A stretch of DNA of 64,000 nt from assembly GCF_018771565.1 (NCBI RefSeq), contig NZ_CP076326.1:372001-436000 (forward strand). Reading direction: 5' to 3'. This document shows positions 1 through 64,000 of this stretch, one piece after another. Within the stretch, counting starts at the first letter, position 1, and each line of letters begins with the position of its first letter. This DNA is from Thermoflexus hugenholtzii (GTDB lineage Bacteria; Chloroflexota; Anaerolineae; Thermoflexales; Thermoflexaceae). Position numbers and translations under genes: made by a program. The notes beneath the pieces are model-generated. The model was not told the origin of the DNA. It made no database searches and worked only from the letters and a program-made list of their open reading frames with translations.

Positions 1-1339
1 GCAGCCGCTCCCCCACCCGGATGGGACGCCGGTAGAACCCCTTCACCAGGCCGATGCGCGGGGAGCGCAGCAACGGGCCGATCAGCCCATAAATGAAGCG
101 GGGATGGTAGTTGGTGATGTCCGTATCGGTCCAGACGATGAGATCCCCCCGCAGGACGTAGAGGCTCTTCCACAGCGCCTCCCCTTTGCCCCGATAAGAG
201 CCCACCTCCGGGAGGATCTCCGGGTGGATGTATACCGGGACGCCCTTCTCCCGCGCGATCTCCCGGGTGCGATCGGTGGAGGCGCTGTCGATCACCACGA
301 TCTCATCCAGGAGCGGGTAGCGCTCCATCAGGGCCTCGCGGGCGATGTCCAGGATGGGGCCGATGGTGGCCTCCTCGTTGAGGGTGGGGAGCCCCAGGCT
401 GATGGTCACCCCCTGAGCCCGCTTGAGGGCCACCAGTTCCTCCAGGTTGGAGAACTCCTCGGCGTCGAAGGTGTTCTCCGCAAACCACTTGTCCACCAGC
501 ACGGAGATGGGAAGCTGGGCCGGCGCGCCCCGCGGTCGAGGCTGGCCGGGGAGGAAGGCCCGGGCGGCCCGGGCCAGGATCAGCGGCTTCTCCGTCCCCT
601 GGCTCAGGGCACGGGCCAGCGGCCCCAGACCCTGAGCCTCCTCCCGGCCCGGTCGGGTGGGGGCACCCAGGACCGCCCCGTCGTGGTGGCGCAGCTCCTC
701 CAGCACGGCCTGGGCGATCTCGCCGTGCAGGACCATCTGGCGGGTGATGCGGGGGAACTGCCGGGCCAGCGGTCGGAAGGCGGCCGCCACCCGTCGGGCC
801 TCCGAGGCCGCGTGGAGCAAGGTCACCTGCCCATCCCAGGCCTCCGCCAGCGCTAAGGCGACCTCCACCGCCAGCTGGGTATACGGCCCGCCCCGCACCG
901 GCAGCAGGATCCGCCGCCAGGGCTCCCGGATCGGACCGCGGACCAGGAGGAGATCGCAGAGGGATTCCTGGAGCACCCGGGCCAGGGGCGCTCCCAGCAC
1001 CGGACCGTCCGGATCGCCGTTCCAGGGCAGGAGCATCAGCGAGACCCGGTTCGCCTGGAGGAAGTGAAGGACCTCCTCCCACGGGCAATGGGAAACGCGG
1101 ATGCGAGGACGGACCCGGAGGGGCAGCTCCGGGAACTCCGCGGCCAGCGCCATCAGCCGCTGGCGCAGCGTCCGGGCCTCCGCCGTCCCATGGCTGAGGG
1201 AGCGCTCCGGCGGGAGGGCGACCAGCCCCAGCAGGGTGATCTCCCCCCGCTCCGCCGGACACAGCGCCGAGGCCAGCGGGAGCAGCCCCCGCGCGGCCTC
1301 GACATCTTCCACCGGGATCAGGATCTGATCGAAGGGCAT
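1..1339 (-). CDS. Universal stress protein / glucosyl-3-phosphoglycerate synthase fusion (3' end outside window)
   Basis: The reading frame is open from an ATG at 1339 down to the window edge, about 446 residues. The N-terminal ~270 residues read as two tandem UspA-like units, each opening with a strand of the type ILIPVE or ILLPVRGG. The remainder is a GT-A family 2 glycosyltransferase: the motif LGLPTLNEEATIG, then IVVIDSASTDRT, then VWTDTDITNYHPRFIYGL and GLVKGFYRRP, which match glucosyl-3-phosphoglycerate synthase (GpgS). That enzyme transfers glucose from a nucleotide-sugar to 3-phosphoglycerate, the first step to the compatible solute glucosylglycerate. Seen: the motifs and the fusion. 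Known: GpgS is a stand-alone ~300-residue enzyme in many thermophiles. Inferred: the stress domains couple solute synthesis to a nucleotide or stress signal. The C-terminus lies outside the window. Confidence 0.85.
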   Translation of the reverse strand, partial: MPFDQILIPVEDVEAARGLLPLASALCPAERGEITLLGLVALPPERSLSHGTAEARTLRQRLMALAAEFPELPLRVRPRIRVSHCPWEEVLHFLQANRVSLMLLPWNGDPDGPVLGAPLARVLQESLCDLLLVRGPIREPWRRILLPVRGGPYTQLAVEVALALAEAWDGQVTLLHAASEARRVAAAFRPLARQFPRITRQMVLHGEIAQAVLEELRHHDGAVLGAPTRPGREEAQGLGPLARALSQGTEKPLILARAARAFLPGQPRPRGAPAQLPISVLVDKWFAENTFDAEEFSNLEELVALKRAQGVTISLGLPTLNEEATIGPILDIAREALMERYPLLDEIVVIDSASTDRTREIAREKGVPVYIHPEILPEVGSYRGKGEALWKSLYVLRGDLIVWTDTDITNYHPRFIYGLIGPLLRSPRIGLVKGFYRRPIRVGERL

Positions 1340-1460
1340 CGCCACCTGACCGTCAGGAGCTGAACGCGAACCCGGGGAGGACGCGAGCGATGGCCAGTGG
1401 GTCCTCCTTTATTCTATTGCAGGAACGGGCAGGCCGGCGGAGGCGGGCCCGGTCGCTTCG

Positions 1461-1539
1461 GGTGTGTCCCGATTTTGTCGGGCCTGGCCGCCTTGTAGGA
1501 CAACTGCGAGCAGTTGTCCTACGATCTTGGAACACACCC
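1461..1539. mobile_element. MITE-like palindromic element, copy A
   Basis: A 79-bp element begins GGTGTGTCCC and ends GGAACACACCC. It contains CCCGATTTTGTCGGG followed by a long palindrome built on GTAGGACAACTGC and its complement. It is flanked by a perfect 9-bp direct repeat GTCGCTTCG at 1452-1460 and 1540-1548. Three other copies occur in this window. No protein is encoded. The rest of the 349-bp gap before rsgA (1340-1688) shows only a possible -10 box TATAGT at about 1577. Confidence 0.75.
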
Positions 1540-1688
1540 GTCGCTTCGGGCTCCCGGGGGAGGACCGTGGATCGTGTATAGTCAAATAAGGGAAGCGTGC
1601 GGGAAAGCCCGGAGGCCTGCCGGCGCGCCGAGGGGCGCCCGCTGTGGAAGCCCGAAGGAGCCCACATCGTTCGGGAGGGAGTGCGCGG

Positions 1689-2606
1689 ATGCGGAGTCTG
1701 GAAGAGGGATTGGTGATCCGGACGCTGGGCGCGGCGTATGATGTGCAGGGCCCCGATGGAGTGGTGCGGTGCGTGCTGCGGGGGCGTCTGCGGCGCCAGA
1801 CGGAGGGCCCCCAGCGGCCGGTGATCGGGGACCGCGTGCAGTTCGAGCGGGTCTCCCCGAAGGAGGGGGCCATCATCGCCATCCTCCCCCGGCGCACCGC
1901 CCTGGTCCGCCGCGAGCCGCTGGATCCCGAGAAGGCCCACGTCATCGCCGCCAATCTGGATCAGATCGTGGCGGTCTTCGCCGCCGTCCCGGAGCCCGAT
2001 CTCTTCCAGATCGACCGTTATCTGGCGGTGGCCGAGGCGAACGGCCTTCCCTCTCTCCTGGTCCTCAACAAGATCGACCTGGCGGAGGATCTCCCTGCGC
2101 TCCGGGAGCGCCTCGCGGAGTATGAGGAGCTGGGCTATCCGGTGCTGTATACCAGCGCGGTCACCGGGGCCGGCCTGGAAGCGCTGCGGGAGCGGGTGCG
2201 GGGGAAGATCAGCGCCTTCATCGGCCCCTCCGGGGTGGGCAAATCCAGCCTGCTGAACGCCCTCCAGCCCGGCCTGGGGTTGCGCGTGGGGTCCATCAAC
2301 CCGCGGACCGGGATGGGGCGTCATACCACCACCCGCAGCGAGCTGATCCCCTTTGAAGGCGGATATCTGGCCGACACCCCTGGCTTGCGGGACATCGGTG
2401 TGTGGGGGATCCGGCCGGAGGACCTGGCGGCGTGTTTCCCGGAGATGCGTCCTTACATCGGCCGCTGTGAGTTCTCCGATTGCCTCCATCTGGAGGAGCC
2501 CGGCTGCGCCGTCCGCCGCGCGGTGGCCCGCGGGAAGATCCGCCGGCGCCGCTACGAGAGCTACCGGCAGATCCTGATCGAGCAGCAGGCGGCCCGCGCC
2601 TCGTAA
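1689..2606 (+). CDS. rsgA: Ribosome small-subunit-dependent GTPase A (RsgA/YjeQ)
   Basis: This is a 305-residue circularly permuted GTPase that acts in late 30S ribosomal subunit maturation. The G4 motif NKID (127-130) precedes the P-loop GPSGVGKSS (179-187) and the G3 motif DTPG (229-232), which is the order that defines the family. The N-terminal ~70 residues fit the OB-fold. The C-terminal zinc site is visible as C260, C265, H267 and C273. An upstream in-frame ATG at 1644 exists, but the ATG at 1689 has a GGAGGGA ribosome site eight bases before it and gives the normal family length. Confidence 0.97.
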   Translation: MRSLEEGLVIRTLGAAYDVQGPDGVVRCVLRGRLRRQTEGPQRPVIGDRVQFERVSPKEGAIIAILPRRTALVRREPLDPEKAHVIAANLDQIVAVFAAVPEPDLFQIDRYLAVAEANGLPSLLVLNKIDLAEDLPALRERLAEYEELGYPVLYTSAVTGAGLEALRERVRGKISAFIGPSGVGKSSLLNALQPGLGLRVGSINPRTGMGRHTTTRSELIPFEGGYLADTPGLRDIGVWGIRPEDLAACFPEMRPYIGRCEFSDCLHLEEPGCAVRRAVARGKIRRRRYESYRQILIEQQAARAS

Positions 2607-2647
2607 GGCCGGGAAGGCGTAAAATGGGCCTGGGAGGGCCGCTTTCT

Positions 2648-3060
2648 GTAGGAGGGGCTTTCGCCCTGAACTTTCGGCCTTCGATGGCCCGGTGGTCGCG
2701 GATGAAGCCGCTTCCCTCAATCCCAGATCTTCTGTCTTCGGTGGCGCAAAAGGTCGCGGCTAAAGCCGCTCCTACCAAGATGCCGATTTTCTGTAGGAGG
2801 GGCTTTCGCCCCGAACCTGTCTTCAAGATCCCGAAGGCTACGGATGAAGCCGCCCCCACGATCCCGCGTCTTCCGTTTTTGGGGGCGCAAGGGTCGCGGC
2901 TAAAGCCGCTCCTACCGAAGGATGATCTTTCTGATAGGAGGGGCTTTAGCCCCGAACCTTTGTCTTCGAGATCGCAGGGGTCGCGGCGAAGGCTGCACTT
3001 ACAATCTTGAACCTCGCGTTTTCGATGACACGGGGATTCGCGGCTGAAGCCGCTCCTACA
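2648..3060. repeat. REP-like palindrome array between rsgA and the Uma2 gene
   Basis: The 474-bp gap holds no gene. It carries alternating copies of GTAGGAGGGGCTTTCGCCCC and its inverted relative GCGGCTAAAGCCGCTCCTAC, separated by 40-60 bp linkers that share phrases such as GAACCTGTCTTCAAGATC and GATGAAGCCGC. At least three forward and three inverted units are visible, the arrangement typical of paired REP (BIME-like) elements. Individual palindromes differ by compensating changes in the stem. Confidence 0.85.
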
Positions 3061-3080
3061 AACAAAAAAGGTGGGGGGCG

Positions 3081-3641
3081 ATGATGGGCGTGAAGGTGCG
3101 GTTAACGGCGGCGGATCTGTGGCGGATGGGCGAGGGGGATGTCCGTCGCGAACTTGTGGACGGGGAGGTCATCGAGATGTCACCGGTCGGCGGAGTGCAC
3201 GGTCATGTAGCGGCCCGCGTGACTTCCCGCCTCTCTCGCTATCTGGAGGCCCACGGAGGAGGATGGGTAGTCGTGGGCGATGTGGGGTTTATTCTGAGGC
3301 TGCCGTGGGATCCGGAGCGGGTGCGGGCGCCGGACGTGGCCTTCGTTGCGGCGGAGCGGTTGCCGGAGGGGAAGCTCCCGGCGGGGTTCATCGAGGGGGC
3401 GCCGGATCTGGCGGTGGAGGTGCTGTCGCCGAACGACAACGCGGTGGATCTGCAGCAGAAAGTGCGGGACTACCTGGAGGCGGGGGCGCGGCGGGTGTGG
3501 GTGGTGGCCCCGGAGGCGCGGACGGTGACGGTGTATCGGCCGGACGGGACGGCGCGGTTCCTGCGGGAGCACGAGGTGCTGGAGGGGGAAGAGGTGCTGC
3601 CCGGCCTGGCCATCCCCCTCGCGGAGCTCTTCGGATCGTGA
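3081..3641 (+). CDS. Uma2 family endonuclease (DUF820)
   Basis: A 186-residue protein of the Uma2 family, restriction-endonuclease-like PD-(D/E)XK proteins that are abundant in Cyanobacteria and Chloroflexota. The core is visible as RAPDVAFV (the Asp), then APDLAVEVLSPND (the ExL strand), then LQQKVRDYLEAGARRVWVV (the Lys helix). The N-terminal RRELVDGEVIEMSPVG is also typical. ATG codons at 3081 and 3084 are both possible; a GGTGGGGGG tract lies just before them. It sits alone next to a REP array. Biological target unknown. Confidence 0.9.
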   Translation: MMGVKVRLTAADLWRMGEGDVRRELVDGEVIEMSPVGGVHGHVAARVTSRLSRYLEAHGGGWVVVGDVGFILRLPWDPERVRAPDVAFVAAERLPEGKLPAGFIEGAPDLAVEVLSPNDNAVDLQQKVRDYLEAGARRVWVVAPEARTVTVYRPDGTARFLREHEVLEGEEVLPGLAIPLAELFGS

Positions 3642-3689
3642 GGGCGAGCTCTTCCTCCCCCCGATGCCCCGGCGCGATCCATCGTCGCT

Positions 3690-6600
3690 TCAACGGATGA
3701 CCTCGTAGATCCGCACTCCCTCGTTGGCGAAGGCCAGCCGGAGATCCCCGCGCGCGATCAGGAGGGGGAACTTCCCGAACCCCTCAGGCGGGTAATACAG
3801 GCGCTCCGCGTATCCGTCCATCACGTAGCGCACACGGTAGCGGCGCAGGATGGCCATCGCCTCATCCGGGTCGGTGGTCTCATAAAACCGGTTGACGTCC
3901 GCCTCGCGGCGTTGAATGATGGATTCCGGCACCACCGTCCGCTGCTGCCGCTGATGCCAGTCCCACCCGAAGACCACCGGCAGCCCGGTGAACATCGCGA
4001 CCCGGCTGCGCAGCCCCCGATACGCCGGCGAGCGAACCGACTCGATGACCACGGGCGTTCCCTCGACCCGATCCCACAGGAAGCGAAGGGCCTCGAACTC
4101 CTCCCGCACCGGGTAGCGCACCCCCGCCTCGTCGGCGATGGCTTTCTCCATGAAGACGAAGCCATCCAGGGTGGGGCCCACGGAGACCTCCCAGCGGTCA
4201 TACAGCCGGGCCCGGGTGGCCAGGACGGGGTAGAGCAGGGCGGAGAACAGCAGAAAGCCCAGGAAGCCCCGCCAGAGGACGCGCCCGGCCGGCGCCCACC
4301 GGCGGGCGGCCTCCTCCACCGTCAGGACCGCGACGGCGGCGGCGAGGGCCCAGAGGAACCACACCTGGAGGTAGAACTTGAAGACGGTGTTCATCCGCCC
4401 GATATCGCCCTTCAGCACCACCTGCTCCACCCCCAGGGTCAGGGCCGCCGCGCTCGCGACCCAGATCCAGAGGAAGCGGCGCTCCGGCGCCTGATAGGGG
4501 CGCAGGGCGAGGGCGACGCTCAGCAGGATGATCGGGATCGCGAGAACGGCCACCGGAGCGATCCGGCTGCCTCCCAGCCACAGGCCCAGGCCGAGCGCCC
4601 CCGCCACGATCCACCCCACCGTCCCCAGGGGATCGCTCCGCCAGCCCGCGAGGACCCAGCGGCGCAGCCGCCAGGCCTCCCGCACCAGCCACATCAGGAT
4701 CGGCCCCAGGAAGAGGCCGTGGAGCAACAGGTAGATGTCCAGCGGGGTGCGGTCCCCTTTCCAGAGTTCAACCGCCGTGTATGCGGTGGCGTAGTGCGCC
4801 AGATAGGGATAGAAGAGCAGGACCCCCACCCCGACGAAGGCGACGCACCGGACGAGCCATCCCTCGATGCCGGACCCCGTGCGGAGATCCCCGCGGGTCC
4901 AGGCGTTGAGGGTGAGGGCGGCCAGCCCCAGGAGGAGGTGGGTGGGGTAATCCCACGTGTTGGTGGGCCGCAGCGCGCCCACGACCAGGGCGCCCAGGGC
5001 GAGGGCGGCGATCCCCGACGGCTCCCCCCAGCGCGCCCGGCGCAGCCAGGCCAGCCCGATCAGCAGAGCGGCCAGCTGCAGGGGGAACGCCATCATGTGC
5101 GCGTGCAGGTCCGCATACAGGAACGTGAAATAGGGGAACTCGGTGATGGGCGTGACGTCGCGATCCGGGATCAGGCGGGTGGGATTCCAATACCACCACT
5201 CGATGCGGGCGGGCAGCGCCGCGCGGCCGGTCAGCACCTCTCGCATCCCGATGAGGGTTTCCCGCAGGGAGGGGGACTCCGCCTCCGTAACCTGAGCCCC
5301 CACCTCCTGGAAGAGGTCGGAAAGCAGCTTCAGCTCCCCCAGGTTGCCCACGCCCACCGCGAACAGGGCGGCGAGCAGGCCGGCGGCGATGGGCTTCCCC
5401 CGCGCCCGGGGCCATCCGGCCGCCGCAAGGTGCGCGCCCGCCGCGAAAGCCCCCAGGGCGGTCAGGGCCGCCAGGGTGGGGATCGCGGCGTTATAGGCGT
5501 AGCGCACCTCGAAGCCCAGGAACTTGATCGGCGCTCCGACGATCACGTAGCCGAAGTAGTAGTAGTTGATATAGCCGCCGGCGAACCAGGGGTCGTAGGG
5601 CGGGAAGCGCAACGAGCGGATCGTCGCCAGCAGATACGAGAGGTCCATGGGCTTCTCCCCGCCCATCACCGGATGCCAGAGATCCGGATGGCCCAGGCGG
5701 ATCAGCAGCCAGAAGGCGAAGGCCCCCACGGCCACCGCCTCCTCGACCCGCCAGAGGGGATCCCGCAGGGCAGCCCGGATGGCCGGCTTCACTCGAGGCC
5801 ACAGGAGGACGTCGACGACCAGGCCGGCGAGCAGGGTGAGGCCCATGGCCGTCCGGTTGAAATCCATGATCCCCAGGCTGGCCATCAGCCATGGGAGGAA
5901 GGCGAAAAGCAGTGGCCCCAGGATGCGCGCGAGCGCGTATCCGCGATCCCGCAGGCTGGGGAAGGCCCAGGCCGTCAGCGGCCACGCTCCCCATCCGAGC
6001 AGGGTGAAGAAGAGCCACCAGGCCAGCACCCCGAGGGCCGGCCACCGATTCAACGGGCTCTCGGATGGGAAGATCGCCCGATACGTGGAGGCCGCCTGCT
6101 GGCGCGCCCAGACGACCGGATCCAGCATCAGGAGGCCGCGGGCCTGGGTATACTGGCGCGGCGTCTGCCAGACCACCTGGCTCAGATCCACGGATTCCAG
6201 CACCCGGCGGGCTTGTTCGAGGGAGAAATCCGGCCGCTTGCGGAAGATCCAGACCGGCGGATGGTCGTAGACGCTGAAGGCCTCCTCGGCGCCCCACAAG
6301 GGCTCCTCGAACCCCAGCGGGGGAAGATCGAAGCCGATGCGCCCGCCGATGTCGTCGATCTCCAGCGGCCCCAGGCGCGGCTTCACGTGGAAGACGGCGA
6401 CGAGGTCGAAGCCCAGCCGGCCCTCAAAGAGGGCCCGGTAGTAGGCGACAGTCATCGGGTAGCGCAGGGGGAGACGGGGGATCGACCAGACCAGGCGCTG
6501 GCTGGAGAGGACGATCCAGTCCGCCCGCTCCAGCCACTCCAGGGCGCGTTGGCGCTTCTCCTCGTTATCGTCGTCATACCAGGCCATCTCCAGGCCCTGG

Positions 6601-8429
6601 TAGATCGAGAACCCATCCTTCCCATCCACCCGCAGGGGCAGGCCGTCGTCCCAGTGCTCGTTGGCGATCACCGAGGAGGCCAGCAGAAGCGGCCCGCCCT
6701 CGGCCCGCAGGCGCAGGAGGTAATCCCCGGCCGGCAGGACGAGAGGCTCCGGCCCCCCCGCCCGAACGGGATCCCCATCCGGATGGCGGGGGACAGAGGG
6801 GGCGGGGATCCGGAGCTGCAGGCGGACGGCGCCCGCGGGATCTTCCAGGGTCAGGTGGAGCAGGCCGGGCGTTTCCCCGAGGGCGCGCAGATGCGGGATC
6901 TCCAGGCCTGAGATCGTCTGCGCAGGGGTGATCGGGACCGTCAGGACGAGTTCCTCCTGGACCAGGAGGCGATTTTGGCCCAGCGGCAGGGGATAGCGGG
7001 CGCCGGGGGGATCCGCGCGCAAAAGGGTGATCGCGGTGGGGACGTGGGCGTAGAGCCAGCGGGAGGCGGCGACCCGGGAGACCGGCTGGCGGTAGATCCC
7101 GGTGAAGGCCCAGGCCCAGAGGAAGGTCCCGCCGACCACGATCCCGATCCCGGCGAGGGCCAGCCATCGTCCGGCCGGTTGGGGGAGCCGTCGCAGGCGC
7201 AGGAGCCCCCAGGCGGCGGTCAGGGCCAGGGCCGGATAGATCGGGAGGAAGTAGCGCATGGATTTCACCCACTGCGTCCCCATATACAGGAAATACCCGC
7301 CGGTCCACAGCGCGAGGAGCAGCCAGCCCATGGGGATGGGATCGAGCCCGATCCCCTCCTCACGCAGGCGCCGGCGGAGGGCCAGCCCCAGCCCCAGCCA
7401 TCCGAGCCATGCCGCGGCGCCGAAGGGGAGGCCCATCCCCCACAGGACCATGTTCTTCAGGGGGAAGAGGATGGGCGTCCGATCTGTCCATTGATGGCCG
7501 GGCGGGTAATCGGCGGCCCCGCTGATCAGCGCCTGGATCTCCCGCATATTGGCCAGCCAGCGGGGGTCGGGGAGGATCCATCCGGCGAAGGCGTAGGGCA
7601 TCCCCAGGCGGAAGGCGAGGGCGGCGGCGACCCCGGCGGCGATCCAGAGGCGCAGGGTCTTCCCGGGGCCGCGGAGGGACAGGAGGGCGGCGAGGGCCAT
7701 CAGGGCGAGCAGCGGCCAGAGGTTGATGCGGGAGGCCAGGGCCGCCCCGGCCATCGTCCCGGTCAGGGCCGCGGCGGCCGGCGTGGGGCGGCGGAGCATC
7801 CGGATCATCCCCAGGAGCGCGGCGGTGCTGAAGAACGTCGCCCAGGTGTCCGTGGTGTAAAAGTGGGCCTGCTGGATGTTCATCACGCTGAAGGCCATGA
7901 GGGCGGCGGCCAGCAGCCCCCCTTCGACCCCCATCAGCGCCCGGCCGATGAAAAAGGTCAGCAGGACCGTCCCGGCGTCCAGGAGGGCGGAGAGGGCGCG
8001 GCCGAGCAGGGTGATCTCATCGTAGCCGAGGGCCGTGCGGCGGGGAAAGGGACAGATGCGGGCCTTCCCCGGAGATGGCGCCTCCGCCTGGGGCCGACGC
8101 TCCATCTCCAGCCGGGCCTCCGCCTGACAGATCGCCGTGACCAGCTCGCCGATCCCCCGGGTGAGAATGATGGGCAGGTCCCCGTAGACGAAGAAGGTGT
8201 AGCCCCGGTTATAGGGGTTCAGGGGGGAGCGGGCGGAGTCCAGGTATTCTCCCAGGTCCCGGGGCCAGGCCAGGGCCTCCGTGACCATGGTGAGGAAGCG
8301 CTCGTCGGGATGCAGATGCTGGCTCTCGTCCCAGTTCAGCCCTGTCAGGCGAAGGGCCAGGGCGACGATCATGATGAGGGGGAGCAGAGCGATCCACCAA
8401 CCCTTTTCGTCACGCGGCATCGTGCCCAT
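3690..8429 (-). CDS. Giant DUF2298 (Chlor_Arch_YYY) membrane protein with N-terminal GT39/ArnT-like region
   Basis: A polytopic membrane protein of about 1,579 residues. The N-terminal third resembles dolichyl-phosphate-mannose/ArnT-type lipid-linked-sugar glycosyltransferases, with the motif LNWDESQHLHPDERFL in the first extracytoplasmic loop followed by many hydrophobic helices. The C-terminal half is the YYY domain seen in Chloroflexota and archaea, recognised by FAGGYINYYYFGYVIVGAP and EFPYFTFLYADLHAHMMAFP. Known: the family is large, membrane-bound and functionally undefined. Inferred: envelope glycan or lipid-linked sugar transfer, consistent with the divergent GT4 gene. The start is uncertain: ATGs at 8429 and 8420 are favoured because the further upstream codons translate intergenic palindrome, and neither has a clear ribosome site. 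Confidence 0.88.
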   Translation of the reverse strand: MGTMPRDEKGWWIALLPLIMIVALALRLTGLNWDESQHLHPDERFLTMVTEALAWPRDLGEYLDSARSPLNPYNRGYTFFVYGDLPIILTRGIGELVTAICQAEARLEMERRPQAEAPSPGKARICPFPRRTALGYDEITLLGRALSALLDAGTVLLTFFIGRALMGVEGGLLAAALMAFSVMNIQQAHFYTTDTWATFFSTAALLGMIRMLRRPTPAAAALTGTMAGAALASRINLWPLLALMALAALLSLRGPGKTLRLWIAAGVAAALAFRLGMPYAFAGWILPDPRWLANMREIQALISGAADYPPGHQWTDRTPILFPLKNMVLWGMGLPFGAAAWLGWLGLGLALRRRLREEGIGLDPIPMGWLLLALWTGGYFLYMGTQWVKSMRYFLPIYPALALTAAWGLLRLRRLPQPAGRWLALAGIGIVVGGTFLWAWAFTGIYRQPVSRVAASRWLYAHVPTAITLLRADPPGARYPLPLGQNRLLVQEELVLTVPITPAQTISGLEIPHLRALGETPGLLHLTLEDPAGAVRLQLRIPAPSVPRHPDGDPVRAGGPEPLVLPAGDYLLRLRAEGGPLLLASSVIANEHWDDGLPLRVDGKDGFSIYQGLEMAWYDDDNEEKRQRALEWLERADWIVLSSQRLVWSIPRLPLRYPMTVAYYRALFEGRLGFDLVAVFHVKPRLGPLEIDDIGGRIGFDLPPLGFEEPLWGAEEAFSVYDHPPVWIFRKRPDFSLEQARRVLESVDLSQVVWQTPRQYTQARGLLMLDPVVWARQQAASTYRAIFPSESPLNRWPALGVLAWWLFFTLLGWGAWPLTAWAFPSLRDRGYALARILGPLLFAFLPWLMASLGIMDFNRTAMGLTLLAGLVVDVLLWPRVKPAIRAALRDPLWRVEEAVAVGAFAFWLLIRLGHPDLWHPVMGGEKPMDLSYLLATIRSLRFPPYDPWFAGGYINYYYFGYVIVGAPIKFLGFEVRYAYNAAIPTLAALTALGAFAAGAHLAAAGWPRARGKPIAAGLLAALFAVGVGNLGELKLLSDLFQEVGAQVTEAESPSLRETLIGMREVLTGRAALPARIEWWYWNPTRLIPDRDVTPITEFPYFTFLYADLHAHMMAFPLQLAALLIGLAWLRRARWGEPSGIAALALGALVVGALRPTNTWDYPTHLLLGLAALTLNAWTRGDLRTGSGIEGWLVRCVAFVGVGVLLFYPYLAHYATAYTAVELWKGDRTPLDIYLLLHGLFLGPILMWLVREAWRLRRWVLAGWRSDPLGTVGWIVAGALGLGLWLGGSRIAPVAVLAIPIILLSVALALRPYQAPERRFLWIWVASAAALTLGVEQVVLKGDIGRMNTVFKFYLQVWFLWALAAAVAVLTVEEAARRWAPAGRVLWRGFLGFLLFSALLYPVLATRARLYDRWEVSVGPTLDGFVFMEKAIADEAGVRYPVREEFEALRFLWDRVEGTPVVIESVRSPAYRGLRSRVAMFTGLPVVFGWDWHQRQQRTVVPESIIQRREADVNRFYETTDPDEAMAILRRYRVRYVMDGYAERLYYPPEGFGKFPLLIARGDLRLAFANEGVRIYEVIR

Positions 8430-8512
8430 GCGTCTGTGGCGTCTGAACCGGATTGTGCAAGTCCTTCCCATTGTAGTCGCAGGCCTCGGTTCCCGGCCAG
8501 CCCGCCCGGCAT

Positions 8513-8540
8513 GTAGGGCGACTGCTCGCAGTTGCCCCAC
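8513..8540. repeat. Stand-alone 28-bp palindrome related to the MITE core
   Basis: The sequence runs from GTAGGGCGACTGC to GCAGTTGCCCCAC, an imperfect inverted repeat matching the central palindrome of the four MITE-like elements but without their terminal repeats. It lies in the 196-bp divergent gap between the DUF2298 and GT4 genes. Confidence 0.6.
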
Positions 8541-8542
8541 GG

Positions 8543-8548
8543 TATAAT
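8543..8548 (+). promoter_or_regulatory. Candidate -10 box for the GT4 gene
   Basis: A perfect TATAAT follows the 28-bp palindrome by two bases and precedes the GT4 start by 77 bases. No good -35 hexamer stands at the expected spacing; that position is occupied by the palindrome. Confidence 0.4.
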
Positions 8549-8625
8549 GGGGCCGGCGGCGGCCCCTTCGCGTCGGAGGCGATGAGGCGACCCTGCGGAT
8601 CCTTTCGGGCGCGAACGGCGGAGAC

Positions 8626-9786
8626 ATGGCGCGCATCGTGATCGACGTCACCGCGGCGGTGCGGCAGGGCGCGGGGATCGGGCGCTATGCCCGGGAGCTG
8701 ACCCGCGCCATCCTGCAGGCGTTCCCGGAGCACCGTTACACCCTGTTCTACGCCGGCCCGGTGCGCTTCCCCCTGACGTGGGCGCAGGCCCCTGGGCTTC
8801 GCCTGCGGGCGGCCCCGCTGCCCGAGAAGGGCATGGTCTGGCTCTGGCATCGCCTGTCCCTCCCGGTCCCCCTGGAGCTCTTCACCGGGGTTGCGGACCT
8901 GATCTATTCCCCGGATTTCCTGCTCCCGCCCACGCTGCCCGGGCGGCGCACGCTGCTGACCGTCCACGATCTTTCTTTTGAGGTGATGCCCGAGACCCTC
9001 CCCACGCCCCTGGTGGCCTACCTGCGCCGGAACGTCCCCCGCGCCGTCCGGCGGGCGACCCACATCCTGGCCGACTCCGAGGCCACGCGGCAGGATCTCA
9101 TCCGGCTGTGGGGCGTGCCGGCGGAGAAGATCACCGTGCTCTACAGCGGGGTGGAACCCCGCTTCCGGCCGGTTCAGGACCCGGCGCTTCACGCGCGGGT
9201 TCGGGCGCGCTACGGGCTGGGGCCGTGGCCGTTCATCCTCACGGTGGGCACGGTGCAGCCGCGCAAGAATTACCCGCGCCTGATCGAGGCCTTCGCCGCC
9301 CTGGTGCGGGAAGGGATCTTCCCCGAGGGCCATCTGGTCATCGTGGGGGAGAAGGGGTGGCAGGCGGAGGGGACCTTTGAGGCGATCCGGCGCTCGGGGA
9401 TGGCGGAGCGGATCCACTGGCTGGGCTTTGTGGACGATGCGGATCTGCCGGCGCTGTATTCCGCCGCCGCGGTTTTCGCGCTGGTCTCGCGGTATGAGGG
9501 CTTCGGCCTGCCGGCGCTGGAGGCGATGGCCTGCGGGACGCCGGTGGTGGCCTCGCGGGTCTCCTCCCTGCCGGAGGTGGTGGGGGAGGCGGGGGTGCTG
9601 GTGGACCCGGAGTCCGTGGCGGACATCGCGCGGGGGCTGCGGGCGGCCCTGGAGGATCCCGAGCGGCGGGCGGCGTTGCGGGAGGCGGGCCTGGAACGGG
9701 CCCGCCGCTTCACCTGGGAGGCGGCCGCCCGGCAGTGGCACGAGATCGTCTTGCGGCTCCTGAAGGGGACTCAGGGCCTTCGGTGA
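8626..9786 (+). CDS. Glycosyltransferase family 4 (GT-B fold)
   Basis: 386 residues with a GT-B architecture. The N-terminal acceptor domain starts IVIDVTAAVRQGAGIGRYAREL. The C-terminal donor domain shows ILTVGTVQPRKNYPRLIEAF, then LGFVDDADLPALYSAAAVF and the E-x7-E signature in SRYEGFGLPALEAMACGTPV. This matches bacterial mannosyl/glucosyltransferases that extend cell-surface glycans. The start ATG follows GGCGGAGAC. It diverges from the DUF2298 gene and may act with it on envelope glycans (inference). Acceptor and donor sugar cannot be told from sequence. Confidence 0.9.
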   Translation: MARIVIDVTAAVRQGAGIGRYARELTRAILQAFPEHRYTLFYAGPVRFPLTWAQAPGLRLRAAPLPEKGMVWLWHRLSLPVPLELFTGVADLIYSPDFLLPPTLPGRRTLLTVHDLSFEVMPETLPTPLVAYLRRNVPRAVRRATHILADSEATRQDLIRLWGVPAEKITVLYSGVEPRFRPVQDPALHARVRARYGLGPWPFILTVGTVQPRKNYPRLIEAFAALVREGIFPEGHLVIVGEKGWQAEGTFEAIRRSGMAERIHWLGFVDDADLPALYSAAAVFALVSRYEGFGLPALEAMACGTPVVASRVSSLPEVVGEAGVLVDPESVADIARGLRAALEDPERRAALREAGLERARRFTWEAAARQWHEIVLRLLKGTQGLR

Positions 9787-9807
9787 TCCCTTTCGACCAC
9801 AGGATAC

Positions 9808-9835
9808 GTAGGGCAACTGCCCGCAGTTGCCCCAC
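9808..9835. repeat. Stand-alone 28-bp palindrome (second copy)
   Basis: Runs from GTAGGGCAACTGC to GCAGTTGCCCCAC, a near-perfect inverted repeat in the gap after the GT4 gene. It closely matches the copy at 8513 and the MITE core. It could form a hairpin at the 3' end of the GT4 transcript, but no T-run follows. Confidence 0.55.
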
Positions 9836-9910
9836 ATAGGAGGAAGCCGGCTCCGGTCGTGCCGCCGGGGAACAGGATGCGGACGGTGCAGGGGATCAGG
9901 CCTGAGCGCC

Positions 9911-10249
9911 TCAGGCTCCCGGCTTTCTCTCCTCCCGCCTCCAGGTCAGGGTGATCTTATAGTGAGCCTCGGTGCTGGCGGCGGCGATGAACGCGCCGGC
10001 CTGGGCGTTCAGGCTCAGGCCGAACTCCACCTGGATCTCGTCGGGCGGGTCGTGGAGGGCGCGGAGCTTCTGGATGAGGACCTGCGCGGCCGGGCGGATC
10101 CGGTCCAGGGCGGCCTCAAAGGTCTGCTGCGCCTTCAGCACGCCCCGCTCCCCCCGCGCCGCCGGGATCATCCCCGGCTCCTCCGGCACCTCTGCTTCCA
10201 CCAGGATGGTGGCACCGTCCTCCAGGGGGAATTCAATCAGGCGCTTCAT
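9911..10249 (-). CDS. Trypsin-co-occurring domain 1 (Trypco1, CU044_2847-type) protein
   Basis: 112 residues. It opens MKRLIEFPLEDGATILVEAE, has a central helix ALDRIRPAAQVLIQKLRAL, and ends with PPDEIQVEFGLSLNAQAG followed by AHYKITLTWRRE. This pattern matches the small Trypco1 family, named for its association with trypsin-like proteases in predicted bacterial conflict systems. It is the last gene of a three-gene minus-strand operon, 24 bases after the membrane-ATPase gene and downstream of a trypsin-like protease gene, exactly the context that gave the family its name. Function is unproven; an adaptor or regulator of the protease is the simplest inference. Confidence 0.85.
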   Translation of the reverse strand: MKRLIEFPLEDGATILVEAEVPEEPGMIPAARGERGVLKAQQTFEAALDRIRPAAQVLIQKLRALHDPPDEIQVEFGLSLNAQAGAFIAAASTEAHYKITLTWRREERKPGA

Positions 10250-10273
10250 CGTTCGCCTCCGATTCCGGCTTGC

Positions 10274-13066
10274 TTACTTGTAAAGCGCCATGCGCAGCCA
10301 CTGGGCCATCAGGGGGACGGAAAGCCGTATCCCTTCTTCCGTCTCCGTCACGAGGTCGTGGTGGATCAGGGTCTGGAAGGCCTTCTCTCCGGCCTCCGGG
10401 TCCAATCCGGCTGCCTGAATCAGGTCCTGGCGTGAACGGACCGTCTGTTCCGACCCTGCAAAGGCCTGCAGGATGCGCTGGCCATCGGGGCCGGCCTCCT
10501 CCCAGACGCCGCTGAAGTAATATTCGGCAGTCAGGAAGAACTCCCGGAAGAATTCGGGAGTGAGCATGGCCCTCAAGTCCTCCACCGTCACCCGGCGGGG
10601 GGTGTTCCGCCCTTCCCGCCGGAAACGCTCGTTCCAGCGCTCCACCAGTTCGTAGCAGAGCCGCTGGATCAGGTAGGGTTGCCCACCGGTCAGGCGGTAA
10701 ATCTCCTCCGCCAGCGGTTCCTCCATATCCAGCGCGAAGTCATCCGTGGGGCGGCGGATGAGCCAGACGGCCTCGTCCCGGCTCAGAAAGGTCACCTTCA
10801 CCGGCTCCGCGCTTCCGTAGAAGACGGCGTGGTAATGGCGCAGCTCCTCCTCCAGCCGCTGACGCCCCGCCAGGATGAGGTTCAGCCAGAGATGCCGCCC
10901 CAGCGCGGCCCGCAGGTAACGGAGGAAGTCCGGCTCAAATTTCCCGACCTCGATCTTCTCCTCGATCAGCTCATACTCGTCCACCGTCAGCACTAAGCGC
11001 CGGCCCGCCATCTGCGGGTCCAGCCGTTCGAGAAGACGGTTGAGGGCCTCCGTGGCCTGCCCGAAGGAGGCGTATTCTGCGCGGTCGGGAGGGGGGCCGG
11101 GGTCCAGGCCTGCCGTTCGGGCCGCCGCGTGGATCGCTCCGGCGAACTTCTGGAGAAGTTGGCCGGTGTGGTCGGCGGCGATGAGATCCTGCATATCGGT
11201 GGAGGCAATCAGGATGTTCGGCGGCCGCTTCTCCTGCAACCGCAGGAGGATGGAGGACTTGCCCATCCGCCGGTGGCCGTAGAGGATGAGGACGGGGAGG
11301 GGGGTATCCGGGGGGCTGGCCCACCAGCGCTCCAGTCTTTCCAGCACCCCGCTCCGACCGACGAAGGTCTTCCGCACCGGGCGGCCGCTGGCCCCCTCCA
11401 TGAAGGGGTTCTCCACCGGGTGTAGCAGGACCTCCTCTCCGATCTCTCCGATCCAACGGGTTAGGACCTCCCGCCATCGGACAGCGACCTCCCGGATCAA
11501 ATCCGCCTCCGGGGGCTCGCACGTTTCCCCGGCGGTCTCGATCAGGCGGGTCAGGATCCCGATGGCCCGGCCGACGGCGGCGGAGCGGAGCGCAGGGCTC
11601 ACCGCCTCCCGGGCGGTCCGGATTTCCCCGGCAGCCTCCGCCAGCTGCCGGAGGGCCGCTGTCGTTCCGGGGCGCAGGGAGGGGCCTTTTTCATGCGAGC
11701 TGAAGATTGCGCTGCGGTTGGCCCACGCGGCAATGCCCGGGACGCTTTCCGCCTCCATCGCGGCCTTCAGCGCGGAGGCGATCTCCAGCATCTCGTTCCC
11801 ATAGGGGAGATGACGGACGACCTCAAAAGCCCGGACCGCTTCCTCCAGTTTCTTTTCGTGGAGATACCAGAACCCGGCGCAGGCGGCCCGGGCCGGGGTA
11901 TCCAGGCGCGGCTCTGGATTCTTAGGCTCGCGGAAAAGAGCCTCTTGCAATGAGGCGGAGCTAAAGCGAACCAGGTTCCAGTCGTAGGGAGCCCGGGCCA
12001 GTTCCGCTACGGCCGGGAGGATCCGCTCCTCCGGCATCCGCTCCAGCACCCGGTTGACGGCGTGGACGGCGGGGATGAATTGAAGCGTGTAGGCCAGAAT
12101 CTGATTGACATTGTATACCCCGGCGGCCCAATCTATCTCCAGCCAAGCTTCCAGTTGCTTTTGCACATTGGGGAGAGGAATCAGCGTTACATGGTGCAGA
12201 TTTCCTCCTCCCCGAGACCATTTCCATGCGGTGGGGAGCATCACTGCAAGGTAATCGGGGAAACGAGAGATCGCCACGCCAGTGGCCACGCTGGCCATTA
12301 TGCCAAGCACCACCCAGATCACCCAGGAGAGCACGCCGAGCACCACGCTAAGCACTACGCCGGTTATCACTTCGCTCACCATGCCGGACCTCACGCCGGC
12401 CCACACGCTGATCACCAAGCCGATCACTAAGAGGAGGGCGCCGAACATCCTGCCAACCATCACGCCGACTGCCACGCCGGCCGCCACGACGAGCGCCACG
12501 CCAAACCTTACGCCGCTCACCACGCCGAACGCCACATTGGCCACCACGCCGAGCGCCATGCCGAGCATCACGCAGAGTGCGAAGAGCATCTTGTCGCTTC
12601 TCACGCTGTTCGCCACGCCATACGCCACGCTGAACGCTACGCTGGACGCTACGCCGAGCGCCACGCCGAGCGCCACGCCGCTCAGGCCGAACTCCTTACC
12701 GAGCTCCACACCGAGCGTCACGCTGGCCAATACGCTGGGCATCACGATGAGTGCTACACCGCCCCAATTTACCGGGACCCCTACCCATTGCAATCCGGTA
12801 ATCAAGAAAGGAACTGCAAGGAGGATCGAAAGCAACCCCATCAGCGCCATATTCTTCTGAACTGGGTCCTCCCTCAGGGCGGGGAGAAGGTCGGGGCCAG
12901 TGGCCTTCCGATACCTGGGGTCCGCGAAGGTCTCCACATACCAGCGGAGGGCCTGAGGGAAGAAAAAGACCCAGTAGAGGAGCCGCAGGTAGTCCAGCGG
13001 GTTCCAGGGCTGGAGGGGGCGTTTCAACTTGGGAGCCAAATCCAGGCGGGGGACATTTGCGCTCAT
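10274..13066 (-). CDS. Membrane protein with GVAx tetrapeptide-repeat domain and C-terminal P-loop (STAND-like) ATPase
   Basis: 930 residues. After a soluble N-terminus come hydrophobic segments at about 73-95 and then, at about 105-268, a membrane region built on a four-residue period such as GVALGVALGVASSVAF. Residues 290-550 look helical. The C-terminal ATPase begins FVGRSGVLERLERWW, with Walker A GHRRMGKSS at 597-605 and Walker B LVLTVDEYE (acidic pair 696-697), and ends in a probable winged helix. The GxRRxGKSS/DEYE pairing is usual in AAA/STAND ATPases of the archaeal-ATPase type. Its ATG overlaps the stop of the protease-ATPase gene (ATGA), so translation is probably coupled. Role unknown; a membrane-anchored NTP-dependent sensor or switch is inferred. 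Confidence 0.85.
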   Translation of the reverse strand: MSANVPRLDLAPKLKRPLQPWNPLDYLRLLYWVFFFPQALRWYVETFADPRYRKATGPDLLPALREDPVQKNMALMGLLSILLAVPFLITGLQWVGVPVNWGGVALIVMPSVLASVTLGVELGKEFGLSGVALGVALGVASSVAFSVAYGVANSVRSDKMLFALCVMLGMALGVVANVAFGVVSGVRFGVALVVAAGVAVGVMVGRMFGALLLVIGLVISVWAGVRSGMVSEVITGVVLSVVLGVLSWVIWVVLGIMASVATGVAISRFPDYLAVMLPTAWKWSRGGGNLHHVTLIPLPNVQKQLEAWLEIDWAAGVYNVNQILAYTLQFIPAVHAVNRVLERMPEERILPAVAELARAPYDWNLVRFSSASLQEALFREPKNPEPRLDTPARAACAGFWYLHEKKLEEAVRAFEVVRHLPYGNEMLEIASALKAAMEAESVPGIAAWANRSAIFSSHEKGPSLRPGTTAALRQLAEAAGEIRTAREAVSPALRSAAVGRAIGILTRLIETAGETCEPPEADLIREVAVRWREVLTRWIGEIGEEVLLHPVENPFMEGASGRPVRKTFVGRSGVLERLERWWASPPDTPLPVLILYGHRRMGKSSILLRLQEKRPPNILIASTDMQDLIAADHTGQLLQKFAGAIHAAARTAGLDPGPPPDRAEYASFGQATEALNRLLERLDPQMAGRRLVLTVDEYELIEEKIEVGKFEPDFLRYLRAALGRHLWLNLILAGRQRLEEELRHYHAVFYGSAEPVKVTFLSRDEAVWLIRRPTDDFALDMEEPLAEEIYRLTGGQPYLIQRLCYELVERWNERFRREGRNTPRRVTVEDLRAMLTPEFFREFFLTAEYYFSGVWEEAGPDGQRILQAFAGSEQTVRSRQDLIQAAGLDPEAGEKAFQTLIHHDLVTETEEGIRLSVPLMAQWLRMALYK
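12263..12754 (-). repeat. 12-bp-period coding repeat encoding a GVAx glycine-zipper membrane domain
   Basis: On the plus strand the DNA shows a degenerate 12-base period of the kind ACGCCGAGCACC, ACGCTAAGCACT, ACGCCGGTTATC. Read on the minus strand it gives a tetrapeptide period [G/S]VAx over about 160 residues. Small residues recur every fourth position, as in glycine zippers that pack membrane helices. The array is degenerate, so it appears old rather than newly expanded. Confidence 0.75.
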
Positions 13067-14421
13067 TCCAGCGCCTCCAGATCCCTCTCATACCCGGCTC
13101 GCCAGTCATAATCGGGGTCGGCCAGGGCCTCGTAGCGGTGGTGGGCGGCCCGCTGCAGCCGGTAGGGGTGCCGTCCAGAAAGGGCGATGATCTCCCGGCA
13201 GGTCGCCGGGTCAAACCGGGGGGCCTCCGGCGCCCAGGGGTGGTCCAGCAGGCGCTGGGCCTCTCCTTCGGTGAAAGGGCCCACTTCCAGAGGCTGGAGG
13301 AAGTCCCACGGTGTGGAACCCCTCTCCGGCCGGGGGAAAATGTTCCATGGCGGCACGCGGCTGGCCGTGACCAGGCGGAAGCCCGGTTCCCGCTGGCAGA
13401 GGGCCCGGCATCCTCGAAGCATGTCCAGGTCAAAGCCCCGCTCCAGCGCCAGGTCCAGCTCGTCCAGCAGCAAAACCATCCGGCGGCCCCGCAGCGCAGC
13501 CCGAAAGTCTTCCCAGGTGTCCCCGCTCCCGCCCAGCCGGGCGATGGCCTCCCGGAGGAGTTGCCGGGCCGGGATGGGTTCAAAGAAATCCCAGAAGAGG
13601 GTGGGAATCTCTTGATCCAATCGCCGTTTCAATTGCCAGAGGACGGAGGACTTGCCGATCTTGCGCTCCCCGATGAGGGCGACGGAGCCCGCCTCAAGCT
13701 GCTGGAGCACTCGTTCCAGCAGGCGTTCCCGCCCGATGAAACGGGCGGGGTCTCGGATCGCCAGGATATCGGTGAAGGGATTGGGAGGCAAGGGACGTTT
13801 GACCGGCATCGGGACAAGGCTTGCGATGAGAGACGCGGGGATGATGAAGGCCGCCTTCACCGAGGGATCGCTCTCGGCGGCGGCGACCATGCCCACCACG
13901 CCGCCCAGGTCGTCGTCCCAGACCGGGGCGCCGCTGAAGCCCGGCTCCACCCAGTAGCTGATCTCCTTGGTGCCCTCAATCTGAAGCCAGCCGCGGGCGA
14001 TGGGGCCCCGGATGATGCCGCTCGCCCAGACGCCCTCCGGATGCTTGTCCGGGAAGCCGAAGGCTCGGATGGAATGGCCCCAGAGGTCGCCGCCCTCCAC
14101 CAGCGGAGCCGGCTCGGCACCCTCAGGCGGGTCGGATTCCAGCTCCAGAACGGCGATGTCGTCCTGAGGATGCCAGCGGGCGACCCGCGCAGTCAAAGAC
14201 CGGTCCTGCGCCAGAAGGGGGAAATCCAGAAAGATCGGACCAGGCGGCGGTTCCGGCGCGTCATCCAACAGGCCCAGGGCGTGGGTCACCACATGGGCGC
14301 AGGTAACCACCTCCCGTCTTCCCACCAGGAAGCCCGAGCCGATGACGGCTTTCCCGTCAACGGCATAGATGCGGACCTGGGCGCCCTGAATCCGATCCAC
14401 CGGGTCTGCCTGGCGTGTCAT
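13063..14421 (-). CDS. Trypsin-like serine protease fused to a P-loop (AAA/STAND-type) ATPase
   Basis: 452 residues. The N-terminal protease carries the full triad: H43 in TCAHVVTH, D88 in HPQDDIAVLEL and S163 in EPGFSGAPVW. There is no signal peptide, so it should act in the cytoplasm. The C-terminal ATPase starts FIGRERLLERVLQQLE, with Walker A GERKIGKSS at 251-259 and Walker B MVLLLDELD (320-321). The end is short, with no clear extra sensor or effector domain. It is the first gene of an operon with a repeat-membrane ATPase and a Trypco1 protein. The ATG is preceded by GGAGGGCAGG. Known: trypsin-STAND combinations occur in predicted bacterial conflict systems. Inferred: NTP-dependent switching controls the protease. 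Confidence 0.88.
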   Translation of the reverse strand: MTRQADPVDRIQGAQVRIYAVDGKAVIGSGFLVGRREVVTCAHVVTHALGLLDDAPEPPPGPIFLDFPLLAQDRSLTARVARWHPQDDIAVLELESDPPEGAEPAPLVEGGDLWGHSIRAFGFPDKHPEGVWASGIIRGPIARGWLQIEGTKEISYWVEPGFSGAPVWDDDLGGVVGMVAAAESDPSVKAAFIIPASLIASLVPMPVKRPLPPNPFTDILAIRDPARFIGRERLLERVLQQLEAGSVALIGERKIGKSSVLWQLKRRLDQEIPTLFWDFFEPIPARQLLREAIARLGGSGDTWEDFRAALRGRRMVLLLDELDLALERGFDLDMLRGCRALCQREPGFRLVTASRVPPWNIFPRPERGSTPWDFLQPLEVGPFTEGEAQRLLDHPWAPEAPRFDPATCREIIALSGRHPYRLQRAAHHRYEALADPDYDWRAGYERDLEALE

Positions 14422-14513
14422 CCTGCCCTCCAGATCCTCCGGCCTCGCCGGGCGAGGACGAAGGGAACGACCGCCGGCGCGAGGATGGGAGCGCCGAAGC
14501 CGGGCGTGGACCC

Positions 14514-14541
14514 TTGACCGCGCCGGCGTTTGCGGTATCCT
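14514..14541 (+). promoter_or_regulatory. Candidate sigma-70 promoter for the patatin gene
   Basis: TTGACC (14514-14519) is followed after 16 bases by TATCCT (14536-14541) in the 262-bp divergent gap between the protease operon and the patatin gene. A second -10-like TATAAC at 14657 is nearer the start but lacks a -35. Confidence 0.45.
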
Positions 14542-14683
14542 TTGCCTCGGCGGAGGTCGCCTGTCGCCGGCCCTCGGCCGATCATCCCGAACTCGGGCCC
14601 CCGCGCCCGGATCCGAAAGGAATCCACGCGCGCGGGCGCTTTCCCTAAGTCCCGATTATAACAAGAGAAGCGAGGCGGATGCG

Positions 14684-15634
14684 ATGCGACGGGCGTGGGT
14701 GTTGAGCGGAGGCGGCAACCGGGGCCCGCTCCAGGTGGGCGCGATGCGGGCGCTGCTGGAGCGGGGGCTCGAGCCGGACTTCCTCGTCGGCACCTCCGCC
14801 GGGGCCATCAACGCCGTGGCCTTCGCCGCCGACCCCACCCTCCCGGGCCTGGAGCGCCTGGCCCAGGCCTGGCGGAGCGTCCGCCGCGCCGATGTCTACC
14901 CCGGCCACCTCTTCACCATCCTCCGGCGCATCCTCACCCGCCAGGACAGCCTCTTCGACAGCGCCGGGCTGCGGCGCGTGCTGCAGGCCCATCTCCCGCC
15001 GGGGGTGCGGACGTTCGGGGATCTGCGGCGGCCGTGCTACGTGACGGCGGCGGACCTGCGCACCCAGCGCCTCATCCTCTTCGGCGAGGACCCCTCCACC
15101 CCGCTGCTGGAGCCGGTGCTGGCCAGCGCCAGCGTCCCGGTCATCCACCCCCCGGTGCGCTTCCGCGGGATGCAGCTGGTGGACGGCGGGGTCGTGGCGG
15201 TGGTCCCGATCTCCATCGCCCTGGAGAAGGGAGCCGAGGAGATCTACGTGGTGGACCTGAGCTTCAGCCCGCAGATCCTGCCGCCCCGCCGGGGCATCGT
15301 GGAGATCGCCATGACCGCGTATCAGACCCTCCTGGACGAGCAGACCCTGGACGACCTCTATGATGCGTTGCAGGCGCCGGTGACGCTCCACCACGTGTGC
15401 ATCCCCGCCTTCCGGGAGATCTCCTTCCTGGATTTCTCCCGGACCTCCGAGATGCTGGAGGCGGGCTACGAGGCGATGCGCCGTTATCTGGAGGACCCGC
15501 ATCCCGATCAGATCTGCGCGATCACGGCCGAGGCCCGCCGGGCCCGAACGGCTCAGATGGTCCCCGGCGGGGGCCGAGCCTATGCGCCGCCGCGCCGGCG
15601 GCGGTTGCTGGAGATGGGACCCCCGAAAGGGTAA
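14684..15634 (+). CDS. Patatin-like phospholipase
   Basis: 316 residues with the Ser-Asp catalytic dyad of patatins: oxyanion-hole loop SGGGNRG at 8-14, nucleophile elbow GTSAG at 36-40 (S38), and D167 in QLVDGGV. The fold is expected to hydrolyse acyl chains of membrane phospholipids, in the RssA/YlbK-type bacterial group. No signal peptide or membrane segment is seen, so it is probably cytoplasmic. It diverges from the trypsin/ATPase operon across 262 bp. Patatins serve as membrane-damaging effectors in some anti-phage systems, but stand-alone housekeeping patatins are common, so a link is only a suggestion. Confidence 0.92.
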   Translation: MRRAWVLSGGGNRGPLQVGAMRALLERGLEPDFLVGTSAGAINAVAFAADPTLPGLERLAQAWRSVRRADVYPGHLFTILRRILTRQDSLFDSAGLRRVLQAHLPPGVRTFGDLRRPCYVTAADLRTQRLILFGEDPSTPLLEPVLASASVPVIHPPVRFRGMQLVDGGVVAVVPISIALEKGAEEIYVVDLSFSPQILPPRRGIVEIAMTAYQTLLDEQTLDDLYDALQAPVTLHHVCIPAFREISFLDFSRTSEMLEAGYEAMRRYLEDPHPDQICAITAEARRARTAQMVPGGGRAYAPPRRRRLLEMGPPKG

Positions 15635-15676
15635 GAAGCAGGACCCGCGGGGCCGGCTTCGATCCGGAGGGACGCG

Positions 15677-16633
15677 ATGGCCTACATTGCGGTGGATCTC
15701 GGAGGCACCCGCATCCGGGCCGCGCGCTGCGACGCGGCGGGCCGGGTGCAGGCCCGAACGGAACAGCCCACCCGGCCGGAGGAAGGGGTGGAGGCGGTGA
15801 TCGCCCGGATCGTCGGGGCGATCCGGGCCGTCTGGCCGGCGGAGGAGCCGGTGGAGGCGATCGGCGTCGGCGCGCCGGGCCCGCTGGACCCCCGCACCGG
15901 GGTGGTGCTCACCGCCCCCAACCTGGGCTGGGAGAACGTCCCGCTGGCGGAGCGGCTGCAGGAGCGGTTCGGCGTCCCCTGTTTCGTAGGCAACGACGCC
16001 AACCTGGCCGCCTTAGGGGAATGGCAATACGGCGCCGGCCGCGGCCACGAGCACCTCGTTTATCTCACCATCAGCACCGGCATCGGGGGCGGGGTGATCA
16101 CCCATGGGGTGCTGCTGGAAGGCGCCCACGGCCTGGGGGCGGAGCTGGGCCACATCGTCGTGGAGGCCCGGGAGGGGCCCCGATGCGGATGCGGGCAGCG
16201 GGGCTGCCTGGAAGCCCTGGCCTCCGGGACGGCCATCGCCCGCATGGCCCGGGAGGCCCTCGCCCGCGGCAAGCCGGTCCCCTGGTCGGATCGGGATCCG
16301 GAGTCCATCACCGCCGCCGACGTCGCCGGGGCGGCGGCCCGGGGCGACCCCGTGGCCACGGCCATCATGGAGCGGGCCGCCTTCTACCTGGGGGTGGGCA
16401 TCGCCACCTTCTGGCACATCTTCAACCCCACCCTCGTGATCCTGGGCGGCGGGGTGATGAAGGCGGGCGACTGGTTCCTGGAGAGGATCCGGGAGCACGC
16501 CCGGGAGCGGGCGATGACCCCCGCCTACGTCACGCCCATCGTCCGAACGGCCCTGGGGGAGGACGTCGGGCTGCTGGGCGCCCTCGCCTACGCCCGCTGG
16601 CGACTGGCCTCCATCCTCCCTTCCTCCCGCTGA
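15677..16633 (+). CDS. ROK family glucokinase
   Basis: 318 residues. The phosphate-binding loop VDLGGTRIRAA opens the protein, followed by the sugar-site segment VGNDANLAALGEW, the TISTGIGGGV loop and ELGHIVVE with the catalytic region. The ROK zinc motif is CGCGQRGCLE. This fits an ATP-dependent glucokinase that feeds glycolysis or nucleotide-sugar synthesis. It lies 42 bases after the patatin gene and may be co-transcribed with it. Its last 46 bases overlap, tail to tail, with mobA on the other strand. Other hexose or N-acyl-hexosamine kinases of the family remain possible. Confidence 0.9.
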   Translation: MAYIAVDLGGTRIRAARCDAAGRVQARTEQPTRPEEGVEAVIARIVGAIRAVWPAEEPVEAIGVGAPGPLDPRTGVVLTAPNLGWENVPLAERLQERFGVPCFVGNDANLAALGEWQYGAGRGHEHLVYLTISTGIGGGVITHGVLLEGAHGLGAELGHIVVEAREGPRCGCGQRGCLEALASGTAIARMAREALARGKPVPWSDRDPESITAADVAGAAARGDPVATAIMERAAFYLGVGIATFWHIFNPTLVILGGGVMKAGDWFLERIREHARERAMTPAYVTPIVRTALGEDVGLLGALAYARWRLASILPSSR

Positions 16634-17199
16634 AGCCGCGCCCAGTCCTCCGGCGTGTTGATGTTCCGCCAGGACCGGCCCTCCGGGTCCACCGCCTGCC
16701 ATTCGGCCGGCGGGATGTAGCGCACCCGGATCGCCGGGTAGAAGGCGACCACCGCCCGTTGCCCGCACGCCAGGGCGGCGGCGATGGGGTTCAGACAGGA
16801 GACGCGATAGAAGGCGTGGAGCGGCTCCGGGCGACCCTCAACGTCCACCGGCACGACGGCGTCCGCGCCGTGGCGGCGCTCGAACAGCCAGTCAATGACC
16901 GCGGAATCCACCAGGGGCATGTCACAGGCGAGGGCGAAGGCCCATTCGTGCCGGGCGCTCAGCAATCCGGCCCACAGCCCGCCCAGCGGCCCGACCGGCG
17001 GGGAGGGGTCCGGGAGGAGGCGGGCCGCCAGGCCATGGAAGCGCTCGGGGTGCGGCGCGACCACCATCACATCGTCGGAGACCTCGCGGAGACGCTCCAC
17101 CAGCGCGGCGATGAGGGGGCGCCCGTGCCATTCCAGGAAGGCCTTGTCCCGACCCATCCGGCGGCTCCGGCCGCCGGCCAGGAGGATCACGCTATACAT
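16588..17199 (-). CDS. mobA: Molybdenum cofactor guanylyltransferase
   Basis: 203 residues. The nucleotide-binding motif LAGGRSRRMGRDKAFLEW, then PVGPLGGLWAGLL and ALACDMPLVD, identify MobA, which joins GMP to molybdopterin to make the bis-MGD cofactor. The C-terminal INTPEDWARLQ is also typical. A pterin-dependent aldehyde oxidoreductase is encoded 11 kb away, though that family normally uses the non-nucleotide form of the cofactor, so other molybdoenzymes probably need this protein. It overlaps the 3' end of the glucokinase gene, so the two transcripts converge. Confidence 0.93.
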   Translation of the reverse strand: MYSVILLAGGRSRRMGRDKAFLEWHGRPLIAALVERLREVSDDVMVVAPHPERFHGLAARLLPDPSPPVGPLGGLWAGLLSARHEWAFALACDMPLVDSAVIDWLFERRHGADAVVPVDVEGRPEPLHAFYRVSCLNPIAAALACGQRAVVAFYPAIRVRYIPPAEWQAVDPEGRSWRNINTPEDWARLQREEGRMEASRQRA

Positions 17200-17209
17200 G
17201 CGGCCCCCT

Positions 17210-17239
17210 TTGACACTTCGGGAAACCCTTCCCTAAGAT
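17210..17239 (+). promoter_or_regulatory. Candidate promoter for the bactofilin gene
   Basis: A perfect -35 TTGACA (17210-17215), an 18-base spacer and a -10 TAAGAT (17234-17239). Transcription would begin near 17246, giving a leader of about 25 bases with the AGGAGGA ribosome site at 17261. Confidence 0.6.
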
Positions 17240-17272
17240 AGAGTATATCCCCGTTTTGTGAGGAGGAGCGCG

Positions 17273-17743
17273 ATGTTCGGGCGACCCAAGCCGGAGAAGG
17301 CGCCGGCGGCTCCCAAGCCGGCGGTTCCCAGCGCGTCGGCGGAGACGGTGCTGGGGCCCACCTGCGTATTCAAAGGGATGCTGCAGGGGGATGGGACCAT
17401 CCGGGTGGAGGGGATCTTCGAGGGCACGATGGAGATCAGCGGGAACCTCATCATCGGGGAGAACGCGCGGGTGCGCGCGGAGGTGCGGGCGACCAACGTC
17501 TCAGTGGCCGGGATGGTCATCGGCAAGATCCACGCCACCGGGCGGGTGGAGATCCTCTCCACCGGGAAGGTGTGGGGCGAGATCCAGGCGGGCTCCCTGG
17601 TGATCGATGAAGGCGGATATTTCCGCGGCCAGTCGGTGATGCCCGGGGCGGAGCCCGAGTTCCCCATGCTGGAAGCTCCTCGCCCGGATCGCGAGGAGCG
17701 CGTCATCGACGTGAGCGCGGGCCCAGACCTTCGGGAAGGATAA
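17273..17743 (+). CDS. Bactofilin (polymer-forming cytoskeletal protein)
   Basis: 156 residues. A proline- and lysine-rich N-terminal tail is followed by the DUF583 beta-helix core, seen as repeated glycine turns spaced for right-handed coils: GDGTIRVEGIFEGTMEISG, then ENARVRAEVRA, GKIHATGRVEI and GKVWGEIQAGSLVIDEG. Bactofilins assemble without nucleotide into filaments that position envelope-synthesis enzymes. An upstream GTG at 17258 is in frame, but the AGGAGGA at 17261 points to the ATG at 17273. It has its own candidate promoter. A MITE-like element separates it from purA. Confidence 0.92.
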   Translation: MFGRPKPEKAPAAPKPAVPSASAETVLGPTCVFKGMLQGDGTIRVEGIFEGTMEISGNLIIGENARVRAEVRATNVSVAGMVIGKIHATGRVEILSTGKVWGEIQAGSLVIDEGGYFRGQSVMPGAEPEFPMLEAPRPDREERVIDVSAGPDLREG

Positions 17744-17784
17744 GTCCCGGTCCGGCGATCCCCTTTCCACCTCGCTGTGCGTTG

Positions 17785-17863
17785 GGTGGGCCCCGATTTT
17801 GTCGGGCCTGGCCGCTTTGTAGGACAACTGCTCGCAGTTGTCCTACGATTTCGGGACACACCC
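17785..17863. mobile_element. MITE-like palindromic element, copy B
   Basis: 79 bp, same orientation as copy A. The left terminus has drifted to GGTGGGCCCC; the right end is GGGACACACCC. The flanks TGTGCGTTG (17776-17784) and CGCGCGTTG (17864-17872) agree at seven of nine positions. It occupies much of the 202-bp gap between bactofilin and purA and may separate or modulate their transcription. Confidence 0.7.
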
Positions 17864-17945
17864 CGCGCGTTGCGAAAACCGTGGGGCGGCCCGCCGGTCG
17901 CCCCGATTTTCCATTCCGCTTTCCCCAGCCGGAGAGGAGGTCGAC

Positions 17946-19262
17946 ATGCCCGTGGTGGCCGTCGTGGGGGCGCTGTGGGGCGATGAAGGGAAGGGCCACA
18001 TCGTGGATTACCTCAGCCGCACGGCCGAGATCGTGATCCGGGTCCAGGGCGGGGACAACGCCGGGCACACCGTGGTCAACGAATACGGGACCTTCCGGCT
18101 GCATCTGGTGCCCGCGGGGGTGTTCCACCCGGGGACCATCTGCCTCATCGGGGCGGGGACCGTGGTGAACCCGGACACGCTGCTCCAGGAGCTCTCGGAG
18201 CTGGAGGCGGCGGGAGTGGACACCGGGCGGGTGTGGATCTCCGATCGCGCCCACCTGGTCTTCCCCTATCACCGTCAACGGGATGAGCTGGAGGAGCGGG
18301 GCCGGGGGGATCGCCCCCTGGGCACCACCCGTCGGGGCATCGGCCCGGCCTACAGCGACAAGGCGGCTCGCATCGGCCTGCGCGCGGGCGACCTGCTCCA
18401 TCGGGACTGGTTGCATCGGCGCCTGCGGCAGGCGTATGCCGCCATCGCCGCCCGGATCGCCGCCCTCGGCGGCGAGCCCCCCTCGCTGGAGGAGCTGATG
18501 GACCGCTGCGAGGGATGGCGGGAGCGCCTGAAGGACCGCATCATCGACACGATCCCGCTGCTTCAGGAGGCATTGCGGCGGGACGCCCGCATCCTCCTCG
18601 AGGGCCAGCTGGGCGCCATGCGGGATCTGGACTGGGGGATTTACCCCTATGTCACCTCCTCCAACACCCTGGTCGGATACGCGGCGGTTGGCGCCGGGAT
18701 CCCGCCCCAGGCGATCCGGGAGGTGATTGGGGTGGTGAAGGCCTTCGCCACGGCGGTGGGCGAGGGCCCGCTGGTCACCGAGGTCCACGGGGAGCTGGCC
18801 GAGCGCCTGCGCCGGGGCGGGCCGCCGGAGGGCTGGGAGTTCGGCGCCACCACCGGACGCCCCCGCCGGTGCGGCTGGCCGGATGCCGTGGCCCTGCGCC
18901 ACGCAGCCTGGCTGAACGGCTTCACCGCCCTGGCCGTCACCAAGCTCGATGTGCTGGACGGGCTGGAGGAGATCCCCCTGTGCGTGGGCTACCGCTTGCC
19001 CTCCGGCGAGGTCCTCACCCATGTCCCGGATACCCCGATCCTCGAGCAGGTCTCCCCGGTGTATGAGCGCCTTCCGGGATGGACCGGTCCCACCGCCACG
19101 GCCCGGCGCTGGGAGGATCTCCCGGAGGCCGCCCGCGCGTATCTGCGTCGCCTGGCGGAGATCGCCGGCGCCCCCGTGCGCTACGTCTCCGTGGGGCCGG
19201 GGCGGGATCAGATCCTCGAGGTGGATTCGGCCGAAGCGAAACCGGGAGCTGCTTCCCTTTGA
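17946..19262 (+). CDS. purA: Adenylosuccinate synthetase
   Basis: 438 residues. It catalyses the GTP-dependent joining of IMP and aspartate, the first step to AMP. Visible motifs: [16 protein letters not shown] with the catalytic Asp retained, [10 protein letters not shown] with the catalytic His, [39 protein letters not shown] and TKLDVLDGL. Two positions depart from the usual pattern: GDEGKGK reads GDEGKGH, and EGAQG reads EGQLG. The start at 17946 has GAGAGGAGG just before it; codons further upstream fall in the MITE. purB and purH follow on the same strand, so IMP synthesis and conversion to AMP are clustered. Confidence 0.95.
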
Positions 19263-19360
19263 TCCGGACAGCGGGCGGGGCGAAGAGCCCGGCCTCGTTG
19301 TAGGTCGAAATGGATTTCGACCGCCATCCCGGCCGCCTGGTCGGCATCCACACGTTTTTT

Positions 19361-19436
19361 GTAGGAGCGGCTTCCACCGCGATCCTCGCGTCATCGAGAA
19401 TCAGGGGTTCGAGGTGAAAGCCTCTCCTGCAAAAGA
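19361..19436. repeat. REP-like palindrome between purA and purB
   Basis: GTAGGAGCGGCTTCCACCGC starts a REP-type unit, and a diverged inverted mate GGTGAAAGCCTCTCCTGC ends it about 75 bases later. A separate short hairpin, GGTCGAAATGGATTTCGACC, lies just upstream at about 19304-19323. There is no gene in this gap. Confidence 0.65.
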
Positions 19437-19475
19437 TCGATGAAGATCGATTCAAGCGCTGGAGGGGAGCTCTGG

Positions 19476-20873
19476 ATGTTCACCCACGACAGCTATCTTT
19501 CTCCCTTCACCTGGCGGTATGGAAGCCCGGAGATGCGCCGGCTCTGGTCGGAGATCCATCGCCGGCGCCTGTGGCGGCGGGTTTGGATCGCCCTGGCCCG
19601 GGCGCAGATGGCGGCCGGCCGGGTGCGGCCCGAGCAGCTGGCGGACCTCGAAGCCCACGCGGAGGCCATCGACCTGGCCCGGGCGGAGCAGATCGAGGCG
19701 GAGATCGGCCACGACCTGATGGCGGAGCTGTTGACCTTCGCGGAGCAAGCCCCCCTCGGCGGCCCGGTCCTGCATCTGGGCGCCACCTCCGCGGACATCG
19801 AGGACAACGCCGACGCCCTGCGCTTGCGGGAGGCCCTGGATCTGATCCGAGGGCGCCTTCGGCAGGTCCTGGAGACGCTGGCGGGGGCCATCGAGCGCTG
19901 GGCGGAGACGCCCTGTATGGGATGGACGCACCTTCAGCCGGCGGAGCCAACCACGGTGGGCTACCGCCTGGCCCTCTACGGCCAGGATCTCTTGATGGAC
20001 TGGGAGGAGCTGGCCCGTTGTCGGGAGATGATCCGGGGCAAGGGCTTCAAGGGGGCCGTGGGCACAGGGGCCTCCTATCAGGCCCTGCTGAGGGGGACCC
20101 CGATGACGCCGTCCGAAATGGAGGCGCGGGCGATGGCGGAGCTGGGCCTGGAGGCCTTCCCGGTGGCCGGTCAGATCTATCCGCGCAAGCAGGACTGGCG
20201 GGTTCTGAGCGCTTTGGCGGGCCTGGGGCTTTCCCTTTACAAGATGGCCTTCGACCTGCGCCTGCTGCAGGCGCCCCCCTTCGGCGAGTGGTCCGAGCCC
20301 TTCGGCCCGCGCCAGGTCGGCTCCTCGGCCATGCCCTTCAAGCGCAACCCGGTGCTGGCGGAGCGGATCAACGCCCTGGCCCGCTACCTGGGGGCGTTGC
20401 CTCAGATCGCCTGGGAGACGGCGGCCCACTCCCTGCTGGAGCGCACCCTGGATGATTCCGCGGTCCGCCGCATCGTGCTCCCCGAGGCGTTCCTGACGGC
20501 CGACGAGATCCTGCGCCTGGCCCTGCGGATCCTCCGCGGCCTGAATGTTCACGAGGAGGGCTTGCGTCGCAACCTGGAGCGGTATGCGCCCTTCGCCGCC
20601 CTGGAGCCGATCCTCATGGCGGCGGCCCGGGCGGGGGCGGACCGTCAGGCCCTTCACGCCCGCCTGCGAGATCACGCGATGGCGGCCTGGGCGGCGGTGC
20701 AGGCAGGCTTGCCCAACCCGCTGCCGGATCGCCTGCGGACGGATCCGGAGATCACCCGCTGGGTGCCTCCGGAGGACCTGGAGGAGCTGCTTCGAGTGGA
20801 AGCCCACATCGGCGATGCCCCGGCCCGCGCCCGGGCCATGGCGCAGCGGATCCGGGAGGCCATCGCCGGATGA
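19476..20873 (+). CDS. purB: Adenylosuccinate lyase
   Basis: 465 residues of the fumarase/aspartase superfamily. It cleaves SAICAR and adenylosuccinate, releasing fumarate in both IMP and AMP synthesis. Signatures: HLGATSADIEDNADAL, the catalytic-His segment GWTHLQPAEPTT, and the flexible loop GSSAMPFKRNPVLAERI. The in-frame ATG at 19440 lies inside repeat sequence; the ATG at 19476 follows GGAGGGGA by seven bases and is preferred. The purH ribosome site lies just past its stop, so the two are a pair. Confidence 0.95.
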   Translation: MFTHDSYLSPFTWRYGSPEMRRLWSEIHRRRLWRRVWIALARAQMAAGRVRPEQLADLEAHAEAIDLARAEQIEAEIGHDLMAELLTFAEQAPLGGPVLHLGATSADIEDNADALRLREALDLIRGRLRQVLETLAGAIERWAETPCMGWTHLQPAEPTTVGYRLALYGQDLLMDWEELARCREMIRGKGFKGAVGTGASYQALLRGTPMTPSEMEARAMAELGLEAFPVAGQIYPRKQDWRVLSALAGLGLSLYKMAFDLRLLQAPPFGEWSEPFGPRQVGSSAMPFKRNPVLAERINALARYLGALPQIAWETAAHSLLERTLDDSAVRRIVLPEAFLTADEILRLALRILRGLNVHEEGLRRNLERYAPFAALEPILMAAARAGADRQALHARLRDHAMAAWAAVQAGLPNPLPDRLRTDPEITRWVPPEDLEELLRVEAHIGDAPARARAMAQRIREAIAG

Positions 20874-20893
20874 TGAATCCGGAGGGGGTTCCG

Positions 20894-22408
20894 ATGGAAG
20901 CGCGCTACGCCCTTTTCAGCCTGACCGATCGCACGGGGGCAGTGGAGTTCGCCCGGGGGCTGGTCGCCCTGGGCTGGCAGATCCTCGCCACCCGGGGCAC
21001 GGCCCAGGCCCTGGCGGCGGGAGGGGTTCCGGTGCGCTCCCTGGAGGAGTGGACCGGGTTCCCGGAGATCCTGGGGGGGCGGGTGAAGACCCTCCATCCG
21101 CGGGTGCACGCCGGGATCCTGGCCCGGGCGTCCGAGGCGGATCAGGCGGAGCTGGCGGCCATCGGGGGGAAGCCCATCGATCTGGTGGCCGTCACCCTCT
21201 ATGCGTTCGAGGAAGCCGCCCGCCGCGGGACGGAGGAGGAAGCCATCGAGGCCATCGACATCGGCGGGGTGGCGTTGCTGCGCGCCGCCGCCAAGAACTT
21301 CGCCCGGGTGATCGTCTGCAGCCGGCCGGAGGATTACCCGCCGGTCCTGGAAGCGCTTCGCCGCGAAGGGGAGGTTCCTCTGACGCTGCGCCGGCGCCTG
21401 GCGGCGCGGGCCTTCCGTCTGACGGCAGCTTACGACGCGTGGATCGCCCGCTATCTCGAGCGGGAGGACGGGGAGGGGGAGCTGCCGGAGACCCTGCTCC
21501 TAACCGCCCGGCAGGCCCTTCCTCTCCGCTACGGGGAGAACCCGCATCAGGCGGGAGCGTTCTACCTGGAGCCCCTTCAGGAGCTCCCCTTTGAGGTGTT
21601 GCAGGGGAAGCCGCTCTCTTACAACAACCTGCTGGATCTGGAGGCGGCATGGCGGGCGGTGGAGGAGTTCGAGGAGCCGGCGGCGGTGATCGTCAAGCAC
21701 AACAACCCCTGCGGGGCGGCGATGGGGGCTGATCCGGCGGACGCCTTCCGACGGGCCCTGGCGGGCGATCCGGAGAGCGCTTACGGCGGCATCGTCGCCT
21801 TCAACCGGGAGGTCGATGAGGGGGCGGCGGTCGCATTGCAGGAGGTCTTCCTGGAGGTCATCGCGGCGCCGGGGTATCGGCCGGAGGCCCTGGACCGGCT
21901 CCGGCGCAAGAAGGCCTGCCGGGTGATCCGGATGCGGGCGGGAACCCGGGGCGCCCTGGAGATCCGAAGCGTCCTAAGCGGGCTCCTGGTCCAGACTCCG
22001 GATCCGGGGGATGGGGATCCGGAGAGCTGGCGGGTGGTCACCCGGCGCGCGCCCTCTGAAGAGGAGTGGCGGGATCTGCGGTTCGCCTGGAAGGTCGTCC
22101 GCCATGTGCGCTCCAATGCCATTGTGCTCGCCCGGGAGGGGCAGACCGTGGGGGTCGGGGCCGGTCAGATGAGCCGGGTGGATGCAGTGCGGGTTGCGGT
22201 GATGAAGGCGGGCCCGCGCGCCCGGGGCGCGGCGATGGCCTCCGACGCCTTCTTCCCGTTCCCCGATGGCGTCGAAGCGGCAGCGGCGGCCGGGGTGACC
22301 GCTGTGATCCAGCCGGGCGGCTCCATCCGGGATGCGGAGGTGATCGCCGCGGCCGATCGCCTGAGGCTGGCCATGGTCTTCACCGGCCGCCGGCATTTCC
22401 GGCATTAG
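20894..22408 (+). CDS. purH: Bifunctional AICAR formyltransferase / IMP cyclohydrolase
   Basis: 504 residues. The N-terminal IMP cyclohydrolase (MGS-like fold) is seen as [30 protein letters not shown] and [16 protein letters not shown]. The C-terminal transformylase has [25 protein letters not shown] with the Lys-His catalytic pair, [26 protein letters not shown] and the ending [12 protein letters not shown]. It performs the last two steps to IMP. Start 20894 is preferred over 20870 because GGAGGGGG lies five bases before it. It follows purB directly. Confidence 0.96.
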
Positions 22409-22451
22409 CCTCCGGGCAGGAGGCTGGAGAATGAAGACAAGGAGGATGCAC

Positions 22452-22895
22452 ATGGGGGAGATGGTCTGGGATTTCGAATCCGTGTTATCCCTTGCGGAGG
22501 CCTATCTGGAGAAACGGATGGCCATCTACATGGAGCGGTGGCTGCAGGCCCGGGGCTATCGCCTGCTGATGCCGATCGCCTCGCTGCCGGTCGATTCGGA
22601 AGCGGAGATCGATGGGGTCACCCGGATTCAGGACGCTTCAGGAAACACGGAATGGGTGCTGGTCTCGGTGCGGATGAAGGTCAGGCGACGGGATTTCGAA
22701 ACCTTCGCGGGCGTGCTCCAGCGCCAGAAGATCCGGGACCTGCTGAAGACCTACGGGATCACCGGGAAAGCCCGGCCCTTCATCTTCGGGATCGCCATGG
22801 AATGGGGGGTCGAGGAGAAGGCCCGCCGCCATGGGATCGGGCTGGTGATGGATGAGCGAGGGGAGATCGTATCCGCGGAGGTCTGGGAGCTGTGA
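22452..22895 (+). CDS. Hypothetical protein, possible PD-(D/E)XK-type fold
   Basis: 147 residues, not confidently recognised. An N-terminal helix (VLSLAEAYLEKRMAIYMERW) is followed by ARGYRLLMPI, then DSEAEIDGVTRI and TEWVLVSVRMKVRRRDFETF, and later ARPFIFGIAMEWGVEEKARR. The EID then V-x-V-x-x-K strands resemble the nuclease core of restriction-like proteins, but the usual ExK would here read R-M-K, so it may be inactive or unrelated. The ATG at 22452 follows AAGGAGG by six bases. It lies 43 bases after purH and ends at a strong bidirectional hairpin. Confidence 0.7.
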   Translation: MGEMVWDFESVLSLAEAYLEKRMAIYMERWLQARGYRLLMPIASLPVDSEAEIDGVTRIQDASGNTEWVLVSVRMKVRRRDFETFAGVLQRQKIRDLLKTYGITGKARPFIFGIAMEWGVEEKARRHGIGLVMDERGEIVSAEVWEL

Positions 22896-22911
22896 AGCCG
22901 TCTTCACGAGC

Positions 22912-22938
22912 TGGGGGGACGCCGCAGGCGTCCCCCCA
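22912..22938. terminator. Bidirectional hairpin terminator between convergent genes
   Basis: A perfect 12-bp stem (TGGGGGGACGCC with its complement) closes a three-base loop GCA. It lies between the stop of the plus-strand hypothetical gene and the stop of the minus-strand R3H ATPase gene. A short ACTTTT follows on the plus side. Confidence 0.8.
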
Positions 22939-22943
22939 ACTTT

Positions 22944-24620
22944 TCACTCGGCGTAGATCCGCACGTAGCGGTTCGGCTCCTTCCCGTAGCTGTGGGAGAT
23001 CAGGTTATACTGGCGGGCCAGCAGATGCTGCTGGCGTCGGATGTAAGCGTTCTGCGGCGAGAGATCCACGTAGCGGGCCTCCCCGTTGAGGATCTTCTGG
23101 ATCGCCGCCTCCGCCTCCTCCAGGGCGCGGGCCAGCTGCGGATCCTCCTCCCCATCGGCCGGGGCCAGGTTCAGGATGTCCGCCAGGCAGCTCTCAATCT
23201 GGGTCACCGTGTTCGAGCGGACCACGTAGATGGGGATCCCGCGGCCCTCCGCCTCGGTGAGCGCCCGCGGATGCCGCCGGTAATGGGCCTTGGTGGTGAT
23301 CACCACGTCCGCCTCGTGGATCTGCTCCACCACCTGGATGGGCGTCCCGAAGACGCTGGCGGCGCGCTGGAGCCGGTTGCGGGCCAGGCCTAACGGATAC
23401 ACCCGCAGCGGCCGGCGCGGCCCGTTGCCCGAGGGGGCCGGGGCGGCCCATGGCGATGGGGGCAGTCCCTCCTGCTCCTCCTCCAGGTCAAAGGCCCCCA
23501 CTCGCTCGGCGCTCACCCGCGGGGGCTGCGGGGGTTCCCCGGGGGAGATGGGGGTGGTGGCGATGATCTCGCCCCGCCAGAAGGGGAGGGGCGACTTCCC
23601 CACCATCACCGCCCGTCGGAACCTCGGCTTCTCAATGTGGATCCGCCCCTCCTCATCCCGATAGCGCAGCTCCACATCCGGCTGCTGGCCCCGCAACAGG
23701 GCGTCCACGCTGGCGGCCACGTCGTGGTGGACCAGCAGGCGCTGCCGATCCTGGATCTCGATGAGCACATCGAAGGTGGGAGGCGCCCGGCGCTCCAGGA
23801 CCGTCTTCTGGGTGCCGCGCCGTCGGGCCTCCTCGTCCGAGAGGGTCACGCTCTCCACCCCTCCCACCAGGTCGGAGAGGGTGGGGTTCATCAGCAGGTT
23901 CTCCAGGGTGTTCCCGTGGGCGGTGGCGATCAGCTGCACTCCCCGCTCGGCGATGGTGCGGGCGGCGATGGCCTCCAGCTCCCGCCCGATCTCATCGATG
24001 ATGATGACCTCGGGCATGTGGTTCTCCACCGCCTCGATCATCACCTCGTGCTGGAGGCTGGGCTTGGGCACCTGCATGCGGCGCGCGCGGCCCACCGCCG
24101 GATGCGGGATGTCCCCATCCCCGCCGATCTCGTTGGAGGTGTCCACAATGATCACCCGCTTATGCTCTGCCAGGACCCGCGCCGCCTCCCGCAGCATCGT
24201 GGTCTTTCCCACGCCGGGGCGGCCCAGCAGGAGGATGCTCTTCCCCGAGAGAATGATGTCCTTGATGATCTCGATCGTCCCGTAAACCGCCCGGCCGACC
24301 CGACAGGTCAGGCCGATGATGTTCCCTCGCCGGTTGCGGATGGCGCTGATCCGATGCAGCGTCCGCTGGATCCCCGCCCGGTTGTCCGCATCGAACTCCC
24401 CGATGCGGGAGACCACATACTGGATATCCGCTTCGGTCACCTCCCGGGCGCACAGGGTGACCTCGCCATCCGTGTAACGGGCCTCCGGATAGCGCCCCAG
24501 GTCCAGCACCACCTCCAGCAACGCCTCGTTGCGGTTGCGATCCCGGACCGCCTGGGCGATGTCCGGAGGCAACACGTTGAGCAACGCTTCCAGGTCGTCT
24601 GTGATCTGAAATTGCGTCAT
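22944..24620 (-). CDS. R3H domain AAA ATPase (Ycf45 / SpoIIIAA-like)
   Basis: 558 residues. The ATPase half resembles SpoIIIAA and plastid Ycf45: Walker [12 protein letters not shown] at 133-141, [19 protein letters not shown], and Walker [10 protein letters not shown] (209-210), with a sensor region [15 protein letters not shown] proline-rich linker at about 375-410 leads to a second domain with [15 protein letters not shown] and [18 protein letters not shown]. The C-terminus has the single-stranded nucleic-acid-binding R3H motif with the ending [21 protein letters not shown]. The cellular role is not established. A promoter overlapping the end of aroE suggests it is transcribed on its own. 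Confidence 0.92.
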
Positions 24621-24701
24621 TCTCGCGATCCTGCTCCTCCCGTCGAGATGCCGGAACGCCTTTCAGGGAGTTCCTGAAGGCTGCCGCTTCGAGATCATCT
24701 T

Positions 24702-24730
24702 ATTTTATGGCGATCCTCACGAGCTGTCGA
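24702..24730 (-). promoter_or_regulatory. Candidate promoter for the R3H ATPase gene
   Basis: Read on the minus strand: -35 TCGACA (24730-24725), a 17-base spacer, -10 TAAAAT (24707-24702). It overlaps the stop-codon region of aroE. Transcription would start near 24695, leaving about 75 bases of leader. Confidence 0.55.
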
Positions 24731-25589
24731 GTTCCTGCAGCGCCGCCCGCATGGTCTCCAGGGGGGCCTCCTGTCCGGTCCACAGGGTGAAGGCCAGCGC
24801 GCCCTGATGGAGCAGCATCCCCAGCCCGTTGTAGGCCGGGATGCCGGCCGCCTCCGCCAGGGCCATCAGCCGGGTCCGGGGGGGCTCGTAGATCAGATCG
24901 ATCACCGCCTGAAGCCCCCACGGGAAGGGGCGATCCGGGGGCCAGAGGCAGGCTTCCACATCCGGGGCCATCCCCACCGGCGTGGTGTGGATCAGCGCCA
25001 CGATGCCCTCGGGGAGGGGATCCTCCAGGCGGATGGGGTGCACCGGCGGGAGACGCAGGCCGGCGGCCGGGAACGACGCCTCCAGCGTTTCGAGCATCCG
25101 CTGCGCCCGGTCCAGGCTGCGGTGGAGGAGGAAAACCTCGCCGACGCCCTCGAGGGCCAGGGCGGCCAGGACCGCGCGGGCGGCCCCTCCGGCGCCGATG
25201 ACGGCCACCGTCTGCCCCTGCACCGACAGCCCGATCTCCTGCAAGGCGCGGCGGAACCCCTCCACGTCCGTGTTCTCTCCCACCCATCGCCCTTCGACCG
25301 CCCGCAGGGTGTTCACCGCCCCAACCGCCCGGGCCAGCGGGGAGATCTCATCCAGCAACGGGATCACGGCGGTCTTGTGGGGGACGGTCACGTTGGCCCC
25401 GGCGAAGCCCAGCGCCCGCAACCCCCGGATCGCGTCCTCCAGATCCTCGGGGCGGACCGGCAGGGGCACGTAGGCCCAATCCAGGCCCAGGGCGGCGAAG
25501 GCGGCGTTGTGCATCTGCGGGCTGCGGCTGTGGGCCACCGGCCATCCCAGCAAACCGACCAGACGGGTGGTCCCGCGGATGCGCGCCAT
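24717..25589 (-). CDS. aroE: Shikimate dehydrogenase
   Basis: 290 residues. It reduces 3-dehydroshikimate with NADPH in the aromatic amino acid pathway. Shikimate-binding residues are visible in GWPVAHSRSPQMHNAAF, the catalytic Lys and partners in NVTVPHKTAVIPLLDE, then AVGAVNT and NTDVEGF, and the nucleotide loop VIGAGGAARAV. The C-terminal YNGLGMLLHQGALAFTLWTG is typical. It lies 48 bases downstream of aroA and is probably co-transcribed with it. Confidence 0.96.
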   Translation of the reverse strand: MARIRGTTRLVGLLGWPVAHSRSPQMHNAAFAALGLDWAYVPLPVRPEDLEDAIRGLRALGFAGANVTVPHKTAVIPLLDEISPLARAVGAVNTLRAVEGRWVGENTDVEGFRRALQEIGLSVQGQTVAVIGAGGAARAVLAALALEGVGEVFLLHRSLDRAQRMLETLEASFPAAGLRLPPVHPIRLEDPLPEGIVALIHTTPVGMAPDVEACLWPPDRPFPWGLQAVIDLIYEPPRTRLMALAEAAGIPAYNGLGMLLHQGALAFTLWTGQEAPLETMRAALQELDSS

Positions 25590-25637
25590 CGCTCCCCTCC
25601 CTGGCTCTCCTGAAGCGCGGGGCGGGCTTCCCGGGCC

Positions 25638-26939
25638 TCACGGTTCCACTTCGATCTCTGCGCCGAGGGCCTGCATCCGCTCCACGAAGCCCGGGAAGCT
25701 GTCCCCGATGCATTCGGCGTCTTCCACAATGGTCTCCCCCTGGGCGATCAACCCGGCCACGGCCAGGGCCATCGCCAGGCGATGATCCCCGTGGCTGTGG
25801 ACGAGCGCGCCGCGCAGCGGGGTGGGCCCTTCGATGGCGAAGCCGTCCGGATGCTCCTCGATCCGCGCGCCCATCCGGCGCAGCTCGGCCGCCAGGGCGG
25901 CGATGCGGTCGCTCTCCTTCACCCGGAGCTCGGCCGCATCCCGCACCCGTGTGGTTCCCTCCGCCTGGGTGGCCGCCACGGCGAAGATGGGAAACTCATC
26001 GATCATGCGGGGGACCCAGGGGCCGGCGATCTCAATGGCCTGAAGGCGGACGGCGGAGGCCCCCAGGAGCCGGCCCACGGGCTCCCCGTGGCGTTCCCCC
26101 TCCGGGATGACGCGGATCGGCGCGCCCATCGCCTGAAGGGCCTCGATCAGCCCCAGGCGGGTCGGGTTGAGCAGCAGGTCTGTGACCTCGATCTCCGAGC
26201 CCGGGATCAGCAGGGCGGCGACCAGAGGGAAAGCGGCCGAGGAGGGATCCCCGGGGATGGCGCAATCGAGGGGCGAGAGCCGCTCGGCCGGATAAACGGT
26301 GATCGTCCTTCCGTCCTGCTCCAGGGCGGCTCCCATCGCCCGCAGCAGGCGCTCGGTGTGATCCCGGGAGGGCGCGGGCTCCACCAGGGTGGTGGGGCCC
26401 TGGGCGTAGAGGCCGGCCAGCAGCAGCGCGGACTTCACCTGAGCGCTGGCCACGGGCATCTCATAGCGGATGCCGCGCAGCGTCCCTCCCCGCAGATACA
26501 CCGGCGCGTGGCCTTCTGTCGTTCGAACCTCCGCTCCCATCCGGCGCAGGGGCTCTGCCACCCGCTCCATCGGACGCCGGGAGAGCTGGGCGTTGCCGAC
26601 CAGGGTGCTGGGGAAGGGGAAGCCGGCCAGGATCCCCATCAGGAGCCGCATGGTAGTCCCGGATCCCCCGCAATCCAGCGGGGCGGAGGCCGGCTGAAGG
26701 CCGCGCAGCCCCCGGCCGCGGACGATCAGGCGGTCCGCGGCCGGGCGCTCCACCTCGACCCCCAGCGCGCGGACGCAGCGCAGCGTCGCCTCGCAGTCGG
26801 CCGCCGGGAGCCAGCCCTGGAGCGTCGAAGTCCCTTCCGCCAGGGCGGCGAACAGCAACGCCCGGTGGGAGAGAGATTTGTCCCCCGGCACCTGGATCAC
26901 GCCATACAAACGAGCGGACGGGCGAACCCTCAGTCGCAT
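25638..26939 (-). CDS. aroA: 3-phosphoshikimate 1-carboxyvinyltransferase (EPSP synthase)
   Basis: 433 residues. It transfers enolpyruvyl from PEP to shikimate-3-phosphate. Signatures: VPGDKSLSHRALLFAALAEG, the PEP-site loop LDCGGSGTTMRLLMGILAG, SAQVKSALLLAGLYAQG, the catalytic Asp in RMIDEFPIFAVAA, and LRVKESDRIAALA. The loop reads GGSGTTMR rather than the GNAGTAMR of the enteric class I enzyme, closer to the Gram-positive type. A -10-like TATAAT on the minus strand sits near 27017-27022. aroE follows. Confidence 0.96.
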   Translation of the reverse strand: MRLRVRPSARLYGVIQVPGDKSLSHRALLFAALAEGTSTLQGWLPAADCEATLRCVRALGVEVERPAADRLIVRGRGLRGLQPASAPLDCGGSGTTMRLLMGILAGFPFPSTLVGNAQLSRRPMERVAEPLRRMGAEVRTTEGHAPVYLRGGTLRGIRYEMPVASAQVKSALLLAGLYAQGPTTLVEPAPSRDHTERLLRAMGAALEQDGRTITVYPAERLSPLDCAIPGDPSSAAFPLVAALLIPGSEIEVTDLLLNPTRLGLIEALQAMGAPIRVIPEGERHGEPVGRLLGASAVRLQAIEIAGPWVPRMIDEFPIFAVAATQAEGTTRVRDAAELRVKESDRIAALAAELRRMGARIEEHPDGFAIEGPTPLRGALVHSHGDHRLAMALAVAGLIAQGETIVEDAECIGDSFPGFVERMQALGAEIEVEP

Positions 26940-27060
26940 TGCTTCTTTCCTGCGTGCTCCGAGATGGGGAAGATCCCTCGGGCTCCGGGATCCGTCCCGA
27001 GGCCTCGTCTTTCCCCATTATAATTTGAGGTGGGCGCTCCCTTTTTGGGGACGTCGTTCG

Positions 27061-27139
27061 GGTGTATCCCAAAATTGTAGGACAACTGCTCGCAGTTGTC
27101 CTACAAGGCGGCCAGGCCCGACAAAATCGGGACACACCC
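27061..27139. mobile_element. MITE-like palindromic element, copy C (inverted)
   Basis: 79 bp, opposite orientation to copies A and B. Ends are GGTGTATCCC and GGGACACACCC. The flanks CGTCGTTCG (27052-27060) and CGTCGTTCT (27140-27148) agree at eight of nine positions. It lies in the divergent gap between aroA and the CBS gene. Confidence 0.75.
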
Positions 27140-27193
27140 CGTCGTTCTCATTGACCTTAGGGGATATCTCACACGTGTGGATAGGGGGTGGCG

Positions 27194-27610
27194 ATGGAGC
27201 GGAAGCCCAAGCCGTATACGGTGGCCGAGATCATGACCTCGCCGGTGGTGACCGTCCCGCCGGATATGCCGGTGGAGGAGGCGCTGCACCTGATGGTGCA
27301 GAAGGGGATCTCCAGCGTGGTGGTGGAGCCGGAGGGGCCCCATGGGACCTGGGGGATCATGACCAAGCGGGACATCCTCAAGAAGGTGGTGGCTGCGGAC
27401 CGGCCGTTGAAGGGCCTGAAGGTCCGCGACCTGATGAGCGCGCCTCTCATCACCGTCTCCCCGGACACCACGATCCGCCAGTGCTCGATCATCATGCTGG
27501 ACGCCAACATCCGGCGGGCGGTGGTGATGCAGGACGGCCGGCCCGTCGGCATCGTGAGCGACACGGACATCTTCCAGGCCGTGGAGGAACGAGGGTGGGG
27601 TCCGGATTGA
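27194..27610 (+). CDS. Tandem CBS-domain protein
   Basis: 138 residues consisting of one CBS pair (Bateman module) with no attached enzyme. Each repeat has the usual form: VAEIMTSPVVTVPPDMPVEEA with GIMTKRDILKKV, then VRDLMSAPLITVSPDTTIRQ with GIVSDTDIFQAV. Such modules bind adenine nucleotides and sense energy state. The ATG at 27194 follows a GGGGGTGG tract; a GTG six bases upstream is also in frame. It overlaps or abuts the DUF402 gene that follows, so the two are probably made together. Confidence 0.9.
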   Translation: MERKPKPYTVAEIMTSPVVTVPPDMPVEEALHLMVQKGISSVVVEPEGPHGTWGIMTKRDILKKVVAADRPLKGLKVRDLMSAPLITVSPDTTIRQCSIIMLDANIRRAVVMQDGRPVGIVSDTDIFQAVEERGWGPD

Positions 27611-28113
27611 GGGCCGGGCTTCCACGGCCCATTCGGGTGCGGCGGCTGACGGCGGACGGCCGGTTGCGCGTCGTCTATGCCGGGCGCCTGGTTCAGGCCA
27701 CGCCGGAGGTCCTGGTGGTGGAGGCCCTCTGGGAGCGCCCTTCGCTGGATCTGGGATATGTCCTCCTGGAGCCTCAGGATCGGTTCGTGGAGTATTTCTT
27801 CCCGGGCCGCTGGTTCGTGATCTATGAGATCCACCATCATCGGGACGATCGGCTGAAGGGCTGGTATTGCGACATCGTCTATCCGCCGCGGGTTACGGAA
27901 GGGGAGATCGAGATCCGGGATCTGGCCCTGGACGTCTTCGTCACGCCGACGGGGGAGGTGCGGGTGCTGGATGAGGAGGAGTTCGAAGCGCTCCGGCTGC
28001 CGGAGCGCGACCCCTCCGCCTACGCGGCGGCCCGTTCGGCCCTCCGGGATCTGCTGAGGATGGTGGAGCGGCGAGATCCCCCTTTCAGCATCTTGCCCTG
28101 GGCGGCGGCTTGA
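27595..28113 (+). CDS. DUF402 domain protein (possible nucleoside tri/diphosphate phosphatase-like)
   Basis: About 172 residues. The core DRFVEYFFPGRWFVIYEIHH, then LKGWYCDIVYPPRV and IEIRDLALDVFVTPTGEVRV, matches DUF402, a beta-barrel family in which some members hydrolyse nucleotides with divalent metal. The start is a GTG at 27595 that follows GGAGGA by seven bases and overlaps the CBS gene by 16 bases; a TTG at 27607 overlapping the CBS stop codon is the alternative. Substrate unknown. Coupling to an adenylate-sensing CBS protein hints at nucleotide-responsive activity (inference). Confidence 0.85.
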   Translation: MGSGLRAGLPRPIRVRRLTADGRLRVVYAGRLVQATPEVLVVEALWERPSLDLGYVLLEPQDRFVEYFFPGRWFVIYEIHHHRDDRLKGWYCDIVYPPRVTEGEIEIRDLALDVFVTPTGEVRVLDEEEFEALRLPERDPSAYAAARSALRDLLRMVERRDPPFSILPWAAA

Positions 28114-28196
28114 TCCTCGCGAGCGTGAAGGAACAGGCCAGGGAGGAGAAGGCTTTGCGAAGGCGCTGGGCCTGGGCTTCCGAATAGATGAGGGGA

Positions 28197-28225
28197 TTGC
28201 GAGGGAAAGGGGATCCGGGCAAAAT
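28197..28225 (+). promoter_or_regulatory. Weak candidate promoter for the AOR gene
   Basis: TTGCGA (28197-28202), a 17-base spacer and CAAAAT (28220-28225). Each hexamer matches the consensus at four of six positions. It lies in the 184-bp gap before the oxidoreductase gene. Confidence 0.35.
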
Positions 28226-28297
28226 AGAGGCACCACGCCGCGAGGGCTTTTCTCCCCACTCTTCTTTCTGTCGGATTCCTGATCCGAGGAGGGCGCC

Positions 28298-30193
28298 ATG
28301 GGTTACGGATACGCCGGGCGGATCCTGCATGTGGATCTCAGCGAGGGGCGTTTGTGGGTAGAGACCCCGCCGGAATCTTTCTACCGCACCTATATGGGCG
28401 GCAGCGCCATGGGCCTCTACTACATCCTGAGAGAGATGCCGCCGGGCATCGACCCCTTCGATCCCCGCAACGTCCTGACCCTCTTCCTCAGCCCGCTGAC
28501 CGGCGCGCCTATCTCCGGCCAGTCCCGTCTGATGGCGAACGCCAAGTCTCCCCTCACCGGCGCCATCGGGGATTCCCAGAGCGGGGGGTTCTTCCCCGCC
28601 GAGCTGAAATACGCCGGCTTCGACGGCATCGTGATCCGCGGGCGCGCTCCCCGGCCGGTCTACCTCTGGATCCACGATGGGGAGGCCGAGCTGCGCGATG
28701 CCTCCCACCTGTGGGGACGGATCACCGGGGAGGCGGAGCGAATGCTCCAGGAGGAGCTGGGCGACGATCAGATCGAGGTGGCGCAGATCGGCCCGGCCGG
28801 CGAGCGCCTGGTCCGCTTCGCCGCCATTATGAACATGTCCAACCGGGCCAACGGGCGCACCGGGATGGGCGCGGTGATGGGCTCCAAGAACCTGAAGGCC
28901 ATCGTCGTCCGGGGCCGTCGCAAGGTGACGGTGGCCGACCCGAAAACGCTGGCGGAGCTGGCCCAGTGGGGCGCCCGCCACATCGAAGACAACCCCGACG
29001 TCCAGGGCCTGGCCCTCTATGGGACGGCCAGCGTGGTGGCCTGGCAGCAGATGGCCGGCACCCTCCCGACCTACAACTACAACGCCGGGCAGTTCGAGGG
29101 CTTCGAGAAGATCACCGGCGAGCGCATGGCTGAAACCATTCTCAAGGAGCGGGACACCTGCTACGCCTGCGTGGTGCGCTGCAAGCGGGTGGTGGAGACG
29201 GAGTGGAACGGCCGGAAGGTGGATCCCTTCTACGGAGGTCCGGAATACGAGACCATCGCCACCTTCGGCTCCTATTGCGGGATCGACGATCTGGACGCCA
29301 TCGCCCTGGCCAATCAGCTGTGCAACCAGTATGGGGTGGACACCATCTCCTGCGGGGCGACCATCGCCTGGGCCATGGAATGCTTTGAGAACGGCGTCGT
29401 CACAGAGGCGGAGATCGGCTTCCCGCTCCGCTTCGGCGACGCAGGGGCCATGCTGCGCCTCCTGGAGATGATCCTGAAGCGGGAGGGGATCGGCGACGTC
29501 CTGGCCGAAGGCTCCGCCCGGGCCGCGGACCGGTTGGGGAAGGGCCATGAGTTCCTGATCACGGTGAAGAACCAGGAGGCGCCCGCCCATATGCCGCAGG
29601 CCAAGCGCTCCCTCGGGCTGATCTACGCCGTCAATCCCTTCGGCGCCGACCATCAGTCCAGCGAGCACGACCCCATGTATGAAGAGGGAGCCTCCGAGCT
29701 TTACCTGCGCCGTCTCGCCCTCCTCGGTCTGACCGATCCCCCGCCTCCCGGCAGCCTGAACGAGGAGAAGATCCGCTTCGCCTACCTGACCCAGCTCTTC
29801 TATTCCTTCCTGGATTCCGCCGGGCTCTGCCAGTTCGTCTACGGCCCCGCCTGGACCCTCTACGGCCCCGAGGAAACGGTGCGGATGGTCCGGGCGGTGA
29901 CCGGGTGGTCGGATTTCACCCTGGAGGAGCTGCTGCGCATCGGGGAGCGCCGGCTGAACATGCTGCGCTGGTTCAACGCCCGGGAAGGCCTGGACCGCCG
30001 GGCGGATCAGCTGCCGAAGAAGTTCTTCAAGGCGTTGCAGGGGACCGGGCCGACGGCGGGGGTGGCCCTGAGCCGGGAGGAGATGGAGAGGGCGCTGGAT
30101 CGTTATTACGAGATGGCCGGCTGGACCCGGGAGGGGATCCCGACACCGGAGAAGCTGCGCGCGCTGGGCCTGGGATGGCTTCTGGAGGCCTGA
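28298..30193 (+). CDS. Aldehyde:ferredoxin oxidoreductase family protein (tungsten/molybdopterin)
   Basis: 631 residues, usual length for the AOR family. It should carry a bis-pterin tungsten or molybdenum centre and one [4Fe-4S] cluster. Cluster ligands are visible as C288, C291 and C295 (CYACVVRC) with the distant fourth at C511 in DSAGLCQF. The N-terminal pterin-binding domain has YMGGSAMGLYYILREM, GDSQSGGFFPAELKYAGFDG and NRANGRTGMGAVMGSKNLKA. Such enzymes oxidise aldehydes to acids with ferredoxin. The precise aldehyde cannot be assigned, and no adjacent electron-transfer subunit is present. The ATG follows GAGGAGGG. Confidence 0.95.
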   Translation: MGYGYAGRILHVDLSEGRLWVETPPESFYRTYMGGSAMGLYYILREMPPGIDPFDPRNVLTLFLSPLTGAPISGQSRLMANAKSPLTGAIGDSQSGGFFPAELKYAGFDGIVIRGRAPRPVYLWIHDGEAELRDASHLWGRITGEAERMLQEELGDDQIEVAQIGPAGERLVRFAAIMNMSNRANGRTGMGAVMGSKNLKAIVVRGRRKVTVADPKTLAELAQWGARHIEDNPDVQGLALYGTASVVAWQQMAGTLPTYNYNAGQFEGFEKITGERMAETILKERDTCYACVVRCKRVVETEWNGRKVDPFYGGPEYETIATFGSYCGIDDLDAIALANQLCNQYGVDTISCGATIAWAMECFENGVVTEAEIGFPLRFGDAGAMLRLLEMILKREGIGDVLAEGSARAADRLGKGHEFLITVKNQEAPAHMPQAKRSLGLIYAVNPFGADHQSSEHDPMYEEGASELYLRRLALLGLTDPPPPGSLNEEKIRFAYLTQLFYSFLDSAGLCQFVYGPAWTLYGPEETVRMVRAVTGWSDFTLEELLRIGERRLNMLRWFNAREGLDRRADQLPKKFFKALQGTGPTAGVALSREEMERALDRYYEMAGWTREGIPTPEKLRALGLGWLLEA

Positions 30194-30230
30194 GGGAGGC
30201 CGTCCCGGGTCGGAGGACGGAGGAACGGCG

Positions 30231-31403
30231 ATGTCCTCCACGATGGAGCATGTGGCGGCCCTGAGCGTGACCATCGGGCCGCGGGGGAGCACCACGGAGG
30301 CCGAGCGGGCGGCGGCGGATTACGCAGCGGAGGTCTTCCGGGCGCTGGGCCTCACCCCTTGTGTGGAGCCCTTCGTCAGCGCGACCTCCGCCTGGCGGCC
30401 TTACGCCATCGCCACAGGCGGGATGCTGCTCATGGTCCCCCTGTTCTTCCTGGGCGGGCGATGGATCGCCGCCCTCGGGACGTTTCTGCTCATCCTCTGC
30501 ACCGTCCTGGAACTGACCTTCACCCCGAACCCCCTTCGCCTGCTGGTTCCGAAGGGGAGGAGCCAGAACGTCTACGCCATCCTCCCGCCCGCTGGGCCCG
30601 TCCGCCAGCGGGTGATCCTGTGTGGCCATCTGGACACCCATCGCACGCCCTGGGCTTTCTCCTCGCCGCGGGCCCTGGCCCTCTACCGGACGCTGGTGAC
30701 CCTGGGGTTGCCCGGGGCGGCCGGGATGGGCGTGCTGTTCGGGATCGGAGCCTGGACCGGGGATCCCCGGTGGGGGTGGCCGGCGCTGCTGCCAGCCCTC
30801 CTGCTCGCGGCGGTCTTCGCCATGGCGGTGCAGGCGGATCTCACGCCCTACACGCATGGGGCCAACGACAACGCCACCGGGGCGGGGATGGTGCTCGCGC
30901 TGGCGGAACGGCTTCGTCGGGAGCCCTTGCGCCACACGGAGGTCTGGGCCCTCTGCACGGGATGTGAGGAGGTGGGAGCCTATGGGGCCGCGGCCTTCGT
31001 CCGCCGCCATCGCGACCTGGGCCGCCCGATCTTCATCGTGCTGGATACCGTGGGCGGGCCCGGGAGCGGGCCGTGCGTCCTGGTTCAGGAGACTATGCTG
31101 GTTCCCCTTCGCAGCGATCCGGAGTTGCTGGCCCTGGCGGAGGAGGTGGCCCGGTCGTGCCCGGAGCTGGGCGCCTATCGATGGCCGAACTTTCGGGGGG
31201 CCTACACGGACGGCGCCCCGGCCGTCCGGGCCGGGTGGCGGGTGCTCACCCTGGTGAACCTGCGGCCGGATGGGGTGCTCCCCCACTGGCACCAGCCTTC
31301 GGACGTGTATGAGAACGTGGATCCGGGGGTGGTAGCCCGCACCGAGGCCTTCGTCTGGCAGCTGCTGCAGGCCATCGACCGGCAGGCCATCGCGCGTGGA
31401 TAA
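30231..31403 (+). CDS. M28 family zinc peptidase with internal membrane segments
   Basis: 390 residues. Zinc and catalytic residues of the M28 aminopeptidase fold are in place: GHLDTH, ANDNATGAGM, the Glu pair in CTGCEEVGAYG, LDTVGGPG and the final His in HWHQPSDVYENV. Hydrophobic stretches sit at about 58-100 and 145-200, inserted around the first metal motif, so the protein is probably membrane-attached. It lies 37 bases after the AOR gene with GGACGGAGGAACGG before the ATG, so co-transcription is likely. A strong hairpin follows. Substrate unknown. Confidence 0.88.
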   Translation: MSSTMEHVAALSVTIGPRGSTTEAERAAADYAAEVFRALGLTPCVEPFVSATSAWRPYAIATGGMLLMVPLFFLGGRWIAALGTFLLILCTVLELTFTPNPLRLLVPKGRSQNVYAILPPAGPVRQRVILCGHLDTHRTPWAFSSPRALALYRTLVTLGLPGAAGMGVLFGIGAWTGDPRWGWPALLPALLLAAVFAMAVQADLTPYTHGANDNATGAGMVLALAERLRREPLRHTEVWALCTGCEEVGAYGAAAFVRRHRDLGRPIFIVLDTVGGPGSGPCVLVQETMLVPLRSDPELLALAEEVARSCPELGAYRWPNFRGAYTDGAPAVRAGWRVLTLVNLRPDGVLPHWHQPSDVYENVDPGVVARTEAFVWQLLQAIDRQAIARG

Positions 31404-31427
31404 GCCCCTCACCGGGAACATGCGGTC

Positions 31428-31466
31428 GGGGGCGGGGAAGAGGCGGTTGGCGCCTCCCCCGCCCCC
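31428..31466. terminator. GC-rich hairpin after the M28 peptidase gene
   Basis: GGGGGCGGGG-AA-GAGGCG pairs with CGCCTCCCCCGCCCCC across a five-base loop, a 16-bp stem with a two-base bulge. Only a weak T-tract follows, so termination may depend on the hairpin alone. Confidence 0.6.
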
Positions 31467-31561
31467 GGTTCGTTAGAGGGAGCCCCTTCTCACGCTCGGA
31501 TTTGCCGTGTGCTCCTCTTTGAACGAAAATGAAAAGCCTGATCCATGGCGGCGAAAGGCTT

Positions 31562-33358
31562 ATGGCGCTCCGGCCGGAGTTCCCTCTGACGATCCAGGCC
31601 GACCGGACGGTCTGGCTGGAGACCCGGCATCCCGGGTATGAGCCGGCCCGGGACGCCCTGGCCCGTTTCGCCGACCTGGAGCGGAGCGCCGGGCCGATCC
31701 ACGTCTACCGCATCACCCCCCTTTCGATCTGGAACGCCGCCGCCCTGGGCCTCACCGCTGCGGAGATCCTGGAGGACCTCGAACGCTTCAGCGGCGGCCA
31801 GGTCCCCGAGGGCTTGCGGGAGGACATCCGGACCTGGATGGCCCGCTACGGCCGGCTCCGCCTGGAGATGGGAAACGGGCGGCTCTGGCTGGTGGCCGAC
31901 GATCCCGCCTTGCTGGCCTGGGTGCGGGCCCAATCCGTGGTGGCCCCCTTCCTGGCCCCCTCCGGGGAGGCGGAGGCGGACCGGGTGGCGGTGGAGCCCC
32001 GGGCCCGCGGCGCCCTCAAGCAGGCCCTCCTCTACCTGGGCTATCCGGTGGAGGATATGGCCGGATACGTGGAGGGCGCCCGCCTGGACCTCCGGTTGCG
32101 GTCCACGTCCCGGACCACCGGCGAGCCCTTCCGCCTGCGCCCCTATCAGGAGGAGGCCGTGGAGGCTTTCCTCCGGGCCGGCAGCGGGGTGATCCTGCTC
32201 CCCTGCGGGGCGGGCAAAACCATCGTGGGCCTGGGGGTCATGGCCCGGCTGCGCACCGCCACCCTGATCATCGCCACCAGCACGGTGGCCGCCCGCCAGT
32301 GGATCACAGAGATCCTGGACAAAACGGATTTGAGCCCCGATCAGGTCGGGGAATACACCGGCCATCGCAAGCAGATCCGTCCGGTCACGGTGGCGACTTA
32401 CCAGATCCTCACCCATCGCCCCCATCGGGATTTCGAAGAGGACCTCCTCCGCCAGTTCCCGCATTTCCGCCTCTTCAGCGCCCTGGACTGGGGGTTGATC
32501 ATCTACGATGAGGTGCATCTCCTGCCGGCCCCGGTCTTCCGCATCACCGCCCAGCTCCAGGCCCGTCGGCGCCTGGGTCTGACGGCCACCCTGGTGCGGG
32601 AGGATGGGCTGGAGCGGGAGGTGTTCGCCCTCATCGGCCCCAAGCGCTACGAGGCCCCCTGGCGGGAGCTGGAGGCCCGGGGCTGGATCGCTGCGGCCGA
32701 GTGCCACGAGATCCGCGTCCCGATGGCCCCGGAGGATCGCCTGCGATATGTGGCCGCGGCGGAAAAGGAGCGCTACCGCCTGGCGGCCACCAACCCGGCC
32801 AAGGAGCCGGTGATCCGCCAGCTCCTCGCCCGGCACGAGGAGGACACCGTCCTCATCATCGGGCAGTATCTGGATCAGCTGGAGCGCATCGCCCGCGCCA
32901 TCCACGCCCCCCTGATCACCGGTCGGACGCCGGTGACGGAGCGGGAGCGGCTCTTCGATCAGCTCCGCCGCGGGGAGATCCGCCGCCTGGTGGTCTCCCG
33001 CGTGGGCAATTTCGCCATCGACCTCCCCGACGCCAACGTGCTGATCCAGGTCTCCGGCACCTTCGGCTCGCGCCAGGAGGAAGCCCAGCGATTGGGACGG
33101 ATCCTGCGGCCCAAGCGGAATGGGATCCTGGCCCACTTCTACACCCTGGTCACCCGCGACACGGTGGATCAGGACTACGCCGCCCGGCGCCAGCTGTTCT
33201 TGGTCGAACAGGGGTATCGCTACGAGATCCTGGAGGCCGAGGAGCTCTCGCATTACCACCCGGCCGTGGTCGATGTCGCCGCCTGGCCTCGGGCCCTCCC
33301 CCCGCAGATGTCCGCCGGGAACGGATCCTCCCCCGATGGATCTGGATCGTCTGCTTGA
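31562..33358 (+). CDS. XPB/Rad25-type DNA helicase (superfamily 2)
   Basis: 598 residues from the preferred ATG; another in-frame ATG stands at 31529. The N-terminal ~185 residues form the damage-recognition-like region. The helicase core shows Walker A LLPCGAGKT at 214-221, DEVH at 316-319, LGLTATLVREDG including the XPB RED motif (346-348), and motif VI EEAQRLGRILRPK. Bacterial XPB proteins are ATP-driven 3'-5' helicases implicated in repair. Its end overlaps by 23 bases the start of a SWIM/Helicase_C_3 gene, a strong sign that the products work together. Confidence 0.95.
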   Translation: MALRPEFPLTIQADRTVWLETRHPGYEPARDALARFADLERSAGPIHVYRITPLSIWNAAALGLTAAEILEDLERFSGGQVPEGLREDIRTWMARYGRLRLEMGNGRLWLVADDPALLAWVRAQSVVAPFLAPSGEAEADRVAVEPRARGALKQALLYLGYPVEDMAGYVEGARLDLRLRSTSRTTGEPFRLRPYQEEAVEAFLRAGSGVILLPCGAGKTIVGLGVMARLRTATLIIATSTVAARQWITEILDKTDLSPDQVGEYTGHRKQIRPVTVATYQILTHRPHRDFEEDLLRQFPHFRLFSALDWGLIIYDEVHLLPAPVFRITAQLQARRRLGLTATLVREDGLEREVFALIGPKRYEAPWRELEARGWIAAAECHEIRVPMAPEDRLRYVAAAEKERYRLAATNPAKEPVIRQLLARHEEDTVLIIGQYLDQLERIARAIHAPLITGRTPVTERERLFDQLRRGEIRRLVVSRVGNFAIDLPDANVLIQVSGTFGSRQEEAQRLGRILRPKRNGILAHFYTLVTRDTVDQDYAARRQLFLVEQGYRYEILEAEELSHYHPAVVDVAAWPRALPPQMSAGNGSSPDGSGSSA

Positions 33359-35399
33359 CCTCCTTCCCCATCCGGTTCGCGTGGAGGCCTTCCGCCTGTG
33401 GGCCTCCGGGGCTGTGCACCTGCGGGCGCTGGATCCGGAGGTGTGGATCGCCGGCATCTCCACGGAGTCGCGAGCGATGGAGACGCGCTGGCGACGTCCG
33501 GGCTCGGAGGAGGCGCTGGCCCCCGAGGCGTTGCGGATCCGGGGTTGCGGATGCCGGTCGGCGAAACCCTGCGCCCACGAAGGGGCGGCCTGGCTGGCCC
33601 TGCTGTTCGATGGGGGAGGGTTGCCCGAGGAGGCGCGGGCGGAGCTCCAACGTCTGGAGGCCCAGCTGGAGCCGCAGACCGCCCTCGAGCTGCTGCGCCT
33701 GGCCCGGCGCCGCCGCTGGGCCCTGCCCCGCGGGCGCAAGCCGGAGCTGGTGCGGCGCCTGGCCGCCCGGCTCAGCGTCTACTACCGGCTGGGGCTGTGG
33801 CGGGAGGAGCTGGACCCGGAGCTGGAGCGCTTGCTCGGGCTGATCCGCCTGCTCGGCAAGGAGCGGGTGGACCCGGAGGAGCTGGAAGCCCGCTGGATGC
33901 GCTGGGCCGAAGGGGATCGCTCGACCTTCCGGGCCGTGTGGCGTCGGGCCATCCAGCAGGGCCTGCTGATCCCCTGCGCCCTGGGCCACGATGGGCGGCC
34001 GCGCCCCCATGCCCATCTGCCGGCCACCCTCCCGCTCTCCAGGCTTCCGCTCCCCGTGTTCCCGGCCACGGTCTATCGCAGCTTTCCTCCTGAACAGACG
34101 GTCGCGGCGCCGCCCCTCCGGCCGCTCCTGGAGGAAGCCCGCCGCTGGTGGGTCCTGCGGCCGCCCGCCCGGATCCTCCGCGTTCATCCCCAGGCGCATC
34201 GCTTTCCCTGGTTATGGGGATGGCCCCACGATCCCGAGGAGGTAGAAGCGCTCCTCGCCCGCCATGCCGGATCGCCCCCTCCCTACGAATGGCTGACGGT
34301 CCCGGCGGAGGAGTTCGATCCCCGCGCCATCGAGGCGCTGGGGGAGCGCATGGGGTTGCCGTGGGAGGGTGCCGCCTTCATCGCCGAGATCCTCTGGCGT
34401 CTCTCCGGCGAGGGCTCGGGGGAAGCGTTCCCCTTCGCTCCGGGCATCGGGGAGGAGGATCCCGTCGCCCGCTGGTGGGAGATCTGGCGGAGCGGGGCGA
34501 CGCGCTTTGAGATCGCCTGGCTTCGACGTCGGGACCCCACGGTCCGGCTGGTGCGATCCCTGGGGTGGATGGGGGGGATCGAGCAGCTTTACTACGAGTG
34601 GGGACGGGGCCGGCAGGCCCTCATCGAGTTGCTGGCCACCCTGCCGGATGAATGGGTGGACTGGACGGATCTGGTCCGGGCGGTGGAGGCCGCCCAGCCG
34701 CCCGGCTTCGCGGAGGACCGGCTGGATCAGCCCTGGCGGTTGGTTCGAGGCCGGCCGGCCCGGGAGCCGGTCCCCGTCGCCGAGCATCTGCGCGCCTATC
34801 TGGAGGGGACGTTGTTCTGGCTGGGGGCGGTGGCCCTGGCGTATGAGGGGGGATCGCTTCGGGCCTTCCGTCTGACCGCTCAGGGGCGTCGCTGGATCCG
34901 GGGAGAGCGCCCTGGGGTGGAGGAGCCGGAGTCGCTTCCGGAGACCCGATGGCTGGACGAGCGGACGTGGTCGGTGCGGCCGGGGCCGGAGGCGGCGCCG
35001 CTGCTCTGGCTTTCGGGTCGGATCGGCCGGCCGATGGGCTCCCCGTTCGTTTTCGCCCTGGACGAGGAGCGCATCGCTGCGGTGTTCCGGGAGGGCTATC
35101 GCCCGGAGGAGATCCTGTCGCGCTTCGAGGCCTGCGGCCTGCCGCCCACGGCCGCGCTGCGAACGGCCCTGGAACGGGTGTGGGACAGCATGCGGCGGGT
35201 CCAGGTGTTTGAGGAGGTCACCATCCTGGAGGCGGAGGACGTGTGGACCCTGCAGGAGCTGCTCGCGGCCACCGGGCTGGGATCGGCCATCCGGGGCTGG
35301 CTCGCCCCCCACATCGTGGTCATCGAGGAGGCCGCCCTCGAGCGGCTGCTGAAAGAGCTCCGGGATCGGGGATATTTCCCCACGGTGGTGGAGGGTTGA
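33336..35399 (+). CDS. SWIM zinc-finger / XPB-Ssl2-like helicase-associated (Helicase_C_3) protein
   Basis: 687 residues with no helicase motifs of its own. Near the N-terminus C71, C73, C79 and H81 (IRGCGCRSAKPCAHEGAA) form a CxCx5CxH SWIM zinc site, a nucleic-acid or protein contact element. The middle is helical and Trp-rich. The last ~200 residues, including SPFVFALDEERIAAVF and LRDRGYFPTVVEG, resemble the XPB/Ssl2 N-terminal or helicase-associated domain seen beside bacterial XPB genes. Start and XPB stop overlap by 23 bases. Inferred role: DNA-binding partner of XPB, in the position that the nuclease Bax1 holds in archaea. No nuclease motif is visible. Confidence 0.85.
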   Translation: MDLDRLLDLLPHPVRVEAFRLWASGAVHLRALDPEVWIAGISTESRAMETRWRRPGSEEALAPEALRIRGCGCRSAKPCAHEGAAWLALLFDGGGLPEEARAELQRLEAQLEPQTALELLRLARRRRWALPRGRKPELVRRLAARLSVYYRLGLWREELDPELERLLGLIRLLGKERVDPEELEARWMRWAEGDRSTFRAVWRRAIQQGLLIPCALGHDGRPRPHAHLPATLPLSRLPLPVFPATVYRSFPPEQTVAAPPLRPLLEEARRWWVLRPPARILRVHPQAHRFPWLWGWPHDPEEVEALLARHAGSPPPYEWLTVPAEEFDPRAIEALGERMGLPWEGAAFIAEILWRLSGEGSGEAFPFAPGIGEEDPVARWWEIWRSGATRFEIAWLRRRDPTVRLVRSLGWMGGIEQLYYEWGRGRQALIELLATLPDEWVDWTDLVRAVEAAQPPGFAEDRLDQPWRLVRGRPAREPVPVAEHLRAYLEGTLFWLGAVALAYEGGSLRAFRLTAQGRRWIRGERPGVEEPESLPETRWLDERTWSVRPGPEAAPLLWLSGRIGRPMGSPFVFALDEERIAAVFREGYRPEEILSRFEACGLPPTAALRTALERVWDSMRRVQVFEEVTILEAEDVWTLQELLAATGLGSAIRGWLAPHIVVIEEAALERLLKELRDRGYFPTVVEG

Positions 35400-35411
35400 T
35401 CCACGGTTGTT

Positions 35412-35582
35412 GTAGGAAGGGCTTTCGCCCCGAACCTCCTGTCTTCAAGATCCCGAAGGCCGCGGATGAAGCCGCCCTCACAACCCCGAGCCTTGTGCCT
35501 TTGATGGCGTGAGGGTCGCTTCCTGTGGTCGGTGGCCGAAACGAATTTCGGCCTGCAGCGGCGCAGGTCGCGGCTCCTATGG
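35412..35582. repeat. Degenerate REP-like repeats after the SWIM gene
   Basis: The unit starts GTAGGAAGGGCTTTCGCCCC, shares the linker CTTCAAGATCCCGAAGGC with the array at 2.6-3.1 kb, and continues to a truncated inverted mate GGTCGCGGCTCCTATGG. A separate hairpin, GGCCGAAACGAATTTCGGCC, is embedded at about 35535-35554. No gene is present in this 183-bp gap. Confidence 0.7.
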
Positions 35583-36101
35583 TCAACGGAGGGCCCGCAT
35601 TCGTTCCGCCCGCTGATCCCAGGCGGCCTCCAGGGCCTGAAGGGGTTGCTCCAGCCCCCGCAGAGCCGGAGAAAGGTCCGCGCTCCCTTCCACGGCTTGC
35701 TCCAGGGCCTCCACGGCCTTCGGGAGCTCCTCGGCTCGCTCCAGGAGCTCCGCGTCGAACCGGTAGAGGGCCTCCAGCTCCGCCTCCTCGATGCGGAGGG
35801 CGTCGAAGAAGCCGGCGTAACCATAGCTTGCCGTGCGAATGCGGTCGGCGAGGGTCTGGAGGCGACGGACGAGACGGTCCAGCTCCTCCACCCGGGAGAG
35901 ATCCCGGTCGGCCAGGCGACGCTGGGCCCGGAGCAGCCGGTCGGCGGCCTCCCGAAGCCGCCGGCTGAGGGCCTCCCGGAGGAGGCGGTCAGCGTCCCGC
36001 CGCAGCTCCTTCTCCTTGTATCCCGCGTAGCCCGGGAGGGCGCGCAGCCATCGCTCCAGGGCCGGCCGGTTCGCTTTCACCCGTTCCAGGATCTCATCCA
36101 T
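35583..36101 (-). CDS. Conserved coiled-coil hypothetical protein
   Basis: 172 residues, strongly charged and helical with heptad-like Leu/Ala spacing throughout; no signal or membrane segment. The only distinctive segment is LPGYAGYKEKELRRDADRLL near residues 22-41. Function unknown. It is the last gene of a minus-strand run, 16 bases after the small YtxH-like gene. The pair suggests a membrane anchor plus a coiled-coil partner, but that is only inferred from order. Confidence 0.75.
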   Translation of the reverse strand: MDEILERVKANRPALERWLRALPGYAGYKEKELRRDADRLLREALSRRLREAADRLLRAQRRLADRDLSRVEELDRLVRRLQTLADRIRTASYGYAGFFDALRIEEAELEALYRFDAELLERAEELPKAVEALEQAVEGSADLSPALRGLEQPLQALEAAWDQRAERMRALR

Positions 36102-36117
36102 CGTCGCCTCCCGACGC

Positions 36118-36327
36118 TTACGCCCTTCGCCCCTTGCCCTCCGCCATCTCGACGATCTGGCGGAGCAGGGTGACCAGGGTGACGGCGCTCTGGACCAGGG
36201 CGGCTGGGGAGGGGCGGGCGTCCCCGCCGCGCTCCCGTCGGGCCTTCAGGTAAAGATAGGCGGCCAGCACCCCGAAGAGCGCCCCCAGCAAACCCCCGAT
36301 GAACAACCCCCATCGATCGCGGCGCAC
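36118..36327 (-). CDS. Small YtxH-like single-pass membrane protein
   Basis: 69 residues. One glycine-rich membrane helix (WGLFIGGLLGALFGVLAAYLYL) is followed by a charged stretch and an amphipathic tail AVTLVTLLRQIVEMAEGKG. The GTG start at 36327 has GGGGAGG seven bases upstream; a longer frame from 36423 exists but lacks support. Such YtxH-type proteins are small stress-related membrane proteins of unknown mechanism. Confidence 0.65.
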   Translation of the reverse strand: MRRDRWGLFIGGLLGALFGVLAAYLYLKARRERGGDARPSPAALVQSAVTLVTLLRQIVEMAEGKGRRA

Positions 36328-36713
36328 CGATGATCCTCCCCGTGAAGAGGGTCCTTCATCGCCTCTATGATAGCCCAGGTCGCCCTCCCGGGTTGCGGGA
36401 TCCACGAGCCTCCGGGAGGGCACTCCTCGTAGTCCACCTGTTGCAGTTCAACCCGGGGGGCCCAGAGCCAGAACCAGACATGGGTGCGCTGGCACATGGC
36501 GCCCTGCGGGTTCCGAAAGGGGGCGGTGCGGGAGAGGGCCAGGCCCGTTCCCTCCCGCTCCCGGATCAACCACATGCGATAGCGATCGGATCCCAGCTGC
36601 CATCGGAGATCCCCGCGGGCGGCCAGGGTCCCGATCAGGCAGATCCCGCAGCCCACCCCTGCGACGGCCAGGGCCAGAAGCACGGAGAGGGCCGTCTCAA
36701 TCCGTTGCCGCAT
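36246..36713 (-). CDS. Hypothetical membrane-anchored protein
   Basis: 155 residues if read to the first stop. The N-terminus has one hydrophobic helix (TALSVLLALAVAGVGCGICLIG), then a soluble part with LRWQLGSDRYRMWLIREREG and QRTHVWFWLWAPRVELQQ. Its last ~27 codons overlap the YtxH-like gene in another frame and look non-native there (Cys/Gly/Trp-rich), so either the overlap is real or the true end has been shifted by a frame change. No family recognised. It lies 39 bases after the phosphoesterase gene. Confidence 0.5.
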   Translation of the reverse strand: MRQRIETALSVLLALAVAGVGCGICLIGTLAARGDLRWQLGSDRYRMWLIREREGTGLALSRTAPFRNPQGAMCQRTHVWFWLWAPRVELQQVDYEECPPGGSWIPQPGRATWAIIEAMKDPLHGEDHRCAAIDGGCSSGVCWGRSSGCWPPIFT

Positions 36714-36752
36714 GGCGGTCCCTCCGAAGGAGCATAAGGGGATGGAGATCTT

Positions 36753-38045
36753 TCACGCCTCATCCCCCTGGAGGTGGATCAGCACGAGCTCGGGAGGGCA
36801 CATCAAGCGCATGCGGGGCATCCCCAGGCCCTCCATCCCCAACCCCCGGCTCACATACATGGTGGTTCCCCCACGCCGATACAGCCCCATCTCGTAGCGC
36901 TTGCCGTAGATGGAGGCCGTGACCAGCGCGCCGATCCCCGGGAGGCGGATCTGACCCCCATGGGTGTGGCCGCACAGGTAAAGGTCGATCCCCAGGGCGC
37001 TGGCCTCCGGGAAAAGATCCGGGGAGTGATAGAGCAGGACGGTTACGGCCTGAGGGGGAACCTGGCGCATCAGCTCCCGCAGGCGCCGGCCATCCTCCTC
37101 CGGGTCGTGGGTGCAGGTGAGGCCGATCAGGCAGATCTGGGGGCCCGCATGGGCCAGCTGGCCGAACCGGGCGATCTGATCGTCCAGCCAGGTGATGTGG
37201 GTGAAGCCGAACAGGATCCGCCGCACGACCTCCGGCGGGTCCACCAGCGGCGTGCCCGTCACCAGGTAAACCCCCAGCGGGGCCTGCAGGGCCTCCAGGA
37301 AGCGGCTGCACTGCGCCTGGGCGATGGGATCGCGGACGTAGCTCAGGTTCAGGAGATCACCCGTGAAGACGATGAGATCGGGATCCAGCTGCTCCGCCCA
37401 GCGGAGCACCTCCTGCTCCCGCCGCGTCAGACGCTCCAGGTGGAGATCGGTGAGGTGAAGGATGCGCAGCGGGGGCATCCCCTGGAGCTTGGGGGAAGCG
37501 ATGACCAGCTCCGTCAGGGTGAGGCGGAAGGGCTCCCGATACAGGGCGTTCAGCAGGTTGCCGGTGAAGGCCAGGTGGCCGATGAGGGCCAGGCTGGCCG
37601 CCCAGGGGGAGGGGTGCAACGGGAGCGGGCTCAGGCTCAGGAAGAGACGGAACAGGCTGAAGGCCAGGAAGGGCGGCTTGGGAGGGCCGAAGGAATAGCC
37701 CCGGCGGGGGAGGCCGATCAGCATCGCCGCGTCGCCGGCGGCGAAGGCCAGGAAGAGCCCGGCGGCTACCGCGCCGGCCATCCAGGAGCGATAGACCTCC
37801 TCCCACGCCAGCCCCACCCCGCCGCTTAGGGCCAGCGTCCAGAGGCCCACGAGGCCCCACGGCAGGCGCTCCAGTCGGTCCAGGAAAACCATGAATCGAT
37901 GAAAGGGGCTCTCCTCCGTCCCGGGACGGAACCGGCGGCGCCGGACCGGGACCGGGGCGGTCTCGCGGATCGGCGCGGGGGAAGGGGTTCCCTTAGGGGT
38001 TTCGGATCCAGACCCCAAAGCGTCCCGTCCTTCCGTGTTCCGCAC
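36753..38045 (-). CDS. Membrane-anchored metallophosphoesterase, atypical (GNH motif missing)
   Basis: 430 residues. The N-terminal ~180 residues include several hydrophobic segments (about 62-82, 88-112, 128-168). The calcineurin-like domain shows LHLTDLHLE (D200, H202), FTGDLLN (D230), LLYHSPD (H340) and CGHTHGGQI (359-364). The expected GNHD/E motif is replaced by GTPLVD at 264-269, removing a metal-ligand Asn and the catalytic His. It may therefore be inactive or use a different mechanism. The GTG start overlaps the pgeF end by 53 bases and has no clear ribosome site; a start at the internal ATG (residue 52) is possible. Confidence 0.85.
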   Translation of the reverse strand: MRNTEGRDALGSGSETPKGTPSPAPIRETAPVPVRRRRFRPGTEESPFHRFMVFLDRLERLPWGLVGLWTLALSGGVGLAWEEVYRSWMAGAVAAGLFLAFAAGDAAMLIGLPRRGYSFGPPKPPFLAFSLFRLFLSLSPLPLHPSPWAASLALIGHLAFTGNLLNALYREPFRLTLTELVIASPKLQGMPPLRILHLTDLHLERLTRREQEVLRWAEQLDPDLIVFTGDLLNLSYVRDPIAQAQCSRFLEALQAPLGVYLVTGTPLVDPPEVVRRILFGFTHITWLDDQIARFGQLAHAGPQICLIGLTCTHDPEEDGRRLRELMRQVPPQAVTVLLYHSPDLFPEASALGIDLYLCGHTHGGQIRLPGIGALVTASIYGKRYEMGLYRRGGTTMYVSRGLGMEGLGMPRMRLMCPPELVLIHLQGDEA

Positions 38046-38775
38046 GGTGGGAGAACCAGAGCCCGGTGTGGCACGCGGTGCAGATCCCGGCGGTGATCAC
38101 GGCGGGCACGCCCAGGCGTCGCAGATGAAGGCGGACCGCCTCCGGAAGATCCAGGTGCCAGGTGCCGTTCCGGCGGCGCAACAGGAGGGCAGGGCCCAGC
38201 CGGGGGCTCAGGGCCTCGATGACCTCAGGGCCGACAGCGTAGCAGCAGCCCCCGATGCCGGGACCCAGGGCGGCGTGGAGGGCCGAGGGTCCGCGGCCCA
38301 GATGCCGCTCGAAGGCCTCCAGGGCGGACTCCAGGATGCCGGCCGCGAGGCCTCGCCAGCCCACATGCACCAGGCCCACCGCCGGGAGATCCGGATCGGC
38401 GAGCAGAACCGGGATGCAATCGGCGAACCGCATGAACAGGGCGAGCCCCCGCTCCGCCGTGATCAACCCGTCCACGCCTTCGAGGGCCGCTCCACCATAC
38501 CGGGCGTCCACGACGAGGACCCGGTTCCCGTGGACCAGCCAGGCGGTGACGGTCTCTTCGGGTCGCAGGCCGGCCGCGGCGAAGGCCCGTCTGAGGTTCT
38601 CCGCCACGGCGGCGGGATCATCGCCCACCGAGTGGCTGAGGTTCAGGGAAGCGAAAGGCGGCGCGCTGACCCCGCCCCGGCGCGTCAGAAAACCGTGGGG
38701 GATCTCCCCCCACGGGGGATCCGCGAACCGATAGAAAAGGATCGATCCGTTGCGGATCGCTTCCCAGCGCGTCAT
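37993..38775 (-). CDS. pgeF: Peptidoglycan editing factor / purine nucleoside phosphorylase (laccase-domain, YfiH)
   Basis: 260 residues of the multicopper-oxidase-like DUF152 family, now associated with purine nucleoside phosphorolysis and with editing of muropeptides. The metal-site residues are visible in AWLVHGNRV, MRFADCIPVLL, VGLVHVGWRGL and GICTACH. It begins at an ATG overlapping the ADH stop (ATGA), and a much longer upstream frame is out-of-phase ADH sequence. In many bacteria this gene lies near ftsZ; here the dcw cluster starts 1.5 kb away on the other strand. Confidence 0.93.
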   Translation of the reverse strand: MTRWEAIRNGSILFYRFADPPWGEIPHGFLTRRGGVSAPPFASLNLSHSVGDDPAAVAENLRRAFAAAGLRPEETVTAWLVHGNRVLVVDARYGGAALEGVDGLITAERGLALFMRFADCIPVLLADPDLPAVGLVHVGWRGLAAGILESALEAFERHLGRGPSALHAALGPGIGGCCYAVGPEVIEALSPRLGPALLLRRRNGTWHLDLPEAVRLHLRRLGVPAVITAGICTACHTGLWFSHRAEHGRTGRFGVWIRNP

Positions 38776-39731
38776 AGGGAAACTTCCAGCAGGACCTTCA
38801 GCACTCCCTTGCGGGCGGCGTGCTCGAAGGCCTTGTCGGCCTCCTGCAGGGGGTAACGGGCGTGGATCAGCGGCTGGACGTCCACCAGCCCCTGGCGCAG
38901 GAGCCGGAGGGCCGGCTCGAAAGGACCGCAACGGGATCCGATCACCGCCACCTCGTCCACAGCAACCATGGTGAGGTTGGTTTCGACGGTGCCGTGATAG
39001 GTGCTCTTCAGCACCAGAGTCCCCCGGGGGCGCACCCAGCGGCGGGCCAGATGAAAGCCTTCGGGGGAGCCGGTGCATTCCACCACCACATCGGCGGAGA
39101 GCTCGCCTGCGTCCTCCACGTGGGCCACCGGGATCCCGCGTCGGGCCAGCAGCGCCAGCTTGTTCGGGTTCCGGCCCACGACGAGCAGGTCGCAGCCGGT
39201 GAGCTGCAGGACCTGGGCGACGAGGTTGCCCAGCTTGCCGTCGCCCAGCACCACCACCCGATCCGTGGGGTGGATGTGGATCTGCTCGGGGATCTCCAGG
39301 GCGGCGGCCAGGGGCTCGACGAACACGGCGGCTTCATCCGGGATCTCGGGGGGCACCTCGTGCAGGTTCACCACCGGCAGGAGGAGATACTCCGCGAAGG
39401 CCCCATCCCGCCCGGAGATGCCCAGGGTCGTCCGGTTCGGGCAGTGGGTGGGCCGTCCGGCGCGGCACGTGGGGCAGACGCCGCAGGCGGCGTTGATCTC
39501 ACCCACCACCCGCTTCCCCACCCACTCCGGATGATCCGGGGCCTCTTCGACGACGCCGACGAACTCATGGCCGGGCACGCCGCGGAAGTTCAGATAACCC
39601 CGCATCAGCTCCAGGTCGGTGTTGCAGATGCCGGCCAGCTTCACCCGGATCCGCGCCTCCCCGGGCGGCGGGGAAGGGATGGGATAGTCCCGCCGGATCT
39701 CCAGGCCACGGTTCAGGTAGACGGCCCACAT
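38772..39731 (-). CDS. Zinc-dependent medium-chain alcohol dehydrogenase
   Basis: 319 residues. Catalytic zinc site: GICNTDLELMRGY and VPGHEFVG. Structural zinc: CGVCPTCRAGRPTHC. The nucleotide-binding loop is VVVLGDGKLGNLVAQV. It fits MDR-family sugar-alcohol or alcohol dehydrogenases with NAD(P), but the substrate cannot be assigned. The ATG follows GGAGGAG. It is first in a six-gene minus-strand run with pgeF, the phosphoesterase and three small proteins, coupled to pgeF by a four-base overlap. Confidence 0.92.
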   Translation of the reverse strand: MWAVYLNRGLEIRRDYPIPSPPPGEARIRVKLAGICNTDLELMRGYLNFRGVPGHEFVGVVEEAPDHPEWVGKRVVGEINAACGVCPTCRAGRPTHCPNRTTLGISGRDGAFAEYLLLPVVNLHEVPPEIPDEAAVFVEPLAAALEIPEQIHIHPTDRVVVLGDGKLGNLVAQVLQLTGCDLLVVGRNPNKLALLARRGIPVAHVEDAGELSADVVVECTGSPEGFHLARRWVRPRGTLVLKSTYHGTVETNLTMVAVDEVAVIGSRCGPFEPALRLLRQGLVDVQPLIHARYPLQEADKAFEHAARKGVLKVLLEVSL

Positions 39732-39857
39732 GAACGCTCCTCCCGCTCAGGGAGATGACCCCCGAGGCGTCCGCCGCCGGAAACCGCCTTCGGGCTTCTG
39801 ATTTTCCCCTCTATTTTAATCGAAACGAACGCCTGCCGCTTTTCCTCGCTCTCTGCG

Positions 39858-39934
39858 GGTGTGTCCCCAGATCGTAGGACAACTGCTCGCAGTGGTCCTG
39901 CAACGCGGCCAGGCCCGACAAAATCGGGGCACAC
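39858..39934. mobile_element. MITE-like palindromic element, copy D (inverted)
   Basis: 77 bp, same orientation as copy C. Ends are GGTGTGTCCCC and CGGGGCACAC. The flanks CTCTCTGCG (39849-39857) and CTCTCTCCG (39935-39943) agree at eight of nine positions. The central palindrome has two changes that weaken its stem. Confidence 0.7.
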
Positions 39935-39943
39935 CTCTCTCCG

Positions 39944-40177
39944 CTCCATCCGGATGGGATGGAACTTCGGACGCCGGCAGGCGCCCTTCCCCATCCACCG
40001 GCGCAGCGAGAGGGGAGCAGGTGGCCTCTGCCCCTCTCCAACTCATTCGGGGACATGAGCCTTCGCGCTTCCCATCCGCGGATGGCTCCCTCGCCCCCTC
40101 CTCGACGTCGGGCGCGCCCCGAGCGGCCCCGCATATCCCAGATAACCCAAACGCTCCGTTAAGGTTTCCCAAATCCC
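39944..40177. other. Intergenic region upstream of the dcw promoter
   Basis: No convincing gene. The short open frames here have low-complexity, Arg/Pro-rich translations. A GAGAGGGG/CCCCTCTC inverted repeat lies at about 40010-40038 and could form a hairpin, possibly ending transcription that enters the dcw cluster. Confidence 0.5.
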
Positions 40178-40205
40178 TTGTGCAGGTGGGGCGGATTCAT
40201 ATAAT
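40178..40205 (+). promoter_or_regulatory. Candidate promoter of the dcw cluster (mraZ)
   Basis: -35 TTGTGC (40178-40183), a 16-base spacer and a perfect -10 TATAAT (40200-40205). Transcription would start near 40212, immediately before the repeated AGTGG boxes, leaving a leader of about 94 bases to the mraZ start. Confidence 0.6.
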
Positions 40206-40215
40206 GGAGGCGTAG

Positions 40216-40245
40216 AGTGGGGAGAAGTGGAGGAGAGTGGTGGGG
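40216..40245 (+). promoter_or_regulatory. Predicted MraZ operator: three AGTGG boxes at 10-bp spacing
   Basis: AGTGG occurs at 40216, 40226 and 40236, each followed by purine-rich sequence, giving three direct repeats in helical phase. In Escherichia coli MraZ binds TGGGN5 repeats in its own leader and represses the cluster. Position just downstream of the promoter fits autoregulation (inference). Confidence 0.65.
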
Positions 40246-40305
40246 ACGAGAGGGCGGCGCAAGGCGGAAGCGGAGCGGCCGGTGGCTTCCCCGGGGGAGA
40301 CCCCG

Positions 40306-40734
40306 ATGTTCCTGGGGGAATACCGGCATGGGATCGACGCGAAGGGACGGATGTTTCTCCCGGCGCGCTATCGCCCCTTTTTTGCGGCGGGGGCGGTGCT
40401 GACCCGGGGCCTGGAGCCCTGCCTGTATCTGTTCACGCTCCCGGAGTGGCACCGCGTCGCGGAGCGAATCCGCCAGCTGCCCCTGACCGCCCCCGAGGCG
40501 CGGGAGTGGCGCCGTTTCTTCTTCGGAGGGGCTTTCGATGTGGTCCCCGACGAGCAGGGCCGCATCCTCATCCCGGCCTCCCTCCGGGCCTACGCCGGCC
40601 TGGAAGGTCAGGCGGTCATCGTCGGGGTTCATACCTACCTGGAGATCTGGTCCCCGTCCGCGTGGCAGGAGATCCTGGAGCGCTTTCAGAACGGCCGCAT
40701 CCCGCCCGAGCACTGGATCGGGTTGCAGGTGTAG
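40306..40734 (+). CDS. mraZ: Transcriptional regulator MraZ
   Basis: 142 residues with the two AbrB-like halves of Mra[23 protein letters not shown] at the start and [25 protein letters not shown] in the middle. It is a ring-forming DNA-binding protein that regulates the division and cell-wall cluster it heads. The ATG at 40306 follows GGGGGAGA; a longer frame from 40237 runs through the operator boxes and is rejected. Confidence 0.96.
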
Positions 40735-40771
40735 CGGATCGGATCCGGCGGAATCCCTGAGCAGCGGCACG

Positions 40772-41716
40772 ATGCACATCCCGGTTCTGTTGCGCGAGGT
40801 GCTGGAGGGATTGCAGGTCCGCCCGGGCGGCGTCTACATCGATGCCACCGTGGGCGGCGGAGGACACGCCGCAGCCATCCTGGAGCGCTCCGCGCCGGAT
40901 GGCCGCCTGCTGGGGATCGATCGGGACCCGGAGGTGCTGGAGCGGGCGCGGGAGCGCCTGCGCCCCTTCGGCGAACGCGCGGTCCTGGTCCACGGCTCTT
41001 ACGCGGAGCTGCGGCGGATCGCGGTGCGCTATGACTTCCTGGAGGTCGACGGGATCCTGTTCGACCTGGGGCTCTCGTCGTGGCAGCTCTCGGATCCCCA
41101 TCGGGGGTTCAGCTTTCAGATCGAGGGTCCCCTGGACATGCGCTACGACCCGGGCCATGGGATCCCGGCGGCGGAGATCGTGAACCGGTGGCCGGAGAAG
41201 CAGCTGGCGGAGGTGATCCGGCGCTATGGGGAGGAGCGCTTCGCCCGGCGCATCGCCCGGGCCATCGTGCGAAACCGGCCCATCCGCACCACCACGGAGC
41301 TGGCGGAGCTGATCGCGCGGGTGGTCGGGCGCGGACGGGAGGATCAGCATCCGGCGACGCGGACGTTCCTGGCCCTGCGGATCGCCGTCAACGAGGAGCT
41401 GCAGGCGCTGGAGCAGGCCCTCCCCCAGGCGGTCTCCCTGCTCCGGCCCGGAGGGCGCCTGGCGGTGATCGCCTTCCATTCCCTGGAGGATCGCATCGTG
41501 AAGACGTTCTTTCAGCGCGAATCCCGGGATTGCCTCTGCCCGCCGCAGGTCCCGGTTTGCACGTGCGGGCATCGGGCCACCCTGCGCCTGGTGACCCGCA
41601 AGCCCATCCGTCCATCCGAGGAGGAGGTCCAGATCAACCCGCGGGCGCGCAGCGCGCGCCTGCGCATCGCCGAGCGACTGGAAGATCCCACACGAATCGT
41701 TCGCGGTGTGCCTTGA
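40772..41716 (+). CDS. rsmH: 16S rRNA (cytosine-1402-N4) methyltransferase
   Basis: 314 residues. It methylates C1402 in the 30S decoding centre using S-adenosylmethionine. Signatures: [29 protein letters not shown] (SAM loop), [21 protein letters not shown], and [15 protein letters not shown]. The C-terminal segment has a Cys cluster ([13 protein letters not shown]). The start at 40772 fits the conserved N-terminus. It is the second gene of the cluster, only two bases before ftsL. Confidence 0.97.
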
Positions 41717-41718
41717 CG

Positions 41719-42027
41719 ATGAGCCGCCGACGACGGGTGTTGCTGACAACAGTGGGGGGGATCCTGTTCATCGCGGCCTTCTCCCTTCTGTTCACGCTGC
41801 TCTCCACGGCTGCGGTGGAACAGGGGCAGATCGTTCAGCAGCTCAGCGAGGTCCGGGCGGCGCTGGAGCGGGAGAACGCGGCCATGGAGGAGATCATCGC
41901 CCGGGAGAGCGCGATCCCACGCCTGGTGGAGCGGGCCCGTGCGATGGGCTTCCTCCCGGGGGAGGGCGCTCCGGCGCTCCCCCTTTCCCTGCCGGCGCCG
42001 CGCCCGACGCCGGGGATGCGGCCATGA
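41719..42027 (+). CDS. ftsL: FtsL-like division protein
   Basis: 102 residues. A basic N-terminus (MSRRRR), one membrane helix at about 9-30 and a short coiled coil (GQIVQQLSEVRAALERENAA) followed by a Pro-rich tail. This single-pass layout and its place between rsmH and ftsI identify an FtsL/DivIC-type protein, which links FtsQ and FtsI/FtsW. Sequence similarity alone would be weak. Its stop overlaps the ftsI start (ATGA). Confidence 0.8.
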   Translation: MSRRRRVLLTTVGGILFIAAFSLLFTLLSTAAVEQGQIVQQLSEVRAALERENAAMEEIIARESAIPRLVERARAMGFLPGEGAPALPLSLPAPRPTPGMRP

Positions 42028-43781
42028 GGGAGGTCCCGCCCACCCTGCGCTGGCAGCCGGCCGCGTTCGCCCTCGCCCTGATCCTGGGGCTGGTGGTGGC
42101 CCGGCTGATCCATTTGTCGTTTTATGCGCCGGGGGGGCTCCTCGGGGTTCAGACGCTGGAGCTCCGCCTGGAGGCCCGCCGCGGCCGTATCCTGGATCGG
42201 AGAGAGGCGGTGCTGGCCCTGGATGTCCCGCGTTATCAGGTCGTCCTGGAATATCGCCCCATCGCCTATGGGGGGGATCCGGAACGGCGGGCGGCGTGGC
42301 TGCGCCGGGTGGATGAGGTTCTGAGCCCGCTGCTGGGTTTCTCCGTTCAGGAGGCCGCCCGGAGCTGGCCCGATACCTGGTGGCAGCTCCCGATCGCCCG
42401 GGAGGTGCCGGAGGACCTTGCCCGGGTGATCGCCCGTCGCATTGAGGAGGCCGGGCTGCGGGGGGTCCGGGTGACACCTTACTGGAAGCGGATTTACCCG
42501 GAGGGCGCATTGCTCGGCCCGGTGACGGGCTTCGTCGTCTTCGGGTCGGACGCCCGAGGTGTGGAGGGACGGCGAGGGGCCAGCGGGGTGGAGCGGGCTT
42601 ATGATGGAGTGCTGAGCGGGAGAGCGGTGATCCTGCGGGTGCCGGTGGACGCCGAGGGGCGCCCCCTGCCGCTGGAGGAGGCGGCCCTGGAGGAGCCGGA
42701 GCCCGGCGGGGACGTGGTCCTCACGCTGGACCGAACGATCCAGGCGGTGGTGGCGGAGGAGCTGGCCCGGGGCCTTCAGGAGAGCGGAGCCCAGCGCGGG
42801 GACGCTCTGGTCCTGCGCCCGCGCACCGGGGAGATCCTGGCCATGGTCAGCCTGCCCGCCTTCGATCCCAACGCGCCGGAGACCCTGGAGCGCAACGCGC
42901 GCAATCCGATCGTCCAGGATCTGTATGAGCCGGGCTCGGTCTTCAAGATCCTGACGATGGCGGCCGCCCTGGAGGCCGGCGTCGTCCGCCCGGAGACCCG
43001 CTATATGGATCAGGGGTGCGTGGAGTTCGGAGGGGCCCCGATCTGCAACTGGGATCAGGATCGCTATCCCGGAGGGCGGGGCTGGCTGGATATGACCGAG
43101 CTGCTGATCTACTCCCGCAACGTGGGCGCTGCGTATCTGGTCCGCCTTCTGGGCCCGGAGCGCTTCTACGCGGCGCTGCATGCCTTCGGGATCGGGGAAC
43201 CAACCGATGTGGATCTGCCCTATGAGATGGCGGGTCAGCTCCGGGCCTATGGGGACCCGGATTGGCGGGAGGCGGACCTGGGGCGTCAGTCCTTCGGCCA
43301 GGCGGTGTCCGTGACCCCGTTGCAGATGGCGGTGGCCGTCTCCGCGGTGGCCAACGACGGCCTGATCATGCGGCCCTTCATCGTGCGGGAGCTCCGAACC
43401 GCCCAGGGGATCCAGCGCGTCGAGCCCCGGGTCCGGCGGCGGGCCATCTCGGCTGAGACAGCGCGGACCCTGCGGGAGATGCTCGCGGCGGTGATCGAAC
43501 GGGAGGCGGTGAAGGCCCGGGTGCCGGGCTACCGGATGGCGGGCAAGACCGGGACGGCGCAGATCCCCACGCCGGTGGGCTACGATCCCCGGGACACCAT
43601 CGCCTCGTTCGTGGGGTTCGGCCCGGTGGAGGATCCCCAGGTGCTGATCCTGGTGAAGCTGGATCGGCCCCGGCGTTCCCCCTGGGGCTCGGAGGAAGCC
43701 GCTCCGGTCTTCGCCCGGATCGCGGCGCGGATCCTCCCGATTTTAGGGATCCCGCCCTCGGGCTCCCCGGAGGGCCGGTGA
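42024..43781 (+). CDS. ftsI: Division-specific peptidoglycan transpeptidase (penicillin-binding protein 3 type)
   Basis: 585 residues. N-terminal membrane anchor at about 13-30, then the PBP dimerisation domain beginning LEARRGRILDRREAVLALDV. The transpeptidase domain has S305-x-x-K308 (EPGSVFKIL), S364-R365-N366 (YSRNVG) and K508-T-G (AGKTGTAQ). It cross-links septal peptidoglycan with FtsW. No PASTA domain is seen at the C-terminus. murF follows after 37 bases, where murE would usually stand. Confidence 0.96.
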   Translation: MREVPPTLRWQPAAFALALILGLVVARLIHLSFYAPGGLLGVQTLELRLEARRGRILDRREAVLALDVPRYQVVLEYRPIAYGGDPERRAAWLRRVDEVLSPLLGFSVQEAARSWPDTWWQLPIAREVPEDLARVIARRIEEAGLRGVRVTPYWKRIYPEGALLGPVTGFVVFGSDARGVEGRRGASGVERAYDGVLSGRAVILRVPVDAEGRPLPLEEAALEEPEPGGDVVLTLDRTIQAVVAEELARGLQESGAQRGDALVLRPRTGEILAMVSLPAFDPNAPETLERNARNPIVQDLYEPGSVFKILTMAAALEAGVVRPETRYMDQGCVEFGGAPICNWDQDRYPGGRGWLDMTELLIYSRNVGAAYLVRLLGPERFYAALHAFGIGEPTDVDLPYEMAGQLRAYGDPDWREADLGRQSFGQAVSVTPLQMAVAVSAVANDGLIMRPFIVRELRTAQGIQRVEPRVRRRAISAETARTLREMLAAVIEREAVKARVPGYRMAGKTGTAQIPTPVGYDPRDTIASFVGFGPVEDPQVLILVKLDRPRRSPWGSEEAAPVFARIAARILPILGIPPSGSPEGR

Positions 43782-43818
43782 TCCCGGATCCCGGCCAGCA
43801 CGTTCAGGAGCATGGGGG

Positions 43819-45258
43819 ATGGCGGAGAACAGCGGAATACGTGTGGCGGTTCAGGGGATGACCCTGGCGGATCTGGCGGAGGCCCTGAGCGGGCGGCGTC
43901 CTCCCTGGGAGATCCCGATCCGCCATGTGTCCATCGACTCCCGGGTCTGCGGGGAGGGGGATGTGTTCATCGCCCTGCCGGGGGAGCGGACCGACGGCCA
44001 TCGCTATGTCGGGGACGCCTTCCAGCGCGGGGCGATCGCCGCCCTGGTCCATCAGGAGGTGTCCGAGGGGGCGATGCAGGTGGACCTGGAGCGAGGGCCC
44101 TGGCCGGAGTCCCTGGAGCTCCCGGTGTGCTTTCGGGTCTCGCGGACCCTGGAGGCCCTCCACCGGTGGGCGGGATGGTGGCGGGCGCGCTTCCCGGTGC
44201 GGGTGATCGGGATCACGGGGAGCGTGGGGAAGACCAGCACGAAGGAGCTGACCTGGGCTGTGCTCTCCCGGCGTTATGAGACGTTGAAGAGCGAAGGGAA
44301 CTTAAACAGCGAGATCGGCCTGCCCCTGATGTTGCTCCGGCTGACGCCGCGCCATCAGCGGGCGGTGCTGGAGATGGGGATGTATGCGCGGGGGGAGATC
44401 GCGGCCCTTTGCGCCATCGCCCGCCCCATCGTGGGCGTGGTCACCATGGTGGGCCCGGTCCACCTGGAGCGCCTGGGGAGCATGGAGGCCATCGCGGCGG
44501 CCAAGGCCGAGCTGGTGGAGGCCCTGCCCGAGGATGGGGTAGCCGTCCTCAATCGGGACGATCCTTACGTGCGGGAGATGGCGGGGCGGACCCGGGCGCG
44601 GGTGTTCTTTTACGGGCTGGATCCGGAGGCGGACCTGTGGGCGGATGAGATCGTGAGCGAAGGGCTGGAGGGGATCCGCTTCGATCTTCATTATCGGGGA
44701 GAGACCTTCCGGCGGGTGCGGGTCTCCCTGCTGGGCCGGCACAGCGTGCACACCGCCCTGCGGGCGATCGCCGTGGGGATCCTGGAGGGGTTGACCTGGG
44801 ATGAGATCTTCGCCGGCCTGCGGGACCCGCGGGCGCAGTTGCGCCTGGTGGCGGTGCCCGGGCTGAACGGTTCGATCCTCCTGGACGACACTTACAATGC
44901 CAGCCCGCCGTCGATGCTGGCCGCGCTGAACCTGCTGGCTGAGCTGGAGGGCCGCAAGATCGCGGTGCTGGGGGACATGCTGGAGCTGGGGGCGTATGAG
45001 GTCGAGGGACACCGGCTGGTGGGCGGGCGAGCGGGGACGGTGGTGGACCTCCTGATCACCGTGGGGCCTCGGGCGCGCATCATCGCCCGGGAGGCGATGG
45101 CGGTAGGCCTGCCGGCGGACCGGGTGTGGGTCTGCGACTCGAACGCCGAGGCCATCGAGATCCTCCGCCGCATCCTGAAGCCCGGCGATGTGGTCCTGGT
45201 GAAGGGCTCCCGGGGCCTGCGCATGGAGGAGATCGTGAACGCCCTGTGTGAGGGATGA
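43819..45258 (+). CDS. murF: UDP-MurNAc-tripeptide:D-Ala-D-Ala ligase
   Basis: 479 residues. The Mur ligase P-loop is GITGSVGKTSTKELTW. The N-terminal substrate domain has the HVSIDSRVCGEGDVFIALPGE pattern, and the middle domain EMGMYARGEIAAL and LNRDDPYVREMA. The C-terminal domain has DDTYNASPPSMLAAL and VLGDMLELG, typical of MurF. It adds D-Ala-D-Ala to the UDP-MurNAc-tripeptide; the tripeptide-forming MurE gene is absent here. MurE was considered, but these motifs favour MurF. Confidence 0.95.
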   Translation: MAENSGIRVAVQGMTLADLAEALSGRRPPWEIPIRHVSIDSRVCGEGDVFIALPGERTDGHRYVGDAFQRGAIAALVHQEVSEGAMQVDLERGPWPESLELPVCFRVSRTLEALHRWAGWWRARFPVRVIGITGSVGKTSTKELTWAVLSRRYETLKSEGNLNSEIGLPLMLLRLTPRHQRAVLEMGMYARGEIAALCAIARPIVGVVTMVGPVHLERLGSMEAIAAAKAELVEALPEDGVAVLNRDDPYVREMAGRTRARVFFYGLDPEADLWADEIVSEGLEGIRFDLHYRGETFRRVRVSLLGRHSVHTALRAIAVGILEGLTWDEIFAGLRDPRAQLRLVAVPGLNGSILLDDTYNASPPSMLAALNLLAELEGRKIAVLGDMLELGAYEVEGHRLVGGRAGTVVDLLITVGPRARIIAREAMAVGLPADRVWVCDSNAEAIEILRRILKPGDVVLVKGSRGLRMEEIVNALCEG

Positions 45259-45316
45259 AGGAAGGCGGCGGGGTTGCCGGCCCGTCGGTCTCATTCCCGC
45301 TGGACAAGGAGGTCGA

Positions 45317-46339
45317 GTGGCGCAGGCGCTGTTCATGGGCGGTCTGTCCTTCCTGCTGGCGGTGATCTGGGGGCCGCCGCTGATCCGCTGGCTGCGAGCC
45401 AACGGGGTCGGGAAGAAGATCCGGATCGAGGGGCCGCGCACGCATCAGGTGAAGGTGGGGACGCCCACCATGGGCGGCCTGATGATCGTGTTGCCGGTGG
45501 TGATCATGACCCTCGTCCTGAACCTTGGGAACCTGATCGCCAACACCGCGGCCGGACGGGCGTTCCTGCGTCAGATGGGCTGGGCAGGGGATCAGTTGAT
45601 CGGGCGATCGATCCTGGTGCCGGTGGCGGCGATGCTGGCCTTCGGGGCCCTGGGGGCAGTGGACGACTGGATGGGCACGCGGGGGGGCAATGGGTTGCTG
45701 GCCCGCCACAAGTTCCCGATCCAGATCGTCCTGGGGGCCGCGCTGGCGCTGGTGCTGCACTTCGGGATGGGCCTGCGCAGCATGGCCATCCCCACGGTGC
45801 CCCAGAAGATCGACATCGGGTTGCTTTACTTGCCCATCGCCGTGTTCATCATCGTGGGCTCGGCCAACGCGATCAACCTCACCGATGGGCTGGATGGCCT
45901 GGCGGGGATCATCACGGCCACGTCGTTCATCGCCTACGGGGTGATCGCCTATCTCCAGGGCCAGATCTATCTGGCCACCTTCGCCTTCATCGTGGTGGGG
46001 GCCTGCATGGCCTTCCTGTGGTTCAACGCGCACCCGGCCCAGCTGTTCATGGGGGATGTGGGCTCCCAGGCCCTGGGGGCCACCCTGGGGGTGGTGGCGT
46101 TGATGACCGGGCAGTGGCTGCTGTTGCCGGTGATCGCCCTCATCCCGGTGGCCGAGACCCTCTCGGTCATCCTGCAGGTGGCTTACTTCAAGTGGACGAA
46201 GGGGAAGCGCCTGTTCCGGATGAGTCCGCTTCATCATCACTTCGAGCTGCTGGGCTGGTCGGAGACCCAGGTGGTGCAGCGGTTCTGGCTCATCGCCATC
46301 TGGTCGGCGATGATCGGCGTGGCCCTGGCGTTGCTGTGA
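45317..46339 (+). CDS. mraY: Phospho-N-acetylmuramoyl-pentapeptide-transferase
   Basis: 340 residues with about ten membrane helices. It links UDP-MurNAc-pentapeptide to undecaprenyl phosphate to give lipid I. Motifs: HQVKVGTPTMGGLMI, GAVDDWM, ANAINLTDGLDGLAG with catalytic aspartates, AQLFMGDVGSQALG, and MSPLHHHFELLGWSE. It starts at a GTG preceded by AAGGAGGT. murD follows after 11 bases. Confidence 0.97.
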   Translation: MAQALFMGGLSFLLAVIWGPPLIRWLRANGVGKKIRIEGPRTHQVKVGTPTMGGLMIVLPVVIMTLVLNLGNLIANTAAGRAFLRQMGWAGDQLIGRSILVPVAAMLAFGALGAVDDWMGTRGGNGLLARHKFPIQIVLGAALALVLHFGMGLRSMAIPTVPQKIDIGLLYLPIAVFIIVGSANAINLTDGLDGLAGIITATSFIAYGVIAYLQGQIYLATFAFIVVGACMAFLWFNAHPAQLFMGDVGSQALGATLGVVALMTGQWLLLPVIALIPVAETLSVILQVAYFKWTKGKRLFRMSPLHHHFELLGWSETQVVQRFWLIAIWSAMIGVALALL

Positions 46340-46350
46340 GGTGAGATCGG

Positions 46351-47727
46351 ATGCGGGAGCTCAAGGGCGCGCGGGTGGTCATCCTGGGGCTGGGCCGGCA
46401 GGGCACGGCCCTGGCCCGCTGGCTGGTGCGGCAGGGCGCCGAGGTCACGGTGAGCGATCGGCAGCCCGCCGAGCGCCTGGGGAGGTTCCTCCAGGCCCTG
46501 GAGGGTCTGCCGGTGCGTTATGTGCTGGGGGACCATCCCCTCTCTCTGCTGGAGGGCTGCGACCTCCTCTGTCTGAGCGGGGGAGTCCCTCTGGACATCC
46601 CCATCGTCCAGGAGGCCGTCCGGCGGGGGATCCCCCTGGCCAACGACGCCCAGCTGTTTCTGGAGCGGTGCCGGGGGTGGACGGCGGGGATCACCGGCAC
46701 CTCGGGGAAGACGACGACGACTGCCCTGGTGGGGGCGATGTGCCAGGCGGCGGGCTTCCGCACCTGGGTGGGCGGCAACATCGGCAATCCCCTCATCGAG
46801 TTCGTGGAGGAGATCGGTCCGGAGGACCGCGTGATCCTGGAGCTGTCCAGCTTCCAGCTGGAGATCATGACGGTCAGCCCGCGGGTGGCGGCGGTGCTGA
46901 ACATCGCGCCCAACCATCTGGACCGTCACAAGACCATGGAAGCTTACATCGCGGCCAAGCAGCGCATCCTGGACTTCCAGGACGTTGAGGACGTGGCGGT
47001 TCTGGGGTATGACGACCCGAACGCCCGGTCCCTGGCGGCGGCGGTGCGGGGGCGGCTGCGGTTCTTCAGCCGCGAGCGGGAGGTGGCGCGGGGAGCGTTC
47101 CTGCGGGAGGGAACCCTCTTCTTGCGCTTGGGCTCCGAGGCCTGGCCGATCTGTCGCGTGGAGGAGGTGCGTTTGCGGGGCCGTCATAATCTGTGGAACG
47201 TCCTGGCGGCGGCGGCCGTGGCGGGCAGCCTGGGCGCGGACATCGGCGCCATCCGGGAGGCCGTCCTCACGTTCTCCGGGGTGCCGCACCGGCTGGAGCG
47301 GGTGCGGGAGGTGCGGGGCGTGCTCTATGTGAACGACTCGATCGCCACCACGCCGGAGCGGGTTCGGGTGGCCCTGGAGGCCTTTGAGGAGCCCATCGTG
47401 CTGCTGGCAGGCGGGCGGGATAAAGGTCTCCCCTGGGAGGAGACGGCGGAGGTCATCGCCCGCCGGGTTCGCGTGCTGATCGCCTTCGGGGAGCTGGGGG
47501 ATCGCATCGTGGAGGCCGCCCGGGCGGCCCGCGCCCGGGTGGACGGGGTGGTTCTGGAGCATCTCGAGCGGGTGGCCACCCTGGAGGAGGCGGTGGCCCG
47601 GGCGGCCGGGCTGGCCCGGCCGGGAGAGGTAGTGCTCCTCTCCCCCGGGGGAACCAGCTTCGACGCCTATCGGGATTTCGAGGAGCGCGGCATGCATTTC
47701 CGTCAGCTGGTGGAGGCGCTGTCATGA
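46351..47727 (+). CDS. murD: UDP-N-acetylmuramoylalanine:D-glutamate ligase
   Basis: 458 residues. An N-terminal Rossmann-like domain (VVILGLGRQGTALARWL), the ATP loop GITGTSGKTTTTALVGAM, then LELSSFQLEIM and LNIAPNHLDRH, and the C-terminal domain VPHRLERVREVRGVLYVNDS and LLAGGRDKGLPWEE. These are the standard MurD landmarks. It adds D-glutamate to UDP-MurNAc-L-Ala in the cytoplasm. Its stop overlaps the ftsW start (ATGA). Confidence 0.96.
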   Translation: MRELKGARVVILGLGRQGTALARWLVRQGAEVTVSDRQPAERLGRFLQALEGLPVRYVLGDHPLSLLEGCDLLCLSGGVPLDIPIVQEAVRRGIPLANDAQLFLERCRGWTAGITGTSGKTTTTALVGAMCQAAGFRTWVGGNIGNPLIEFVEEIGPEDRVILELSSFQLEIMTVSPRVAAVLNIAPNHLDRHKTMEAYIAAKQRILDFQDVEDVAVLGYDDPNARSLAAAVRGRLRFFSREREVARGAFLREGTLFLRLGSEAWPICRVEEVRLRGRHNLWNVLAAAAVAGSLGADIGAIREAVLTFSGVPHRLERVREVRGVLYVNDSIATTPERVRVALEAFEEPIVLLAGGRDKGLPWEETAEVIARRVRVLIAFGELGDRIVEAARAARARVDGVVLEHLERVATLEEAVARAAGLARPGEVVLLSPGGTSFDAYRDFEERGMHFRQLVEALS

Positions 47728-48953
47728 TCGCTGCGCGAAGAAGGTGGCATGACCTGGCGATCGCTCGAAGCAGGCTTCCGGCCTCGCCGCTTCCCCTCAC
47801 GCCCCTGGAGCTGGGGTTGCTCGTCGTGCTCGCCGTGCTGGTGCTCTTCGGCCTGTTGCTGGTTTACAGCGCGACCTACTACCTGGCGCGGCACGCCTTC
47901 GAGGATCCCTTCTATTTCGTCCGGCGCCAGGCGGTGGCGGCCCTCCTGGGGATCGTTGGCCTCCTCGTTCTCTGGCGGATGGACTACCACCGCCTGCAGC
48001 GGCTCTCCATCCCCCTGATGGCCATCGGCGTGCTTTCCCTGATCGCCGTGCTGATCTTCGGGGAGGACCGGCTGGGGGCCCGGCGCGCCTTCTCCGGGGG
48101 CTCCTTCCAGCCTTCGGAGTTCGTCAAGCCGATCCTCATCCTCTATCTGGCGACCTGGCTGCCCACCAAAGGGGAGCGGCTGCGGGAGTTCCATCGGGGG
48201 TTCATCCCCTTCCTGCTGGTGCTGGGCCTGGCGGTGATCCCGATCTTCCTGCAGCCGGATCTGGGGACAGGGTTGTTGATCGGGCTGGTGGCCGCCTGGA
48301 TGTTCATCGCCTCCGGCGCCACGGTGCTCCAGATCCTCGCCGGGGTGGTCCTGGGGGCCGGAGCGTTCGCAGGGCTCATCGCCGTGCATCCCCACGCCAT
48401 GGCCCGGCTTTCCGGTTATCTGCAGATCCTGCAGGGGACGGGCGGGGCCGGCTCCCATCTGGGGGCGGTATGGGAGGCCATCCGCTCCGGCGGGCTGTTC
48501 GGGAAAGGGCCCGGGGCGATCGGGTATACCCTGAGCGGACAGGTGCCGCTGCCGCATTCCGACAGCGCCTTTGCGGTGGTGGGGGAGGCCTTCGGGTTCG
48601 TCGGAGTGATGCTGCTCATCCTTATGCTCACCACCTGGGTGATCCTGGGGTTCATCACGACAAGCCGCGCCCCGGACACGTTTGGGGGGCTGCTGGCCCT
48701 GGGGGTAACCCTGTGGATTGCCTGGCAGGGGTTGATTAACCTGGGCGGGCTGACCGGCGTGCTCCCGTTCACAGGGCTCCCGTTGCCGTTCATCAGTTAC
48801 GGCGGATCCGCGTTGCTCAGCGAGCTCATCGGGGCGGGGATCCTGCTCAGCGTGGCCAGGAGGATACGGGATGCGAATCTGGATCGCCGCGGGGGGGACC
48901 GGCGGGCACATCTACCCGGCGCTGGCCGTCGTCGAGGCGCTGCAGGACGTTGA
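47724..48953 (+). CDS. ftsW: Lipid II polymerase/division protein FtsW (SEDS family)
   Basis: 409 residues with about ten membrane helices. SEDS signatures: SGGSFQPSEFVKPILILYLA, FLQPDLGTG, VPLPHSDSAFAVVGEAFGFVG and LPFTGLPLPFISYGGSALL. It polymerises lipid II at the septum with FtsI. The last ~28 codons overlap murG out of frame and are rich in Arg/Gly, so the conserved protein probably ends in function near RRIRDANLD. Confidence 0.95.
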   Translation: MIAARRRWHDLAIARSRLPASPLPLTPLELGLLVVLAVLVLFGLLLVYSATYYLARHAFEDPFYFVRRQAVAALLGIVGLLVLWRMDYHRLQRLSIPLMAIGVLSLIAVLIFGEDRLGARRAFSGGSFQPSEFVKPILILYLATWLPTKGERLREFHRGFIPFLLVLGLAVIPIFLQPDLGTGLLIGLVAAWMFIASGATVLQILAGVVLGAGAFAGLIAVHPHAMARLSGYLQILQGTGGAGSHLGAVWEAIRSGGLFGKGPGAIGYTLSGQVPLPHSDSAFAVVGEAFGFVGVMLLILMLTTWVILGFITTSRAPDTFGGLLALGVTLWIAWQGLINLGGLTGVLPFTGLPLPFISYGGSALLSELIGAGILLSVARRIRDANLDRRGGDRRAHLPGAGRRRGAAGR

Positions 48954-50025
48954 GCCGGACCTGGAGGTGATCTGGGTTGGCACGCCGGAGGGAATGGAGG
49001 CCCGGCTGATCCCATCCCGGGGCTTTGCGTTCCTCCCGGTGGAGGCCGGCGGGGTATACGGGCTGGGGCCTCGAGGGGCCCTGCGGGGGCTGTGGCGGAT
49101 CGCCCGGGGGGTTCGGCAGGCGTGGCAGGCGATGGCCCGGCAGCGCCCGCAGGTTCTCTTCACCACCGGGGGCTTCGCCGCCGTCCCGGCCGCCCTGGCA
49201 GCGGCCCGGGCCGGGGTTCCCATCCTGGTGTATCTGCCGGACCTGGAGCCGGGGATGGCGGTGCGGTTGCTCACGCGCCTGGCCGCCCACGTGGCCGTGA
49301 CGGTCCCGGAAGCCCAGCCCTTTTTCCGGGGACGACCGGTGACGGTCACGGGGTATCCGGTGCGGCGCCACCTGATGGCGGCGGCGCGGGATCGGGAGGC
49401 GGCCCGTCGGCGCGGCCGCGCCCGCTGGGGGTTTGCGGAGGACCTCCCGGTGGTGCTGGTGTTCGGAGGCAGCCGTGGGGCGCGCCGGCTGAACCGGGCG
49501 GTGGATCGACATCTGGAGGCGCTGGTGATGGAGGCCCAGGTGCTGCACCTCACCGGGCCGGCGGACCTCGAGCGCATGCAGGCGCGGCGGGCGGCGCTGC
49601 CTTCAGAGGTCCGGGCGCGTTATCAGCCGGTCGCGTATCTGGAGGAAGAGATGGGGGAGGCGCTGGCGATGGCGGACCTGGCCGTCTGTCGGGCGGGGGC
49701 TTCGACCCTGGGAGAGCTCCCGCTGTTCGGGCTGCCGGCGGTGCTGGTGCCCTATCCCTACGTGCGGCGCCATCAGGAGCGCAACGCCGCCTATCTCGTC
49801 CGCCATGGAGGCGCGGTGAGGATCCCCGATGAGGAGATCGAGGAACGGCTGGGAGAGGTGGTGCGGACGCTGCTCCAGGATCCGGACCGTCTGCTGGGGA
49901 TGCGCCGGAGCATGGCAGCTCTGGCCCGCCCGGAGGCAGCGGAGCGGCTGGCCGCGCTGGTGCAGCGTCTGGCCGCTCCCACCCCATATCCGGAAAAGCG
50001 CCCGGCGCAGGGGAGGGCGGGATGA
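48871..50025 (+). CDS. murG: UDP-GlcNAc:MurNAc-pentapeptide GlcNAc transferase (lipid II synthase)
   Basis: 384 residues, GT-B fold. The N-terminal G-loop is AAGGTGGHIYPALAVVEAL, followed by GTPEGMEARLIPSRGF and VLFTTGGFAAVPAALAAA. The C-terminal domain has VLVFGGSRGARRLNRAV and the donor-site segment LAVCRAGASTLGELPLFGLP. It converts lipid I to lipid II at the inner membrane face. The start lies 83 bases inside ftsW. Confidence 0.96.
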   Translation: MRIWIAAGGTGGHIYPALAVVEALQDVEPDLEVIWVGTPEGMEARLIPSRGFAFLPVEAGGVYGLGPRGALRGLWRIARGVRQAWQAMARQRPQVLFTTGGFAAVPAALAAARAGVPILVYLPDLEPGMAVRLLTRLAAHVAVTVPEAQPFFRGRPVTVTGYPVRRHLMAAARDREAARRRGRARWGFAEDLPVVLVFGGSRGARRLNRAVDRHLEALVMEAQVLHLTGPADLERMQARRAALPSEVRARYQPVAYLEEEMGEALAMADLAVCRAGASTLGELPLFGLPAVLVPYPYVRRHQERNAAYLVRHGGAVRIPDEEIEERLGEVVRTLLQDPDRLLGMRRSMAALARPEAAERLAALVQRLAAPTPYPEKRPAQGRAG

Positions 50026-50546
50026 TCGCGCTGCATGCTGTCTTCTGGGCTTTCGTCATCGTGTTCGCGTTGATCGGCGCCCTGCGGGGGGTGGCGAAAG
50101 AGATCCTGGTCAGCACTTCCATCGTGGGGGTGATGTTCCTGTTCAGCCTGCTGCAGCAGTTCGCCCCCGCGATCTGGGAGTCCCTCACCCGGGATCCCGC
50201 CACCGGCTTCTTCGCCGAGACCATCGCCATCGCCCTGGCGGCGATCTTCGGCTACGCCGGCCCGGCCCTCTCGGTGCAGCTGGCCGGACGGGCCAAGCGG
50301 GAGAAAGGCGTGGAGATCATCGCCGGCTTCGCCGCCGGCGCCATCAACGGGTGGCTGATCGCCGGATCGATCCTGTTCTTCCTGCACCGTGCCGGCTACC
50401 CGTTCCCGGAGGTGATCCAGCCCCCGGCGCCCACCAGCCCGGTCCTCGACCTGCTCGGCTGGATGCCACCGGCGGTGATCAAACCGCCGCTGCTCTACTT
50501 CGCGGTGGTCATCGTCTTGTTTATGCTGTTGATCTTCTACCTTTGA
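50022..50546 (+). CDS. CvpA-like integral membrane protein
   Basis: 174 residues with four likely membrane helices (about 5-45, 65-88, 105-125 and 158-174). The N-terminal FALIGALRGVAKEILVSTSI resembles the start of CvpA-type proteins. Its ATG overlaps the murG stop, so it is translated with the cluster, and it stands where murC normally follows directly. Not a usual dcw gene; function unknown, perhaps envelope-related by context. Confidence 0.7.
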   Translation: MIALHAVFWAFVIVFALIGALRGVAKEILVSTSIVGVMFLFSLLQQFAPAIWESLTRDPATGFFAETIAIALAAIFGYAGPALSVQLAGRAKREKGVEIIAGFAAGAINGWLIAGSILFFLHRAGYPFPEVIQPPAPTSPVLDLLGWMPPAVIKPPLLYFAVVIVLFMLLIFYL

Positions 50547-50557
50547 GCAAATTATTG

Positions 50558-50684
50558 TAGGAGCGGCTTTCGCCGCGACCCTTGCGCCACCGAAGGCGCA
50601 AGGCTCTGGGCTACAGGGGGCGGCCTTCATCCGTGACCTTTGGGGTCTCAAAGACGGAAAGTTCGGGGCTAAAGCCCCTCCTAC
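50558..50684. repeat. REP-like pair inside the dcw cluster (before murC)
   Basis: GTAGGAGCGGCTTTCGCCGC opens the element and the inverted mate GGGGCTAAAGCCCCTCCTAC closes it. Between them is a hairpin CTTGCGCCACCGAAGGCGCAAG. The right end abuts the murC ribosome site. It is the only sizeable interruption in the otherwise overlapping or closely packed cluster. Confidence 0.8.
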
Positions 50685-50699
50685 AAAAAGAGGATGAAA

Positions 50700-52079
50700 A
50701 TGTTCTCTTTGCGACCGGGCATGGCTTTTCATCTGATCGGGATCGGGGGGGCCGGGCTCTCGGCCCTGGCCATCGTGCTGCATGAGGCCGGCTACCGGGT
50801 GAGCGGGTGCGACCGGGCCTCCTCGCCGTTTGTGGAGACCCTCCGCGCCCTCGGCGTCCCGGTCCACATCGGCCATGACCCCGCCCATGTGGGGGAGGCG
50901 GAGGTGCTGGTGCGGTCCTCCGCTGTGCCGGCGGACCACCCGGAGGTCCGCGCCGCCGAGGCGCAGGGACGACCGGTGGTGAAACGGGAGGCGGTGATCG
51001 GGGCCCTGATGGCGGATCGTTGGGGGATCGCCATCGCCGGCAGCCACGGGAAAACCACCACCACAGGGATGATCGCCTGGATCGCCATGGCCGCCGGGCG
51101 GGATCCCACCTTCATCGTCGGCGGGCTGATCCACGGGCTGGGCCGCAACGCCCGAGCCGGGCGGGGGGATCTCTTCATCGTGGAGGCCGACGAATACGAC
51201 CGGATGTTCCTGGGCCTCCGACCCCGCATCGCGGTGGTGACGACCATCGAGCACGATCATCCGGACTGTTATCCGACGCCGGAGGCGTTCTTTGAGGCCT
51301 TTCAGGCCTTTGCGGAGCAGGTGCCGCCGGAGGGGCTCCTGGTGATCTGTCATGCGGATCCCGAGGCGCGGCGCCTGGCCGATCTTCTGGAGCGCCAGGG
51401 CCGACGGGTGATCCGATACGGATGGGGGCCGCCAGCCCACTGGTGGGCGCGCCCCCTCGCGGTGGATCGCTTCGAGCTCTTCCGCGAGGGCCGGGAGGCC
51501 GGCGTCCTGAGCCTCCCGGTCCCCGGCCACCATCACGGGCTGAACGCCCTGGCCGCCCTCGCCGTCGCGGAGGCCGTGGGGATCCCGTTGGAGACGGCGC
51601 GGGAGGCCCTGAGCCGGTTCCCCGGGACCGCCCGGCGCTTCGAGGTGAAGGGGGAAGTGCGGGGCGTGCGGGTCATCGATGATTACGCGCACCATCCGGG
51701 GGAGATCCGGGCCACTCTCCGGGCGGCCCGCGCCCGTTATCCCGGCCGCTCCCTGTGGGTGGTCTTCCAGCCGCACACCTACAGCCGAACCCGGGCCCTG
51801 CTGGAGGAGTTCGCGGCCGCGTTCGAGGATGCGGATCACGTCCTCCTGCTCCCCATCTACGCCGCCCGGGAGACGGACACCCTGGGGGTGCGCAGCGAGG
51901 ACATCCTGCGGCGGATGACCCATTCGGACGCCCAATGCGTCCCGGATTTCGAGGCCGCGGTGGACTTCCTGCGTCGCCATGTGCGGCCGGGGGATGTGGT
52001 GCTGACGCTGGGGGCCGGCGACGTCTATCGGGTAGGGGAGCGTTTGCTGGAAGCGCTGAAGGCTTCGGAGGAAGGATGA
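50700..52079 (+). CDS. murC: UDP-N-acetylmuramate:L-alanine ligase
   Basis: 459 residues. N-terminal motif FHLIGIGGAGLSALA, ATP loop AIAGSHGKTTTTGMIAWI, EADEYDRMFLGLRPRIAVVT, and the C-terminal domain VIDDYAHHPGEIRATL with FQPHTYSRT. It starts the UDP-MurNAc peptide by adding L-alanine. The codon series ATG-AAA-ATG gives two starts (50694 and 50700); AGAGG is better spaced for 50700. The 5' leader comes from a REP element. The stop overlaps the murB start. Confidence 0.96.
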   Translation: MFSLRPGMAFHLIGIGGAGLSALAIVLHEAGYRVSGCDRASSPFVETLRALGVPVHIGHDPAHVGEAEVLVRSSAVPADHPEVRAAEAQGRPVVKREAVIGALMADRWGIAIAGSHGKTTTTGMIAWIAMAAGRDPTFIVGGLIHGLGRNARAGRGDLFIVEADEYDRMFLGLRPRIAVVTTIEHDHPDCYPTPEAFFEAFQAFAEQVPPEGLLVICHADPEARRLADLLERQGRRVIRYGWGPPAHWWARPLAVDRFELFREGREAGVLSLPVPGHHHGLNALAALAVAEAVGIPLETAREALSRFPGTARRFEVKGEVRGVRVIDDYAHHPGEIRATLRAARARYPGRSLWVVFQPHTYSRTRALLEEFAAAFEDADHVLLLPIYAARETDTLGVRSEDILRRMTHSDAQCVPDFEAAVDFLRRHVRPGDVVLTLGAGDVYRVGERLLEALKASEEG

Positions 52080-53113
52080 TGTCACGCCCGATGGCCCTCC
52101 CCGGCGAGGCGTTGACCACGGTCCTCCGGCGATGGGGGTTGACGCTCCAGCGAGGGGTCCCGCTGGCCCGCTTCACCACCGCCCGCATCGGCGGGCCCGC
52201 CGACGCCCTAGTGATCGTGGAGGAGGTCCCGGCGCTGGCGGAGGTGGTCCGGGCGGCCTGGGCCGATGGGATCCCGGTGACCCTGCTGGGGGGTGGATCG
52301 AACGTGCTGGTCTCCGATCGCGGGGTGCGGGGGCTGGTGGTGGTGAACCGGGCGCGGGATCTGCGCTTCGAGCGGGATGGGCGGGTGTGGGCGGCTTCCG
52401 GCGCCGCGCTCTCGACGCTCGCCCGGCTGTGCGCCGAGCGGGGATGGGCCGGCCTGGAGTGGGGCGTGGGGATCCCCGGCACGGTGGGTGGCGCGGTGGT
52501 GGGGAACGCCGGGGCCCACGGAGGCGACATCGCGGGCTGCCTGGAATCGGTGGAGCTGCTGCTGCCGGAGGGGGAAGTCGTGACATGGTCGGCGGCTCAG
52601 CTGGAGCTGGGGTATCGCACCAGCCGGCTGAAGACGTGGCCTCATCCCCGACGGCCGGTGGTCCTAACAGCCCGCTTCGCCCTCCGCCCGGCGGACCCGG
52701 AGGTCCTGCTGGAGCGCATCGCCGCCTTTCACGCCTATCGCCGGCGCACCCAGCCCGGAGGCGCCAGCATCGGCTCCATGTTCCGCAACCCGCCCGGGGA
52801 TTATGCCGGCCGCCTGATCGAGGCCGCCGGGCTGAAGGGCGCTCGATGCGGGGGCGTGGTGATCTCTCCCCTGCATGCGAATTTCTTCATCAACGAAGGG
52901 AACGGCACCGCGGCGGATGTGCGGGCCTTGATGGCCGAGGCGCAACGCCGCGTGTGGGAGCGGTTCGGCGTCCTCCTGGAGCCGGAGATCGAGATGATCG
53001 GGGAGTGGGAAGATGAAACGGCGGATCCGTGTGGGGGTGCTCTTCGGCGGGAGGTCGGGGGAGCACGAGGTGAGCCTCCTGTCGGCCCAGTCGGTCATCC
53101 GGGCGCTGGATAA
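52079..53113 (+). CDS. murB: UDP-N-acetylenolpyruvoylglucosamine reductase
   Basis: 344 residues. The FAD-binding part has FTTARIGGPADALVIV and LLGGGSNVLVSDRGVRGLVV, then GVGIPGTVGGAVVGNAGAHG. The catalytic Ser lies in SIGSMFRNPPGDYAG and the catalytic Glu in LLEPEIEMIGEW. It reduces UDP-GlcNAc-enolpyruvate to UDP-MurNAc. The last ~33 codons overlap ddl in another frame and extend beyond the usual family end, so that tail is probably unimportant. An ATG at 52076 is an alternative start. Confidence 0.95.
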   Translation: MSRPMALPGEALTTVLRRWGLTLQRGVPLARFTTARIGGPADALVIVEEVPALAEVVRAAWADGIPVTLLGGGSNVLVSDRGVRGLVVVNRARDLRFERDGRVWAASGAALSTLARLCAERGWAGLEWGVGIPGTVGGAVVGNAGAHGGDIAGCLESVELLLPEGEVVTWSAAQLELGYRTSRLKTWPHPRRPVVLTARFALRPADPEVLLERIAAFHAYRRRTQPGGASIGSMFRNPPGDYAGRLIEAAGLKGARCGGVVISPLHANFFINEGNGTAADVRALMAEAQRRVWERFGVLLEPEIEMIGEWEDETADPCGGALRREVGGARGEPPVGPVGHPGAG

Positions 53114-54212
53114 GACCAAATACGAGGTCATCCCCATCGGCATCACGAAAGAGGGCCGCTGGCTGACCCGGGGGGATCCGATGAAAGCCTTGACCGGCGG
53201 TGCCGTAACCATGGCCGACCTGATCGGAACGGAGCCGGTGGTGGAGCCGGAGTCGGCGGCTCCCCTCGCCCGCGCCGAGCGCCGCGAGCTCATCCCGGGG
53301 GTGCACGCCGATGGCATCCCGCAGGTGGACGTGATCTTCCCCGTGCTGCATGGACCCTTCGGGGAAGATGGCACCATCCAGGGCTTGCTGGAGCTGGCGG
53401 ACATTCCCTACGTCGGGGCAGGGGTGTTGGCCTCGGCGGTGGGGATGGATAAGGTGGCGATGAAGGACATCTTCCGGGCCCACGGCCTGCCCGTGGCCCG
53501 TTACATCGTGGTCTTCCGACGGGAGTGGGAGCGGGATCCGGAGGGCGTGATGGAGCGGGTGGAGCGGGAGATCGGCTTCCCCTGTTTTGTGAAGCCCGCC
53601 TGCCTGGGATCCAGCGTCGGCGTCTCGAAGGTGAAGCGGCGGGAGGAGCTGCCGGCGGCCCTGGCCGAGGCGGCCCGCTATGGGCGCAAGATGCTGGTGG
53701 AGCGGGCCATCCCATCTCCCCGGGAGATCGAGGTGAGCGTGCTGGGGAACGAGGACCCCATCGCCTCCGTCCCCGGGGAGGTGATCCCGGCGGGGGAGTT
53801 CTACGACTACGCGGCGAAATACCTGGACGACCGCACGCAGCTGGTGATCCCCGCTCCCCTGGAGGAGGAGTTAGCGGAGCGCGTCCGCGCCCTGGCCATC
53901 GCGGCCTTCCGGGCCATCGACGCCTGCGGCATGGCGCGGGTGGACTTCCTGCTCTCCCGGGAGACCGGGGAGCTGGTGGTGAACGAGATCAACACCATCC
54001 CGGGCTTCACGGCGGTCAGCATGTATCCGCGCCTGTGGGAGGCCAGCGGGTTGCCGTATCCGGCGTTGCTGGACCGGTTGATCGAGCTGGCCCTGGAGCG
54101 CTACGCCGATCGCCGGCGGGACGCCATCTCCTATGAGGGGTTGACATGGCTTTCCGCTCTTCACGATCGCCGCGCGCGGGAAGAAGACGACGGCGGACCC
54201 TCCACGCGGTGA
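53013..54212 (+). CDS. ddl: D-alanine:D-alanine ligase
   Basis: 399 residues, ATP-grasp fold. Motifs: GVLFGGRSGEHEVSLLSAQ, FPVLHGPFGEDGTIQGLLE, FPCFVKPACLGSSVGVSKV, and the metal-binding end VNEINTIPGFTAVSMYPRLW. It makes the D-Ala-D-Ala used by MurF, so target and ligase genes share the operon. The C-terminal ~22 codons overlap ftsQ and are poorly conserved in type. Confidence 0.96.
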   Translation: MKRRIRVGVLFGGRSGEHEVSLLSAQSVIRALDKTKYEVIPIGITKEGRWLTRGDPMKALTGGAVTMADLIGTEPVVEPESAAPLARAERRELIPGVHADGIPQVDVIFPVLHGPFGEDGTIQGLLELADIPYVGAGVLASAVGMDKVAMKDIFRAHGLPVARYIVVFRREWERDPEGVMERVEREIGFPCFVKPACLGSSVGVSKVKRREELPAALAEAARYGRKMLVERAIPSPREIEVSVLGNEDPIASVPGEVIPAGEFYDYAAKYLDDRTQLVIPAPLEEELAERVRALAIAAFRAIDACGMARVDFLLSRETGELVVNEINTIPGFTAVSMYPRLWEASGLPYPALLDRLIELALERYADRRRDAISYEGLTWLSALHDRRAREEDDGGPSTR

Positions 54213-54949
54213 GCCCGGCCCCGATGGCGGTGGCCCTCTGGGCGTGGCGGCCGGTGGGCTCCCGGCTGGCCGCCCTGGGGTTGCTGGGGCTCTGGCTGAT
54301 CGGTGGGGGGATCCTTCTGGGGCATGAGGCCTTCTACACCCGCCTGGATGTGGCCGGGGCGCGGACGCTTTCGCCGGACGCGCTGGCCGCGGCCGCGGGG
54401 ATCGATGGCCTGCACATTTTTTGGGTGAACCCGGAGGAGGCCGCGGCCGCCGTCCGCCAGCGGTTCCCCTCCCTGGAGTCCGCTGAGGTGCGCTGTCGCT
54501 GGCCGGCCCTCTGCACGCTCTTTGTGGTGGAGGGTCAGGCCCCCTGGGAGTGGATCAGCGGGGATCTGCGCCTGATCCTGGATGGGGAGGGCCGGGTGAT
54601 CGAGGGAGGGACCGTCCAGGCCCGTCGGCGCCTGGAGGTCCACGGCCTGCCGCCTCCGACGCCCGGGCAGCGGGTGGACCCCGGGTTGTGGGCCCGCATG
54701 CAGGAGCTGTCCCAGGCCTTCCCGGAGGTCTCTGTCTTCCGCTACGAGGCCGGTCGAGGGTTCTCCTTCGTCGATCCCGCCGGCTGGACCGTATGGCTGG
54801 GGGAGTTCGGCTCGATGTCCGCCCGGGCGGCGGTCTGGCGGGCGCTGCGCTCCGCTCTGGCCGCCCAGCATCCCGCCCCGGCATATCTCGACCTGCGTGT
54901 CCCGGAAGCGCCGGCCGTCGGTTTTCAGGTTGAAAGGATCCAACCATGA
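54146..54949 (+). CDS. ftsQ: FtsQ/DivIB-type division protein with POTRA domain
   Basis: 267 residues. A very basic N-terminal tail (RAGRRRRR), one membrane helix at about 40-62 (LAALGLLGLWLIGGGILLG), then a POTRA-like unit beginning FYTRLDVAGARTLSPDALAA and a beta domain with WEWISGDLRLILDGEGRVIE. It connects early and late division proteins outside the membrane. Position between ddl and ftsA supports the name. Its stop overlaps the ftsA start. Confidence 0.88.
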   Translation: MAFRSSRSPRAGRRRRRTLHAVSPAPMAVALWAWRPVGSRLAALGLLGLWLIGGGILLGHEAFYTRLDVAGARTLSPDALAAAAGIDGLHIFWVNPEEAAAAVRQRFPSLESAEVRCRWPALCTLFVVEGQAPWEWISGDLRLILDGEGRVIEGGTVQARRRLEVHGLPPPTPGQRVDPGLWARMQELSQAFPEVSVFRYEAGRGFSFVDPAGWTVWLGEFGSMSARAAVWRALRSALAAQHPAPAYLDLRVPEAPAVGFQVERIQP

Positions 54950-56172
54950 CGCTGGTCGCGATGGATATCGGAAGCAGCAAGATCTGCACCCTGGTGGGCG
55001 AGGCCGATGAGGCCGGAGTCCTCCGGATCCTGGGGGTGGGCGTGGTCCCGGCCCGGGGGATCCGCCGGGGGGTGGTGGTGAACATCGCGGAGGCCACCGA
55101 TGCGATCCGGGCTTCGGTGGAGCGGGCCGAGCGGACCAGCGGATATCAGATCCGCCGGGCCATCGTGGGGATCGCCGGGCCGTATGTGTACTCCGTCAAC
55201 AGCAAGGGCACGGCCTCGGTGTTGCGGGGGGAGCGGGGCATCACTCCGGCGGATGTGCAGCGGGCGGTGGAGAACGCCCGCGTCATCGCCATCCCGCACT
55301 CCCGTGAGATCCTGCACGTGCTCCCCCGGGCGTTCACGGTGGACGGCCAGGAGGGGATCCGGGATCCCATCGGCATGTATGGCTTTCGCCTGGAGGCGGA
55401 GGTTCATATCGTCACCGCCGAGGTGGGCCCGTTGGCCAACCTGCGCCGCTGCATCGAATCCGCCCAGATTGAGGTGGAGGAGTTCGTCCTCTCGCCCCTC
55501 GCCTCGGCGGAGGCGGTGATCACCGAGGGGGAGCGGGAGATGGGGGTGGCCCTGGTGGACATCGGGGCGGGGACGACGGACCTGGCGGTCTTCGTGGAGG
55601 GGAGCGTGGCCTACACCACGGTGATCCCGGTGGGCGGACAGCACATCACCAACGACCTGGCTTATGGCCTGCACGTCCCGGCCCCGGTGGCGGAGGAGAT
55701 CAAGATCCGGCACGGCCACGCCCTGGCCGCCGCCATCCCTGCGGAGGAACAGATCACCGTGCAGGGGTTCGGAGACAACGGCCCGGTTACGTTCTCCCGC
55801 CGGGAGATGGCGGAGATCATCGAGGCGCGGGTTCAGGAGATCTTCCAGCTGGTCCTGGGGGAGCTCCGGAAGTCCGGCTACGAGCGGCTGCTGCCGGCCG
55901 GACTGGTCCTGTGCGGAGGGACCGCGCTGTTGCCGGGGATCCGGGAGGTGGCGCGGGAGCACACCGGGATGCCAGTGCGGATCGGCATGCCGTGGGATCT
56001 GGGGGGGCTGGCGGAGACCCTGCGTTCGCCGGCCTTTGCCACCGCGGTGGGCCTGCTCCGGTGGGGCCTGCGGGCGGATGCGGCGGCCGCATATGCCGCT
56101 TCCGAAGGCTCCTGGTGGGCCCGTCTCTGGCAGGCGGTGCGGGGGATCCTGCGGGAGATCCTGCCCGGATGA
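54946..56172 (+). CDS. ftsA: Cell division protein FtsA
   Basis: 408 residues, actin-like ATPase that tethers FtsZ to the membrane. Phosphate loops: [16 protein letters not shown] and [17 protein letters not shown]; adenosine motif [17 protein letters not shown]. The subdomain 1C region ([18 protein letters not shown]) is present. The final ~18 residues ([18 protein letters not shown]) form an amphipathic helix suitable for membrane targeting. ftsZ follows after 71 bases. Confidence 0.97.
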
Positions 56173-56243
56173 AGTCGACAGGTGAGCGATCGGGGCGATG
56201 CGCCCCGGGCGGATGTTCAACTCAGGTCGCAAGGAGGTGCGGG

Positions 56244-57347
56244 ATGGACGCGATGACGACGGGTCAGACGCCGGCCAAGATCCGTGTGGTGGGCGTGGGC
56301 GGCGGGGGCAGCAACGCCGTGAATCGCATGATCGAGGAGGGGCTCCGCGGGGTGGAGTTCATCGCCGTCAACACCGATGTGCAGGCCCTCTCCCTGGCCA
56401 AGGCCGATCGCCGCATCCACATCGGGGAGAAGATCACCCGCGGGCTGGGCGCAGGGGGCAACCCCGAGATCGGCTACAAGGCCGCCGAGGAGTCCGCCGA
56501 CCTGATCTACGAGGCGCTGCGGGGCTCCGACATGGTCTTCATCACCGCGGGGATGGGCGGCGGCACCGGGACCGGGGCCAGCCCGGTGATCGCTCGCATC
56601 GCCCGGGAGGTGGGGGCCCTGACCATTGGGGTGGTGACCCGCCCCTTCTCCTTCGAGGGCCCCAAGCGGGCCAAGGCGGCGGAGGAGGGCATCAACCGCC
56701 TGAAGGAGAACGTGGACACCCTCATCGTGATCCCGAACGATCGCCTGCTGGAGATCACCGATAAGAAGGTGACCCTGGTTCAGGCGTTCCGCATGGCCGA
56801 TGAGGTGCTCCGCCAGGGCATCCAGGGCATCAGCGAGCTGATCACCGTCCCCGGCCTGATCAACCTGGACTTCGCCGACGTGCGCACGATCATGGCCGAG
56901 GGCGGGGCGGCGCTGATGGCCATCGGGGAGGCCTCCGGGGAGAACCGCGCGGTGGAGGCGGCCCAGCAAGCCATCTCGAGCCGGCTGCTGGAGGTGACCA
57001 TCGACGGCGCCCGGGGGATTCTCTTCAACGTGACCGGCGGGCCCGACCTCACCCTCCACGAGGTCCATCAGGCGGCGGAGATCATCCGTCAGGCAGCCCA
57101 CCCCGAGGCCAACATCATCTTCGGCGCCGTCATCGATGAGGCCATGCAGGATCGGGTGCGGATCACGGTGATCGCCACCGGGTTCGAGCGTCCACCGCTC
57201 CAGGGCCGTCGCCCGGCCCAGGCTGCCACGCCGGGGCGGGCGGAGACCGGCGCCCCACGCCCCGAGGAGGGCCGGCGTCCGCTCAGCGATCGCAGCTTCT
57301 CCGAGGGGGACCTGGACATCCCGGCCTTCCTGCGCCGGCGGGGTTGA
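56244..57347 (+). CDS. ftsZ: Cell division protein FtsZ
   Basis: 367 residues, tubulin-like GTPase forming the division ring. Motifs: [32 protein letters not shown], the tubulin signature [16 protein letters not shown], and the T7 synergy loop [12 protein letters not shown] with the catalytic Asp. A linker of about 35 residues leads to the C-terminal peptide [13 protein letters not shown], which binds FtsA. The ATG follows AAGGAGGTG. It is the last gene of the cluster, followed by a hairpin. Confidence 0.98.
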
Positions 57348-57387
57348 TGGAAAGGGCACTTCTCTTTCCGCCCGGGGTGATACGTAG

Positions 57388-57424
57388 GGGTGAGGGAGAG
57401 CAAGCGGGCCGCCCTCCCTCACCC
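57388..57424. terminator. Hairpin between convergent ftsZ and RNase H-like gene
   Basis: An 11-bp perfect stem (GGGTGAGGGAG with its complement) closes a 15-base loop that contains a further GC-rich inverted repeat. It lies between two convergent stop codons and has no long T-run. Confidence 0.55.
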
Positions 57425-57435
57425 TGTTGAGGGTT

Positions 57436-57849
57436 TCAGTGCCCCAGATCCTTTACGGAGGCCTTTCGGGGCTGCCAGATGAGCCGGGCCTCGCGGAACC
57501 GGACGAGGCGCGCCCGGGCCGCCTCCCAGAGGGGGCGCAGATGGGCCGCCCGCACCCGGAACTCGCCCCGCAGCTGGGCCAGGATCAGCCGGCTGTCCCC
57601 TCGGATCTCCACGGTGAAGGCGGAGGGGTCCTTTCCCGTCTGTTCGATTCGGCCGATCAGGTCGTCGAGGGCGGCGATGAGGGTGCGATACTCCGCCTCG
57701 TTGTTGGTCATCGCCTCCCCGAACTCCAGCCGGCGCACATCCTCCCGTCCGTCCCGCGTGCGGAGGCGATACGAGCCGTAACCGGGGCCCGGGTTGCCCC
57801 GGCTGCCGCCATCGAAGATCACGATGTAGTCCGGCGCGGCGCGCGGCAT
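57436..57849 (-). CDS. RNase HI-like (reverse-transcriptase-like fold) protein
   Basis: 137 residues. RNase H active-site landmarks are YIVIFDGGSRGNPGPGYG (first Asp), TNNEAEYRTLIAAL (Glu) and EIRGDSRLILAQL (second Asp). The protein ends WQPRKASVKDLGH, so the last catalytic Asp, if present, is only a few residues from the C-terminus and the usual final helix is missing. It would cleave RNA in RNA:DNA hybrids if active. The ATG at 57849 fits the family start; a longer frame from 57990 is not supported. Confidence 0.85.
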   Translation of the reverse strand: MPRAAPDYIVIFDGGSRGNPGPGYGSYRLRTRDGREDVRRLEFGEAMTNNEAEYRTLIAALDDLIGRIEQTGKDPSAFTVEIRGDSRLILAQLRGEFRVRAAHLRPLWEAARARLVRFREARLIWQPRKASVKDLGH

Positions 57850-57992
57850 GGGTTCGCGCTCTGGATTTCTATGTGAGATGAGCCTAAGATAGAGATCATG
57901 CCGTTGAGGGCGAAGACGAAGAAACCCCCGACCCTCCCCCGGAGGAGGGCGCGGCGGATCCTCCCTCAACGAGCTTTTCTCCGGGAGCACCG

Positions 57993-59684
57993 ATGGCGCG
58001 TCGGGATCGACCGGGCATCGCCGTGTTCATCGATTTCGAGAACATTGTAACCGCGGCGGAGAGCCGTTACTACACCCTGGACCTCCAGCGCCTGTTCGCG
58101 GAGCTCGGCCGGCGCGGGCGCCTGGTCCTGAAGCGGGCTTACGGAGACTGGTCGCGCTTCACCAAATACCGGGAGGAGCTGCTCCGGCACGGGGTGGATC
58201 TGGTCCAGATCTATTCCTACGGCCACAAGATCGCCCGCAACCGCGCCGACGTCCGCATGGCCATCGATGCCATGGAGGTGCTCTTCACCCGACCGGAGAT
58301 CCAGATCTTCGCCATCATCTCAGGGGACAGCGATTTCTCCAGCCTGATCACCCGGCTCCGGGAGCACGGCAAGTTCGTCATCGGCGTGGGCGTCCAGGGG
58401 GCCACCAGCGACCTGATCCCGGCCCTCTGCGATGAGTTCGTTTACTACGACACCTTGATTGCCTCGGAGGGAGGAGCGGCTCCCACCCCAGCGCCTCCTT
58501 CGACCCCGGAGGGTGAAGCGCCGGCCCCCGCCCCGGAGGCCATGGGAGCGGCGGAGCGCTACCGTCGTTACCTGGAGGACTGGGGCTTCGCGTTGCTGGA
58601 GGCCACCGTTCGGCGCATGGGGCTCACCCGCCTCTTTGAGGCCCTGCGGACGGGAGCCTCCGACCTCACCCTCACCCGCTGGCTGGAGCAGGCGAACTGG
58701 GAGGGCCTGGATCTGGAGGAGAACGGCCGCCAGGAGCTGAGCTGGTTGCTGCTGTTGAGCCCCGCCCTCTCCTTCGGCGCCCTCCCGCCTTCCTCTGTCA
58801 CGCCCATCCAGGGGTTGCGGGTGACGAGCCTCAAGCGGTTCATCGAGGCGGCGGAGAGCGGGATGATCCGGTTCCTGGGCATGGCCAACTGGCCCCTGGA
58901 GCCGGAGGCCCTGGCCCTCCTGCTCGGCCTCCCCATCGGCGAGGTGGAATCCATCCTGCGGGGAATGGTGCGGGAGGGAGTCCTGGCGTCCGAGAACGGC
59001 GTCCTGCGCTGGGCGCGTCCGGAGGATCCGCTGCGGGAGGACGTCTTCGAGCCGCTGCGGGCGGAGCTGGCCGGGGTCCGTTATCCCTCCGGGATCACCC
59101 CCTCCCTGGGGGAGGCCCGGGCGCTGTTCGAGGAGGGGATGAGCTATCGTCGCGATCGAAACTTCCCCATGGCCCTGGACCGCTTCCGGCTGGCGCTGCG
59201 GATGACCCTGGACCTGTGGGAGGCGCGTGCGCCGGGGGTCGGGCCCTATGAGATCCGCTGGCGCGCGGCCAGCTACTGCTCGGTGCGGGCCGGTGAGCTC
59301 TTCAACAACCGCCGCGACTACGCCGGCTCCCTCCCTTACTACCACGCCTTCATCGCCCTGATGATCCCCGGCGATCCGGTCTGGGAGAAGCTCCGCGGGC
59401 TGGTGGACTTCATGCTTCATTACGCGCTGTCTGCCTTCTCCGAGAATCAGATCCCGGTCGCCGCCGGGCCGTTCGTCCGGCGCGTGCTGGAGCTCTTCCA
59501 CGATCCCGATCCCACGCGGGGGGAGCGGGTCCGGGCGTGGGTGGAGACAGTCGCCTCCCTGAACCCGACGATGATCGCCTGGCTGCTGGATCAACTGGCC
59601 GGAGTGGAGGCCCCGGAGGAACAGAAATCGCCCCTGGAGGCTTTCCTCCGGGCTCGCATGCAGGAAGCCCGGCCTGCCCGCTGA
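57993..59684 (+). CDS. NYN-domain (PIN-like) RNase with long helical C-terminal region
   Basis: 563 residues. The N-terminal ~150 residues form a LabA/NYN domain: VFIDFENIV (D14), NRADVRMAIDAMEV (D86) and IISGDSDFSSLI (D112, D114), the acidic residues of PIN-fold nucleases. A Pro/Ala linker at about 155-182 leads to ~380 residues that are mainly helical, with a winged-helix-like part near 300-350 and TPR-like helices afterwards. RNA processing or decay is inferred; target unknown. The ATG is preceded by CGGGAGCACC. It shares a 143-bp divergent gap with the RNase H-like gene. Confidence 0.85.
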   Translation: MARRDRPGIAVFIDFENIVTAAESRYYTLDLQRLFAELGRRGRLVLKRAYGDWSRFTKYREELLRHGVDLVQIYSYGHKIARNRADVRMAIDAMEVLFTRPEIQIFAIISGDSDFSSLITRLREHGKFVIGVGVQGATSDLIPALCDEFVYYDTLIASEGGAAPTPAPPSTPEGEAPAPAPEAMGAAERYRRYLEDWGFALLEATVRRMGLTRLFEALRTGASDLTLTRWLEQANWEGLDLEENGRQELSWLLLLSPALSFGALPPSSVTPIQGLRVTSLKRFIEAAESGMIRFLGMANWPLEPEALALLLGLPIGEVESILRGMVREGVLASENGVLRWARPEDPLREDVFEPLRAELAGVRYPSGITPSLGEARALFEEGMSYRRDRNFPMALDRFRLALRMTLDLWEARAPGVGPYEIRWRAASYCSVRAGELFNNRRDYAGSLPYYHAFIALMIPGDPVWEKLRGLVDFMLHYALSAFSENQIPVAAGPFVRRVLELFHDPDPTRGERVRAWVETVASLNPTMIAWLLDQLAGVEAPEEQKSPLEAFLRARMQEARPAR

Positions 59685-59772
59685 TGGAAAGCCCTCCGGC
59701 CCTCCCCGGCGCGCCGCGGATTCAGACGGCCGCCTCGCCGGGCTCCGGAACTCTATGGGAGGATCCCGGACG

Positions 59773-61227
59773 ATGACCATGCGATGGCTGGGAAGAGCGC
59801 TGGCGCTCATCGGCTTCTTGATGGTGCTTCAGAGCCTGGCATGGATGTCCCGCGTCCCCCCGATGGGGGCGAGCCCTTCCCGTTTGGCGAACGGCGAGGA
59901 GGCCGCGACGGCGATCCCATCGCCCGCTTTGCCCGCGGCGCCGTCGCCGACGCCAGCCCCTTCTCCGATGCCGACCGCGACGCCTACGCCGGTGCCGCCC
60001 ACCCCGACGCCCACGCCGGGGCTCCCCGCGCGCTGGGCGCTCACCCCCACGCCCCCTCCGGCGCCTGTCGGGGTCCCGGAGGGCGCGCCCCCTCCCCGTC
60101 CGCTCCTCTCTTTCCCTCCGGGCCGCGTCAACCTTCTGTTGCTGGGAAGCGACCGGCAGCCGGGGGAACGGGTCGGTCGCACGGATACCATCATCCTGGT
60201 TTCCATTGATCCGGAGGGCCCCTCCGCCCGCCTGCTCAGCATCCCTCGCGATCTGTGGGTGTATATCCCGGGCTGGCAGTCCCACAAGATCAACACGGCT
60301 TACCCCCACGGGGAGCTCTCCGGGTATCCCGGCGGCGGCTACGGTCTTCTCCGCGACACCCTGCGCTACAATCTGGGGATCGTCACCCACGGATACGCGC
60401 TGGTGGACTTCCAGGGGATGCGGGCGATCATCGACGCCCTGGGCGGGGTGGATGTCCTGGTCCGCTGCCCCCTTTACGACGTCTTCCCGGATCCCGATGA
60501 TCCGACCATCACGGGGACGCTGAATCTGCCTGCTCCCGGCTATTATCATCTGGACGGCAAGCAGGCCCTGTGGTATATGCGATCCCGTTATTCCACCGGC
60601 GATGCGGATCGCGCCCGCCGCCAGCAGCAGGTGCTGGAAGGGATGCTGGATCGTCTGAAGGAGGGCGGATGGCTGTCCCGGGCGCCCGCCCTCTGGTCCG
60701 GCCTGCGTCGGACCGTGCAGACGGATCTGGGGTTAGATGAGGTGCTCTGGCTGGCCTCCCTGGGGCTTCGCATGGACCGTTCGCGCATCGCGCGCGGCTC
60801 CCTGCATCCGGTGGTGGCTTCGGCGAGGATCACGACCACTTTGGAGAACGAGCTGTTCATTTATCTGCCCACAGAGCAAACGTATGCTTATCTGGAGCGG
60901 TTCCTGCTCGGGCCGCTTCCATCCCAGGCCTCTCCGCTCACCCGGGTGGAGCTGATCAACGCCAGCGGGAACGCGCTTTACGCCGGGATGGCCGTGGAGA
61001 TCCTGCGGGAGGCCGGGTTCGGCGTGGTCCGCACGGCGGAGGTGGAACCGGACGGGCGGCCGAGCCGGGTGCTGGCGCTCCATCCGGGGAGCTCGGCCGG
61101 GGCGGCCCAATCCCTCCTGCGCGCGCTTCATCTGCCGGCGTCCCGGCTGGAGTCCGCCCCCGAGCCCGGGGCGGAGGTCGCCTATCGCATCTGGCTGGGC
61201 GCGGATTTCAACCCATGTGGGCGCTGA
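59773..61227 (+). CDS. LytR-CpsA-Psr (LCP) family protein with LytR_C domain
   Basis: 484 residues. An N-terminal membrane helix (LALIGFLMVLQSLAWM), a Pro/Thr/Ala-rich spacer at about 45-95 and the LCP catalytic domain with LLLGSDRQPG, RTDTIILVSIDPEG, LSIPRDLWVYIPG, KINTAYPHG and the Arg-rich DGKQALWYMRSRYSTGD. A C-terminal LytR_C unit starts VELINASGNALYAGMAVEIL. These enzymes attach glycopolymers to peptidoglycan at the outer membrane face or wall. The start at 59773 follows GGGAGGA. smc lies 25 bases downstream. Confidence 0.93.
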   Translation: MTMRWLGRALALIGFLMVLQSLAWMSRVPPMGASPSRLANGEEAATAIPSPALPAAPSPTPAPSPMPTATPTPVPPTPTPTPGLPARWALTPTPPPAPVGVPEGAPPPRPLLSFPPGRVNLLLLGSDRQPGERVGRTDTIILVSIDPEGPSARLLSIPRDLWVYIPGWQSHKINTAYPHGELSGYPGGGYGLLRDTLRYNLGIVTHGYALVDFQGMRAIIDALGGVDVLVRCPLYDVFPDPDDPTITGTLNLPAPGYYHLDGKQALWYMRSRYSTGDADRARRQQQVLEGMLDRLKEGGWLSRAPALWSGLRRTVQTDLGLDEVLWLASLGLRMDRSRIARGSLHPVVASARITTTLENELFIYLPTEQTYAYLERFLLGPLPSQASPLTRVELINASGNALYAGMAVEILREAGFGVVRTAEVEPDGRPSRVLALHPGSSAGAAQSLLRALHLPASRLESAPEPGAEVAYRIWLGADFNPCGR

Positions 61228-61252
61228 AGCTTCCCTGCCTCAGAGGTCGACG

Positions 61253-64000
61253 ATGCGTCTGAAGGCGATCGAACTGCACGGGTTCAAGAGCTTCGCCACG
61301 CCCACCCGCCTGGAGTTCCCGGGGCGGGTGACAGTCATCGTGGGTCCGAACGGCAGCGGCAAGAGCAACATCGCGGAGGCCATCCGCTGGGCCCTGGGCG
61401 AACAGAGCCTCTCCACCCTCCGGGTCCGCCGGGGGGAGGATCTGATCTTCGCCGGCAGCGACCAGCGGCCCCGCGCCGGCATGGCGGAGGTGACGCTGAT
61501 CTTCGACAACGCGGAGGGCGATCTGCCGGTGGACTTCGCCGAGGTCGCCCTGACCCGGCGGGTCTACCGCGATGGGGAAGGGGAGTATCTCCTCAACGGC
61601 AACCGGGTCCGTCTGCGGGACATCCAGGATCTGCTGGGCGCCACGCCCCTGGCCCGGCGGACGTATACCGTCATCGGTCAGGGGCTGGTGGATGAGGTGC
61701 TCCGGATGCGGCCGGAGGAGCGTCGAGCGCTGTTCGAGGAGGCCGCCGGCATCGCCCTCTACCGGATGAAACGGGAGGAGGCCCTTCGGCGCCTGGAGGC
61801 CACCCAGCAGAACCTGACCCGGGTCCGGGATCTGCTCGCGGAGATGACGCCGCGGCTGAACAGCCTTCGCCGTCAGGCGGAGCGGGCGCGCCAGTATGAG
61901 GAGACGCTCTCCCGTCTGAAGGCGCTCTGGCGCCGATGGGCCGCGCGCCGGATGGCCGCGTTGCGTCGGAGCCTGGAGGAGGCGCAGGCGGCCGTCGCCG
62001 AGGCCGAGGCCGCCCGGTTCCGTCACCAGGAACAGCAGGCGGCCGCCGAGGCGGAGGCGGCGCGGCTTCGCGAGGAGATCCGGCGTCGGCGGGCCGCCCT
62101 GCAGGAGGAAGAGGCCGCCTGGGGGAAGCTTCAGGAGGCCCTCGCCGACCTGCGCCGGCGCCAGCAGGCCCTCGAGGAGGCGCTCCGGGCCATCCGGGAG
62201 CGGGAGAGGGCCCGCCGGGAGCGCTGGGAGGCGTTGCAGGAGCGTCAGGCGGCCCTGGAGGCCCGGCAACACGCGCTGGAGGAGGCCCGGGAGGCGCTGT
62301 TGCGCCGCGCCCAGGCGCTGCAGGCGCAACGTCAGGAGTGGGAAGCGCGCCATGAGCCGCAGCGCGCCCGGGGCGAGGCCCTCCGTCGTCAGCTGGAGGC
62401 GATTCAGGAGGCGGAGCGGCAGCGCGAGGCGGAGGCCGATCGCCTCGCCCGTCGGCGCCTCTCCCTTGAGGCGTTCTTACGCGAACTGGAAGAGCAGGCA
62501 CGCGAGGAGGCCAGCCGTCGGCAGGAACGGGAAGCCCGACAGGCCGCGTTGCAGGAGGAGCGGGAGCGGCTCCGTCGGGAGGCCCAGGCCTTACAGGAGG
62601 CGCGCGAGACCCTGGACCGTCAGGTCGCCCAGGCCCGTCGGTCCCTGGAGGAGGCGGAAGCGGAGGTCGCCCGCGCCCGGGAGGCCTTCGCCCGAGCGGA
62701 GGCCGAGCAGGCTTACCTGGAATCCTATGCGGAGGCCCTGGCCCGACGCCGGGAGGCTCAGGAGGGATGGTCGGAGGACCTGCGGGCGATCCTCTCCGCC
62801 GGCCTCCCCGGGGTCCTCGGGGTCCTGGCGGATTTCCTGGAGGTCGATCCCGGCTGGGAGGTCGCCGTGGCGGCCATCCTGGGGCCGCTGCTCCAGGCGC
62901 TGATCGTGCGCGAGGCCCGCGTCCTGGAGGCGCTGCGCGCCCAGGTTCGCCACGGCCTTCCGGTGATCCTTCTGGACGCCCTGCGCTTCGAGCGGCCCCG
63001 CCCGGCCCGACATCGGTTCCTGCTTCCCGGAAGCCCGCCCGTGCCCGTCGGCCTGCTTCCGGCCGCCCGCGTCGTGCGCGCCCGTGAGCCCCGTCTGCAG
63101 GCCTGGCTCGAGCATCGTCTGCAGGGGATCTGGCTGGCGAAGACATGGGAGGAGGCCCGGGCCCTGCGGTCGCGTCTGCCCCGATCCGCCCACATCCTCA
63201 CCCCTGAGGGCGAGCGCATGAGCGGGGAAGGGATCGTGTGGATCGGCCGGCACACGGCGCCGGAGTCGGCAGGGTGGATCGAAGAATCGCAATGGCGCGC
63301 GCTGCGGGGGCAGCTGGAGGAAGCCCGACGGGCCCGACGGCGCGCGGAGGAGGCGCTGGAACAGGCGATGGGCCGATGGCATCGCGCTCGGGAGGCCCTG
63401 GCGGCCCTCGAGGAGGAGCGCCGCGCCCTCGAAGCCCGATGGGAGGCCCTTCAGCGCGCCCTCCGGGAGGTCGAGGGGCAGCTGGAGGCGGAGGCGCGAT
63501 CCCTCCAGGCCATGGCCCGGGAAGCGGCGGCCTGGGAGGCCCGGCGGGCTGAGCTGGCAGCCGAACAGGCGGACCTGACCCGACGGGAACAGGCCCTTGC
63601 CGAGGAGCGACGGGCGCTGGCCGAAGCCCGAGCCTCCCTGGAGAGGGAGCTGGCGGCCCTGGGCCTGGAGGGGATGGAGCAGGAGCTGGCCCGCCTGCGA
63701 GCGGAGGAACGGTTGCTGGAGGAGGAGCGCCGTCAGGTGGAAGAGCAGATCGCCCGCCTGATCGCCGAGCGACAGGCTCTCGAAGTCGAGCGGATGACCC
63801 TGGAGGATCCGGAGAGCGCGCCCTCATGGCAGGCCCTGGAGGCCGAGCAGGCCCAGCTTCAGGAAGCCCTCCGGGATCTGGAGGCACAGCGTCAAGCGCG
63901 GGAAGCCCGGCGGGCTGAGGAGATGACGCTCCTTCTATCCCTGGAATCGGCCTTCGAGGCCGTATGGGAGCAGGTGGAAACCCTCCGCCGCATCGGGCAG
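61253..64000 (+). CDS. smc: Chromosome segregation ATPase SMC (3' end outside window)
   Basis: 916 codons are visible and the frame is still open at the window end. The N-terminal ATPase head has LKAIELHGFKSFATPTRLEF and Walker A VGPNGSGKSN (31-39), with EAIRWALGEQS after it. The QG-loop region reads YTVIGQGLVDEVL. Two long Glu/Arg/Ala-rich coiled coils flank a hinge around residues 510-670 (GVLGVLADFLEVDPGWEVAV). The C-terminal head with Walker B is outside. SMC condenses and segregates chromosomes with ScpA and ScpB. The start follows AGAGG by six bases. Confidence 0.96.
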   Translation, partial: MRLKAIELHGFKSFATPTRLEFPGRVTVIVGPNGSGKSNIAEAIRWALGEQSLSTLRVRRGEDLIFAGSDQRPRAGMAEVTLIFDNAEGDLPVDFAEVALTRRVYRDGEGEYLLNGNRVRLRDIQDLLGATPLARRTYTVIGQGLVDEVLRMRPEERRALFEEAAGIALYRMKREEALRRLEATQQNLTRVRDLLAEMTPRLNSLRRQAERARQYEETLSRLKALWRRWAARRMAALRRSLEEAQAAVAEAEAARFRHQEQQAAAEAEAARLREEIRRRRAALQEEEAAWGKLQEALADLRRRQQALEEALRAIRERERARRERWEALQERQAALEARQHALEEAREALLRRAQALQAQRQEWEARHEPQRARGEALRRQLEAIQEAERQREAEADRLARRRLSLEAFLRELEEQAREEASRRQEREARQAALQEERERLRREAQALQEARETLDRQVAQARRSLEEAEAEVARAREAFARAEAEQAYLESYAEALARRREAQEGWSEDLRAILSAGLPGVLGVLADFLEVDPGWEVAVAAILGPLLQALIVREARVLEALRAQVRHGLPVILLDALRFERPRPARHRFLLPGSPPVPVGLLPAARVVRAREPRLQAWLEHRLQGIWLAKTWEEARALRSRLPRSAHILTPEGERMSGEGIVWIGRHTAPESAGWIEESQWRALRGQLEEARRARRRAEEALEQAMGRWHRAREALAALEEERRALEARWEALQRALREVEGQLEAEARSLQAMAREAAAWEARRAELAAEQADLTRREQALAEERRALAEARASLERELAALGLEGMEQELARLRAEERLLEEERRQVEEQIARLIAERQALEVERMTLEDPESAPSWQALEAEQAQLQEALRDLEAQRQAREARRAEEMTLLLSLESAFEAVWEQVETLRRIGQ

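Follow-up and report, generated by a model that had tools for sequence, protein, structure and literature searches.

The locus analysed here raises the question of what kind of protein accompanies a bacterial XPB helicase when its partner is not the nuclease Bax1. The window under study is a stretch of 64,000 nucleotides, bases 372001-436000 of the 3.32-Mb single-contig genome of a member of the Chloroflexota, genus Thermoflexus, and the reading of its open frames places an XPB gene and a second gene in tandem on the + strand. A sequence-only reading of this DNA had described the second protein as a SWIM-finger partner taking the place of Bax1. We find that a SWIM-bearing protein that is not a nuclease does indeed replace Bax1 at this locus; it is not, however, an arbitrary SWIM protein, being p52/Tfb2-like in its domain order, its profile matches and its fold.

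A bacterial XPB gene that overlaps its neighbour

The features of the gene pair are as follows.

31562..33358, + strand: XPB helicase gene, 598 aa, with a possible earlier ATG at 31529
31586..31951, + strand: XPB N-terminal domain PF13625, residues 9-130, E 1.7e-33
33336..35399, + strand: p52-like partner gene, 687 aa, ATG at 33336 and stop at 35399
33336..33358, + strand: 23-nt overlap of the partner start with the XPB end, of the same length in five other Thermoflexus genomes

The helicase belongs to the equivalog family NCBIfam NF045503 (repair_heli_XPB), against which it scores 805 bits with a cut-off of 610. It further matches ERCC3_RAD25_C (E 1e-48), Helicase_C_3, ResIII and PF13625 in Pfam, and the XPB chains of the PDB at E 5e-88. 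The 23-base overlap reported in the sequence-only reading holds good and is exactly 23 nt in each of the five other Thermoflexus genomes, across which the partner is 66-67% identical. The dN/dS of the partner in this comparison is ~0.26-0.31, which together with the constant overlap indicates that selection maintains the gene as well as its overlap with XPB. The overlap may serve translational coupling, which would keep the two proteins in step.

Domain make-up of the partner and its likeness to p52/Tfb2

Taken as a single sequence, the window partner has no match in Pfam, NCBIfam or PDB searches, and its domains are seen only through family profiles and predicted fold.

33546..33578, + strand: SWIM-type zinc site CGCRSAKPCAH, residues 71-81, conserved in orthologues
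33669..33791, + strand (approximate): SAP-like region, with SAP, Fan1_SAP and Rho_N matches in relatives and the FAN1 SAP region in a PDB profile search (E 0.003)
33813..34025, + strand (approximate): first winged-helix-like module, from the helix/strand order of the AlphaFold model and the 577-column p52 alignment
34578..34880, + strand (approximate): last winged-helix-like module before the clutch, from predicted models and Foldseek
34956..35201, + strand: clutch-like domain, homologous to the XPB N-terminal domain, from the profile, PF13625 in relatives and Foldseek
35214..35396, + strand: C-terminal module, p8/p52-CTD-like, whose A7 profile ranks Tfb5 first in the PDB (E 0.38-0.61)

Two features proposed from the letters alone, a CxCx5CxH SWIM site and a C-terminal XPB/Ssl2-like domain, are borne out by these comparisons. 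The SWIM site is kept in Thermoflexus orthologues and in several distant relatives; the Pfam SWIM model matches four of 18 relatives and not the window sequence, and the site is an N-terminal addition present only in part of the partner family. PF13625 is found in 17 of the 18 aligned proteins of the window clade, a few of which also have SAP, Fan1_SAP or Rho_N matches, though Pfam misses the window protein alone. The A2 family profile matches the N-terminal domain of yeast Ssl2/XPB in the PDB (residues 147-225, E 0.001), and the C-terminal clutch-like domain of the partner and the N-terminal domain of XPB itself belong to one family, PF13625. A trypsin match of the partner (E 0.15) was dropped as chance.

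By domain order, profile and fold the partner resembles p52/Tfb2 (GTF2H4), the TFIIH subunit that acts with XPB and p8/Tfb5. Both proteins run from winged-helix-like modules through a clutch to a small C-terminal module, and both go with an XPB that bears a PF13625-type N-terminal domain. In the partner, the PF13625 clutch homologous to that domain lies near the C-terminus, and the winged-helix-like modules are predicted to precede it in the same order as in p52. The AlphaFold model (pLDDT 82.9, pTM 0.77) was compared by Foldseek with 350,542 PDB chains, and the first 15 matches are all p52/Tfb2, the best at E 1.1e-5 over 577 columns, with XPB chains ranking after them over ~174 columns. When the C-terminal 273 residues are modelled separately, all of the first 19 matches are p52/Tfb2, among them the p52-p8 crystal. 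TM-scores to p52 are low globally (~0.13 for the whole partner, ~0.25 for the C-terminal part) because the relative placement of the modules differs, so that the support comes from local structure and domain order rather than from one rigid superposition; within p52 itself the orientation of the clutch differs between crystal and cryo-EM structures (PMC7708078).

The likeness extends to sequence in a sister group of the partner, a clade of second-gene paralogues (A3) whose profile matches p52/GTF2H4 chains of the PDB at E 1.7e-6, in an alignment that spans the clutch and extends into the C-terminal domain of p52. Nine of 13 members of this clade have Pfam Tfb2 matches (best 9e-10), and none of the XPBs tested gives one, though they share PF13625. 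The window partner has no match to Tfb2 (PF03849), and the paralogue matches fall below the curated cut-off in every genome searched. The two proteins also differ in that p52/Tfb2 is eukaryotic and lacks the SWIM and SAP-like N-terminus of the bacterial partner, and in that XPB binding, known for p52, would extend to the partner by analogy.

The C-terminal module invites comparison with p8, which shares one fold with the p52 C-terminal domain (PMC7708078). A search of 177,635 PDB sequences with the A7 profile of this module places Tfb5 first and returns it in five of six matches, weakly, at E 0.38-0.61; this rank is not significant alone, but it is the named target that comes first. No Tfb5 match was found for the module in Pfam. 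Matches of the profile to PPR, uS15 and Rpb5 were discarded as chance; they vanish once the GYTPRV tail is trimmed, leaving Tfb5 on top. The module also occurs as a stand-alone gene.

L108:3583-3930, L110:3424-3723 and L129:7759-8088: small gene of 99-115 aa in three Deinococcus species, flanked by XPB and the p52-like gene
L106:3425-3694 and L143:2127-2399: 90-91-aa open frames, directly upstream of the p52-like gene in two Chloroflexota genomes

The Deinococcus proteins have a basic N-terminus, which is KKRGRPPK-type in two species and of a related kind in the third; they are candidate counterparts of p8/Tfb5. The Chloroflexota frames have no ATG and are putative genes.

Co-occurrence with XPB and a proposed regulatory role

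A survey of XPB neighbours in bacteria, which the sequence-only reading had suggested as a check on the pairing, supports it: by far the most XPB-bearing bacterial genomes and plasmid loci that were covered have a family member. Among 151 Chloroflexota genomes, in which XPB was called by a high PF13625 score or the NCBIfam model, a second PF13625 protein is present in all 26 XPB genomes versus 27 of the 125 others (Fisher p 9e-15, uncorrected for kinship, the XPB status of the 125 being taken mainly from the PF13625 score). Two of the 26, G170 and G120, have a divergent or broken XPB, and the linkage counts use the 24 loci without these: the partner adjoins XPB in eight of the 24 and is encoded elsewhere in about two thirds, and it adjoins XPB in all Anaerolineae loci whose surroundings were read. 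Phyla beyond Chloroflexota were sampled through plasmid and secondary-replicon records. Of ten full-length bacterial XPBs on these, nine have a family member no more than 5 kb away (three Deinococcus, Paenibacillus with overlapping genes, Gloeocapsopsis, Arthrobacter, Actinomyces, Tsukamurella and Nonomuraea). No family member is within reach of the Nocardia XPB on such a record, and haloarchaeal XPB-like helicases have no neighbour from the family.

Some of these proteins already carry database names. Those of Deinococcus, Paenibacillus and actinomycetes, like the partner, combine PF13625 with an XPB neighbour and are called 'helicase-associated domain-containing protein', a name derived from that domain alone; the open-licence papers searched give neither a relation to p52 nor a function. 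On a Gloeocapsopsis plasmid, the cyanobacterial gene immediately upstream of XPB (L113:3125-4999), annotated as 'hypothetical protein', likewise encodes a family member.

In TFIIH, XPB is recruited through a pseudo-symmetric dimer of its N-terminal domain, the binding site of the p52 clutch, with that homologous clutch (PMC6422496). The p52/p8 pair activates the XPB ATPase and caps its speed (PMC7708078), and human XPB is insoluble when expressed alone (PMC7672443). Both halves of such a dimer are encoded in the coupled Thermoflexus genes. Gene coupling, domain make-up, the homology of the two domains, the p52-like fold and order, and co-occurrence suggest that an XPB-p52-like regulatory pair also exists in bacteria. 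The partner is, in our judgement, probably a p52/Tfb2-like regulator that docks on XPB and regulates it; we infer physical binding, control of the ATPase and a role in repair. As p52 does in TFIIH, the partner would pair its clutch-like domain with the homologous domain at the N-terminus of XPB, anchoring XPB and tuning its ATPase/translocase, and its own N-terminal SWIM, SAP-like and winged-helix parts would direct the complex either to DNA or to a different protein. Most likely the complex would then pump or open damaged or blocked DNA with no nuclease of its own, handing the cut to another pathway; the repair step is proposed because of the known role of XPB.

Should this be correct, a p52-like partner would account for the weakness of the M. 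tuberculosis XPB, which is active in vitro only in large excess (PMC3353954). The same 2012 study stated that bacterial TFIIH homologues beyond the XPB and XPD helicases had not been identified (PMC3353954), and the open-licence literature that we searched names no bacterial p52 homologue, although a negative search is not proof. What is new here is a p52-like protein beside a bacterial XPB, only XPB and XPD having been reported previously as TFIIH subunits in bacteria. If true, the pair would place part of the TFIIH architecture outside eukaryotes and would offer a small, tractable model of XPB regulation by p52 and p8. Defects in p8 and in XPB cause human disease.

A broader reading, which we put forward tentatively and judge slightly more apt to fail than to hold, is that bacteria possess a proto-TFIIH module of XPB and a p52-like protein, joined in Deinococcus and in some Chloroflexota by a p8-like protein with a gene of its own. 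The eukaryotic XPB-p52-p8 arm would then be a relative of this module, and the window would hold its XPB and p52-like parts, with the SWIM and SAP-like additions as a loading device.

Alternative readings and the contrast with Bax1

The strongest of the alternatives, which we nevertheless consider unlikely, is that the complex of XPB and partner is a transcription-coupled factor acting on stalled RNA polymerase or promoters instead of lesions. Eukaryotic p52 and XPB serve transcription (PMC6422496), and the winged-helix, SAP and Rho_N-like matches would suit such a role. However, no transcription gene is linked to the pair, and the partner is the only neighbour common to XPB loci of different classes; the other XPB neighbours in Chloroflexota (a hydrolase, a thioredoxin, a PMI-like enzyme and a hydantoinase) are not shared between classes.

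Somewhat less likely again is that the partner arose from a copied XPB N-terminal domain and is now an autonomous DNA-binding regulator, with its SWIM, SAP-like and winged-helix parts, that does not bind XPB. Homology of the clutch to the XPB domain could by itself come from domain copying without binding, and many Chloroflexota encode the partner away from XPB. The phylogeny of 44 members of the family, built from homologues gathered from Chloroflexota genomes, bears on this. The window partner falls, with a support of 99, in a clade made up mostly of genes that come first after XPB, and the other clades are the second genes with two PF13625 copies (A3) and short PF13625 proteins. The short clade (L098, L099, L101) also occurs in genomes that have no XPB, and a WYL-like domain forms the end of one relative (L106:3694-6315, E 0.0004, just under the Pfam cut-off), both of which would fit autonomy. 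Against this, the proteins from XPB-less genomes form a clade (support 98) apart from that of the window partner, each XPB genome sampled has a partner, and the 23-nt overlap is conserved. Thermoflexus itself has one member in each clade; besides the window partner these are the double-clutch paralogue (L097:4291-6360) and the short protein (L098:4937-6646), both unlinked to XPB.

We regard it as very improbable that the partner functionally replaces Bax1 as a cryptic nuclease, even though it sits where Bax1 does in archaeal-type loci. The archaeal XPB-Bax1 pair is, like that of Thermoflexus, encoded in an operon in which XPB has a partner gene of its own, but Bax1 is a DUF790 nuclease whose XPB lacks PF13625 and may have XPB_DRD, and the Thermoflexus partner has neither the Bax1 fold, matching p52 instead, nor membership of the Bax1 family. 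DUF790 (PF05626) matches neither the partner nor anything else in the Thermoflexus genome, and Pfam and NCBIfam nuclease families match neither the window partner nor any relative. The sequence-only reading was therefore right that the partner has no visible nuclease motif and that a co-transcribed gene of another kind occupies the place of Bax1. Five Chloroflexota genomes do encode a full-length DUF790 protein (L121-L125), in each case adjoining an XPB without an N-terminal PF13625; XPB_DRD is present in one of the two such XPBs examined with Pfam. The Bax1 genomes also carry a PF13625-type XPB elsewhere, so that one bacterium holds two XPB systems, as in G105, G136, G144, G160 and G165. These are thus separate systems, in which the type of partner tracks that of the XPB N-terminus.

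Membership of an anti-phage defence system is the least credible alternative of all and was rejected: XPB resembles the PbeA helicase models of PADLOC (1e-21), but this similarity is limited to generic helicase regions, the partner has no PADLOC match and no defence genes were found around the pair.

At three Chloroflexota loci p52-like genes are followed by a RecO-type gene (L103:8289-9119, L104:8003-8941 and L100:4407-5177), the identity having been read in L104 and the other two being its homologues; this neighbourhood is a possible link of the p52-like genes to repair.
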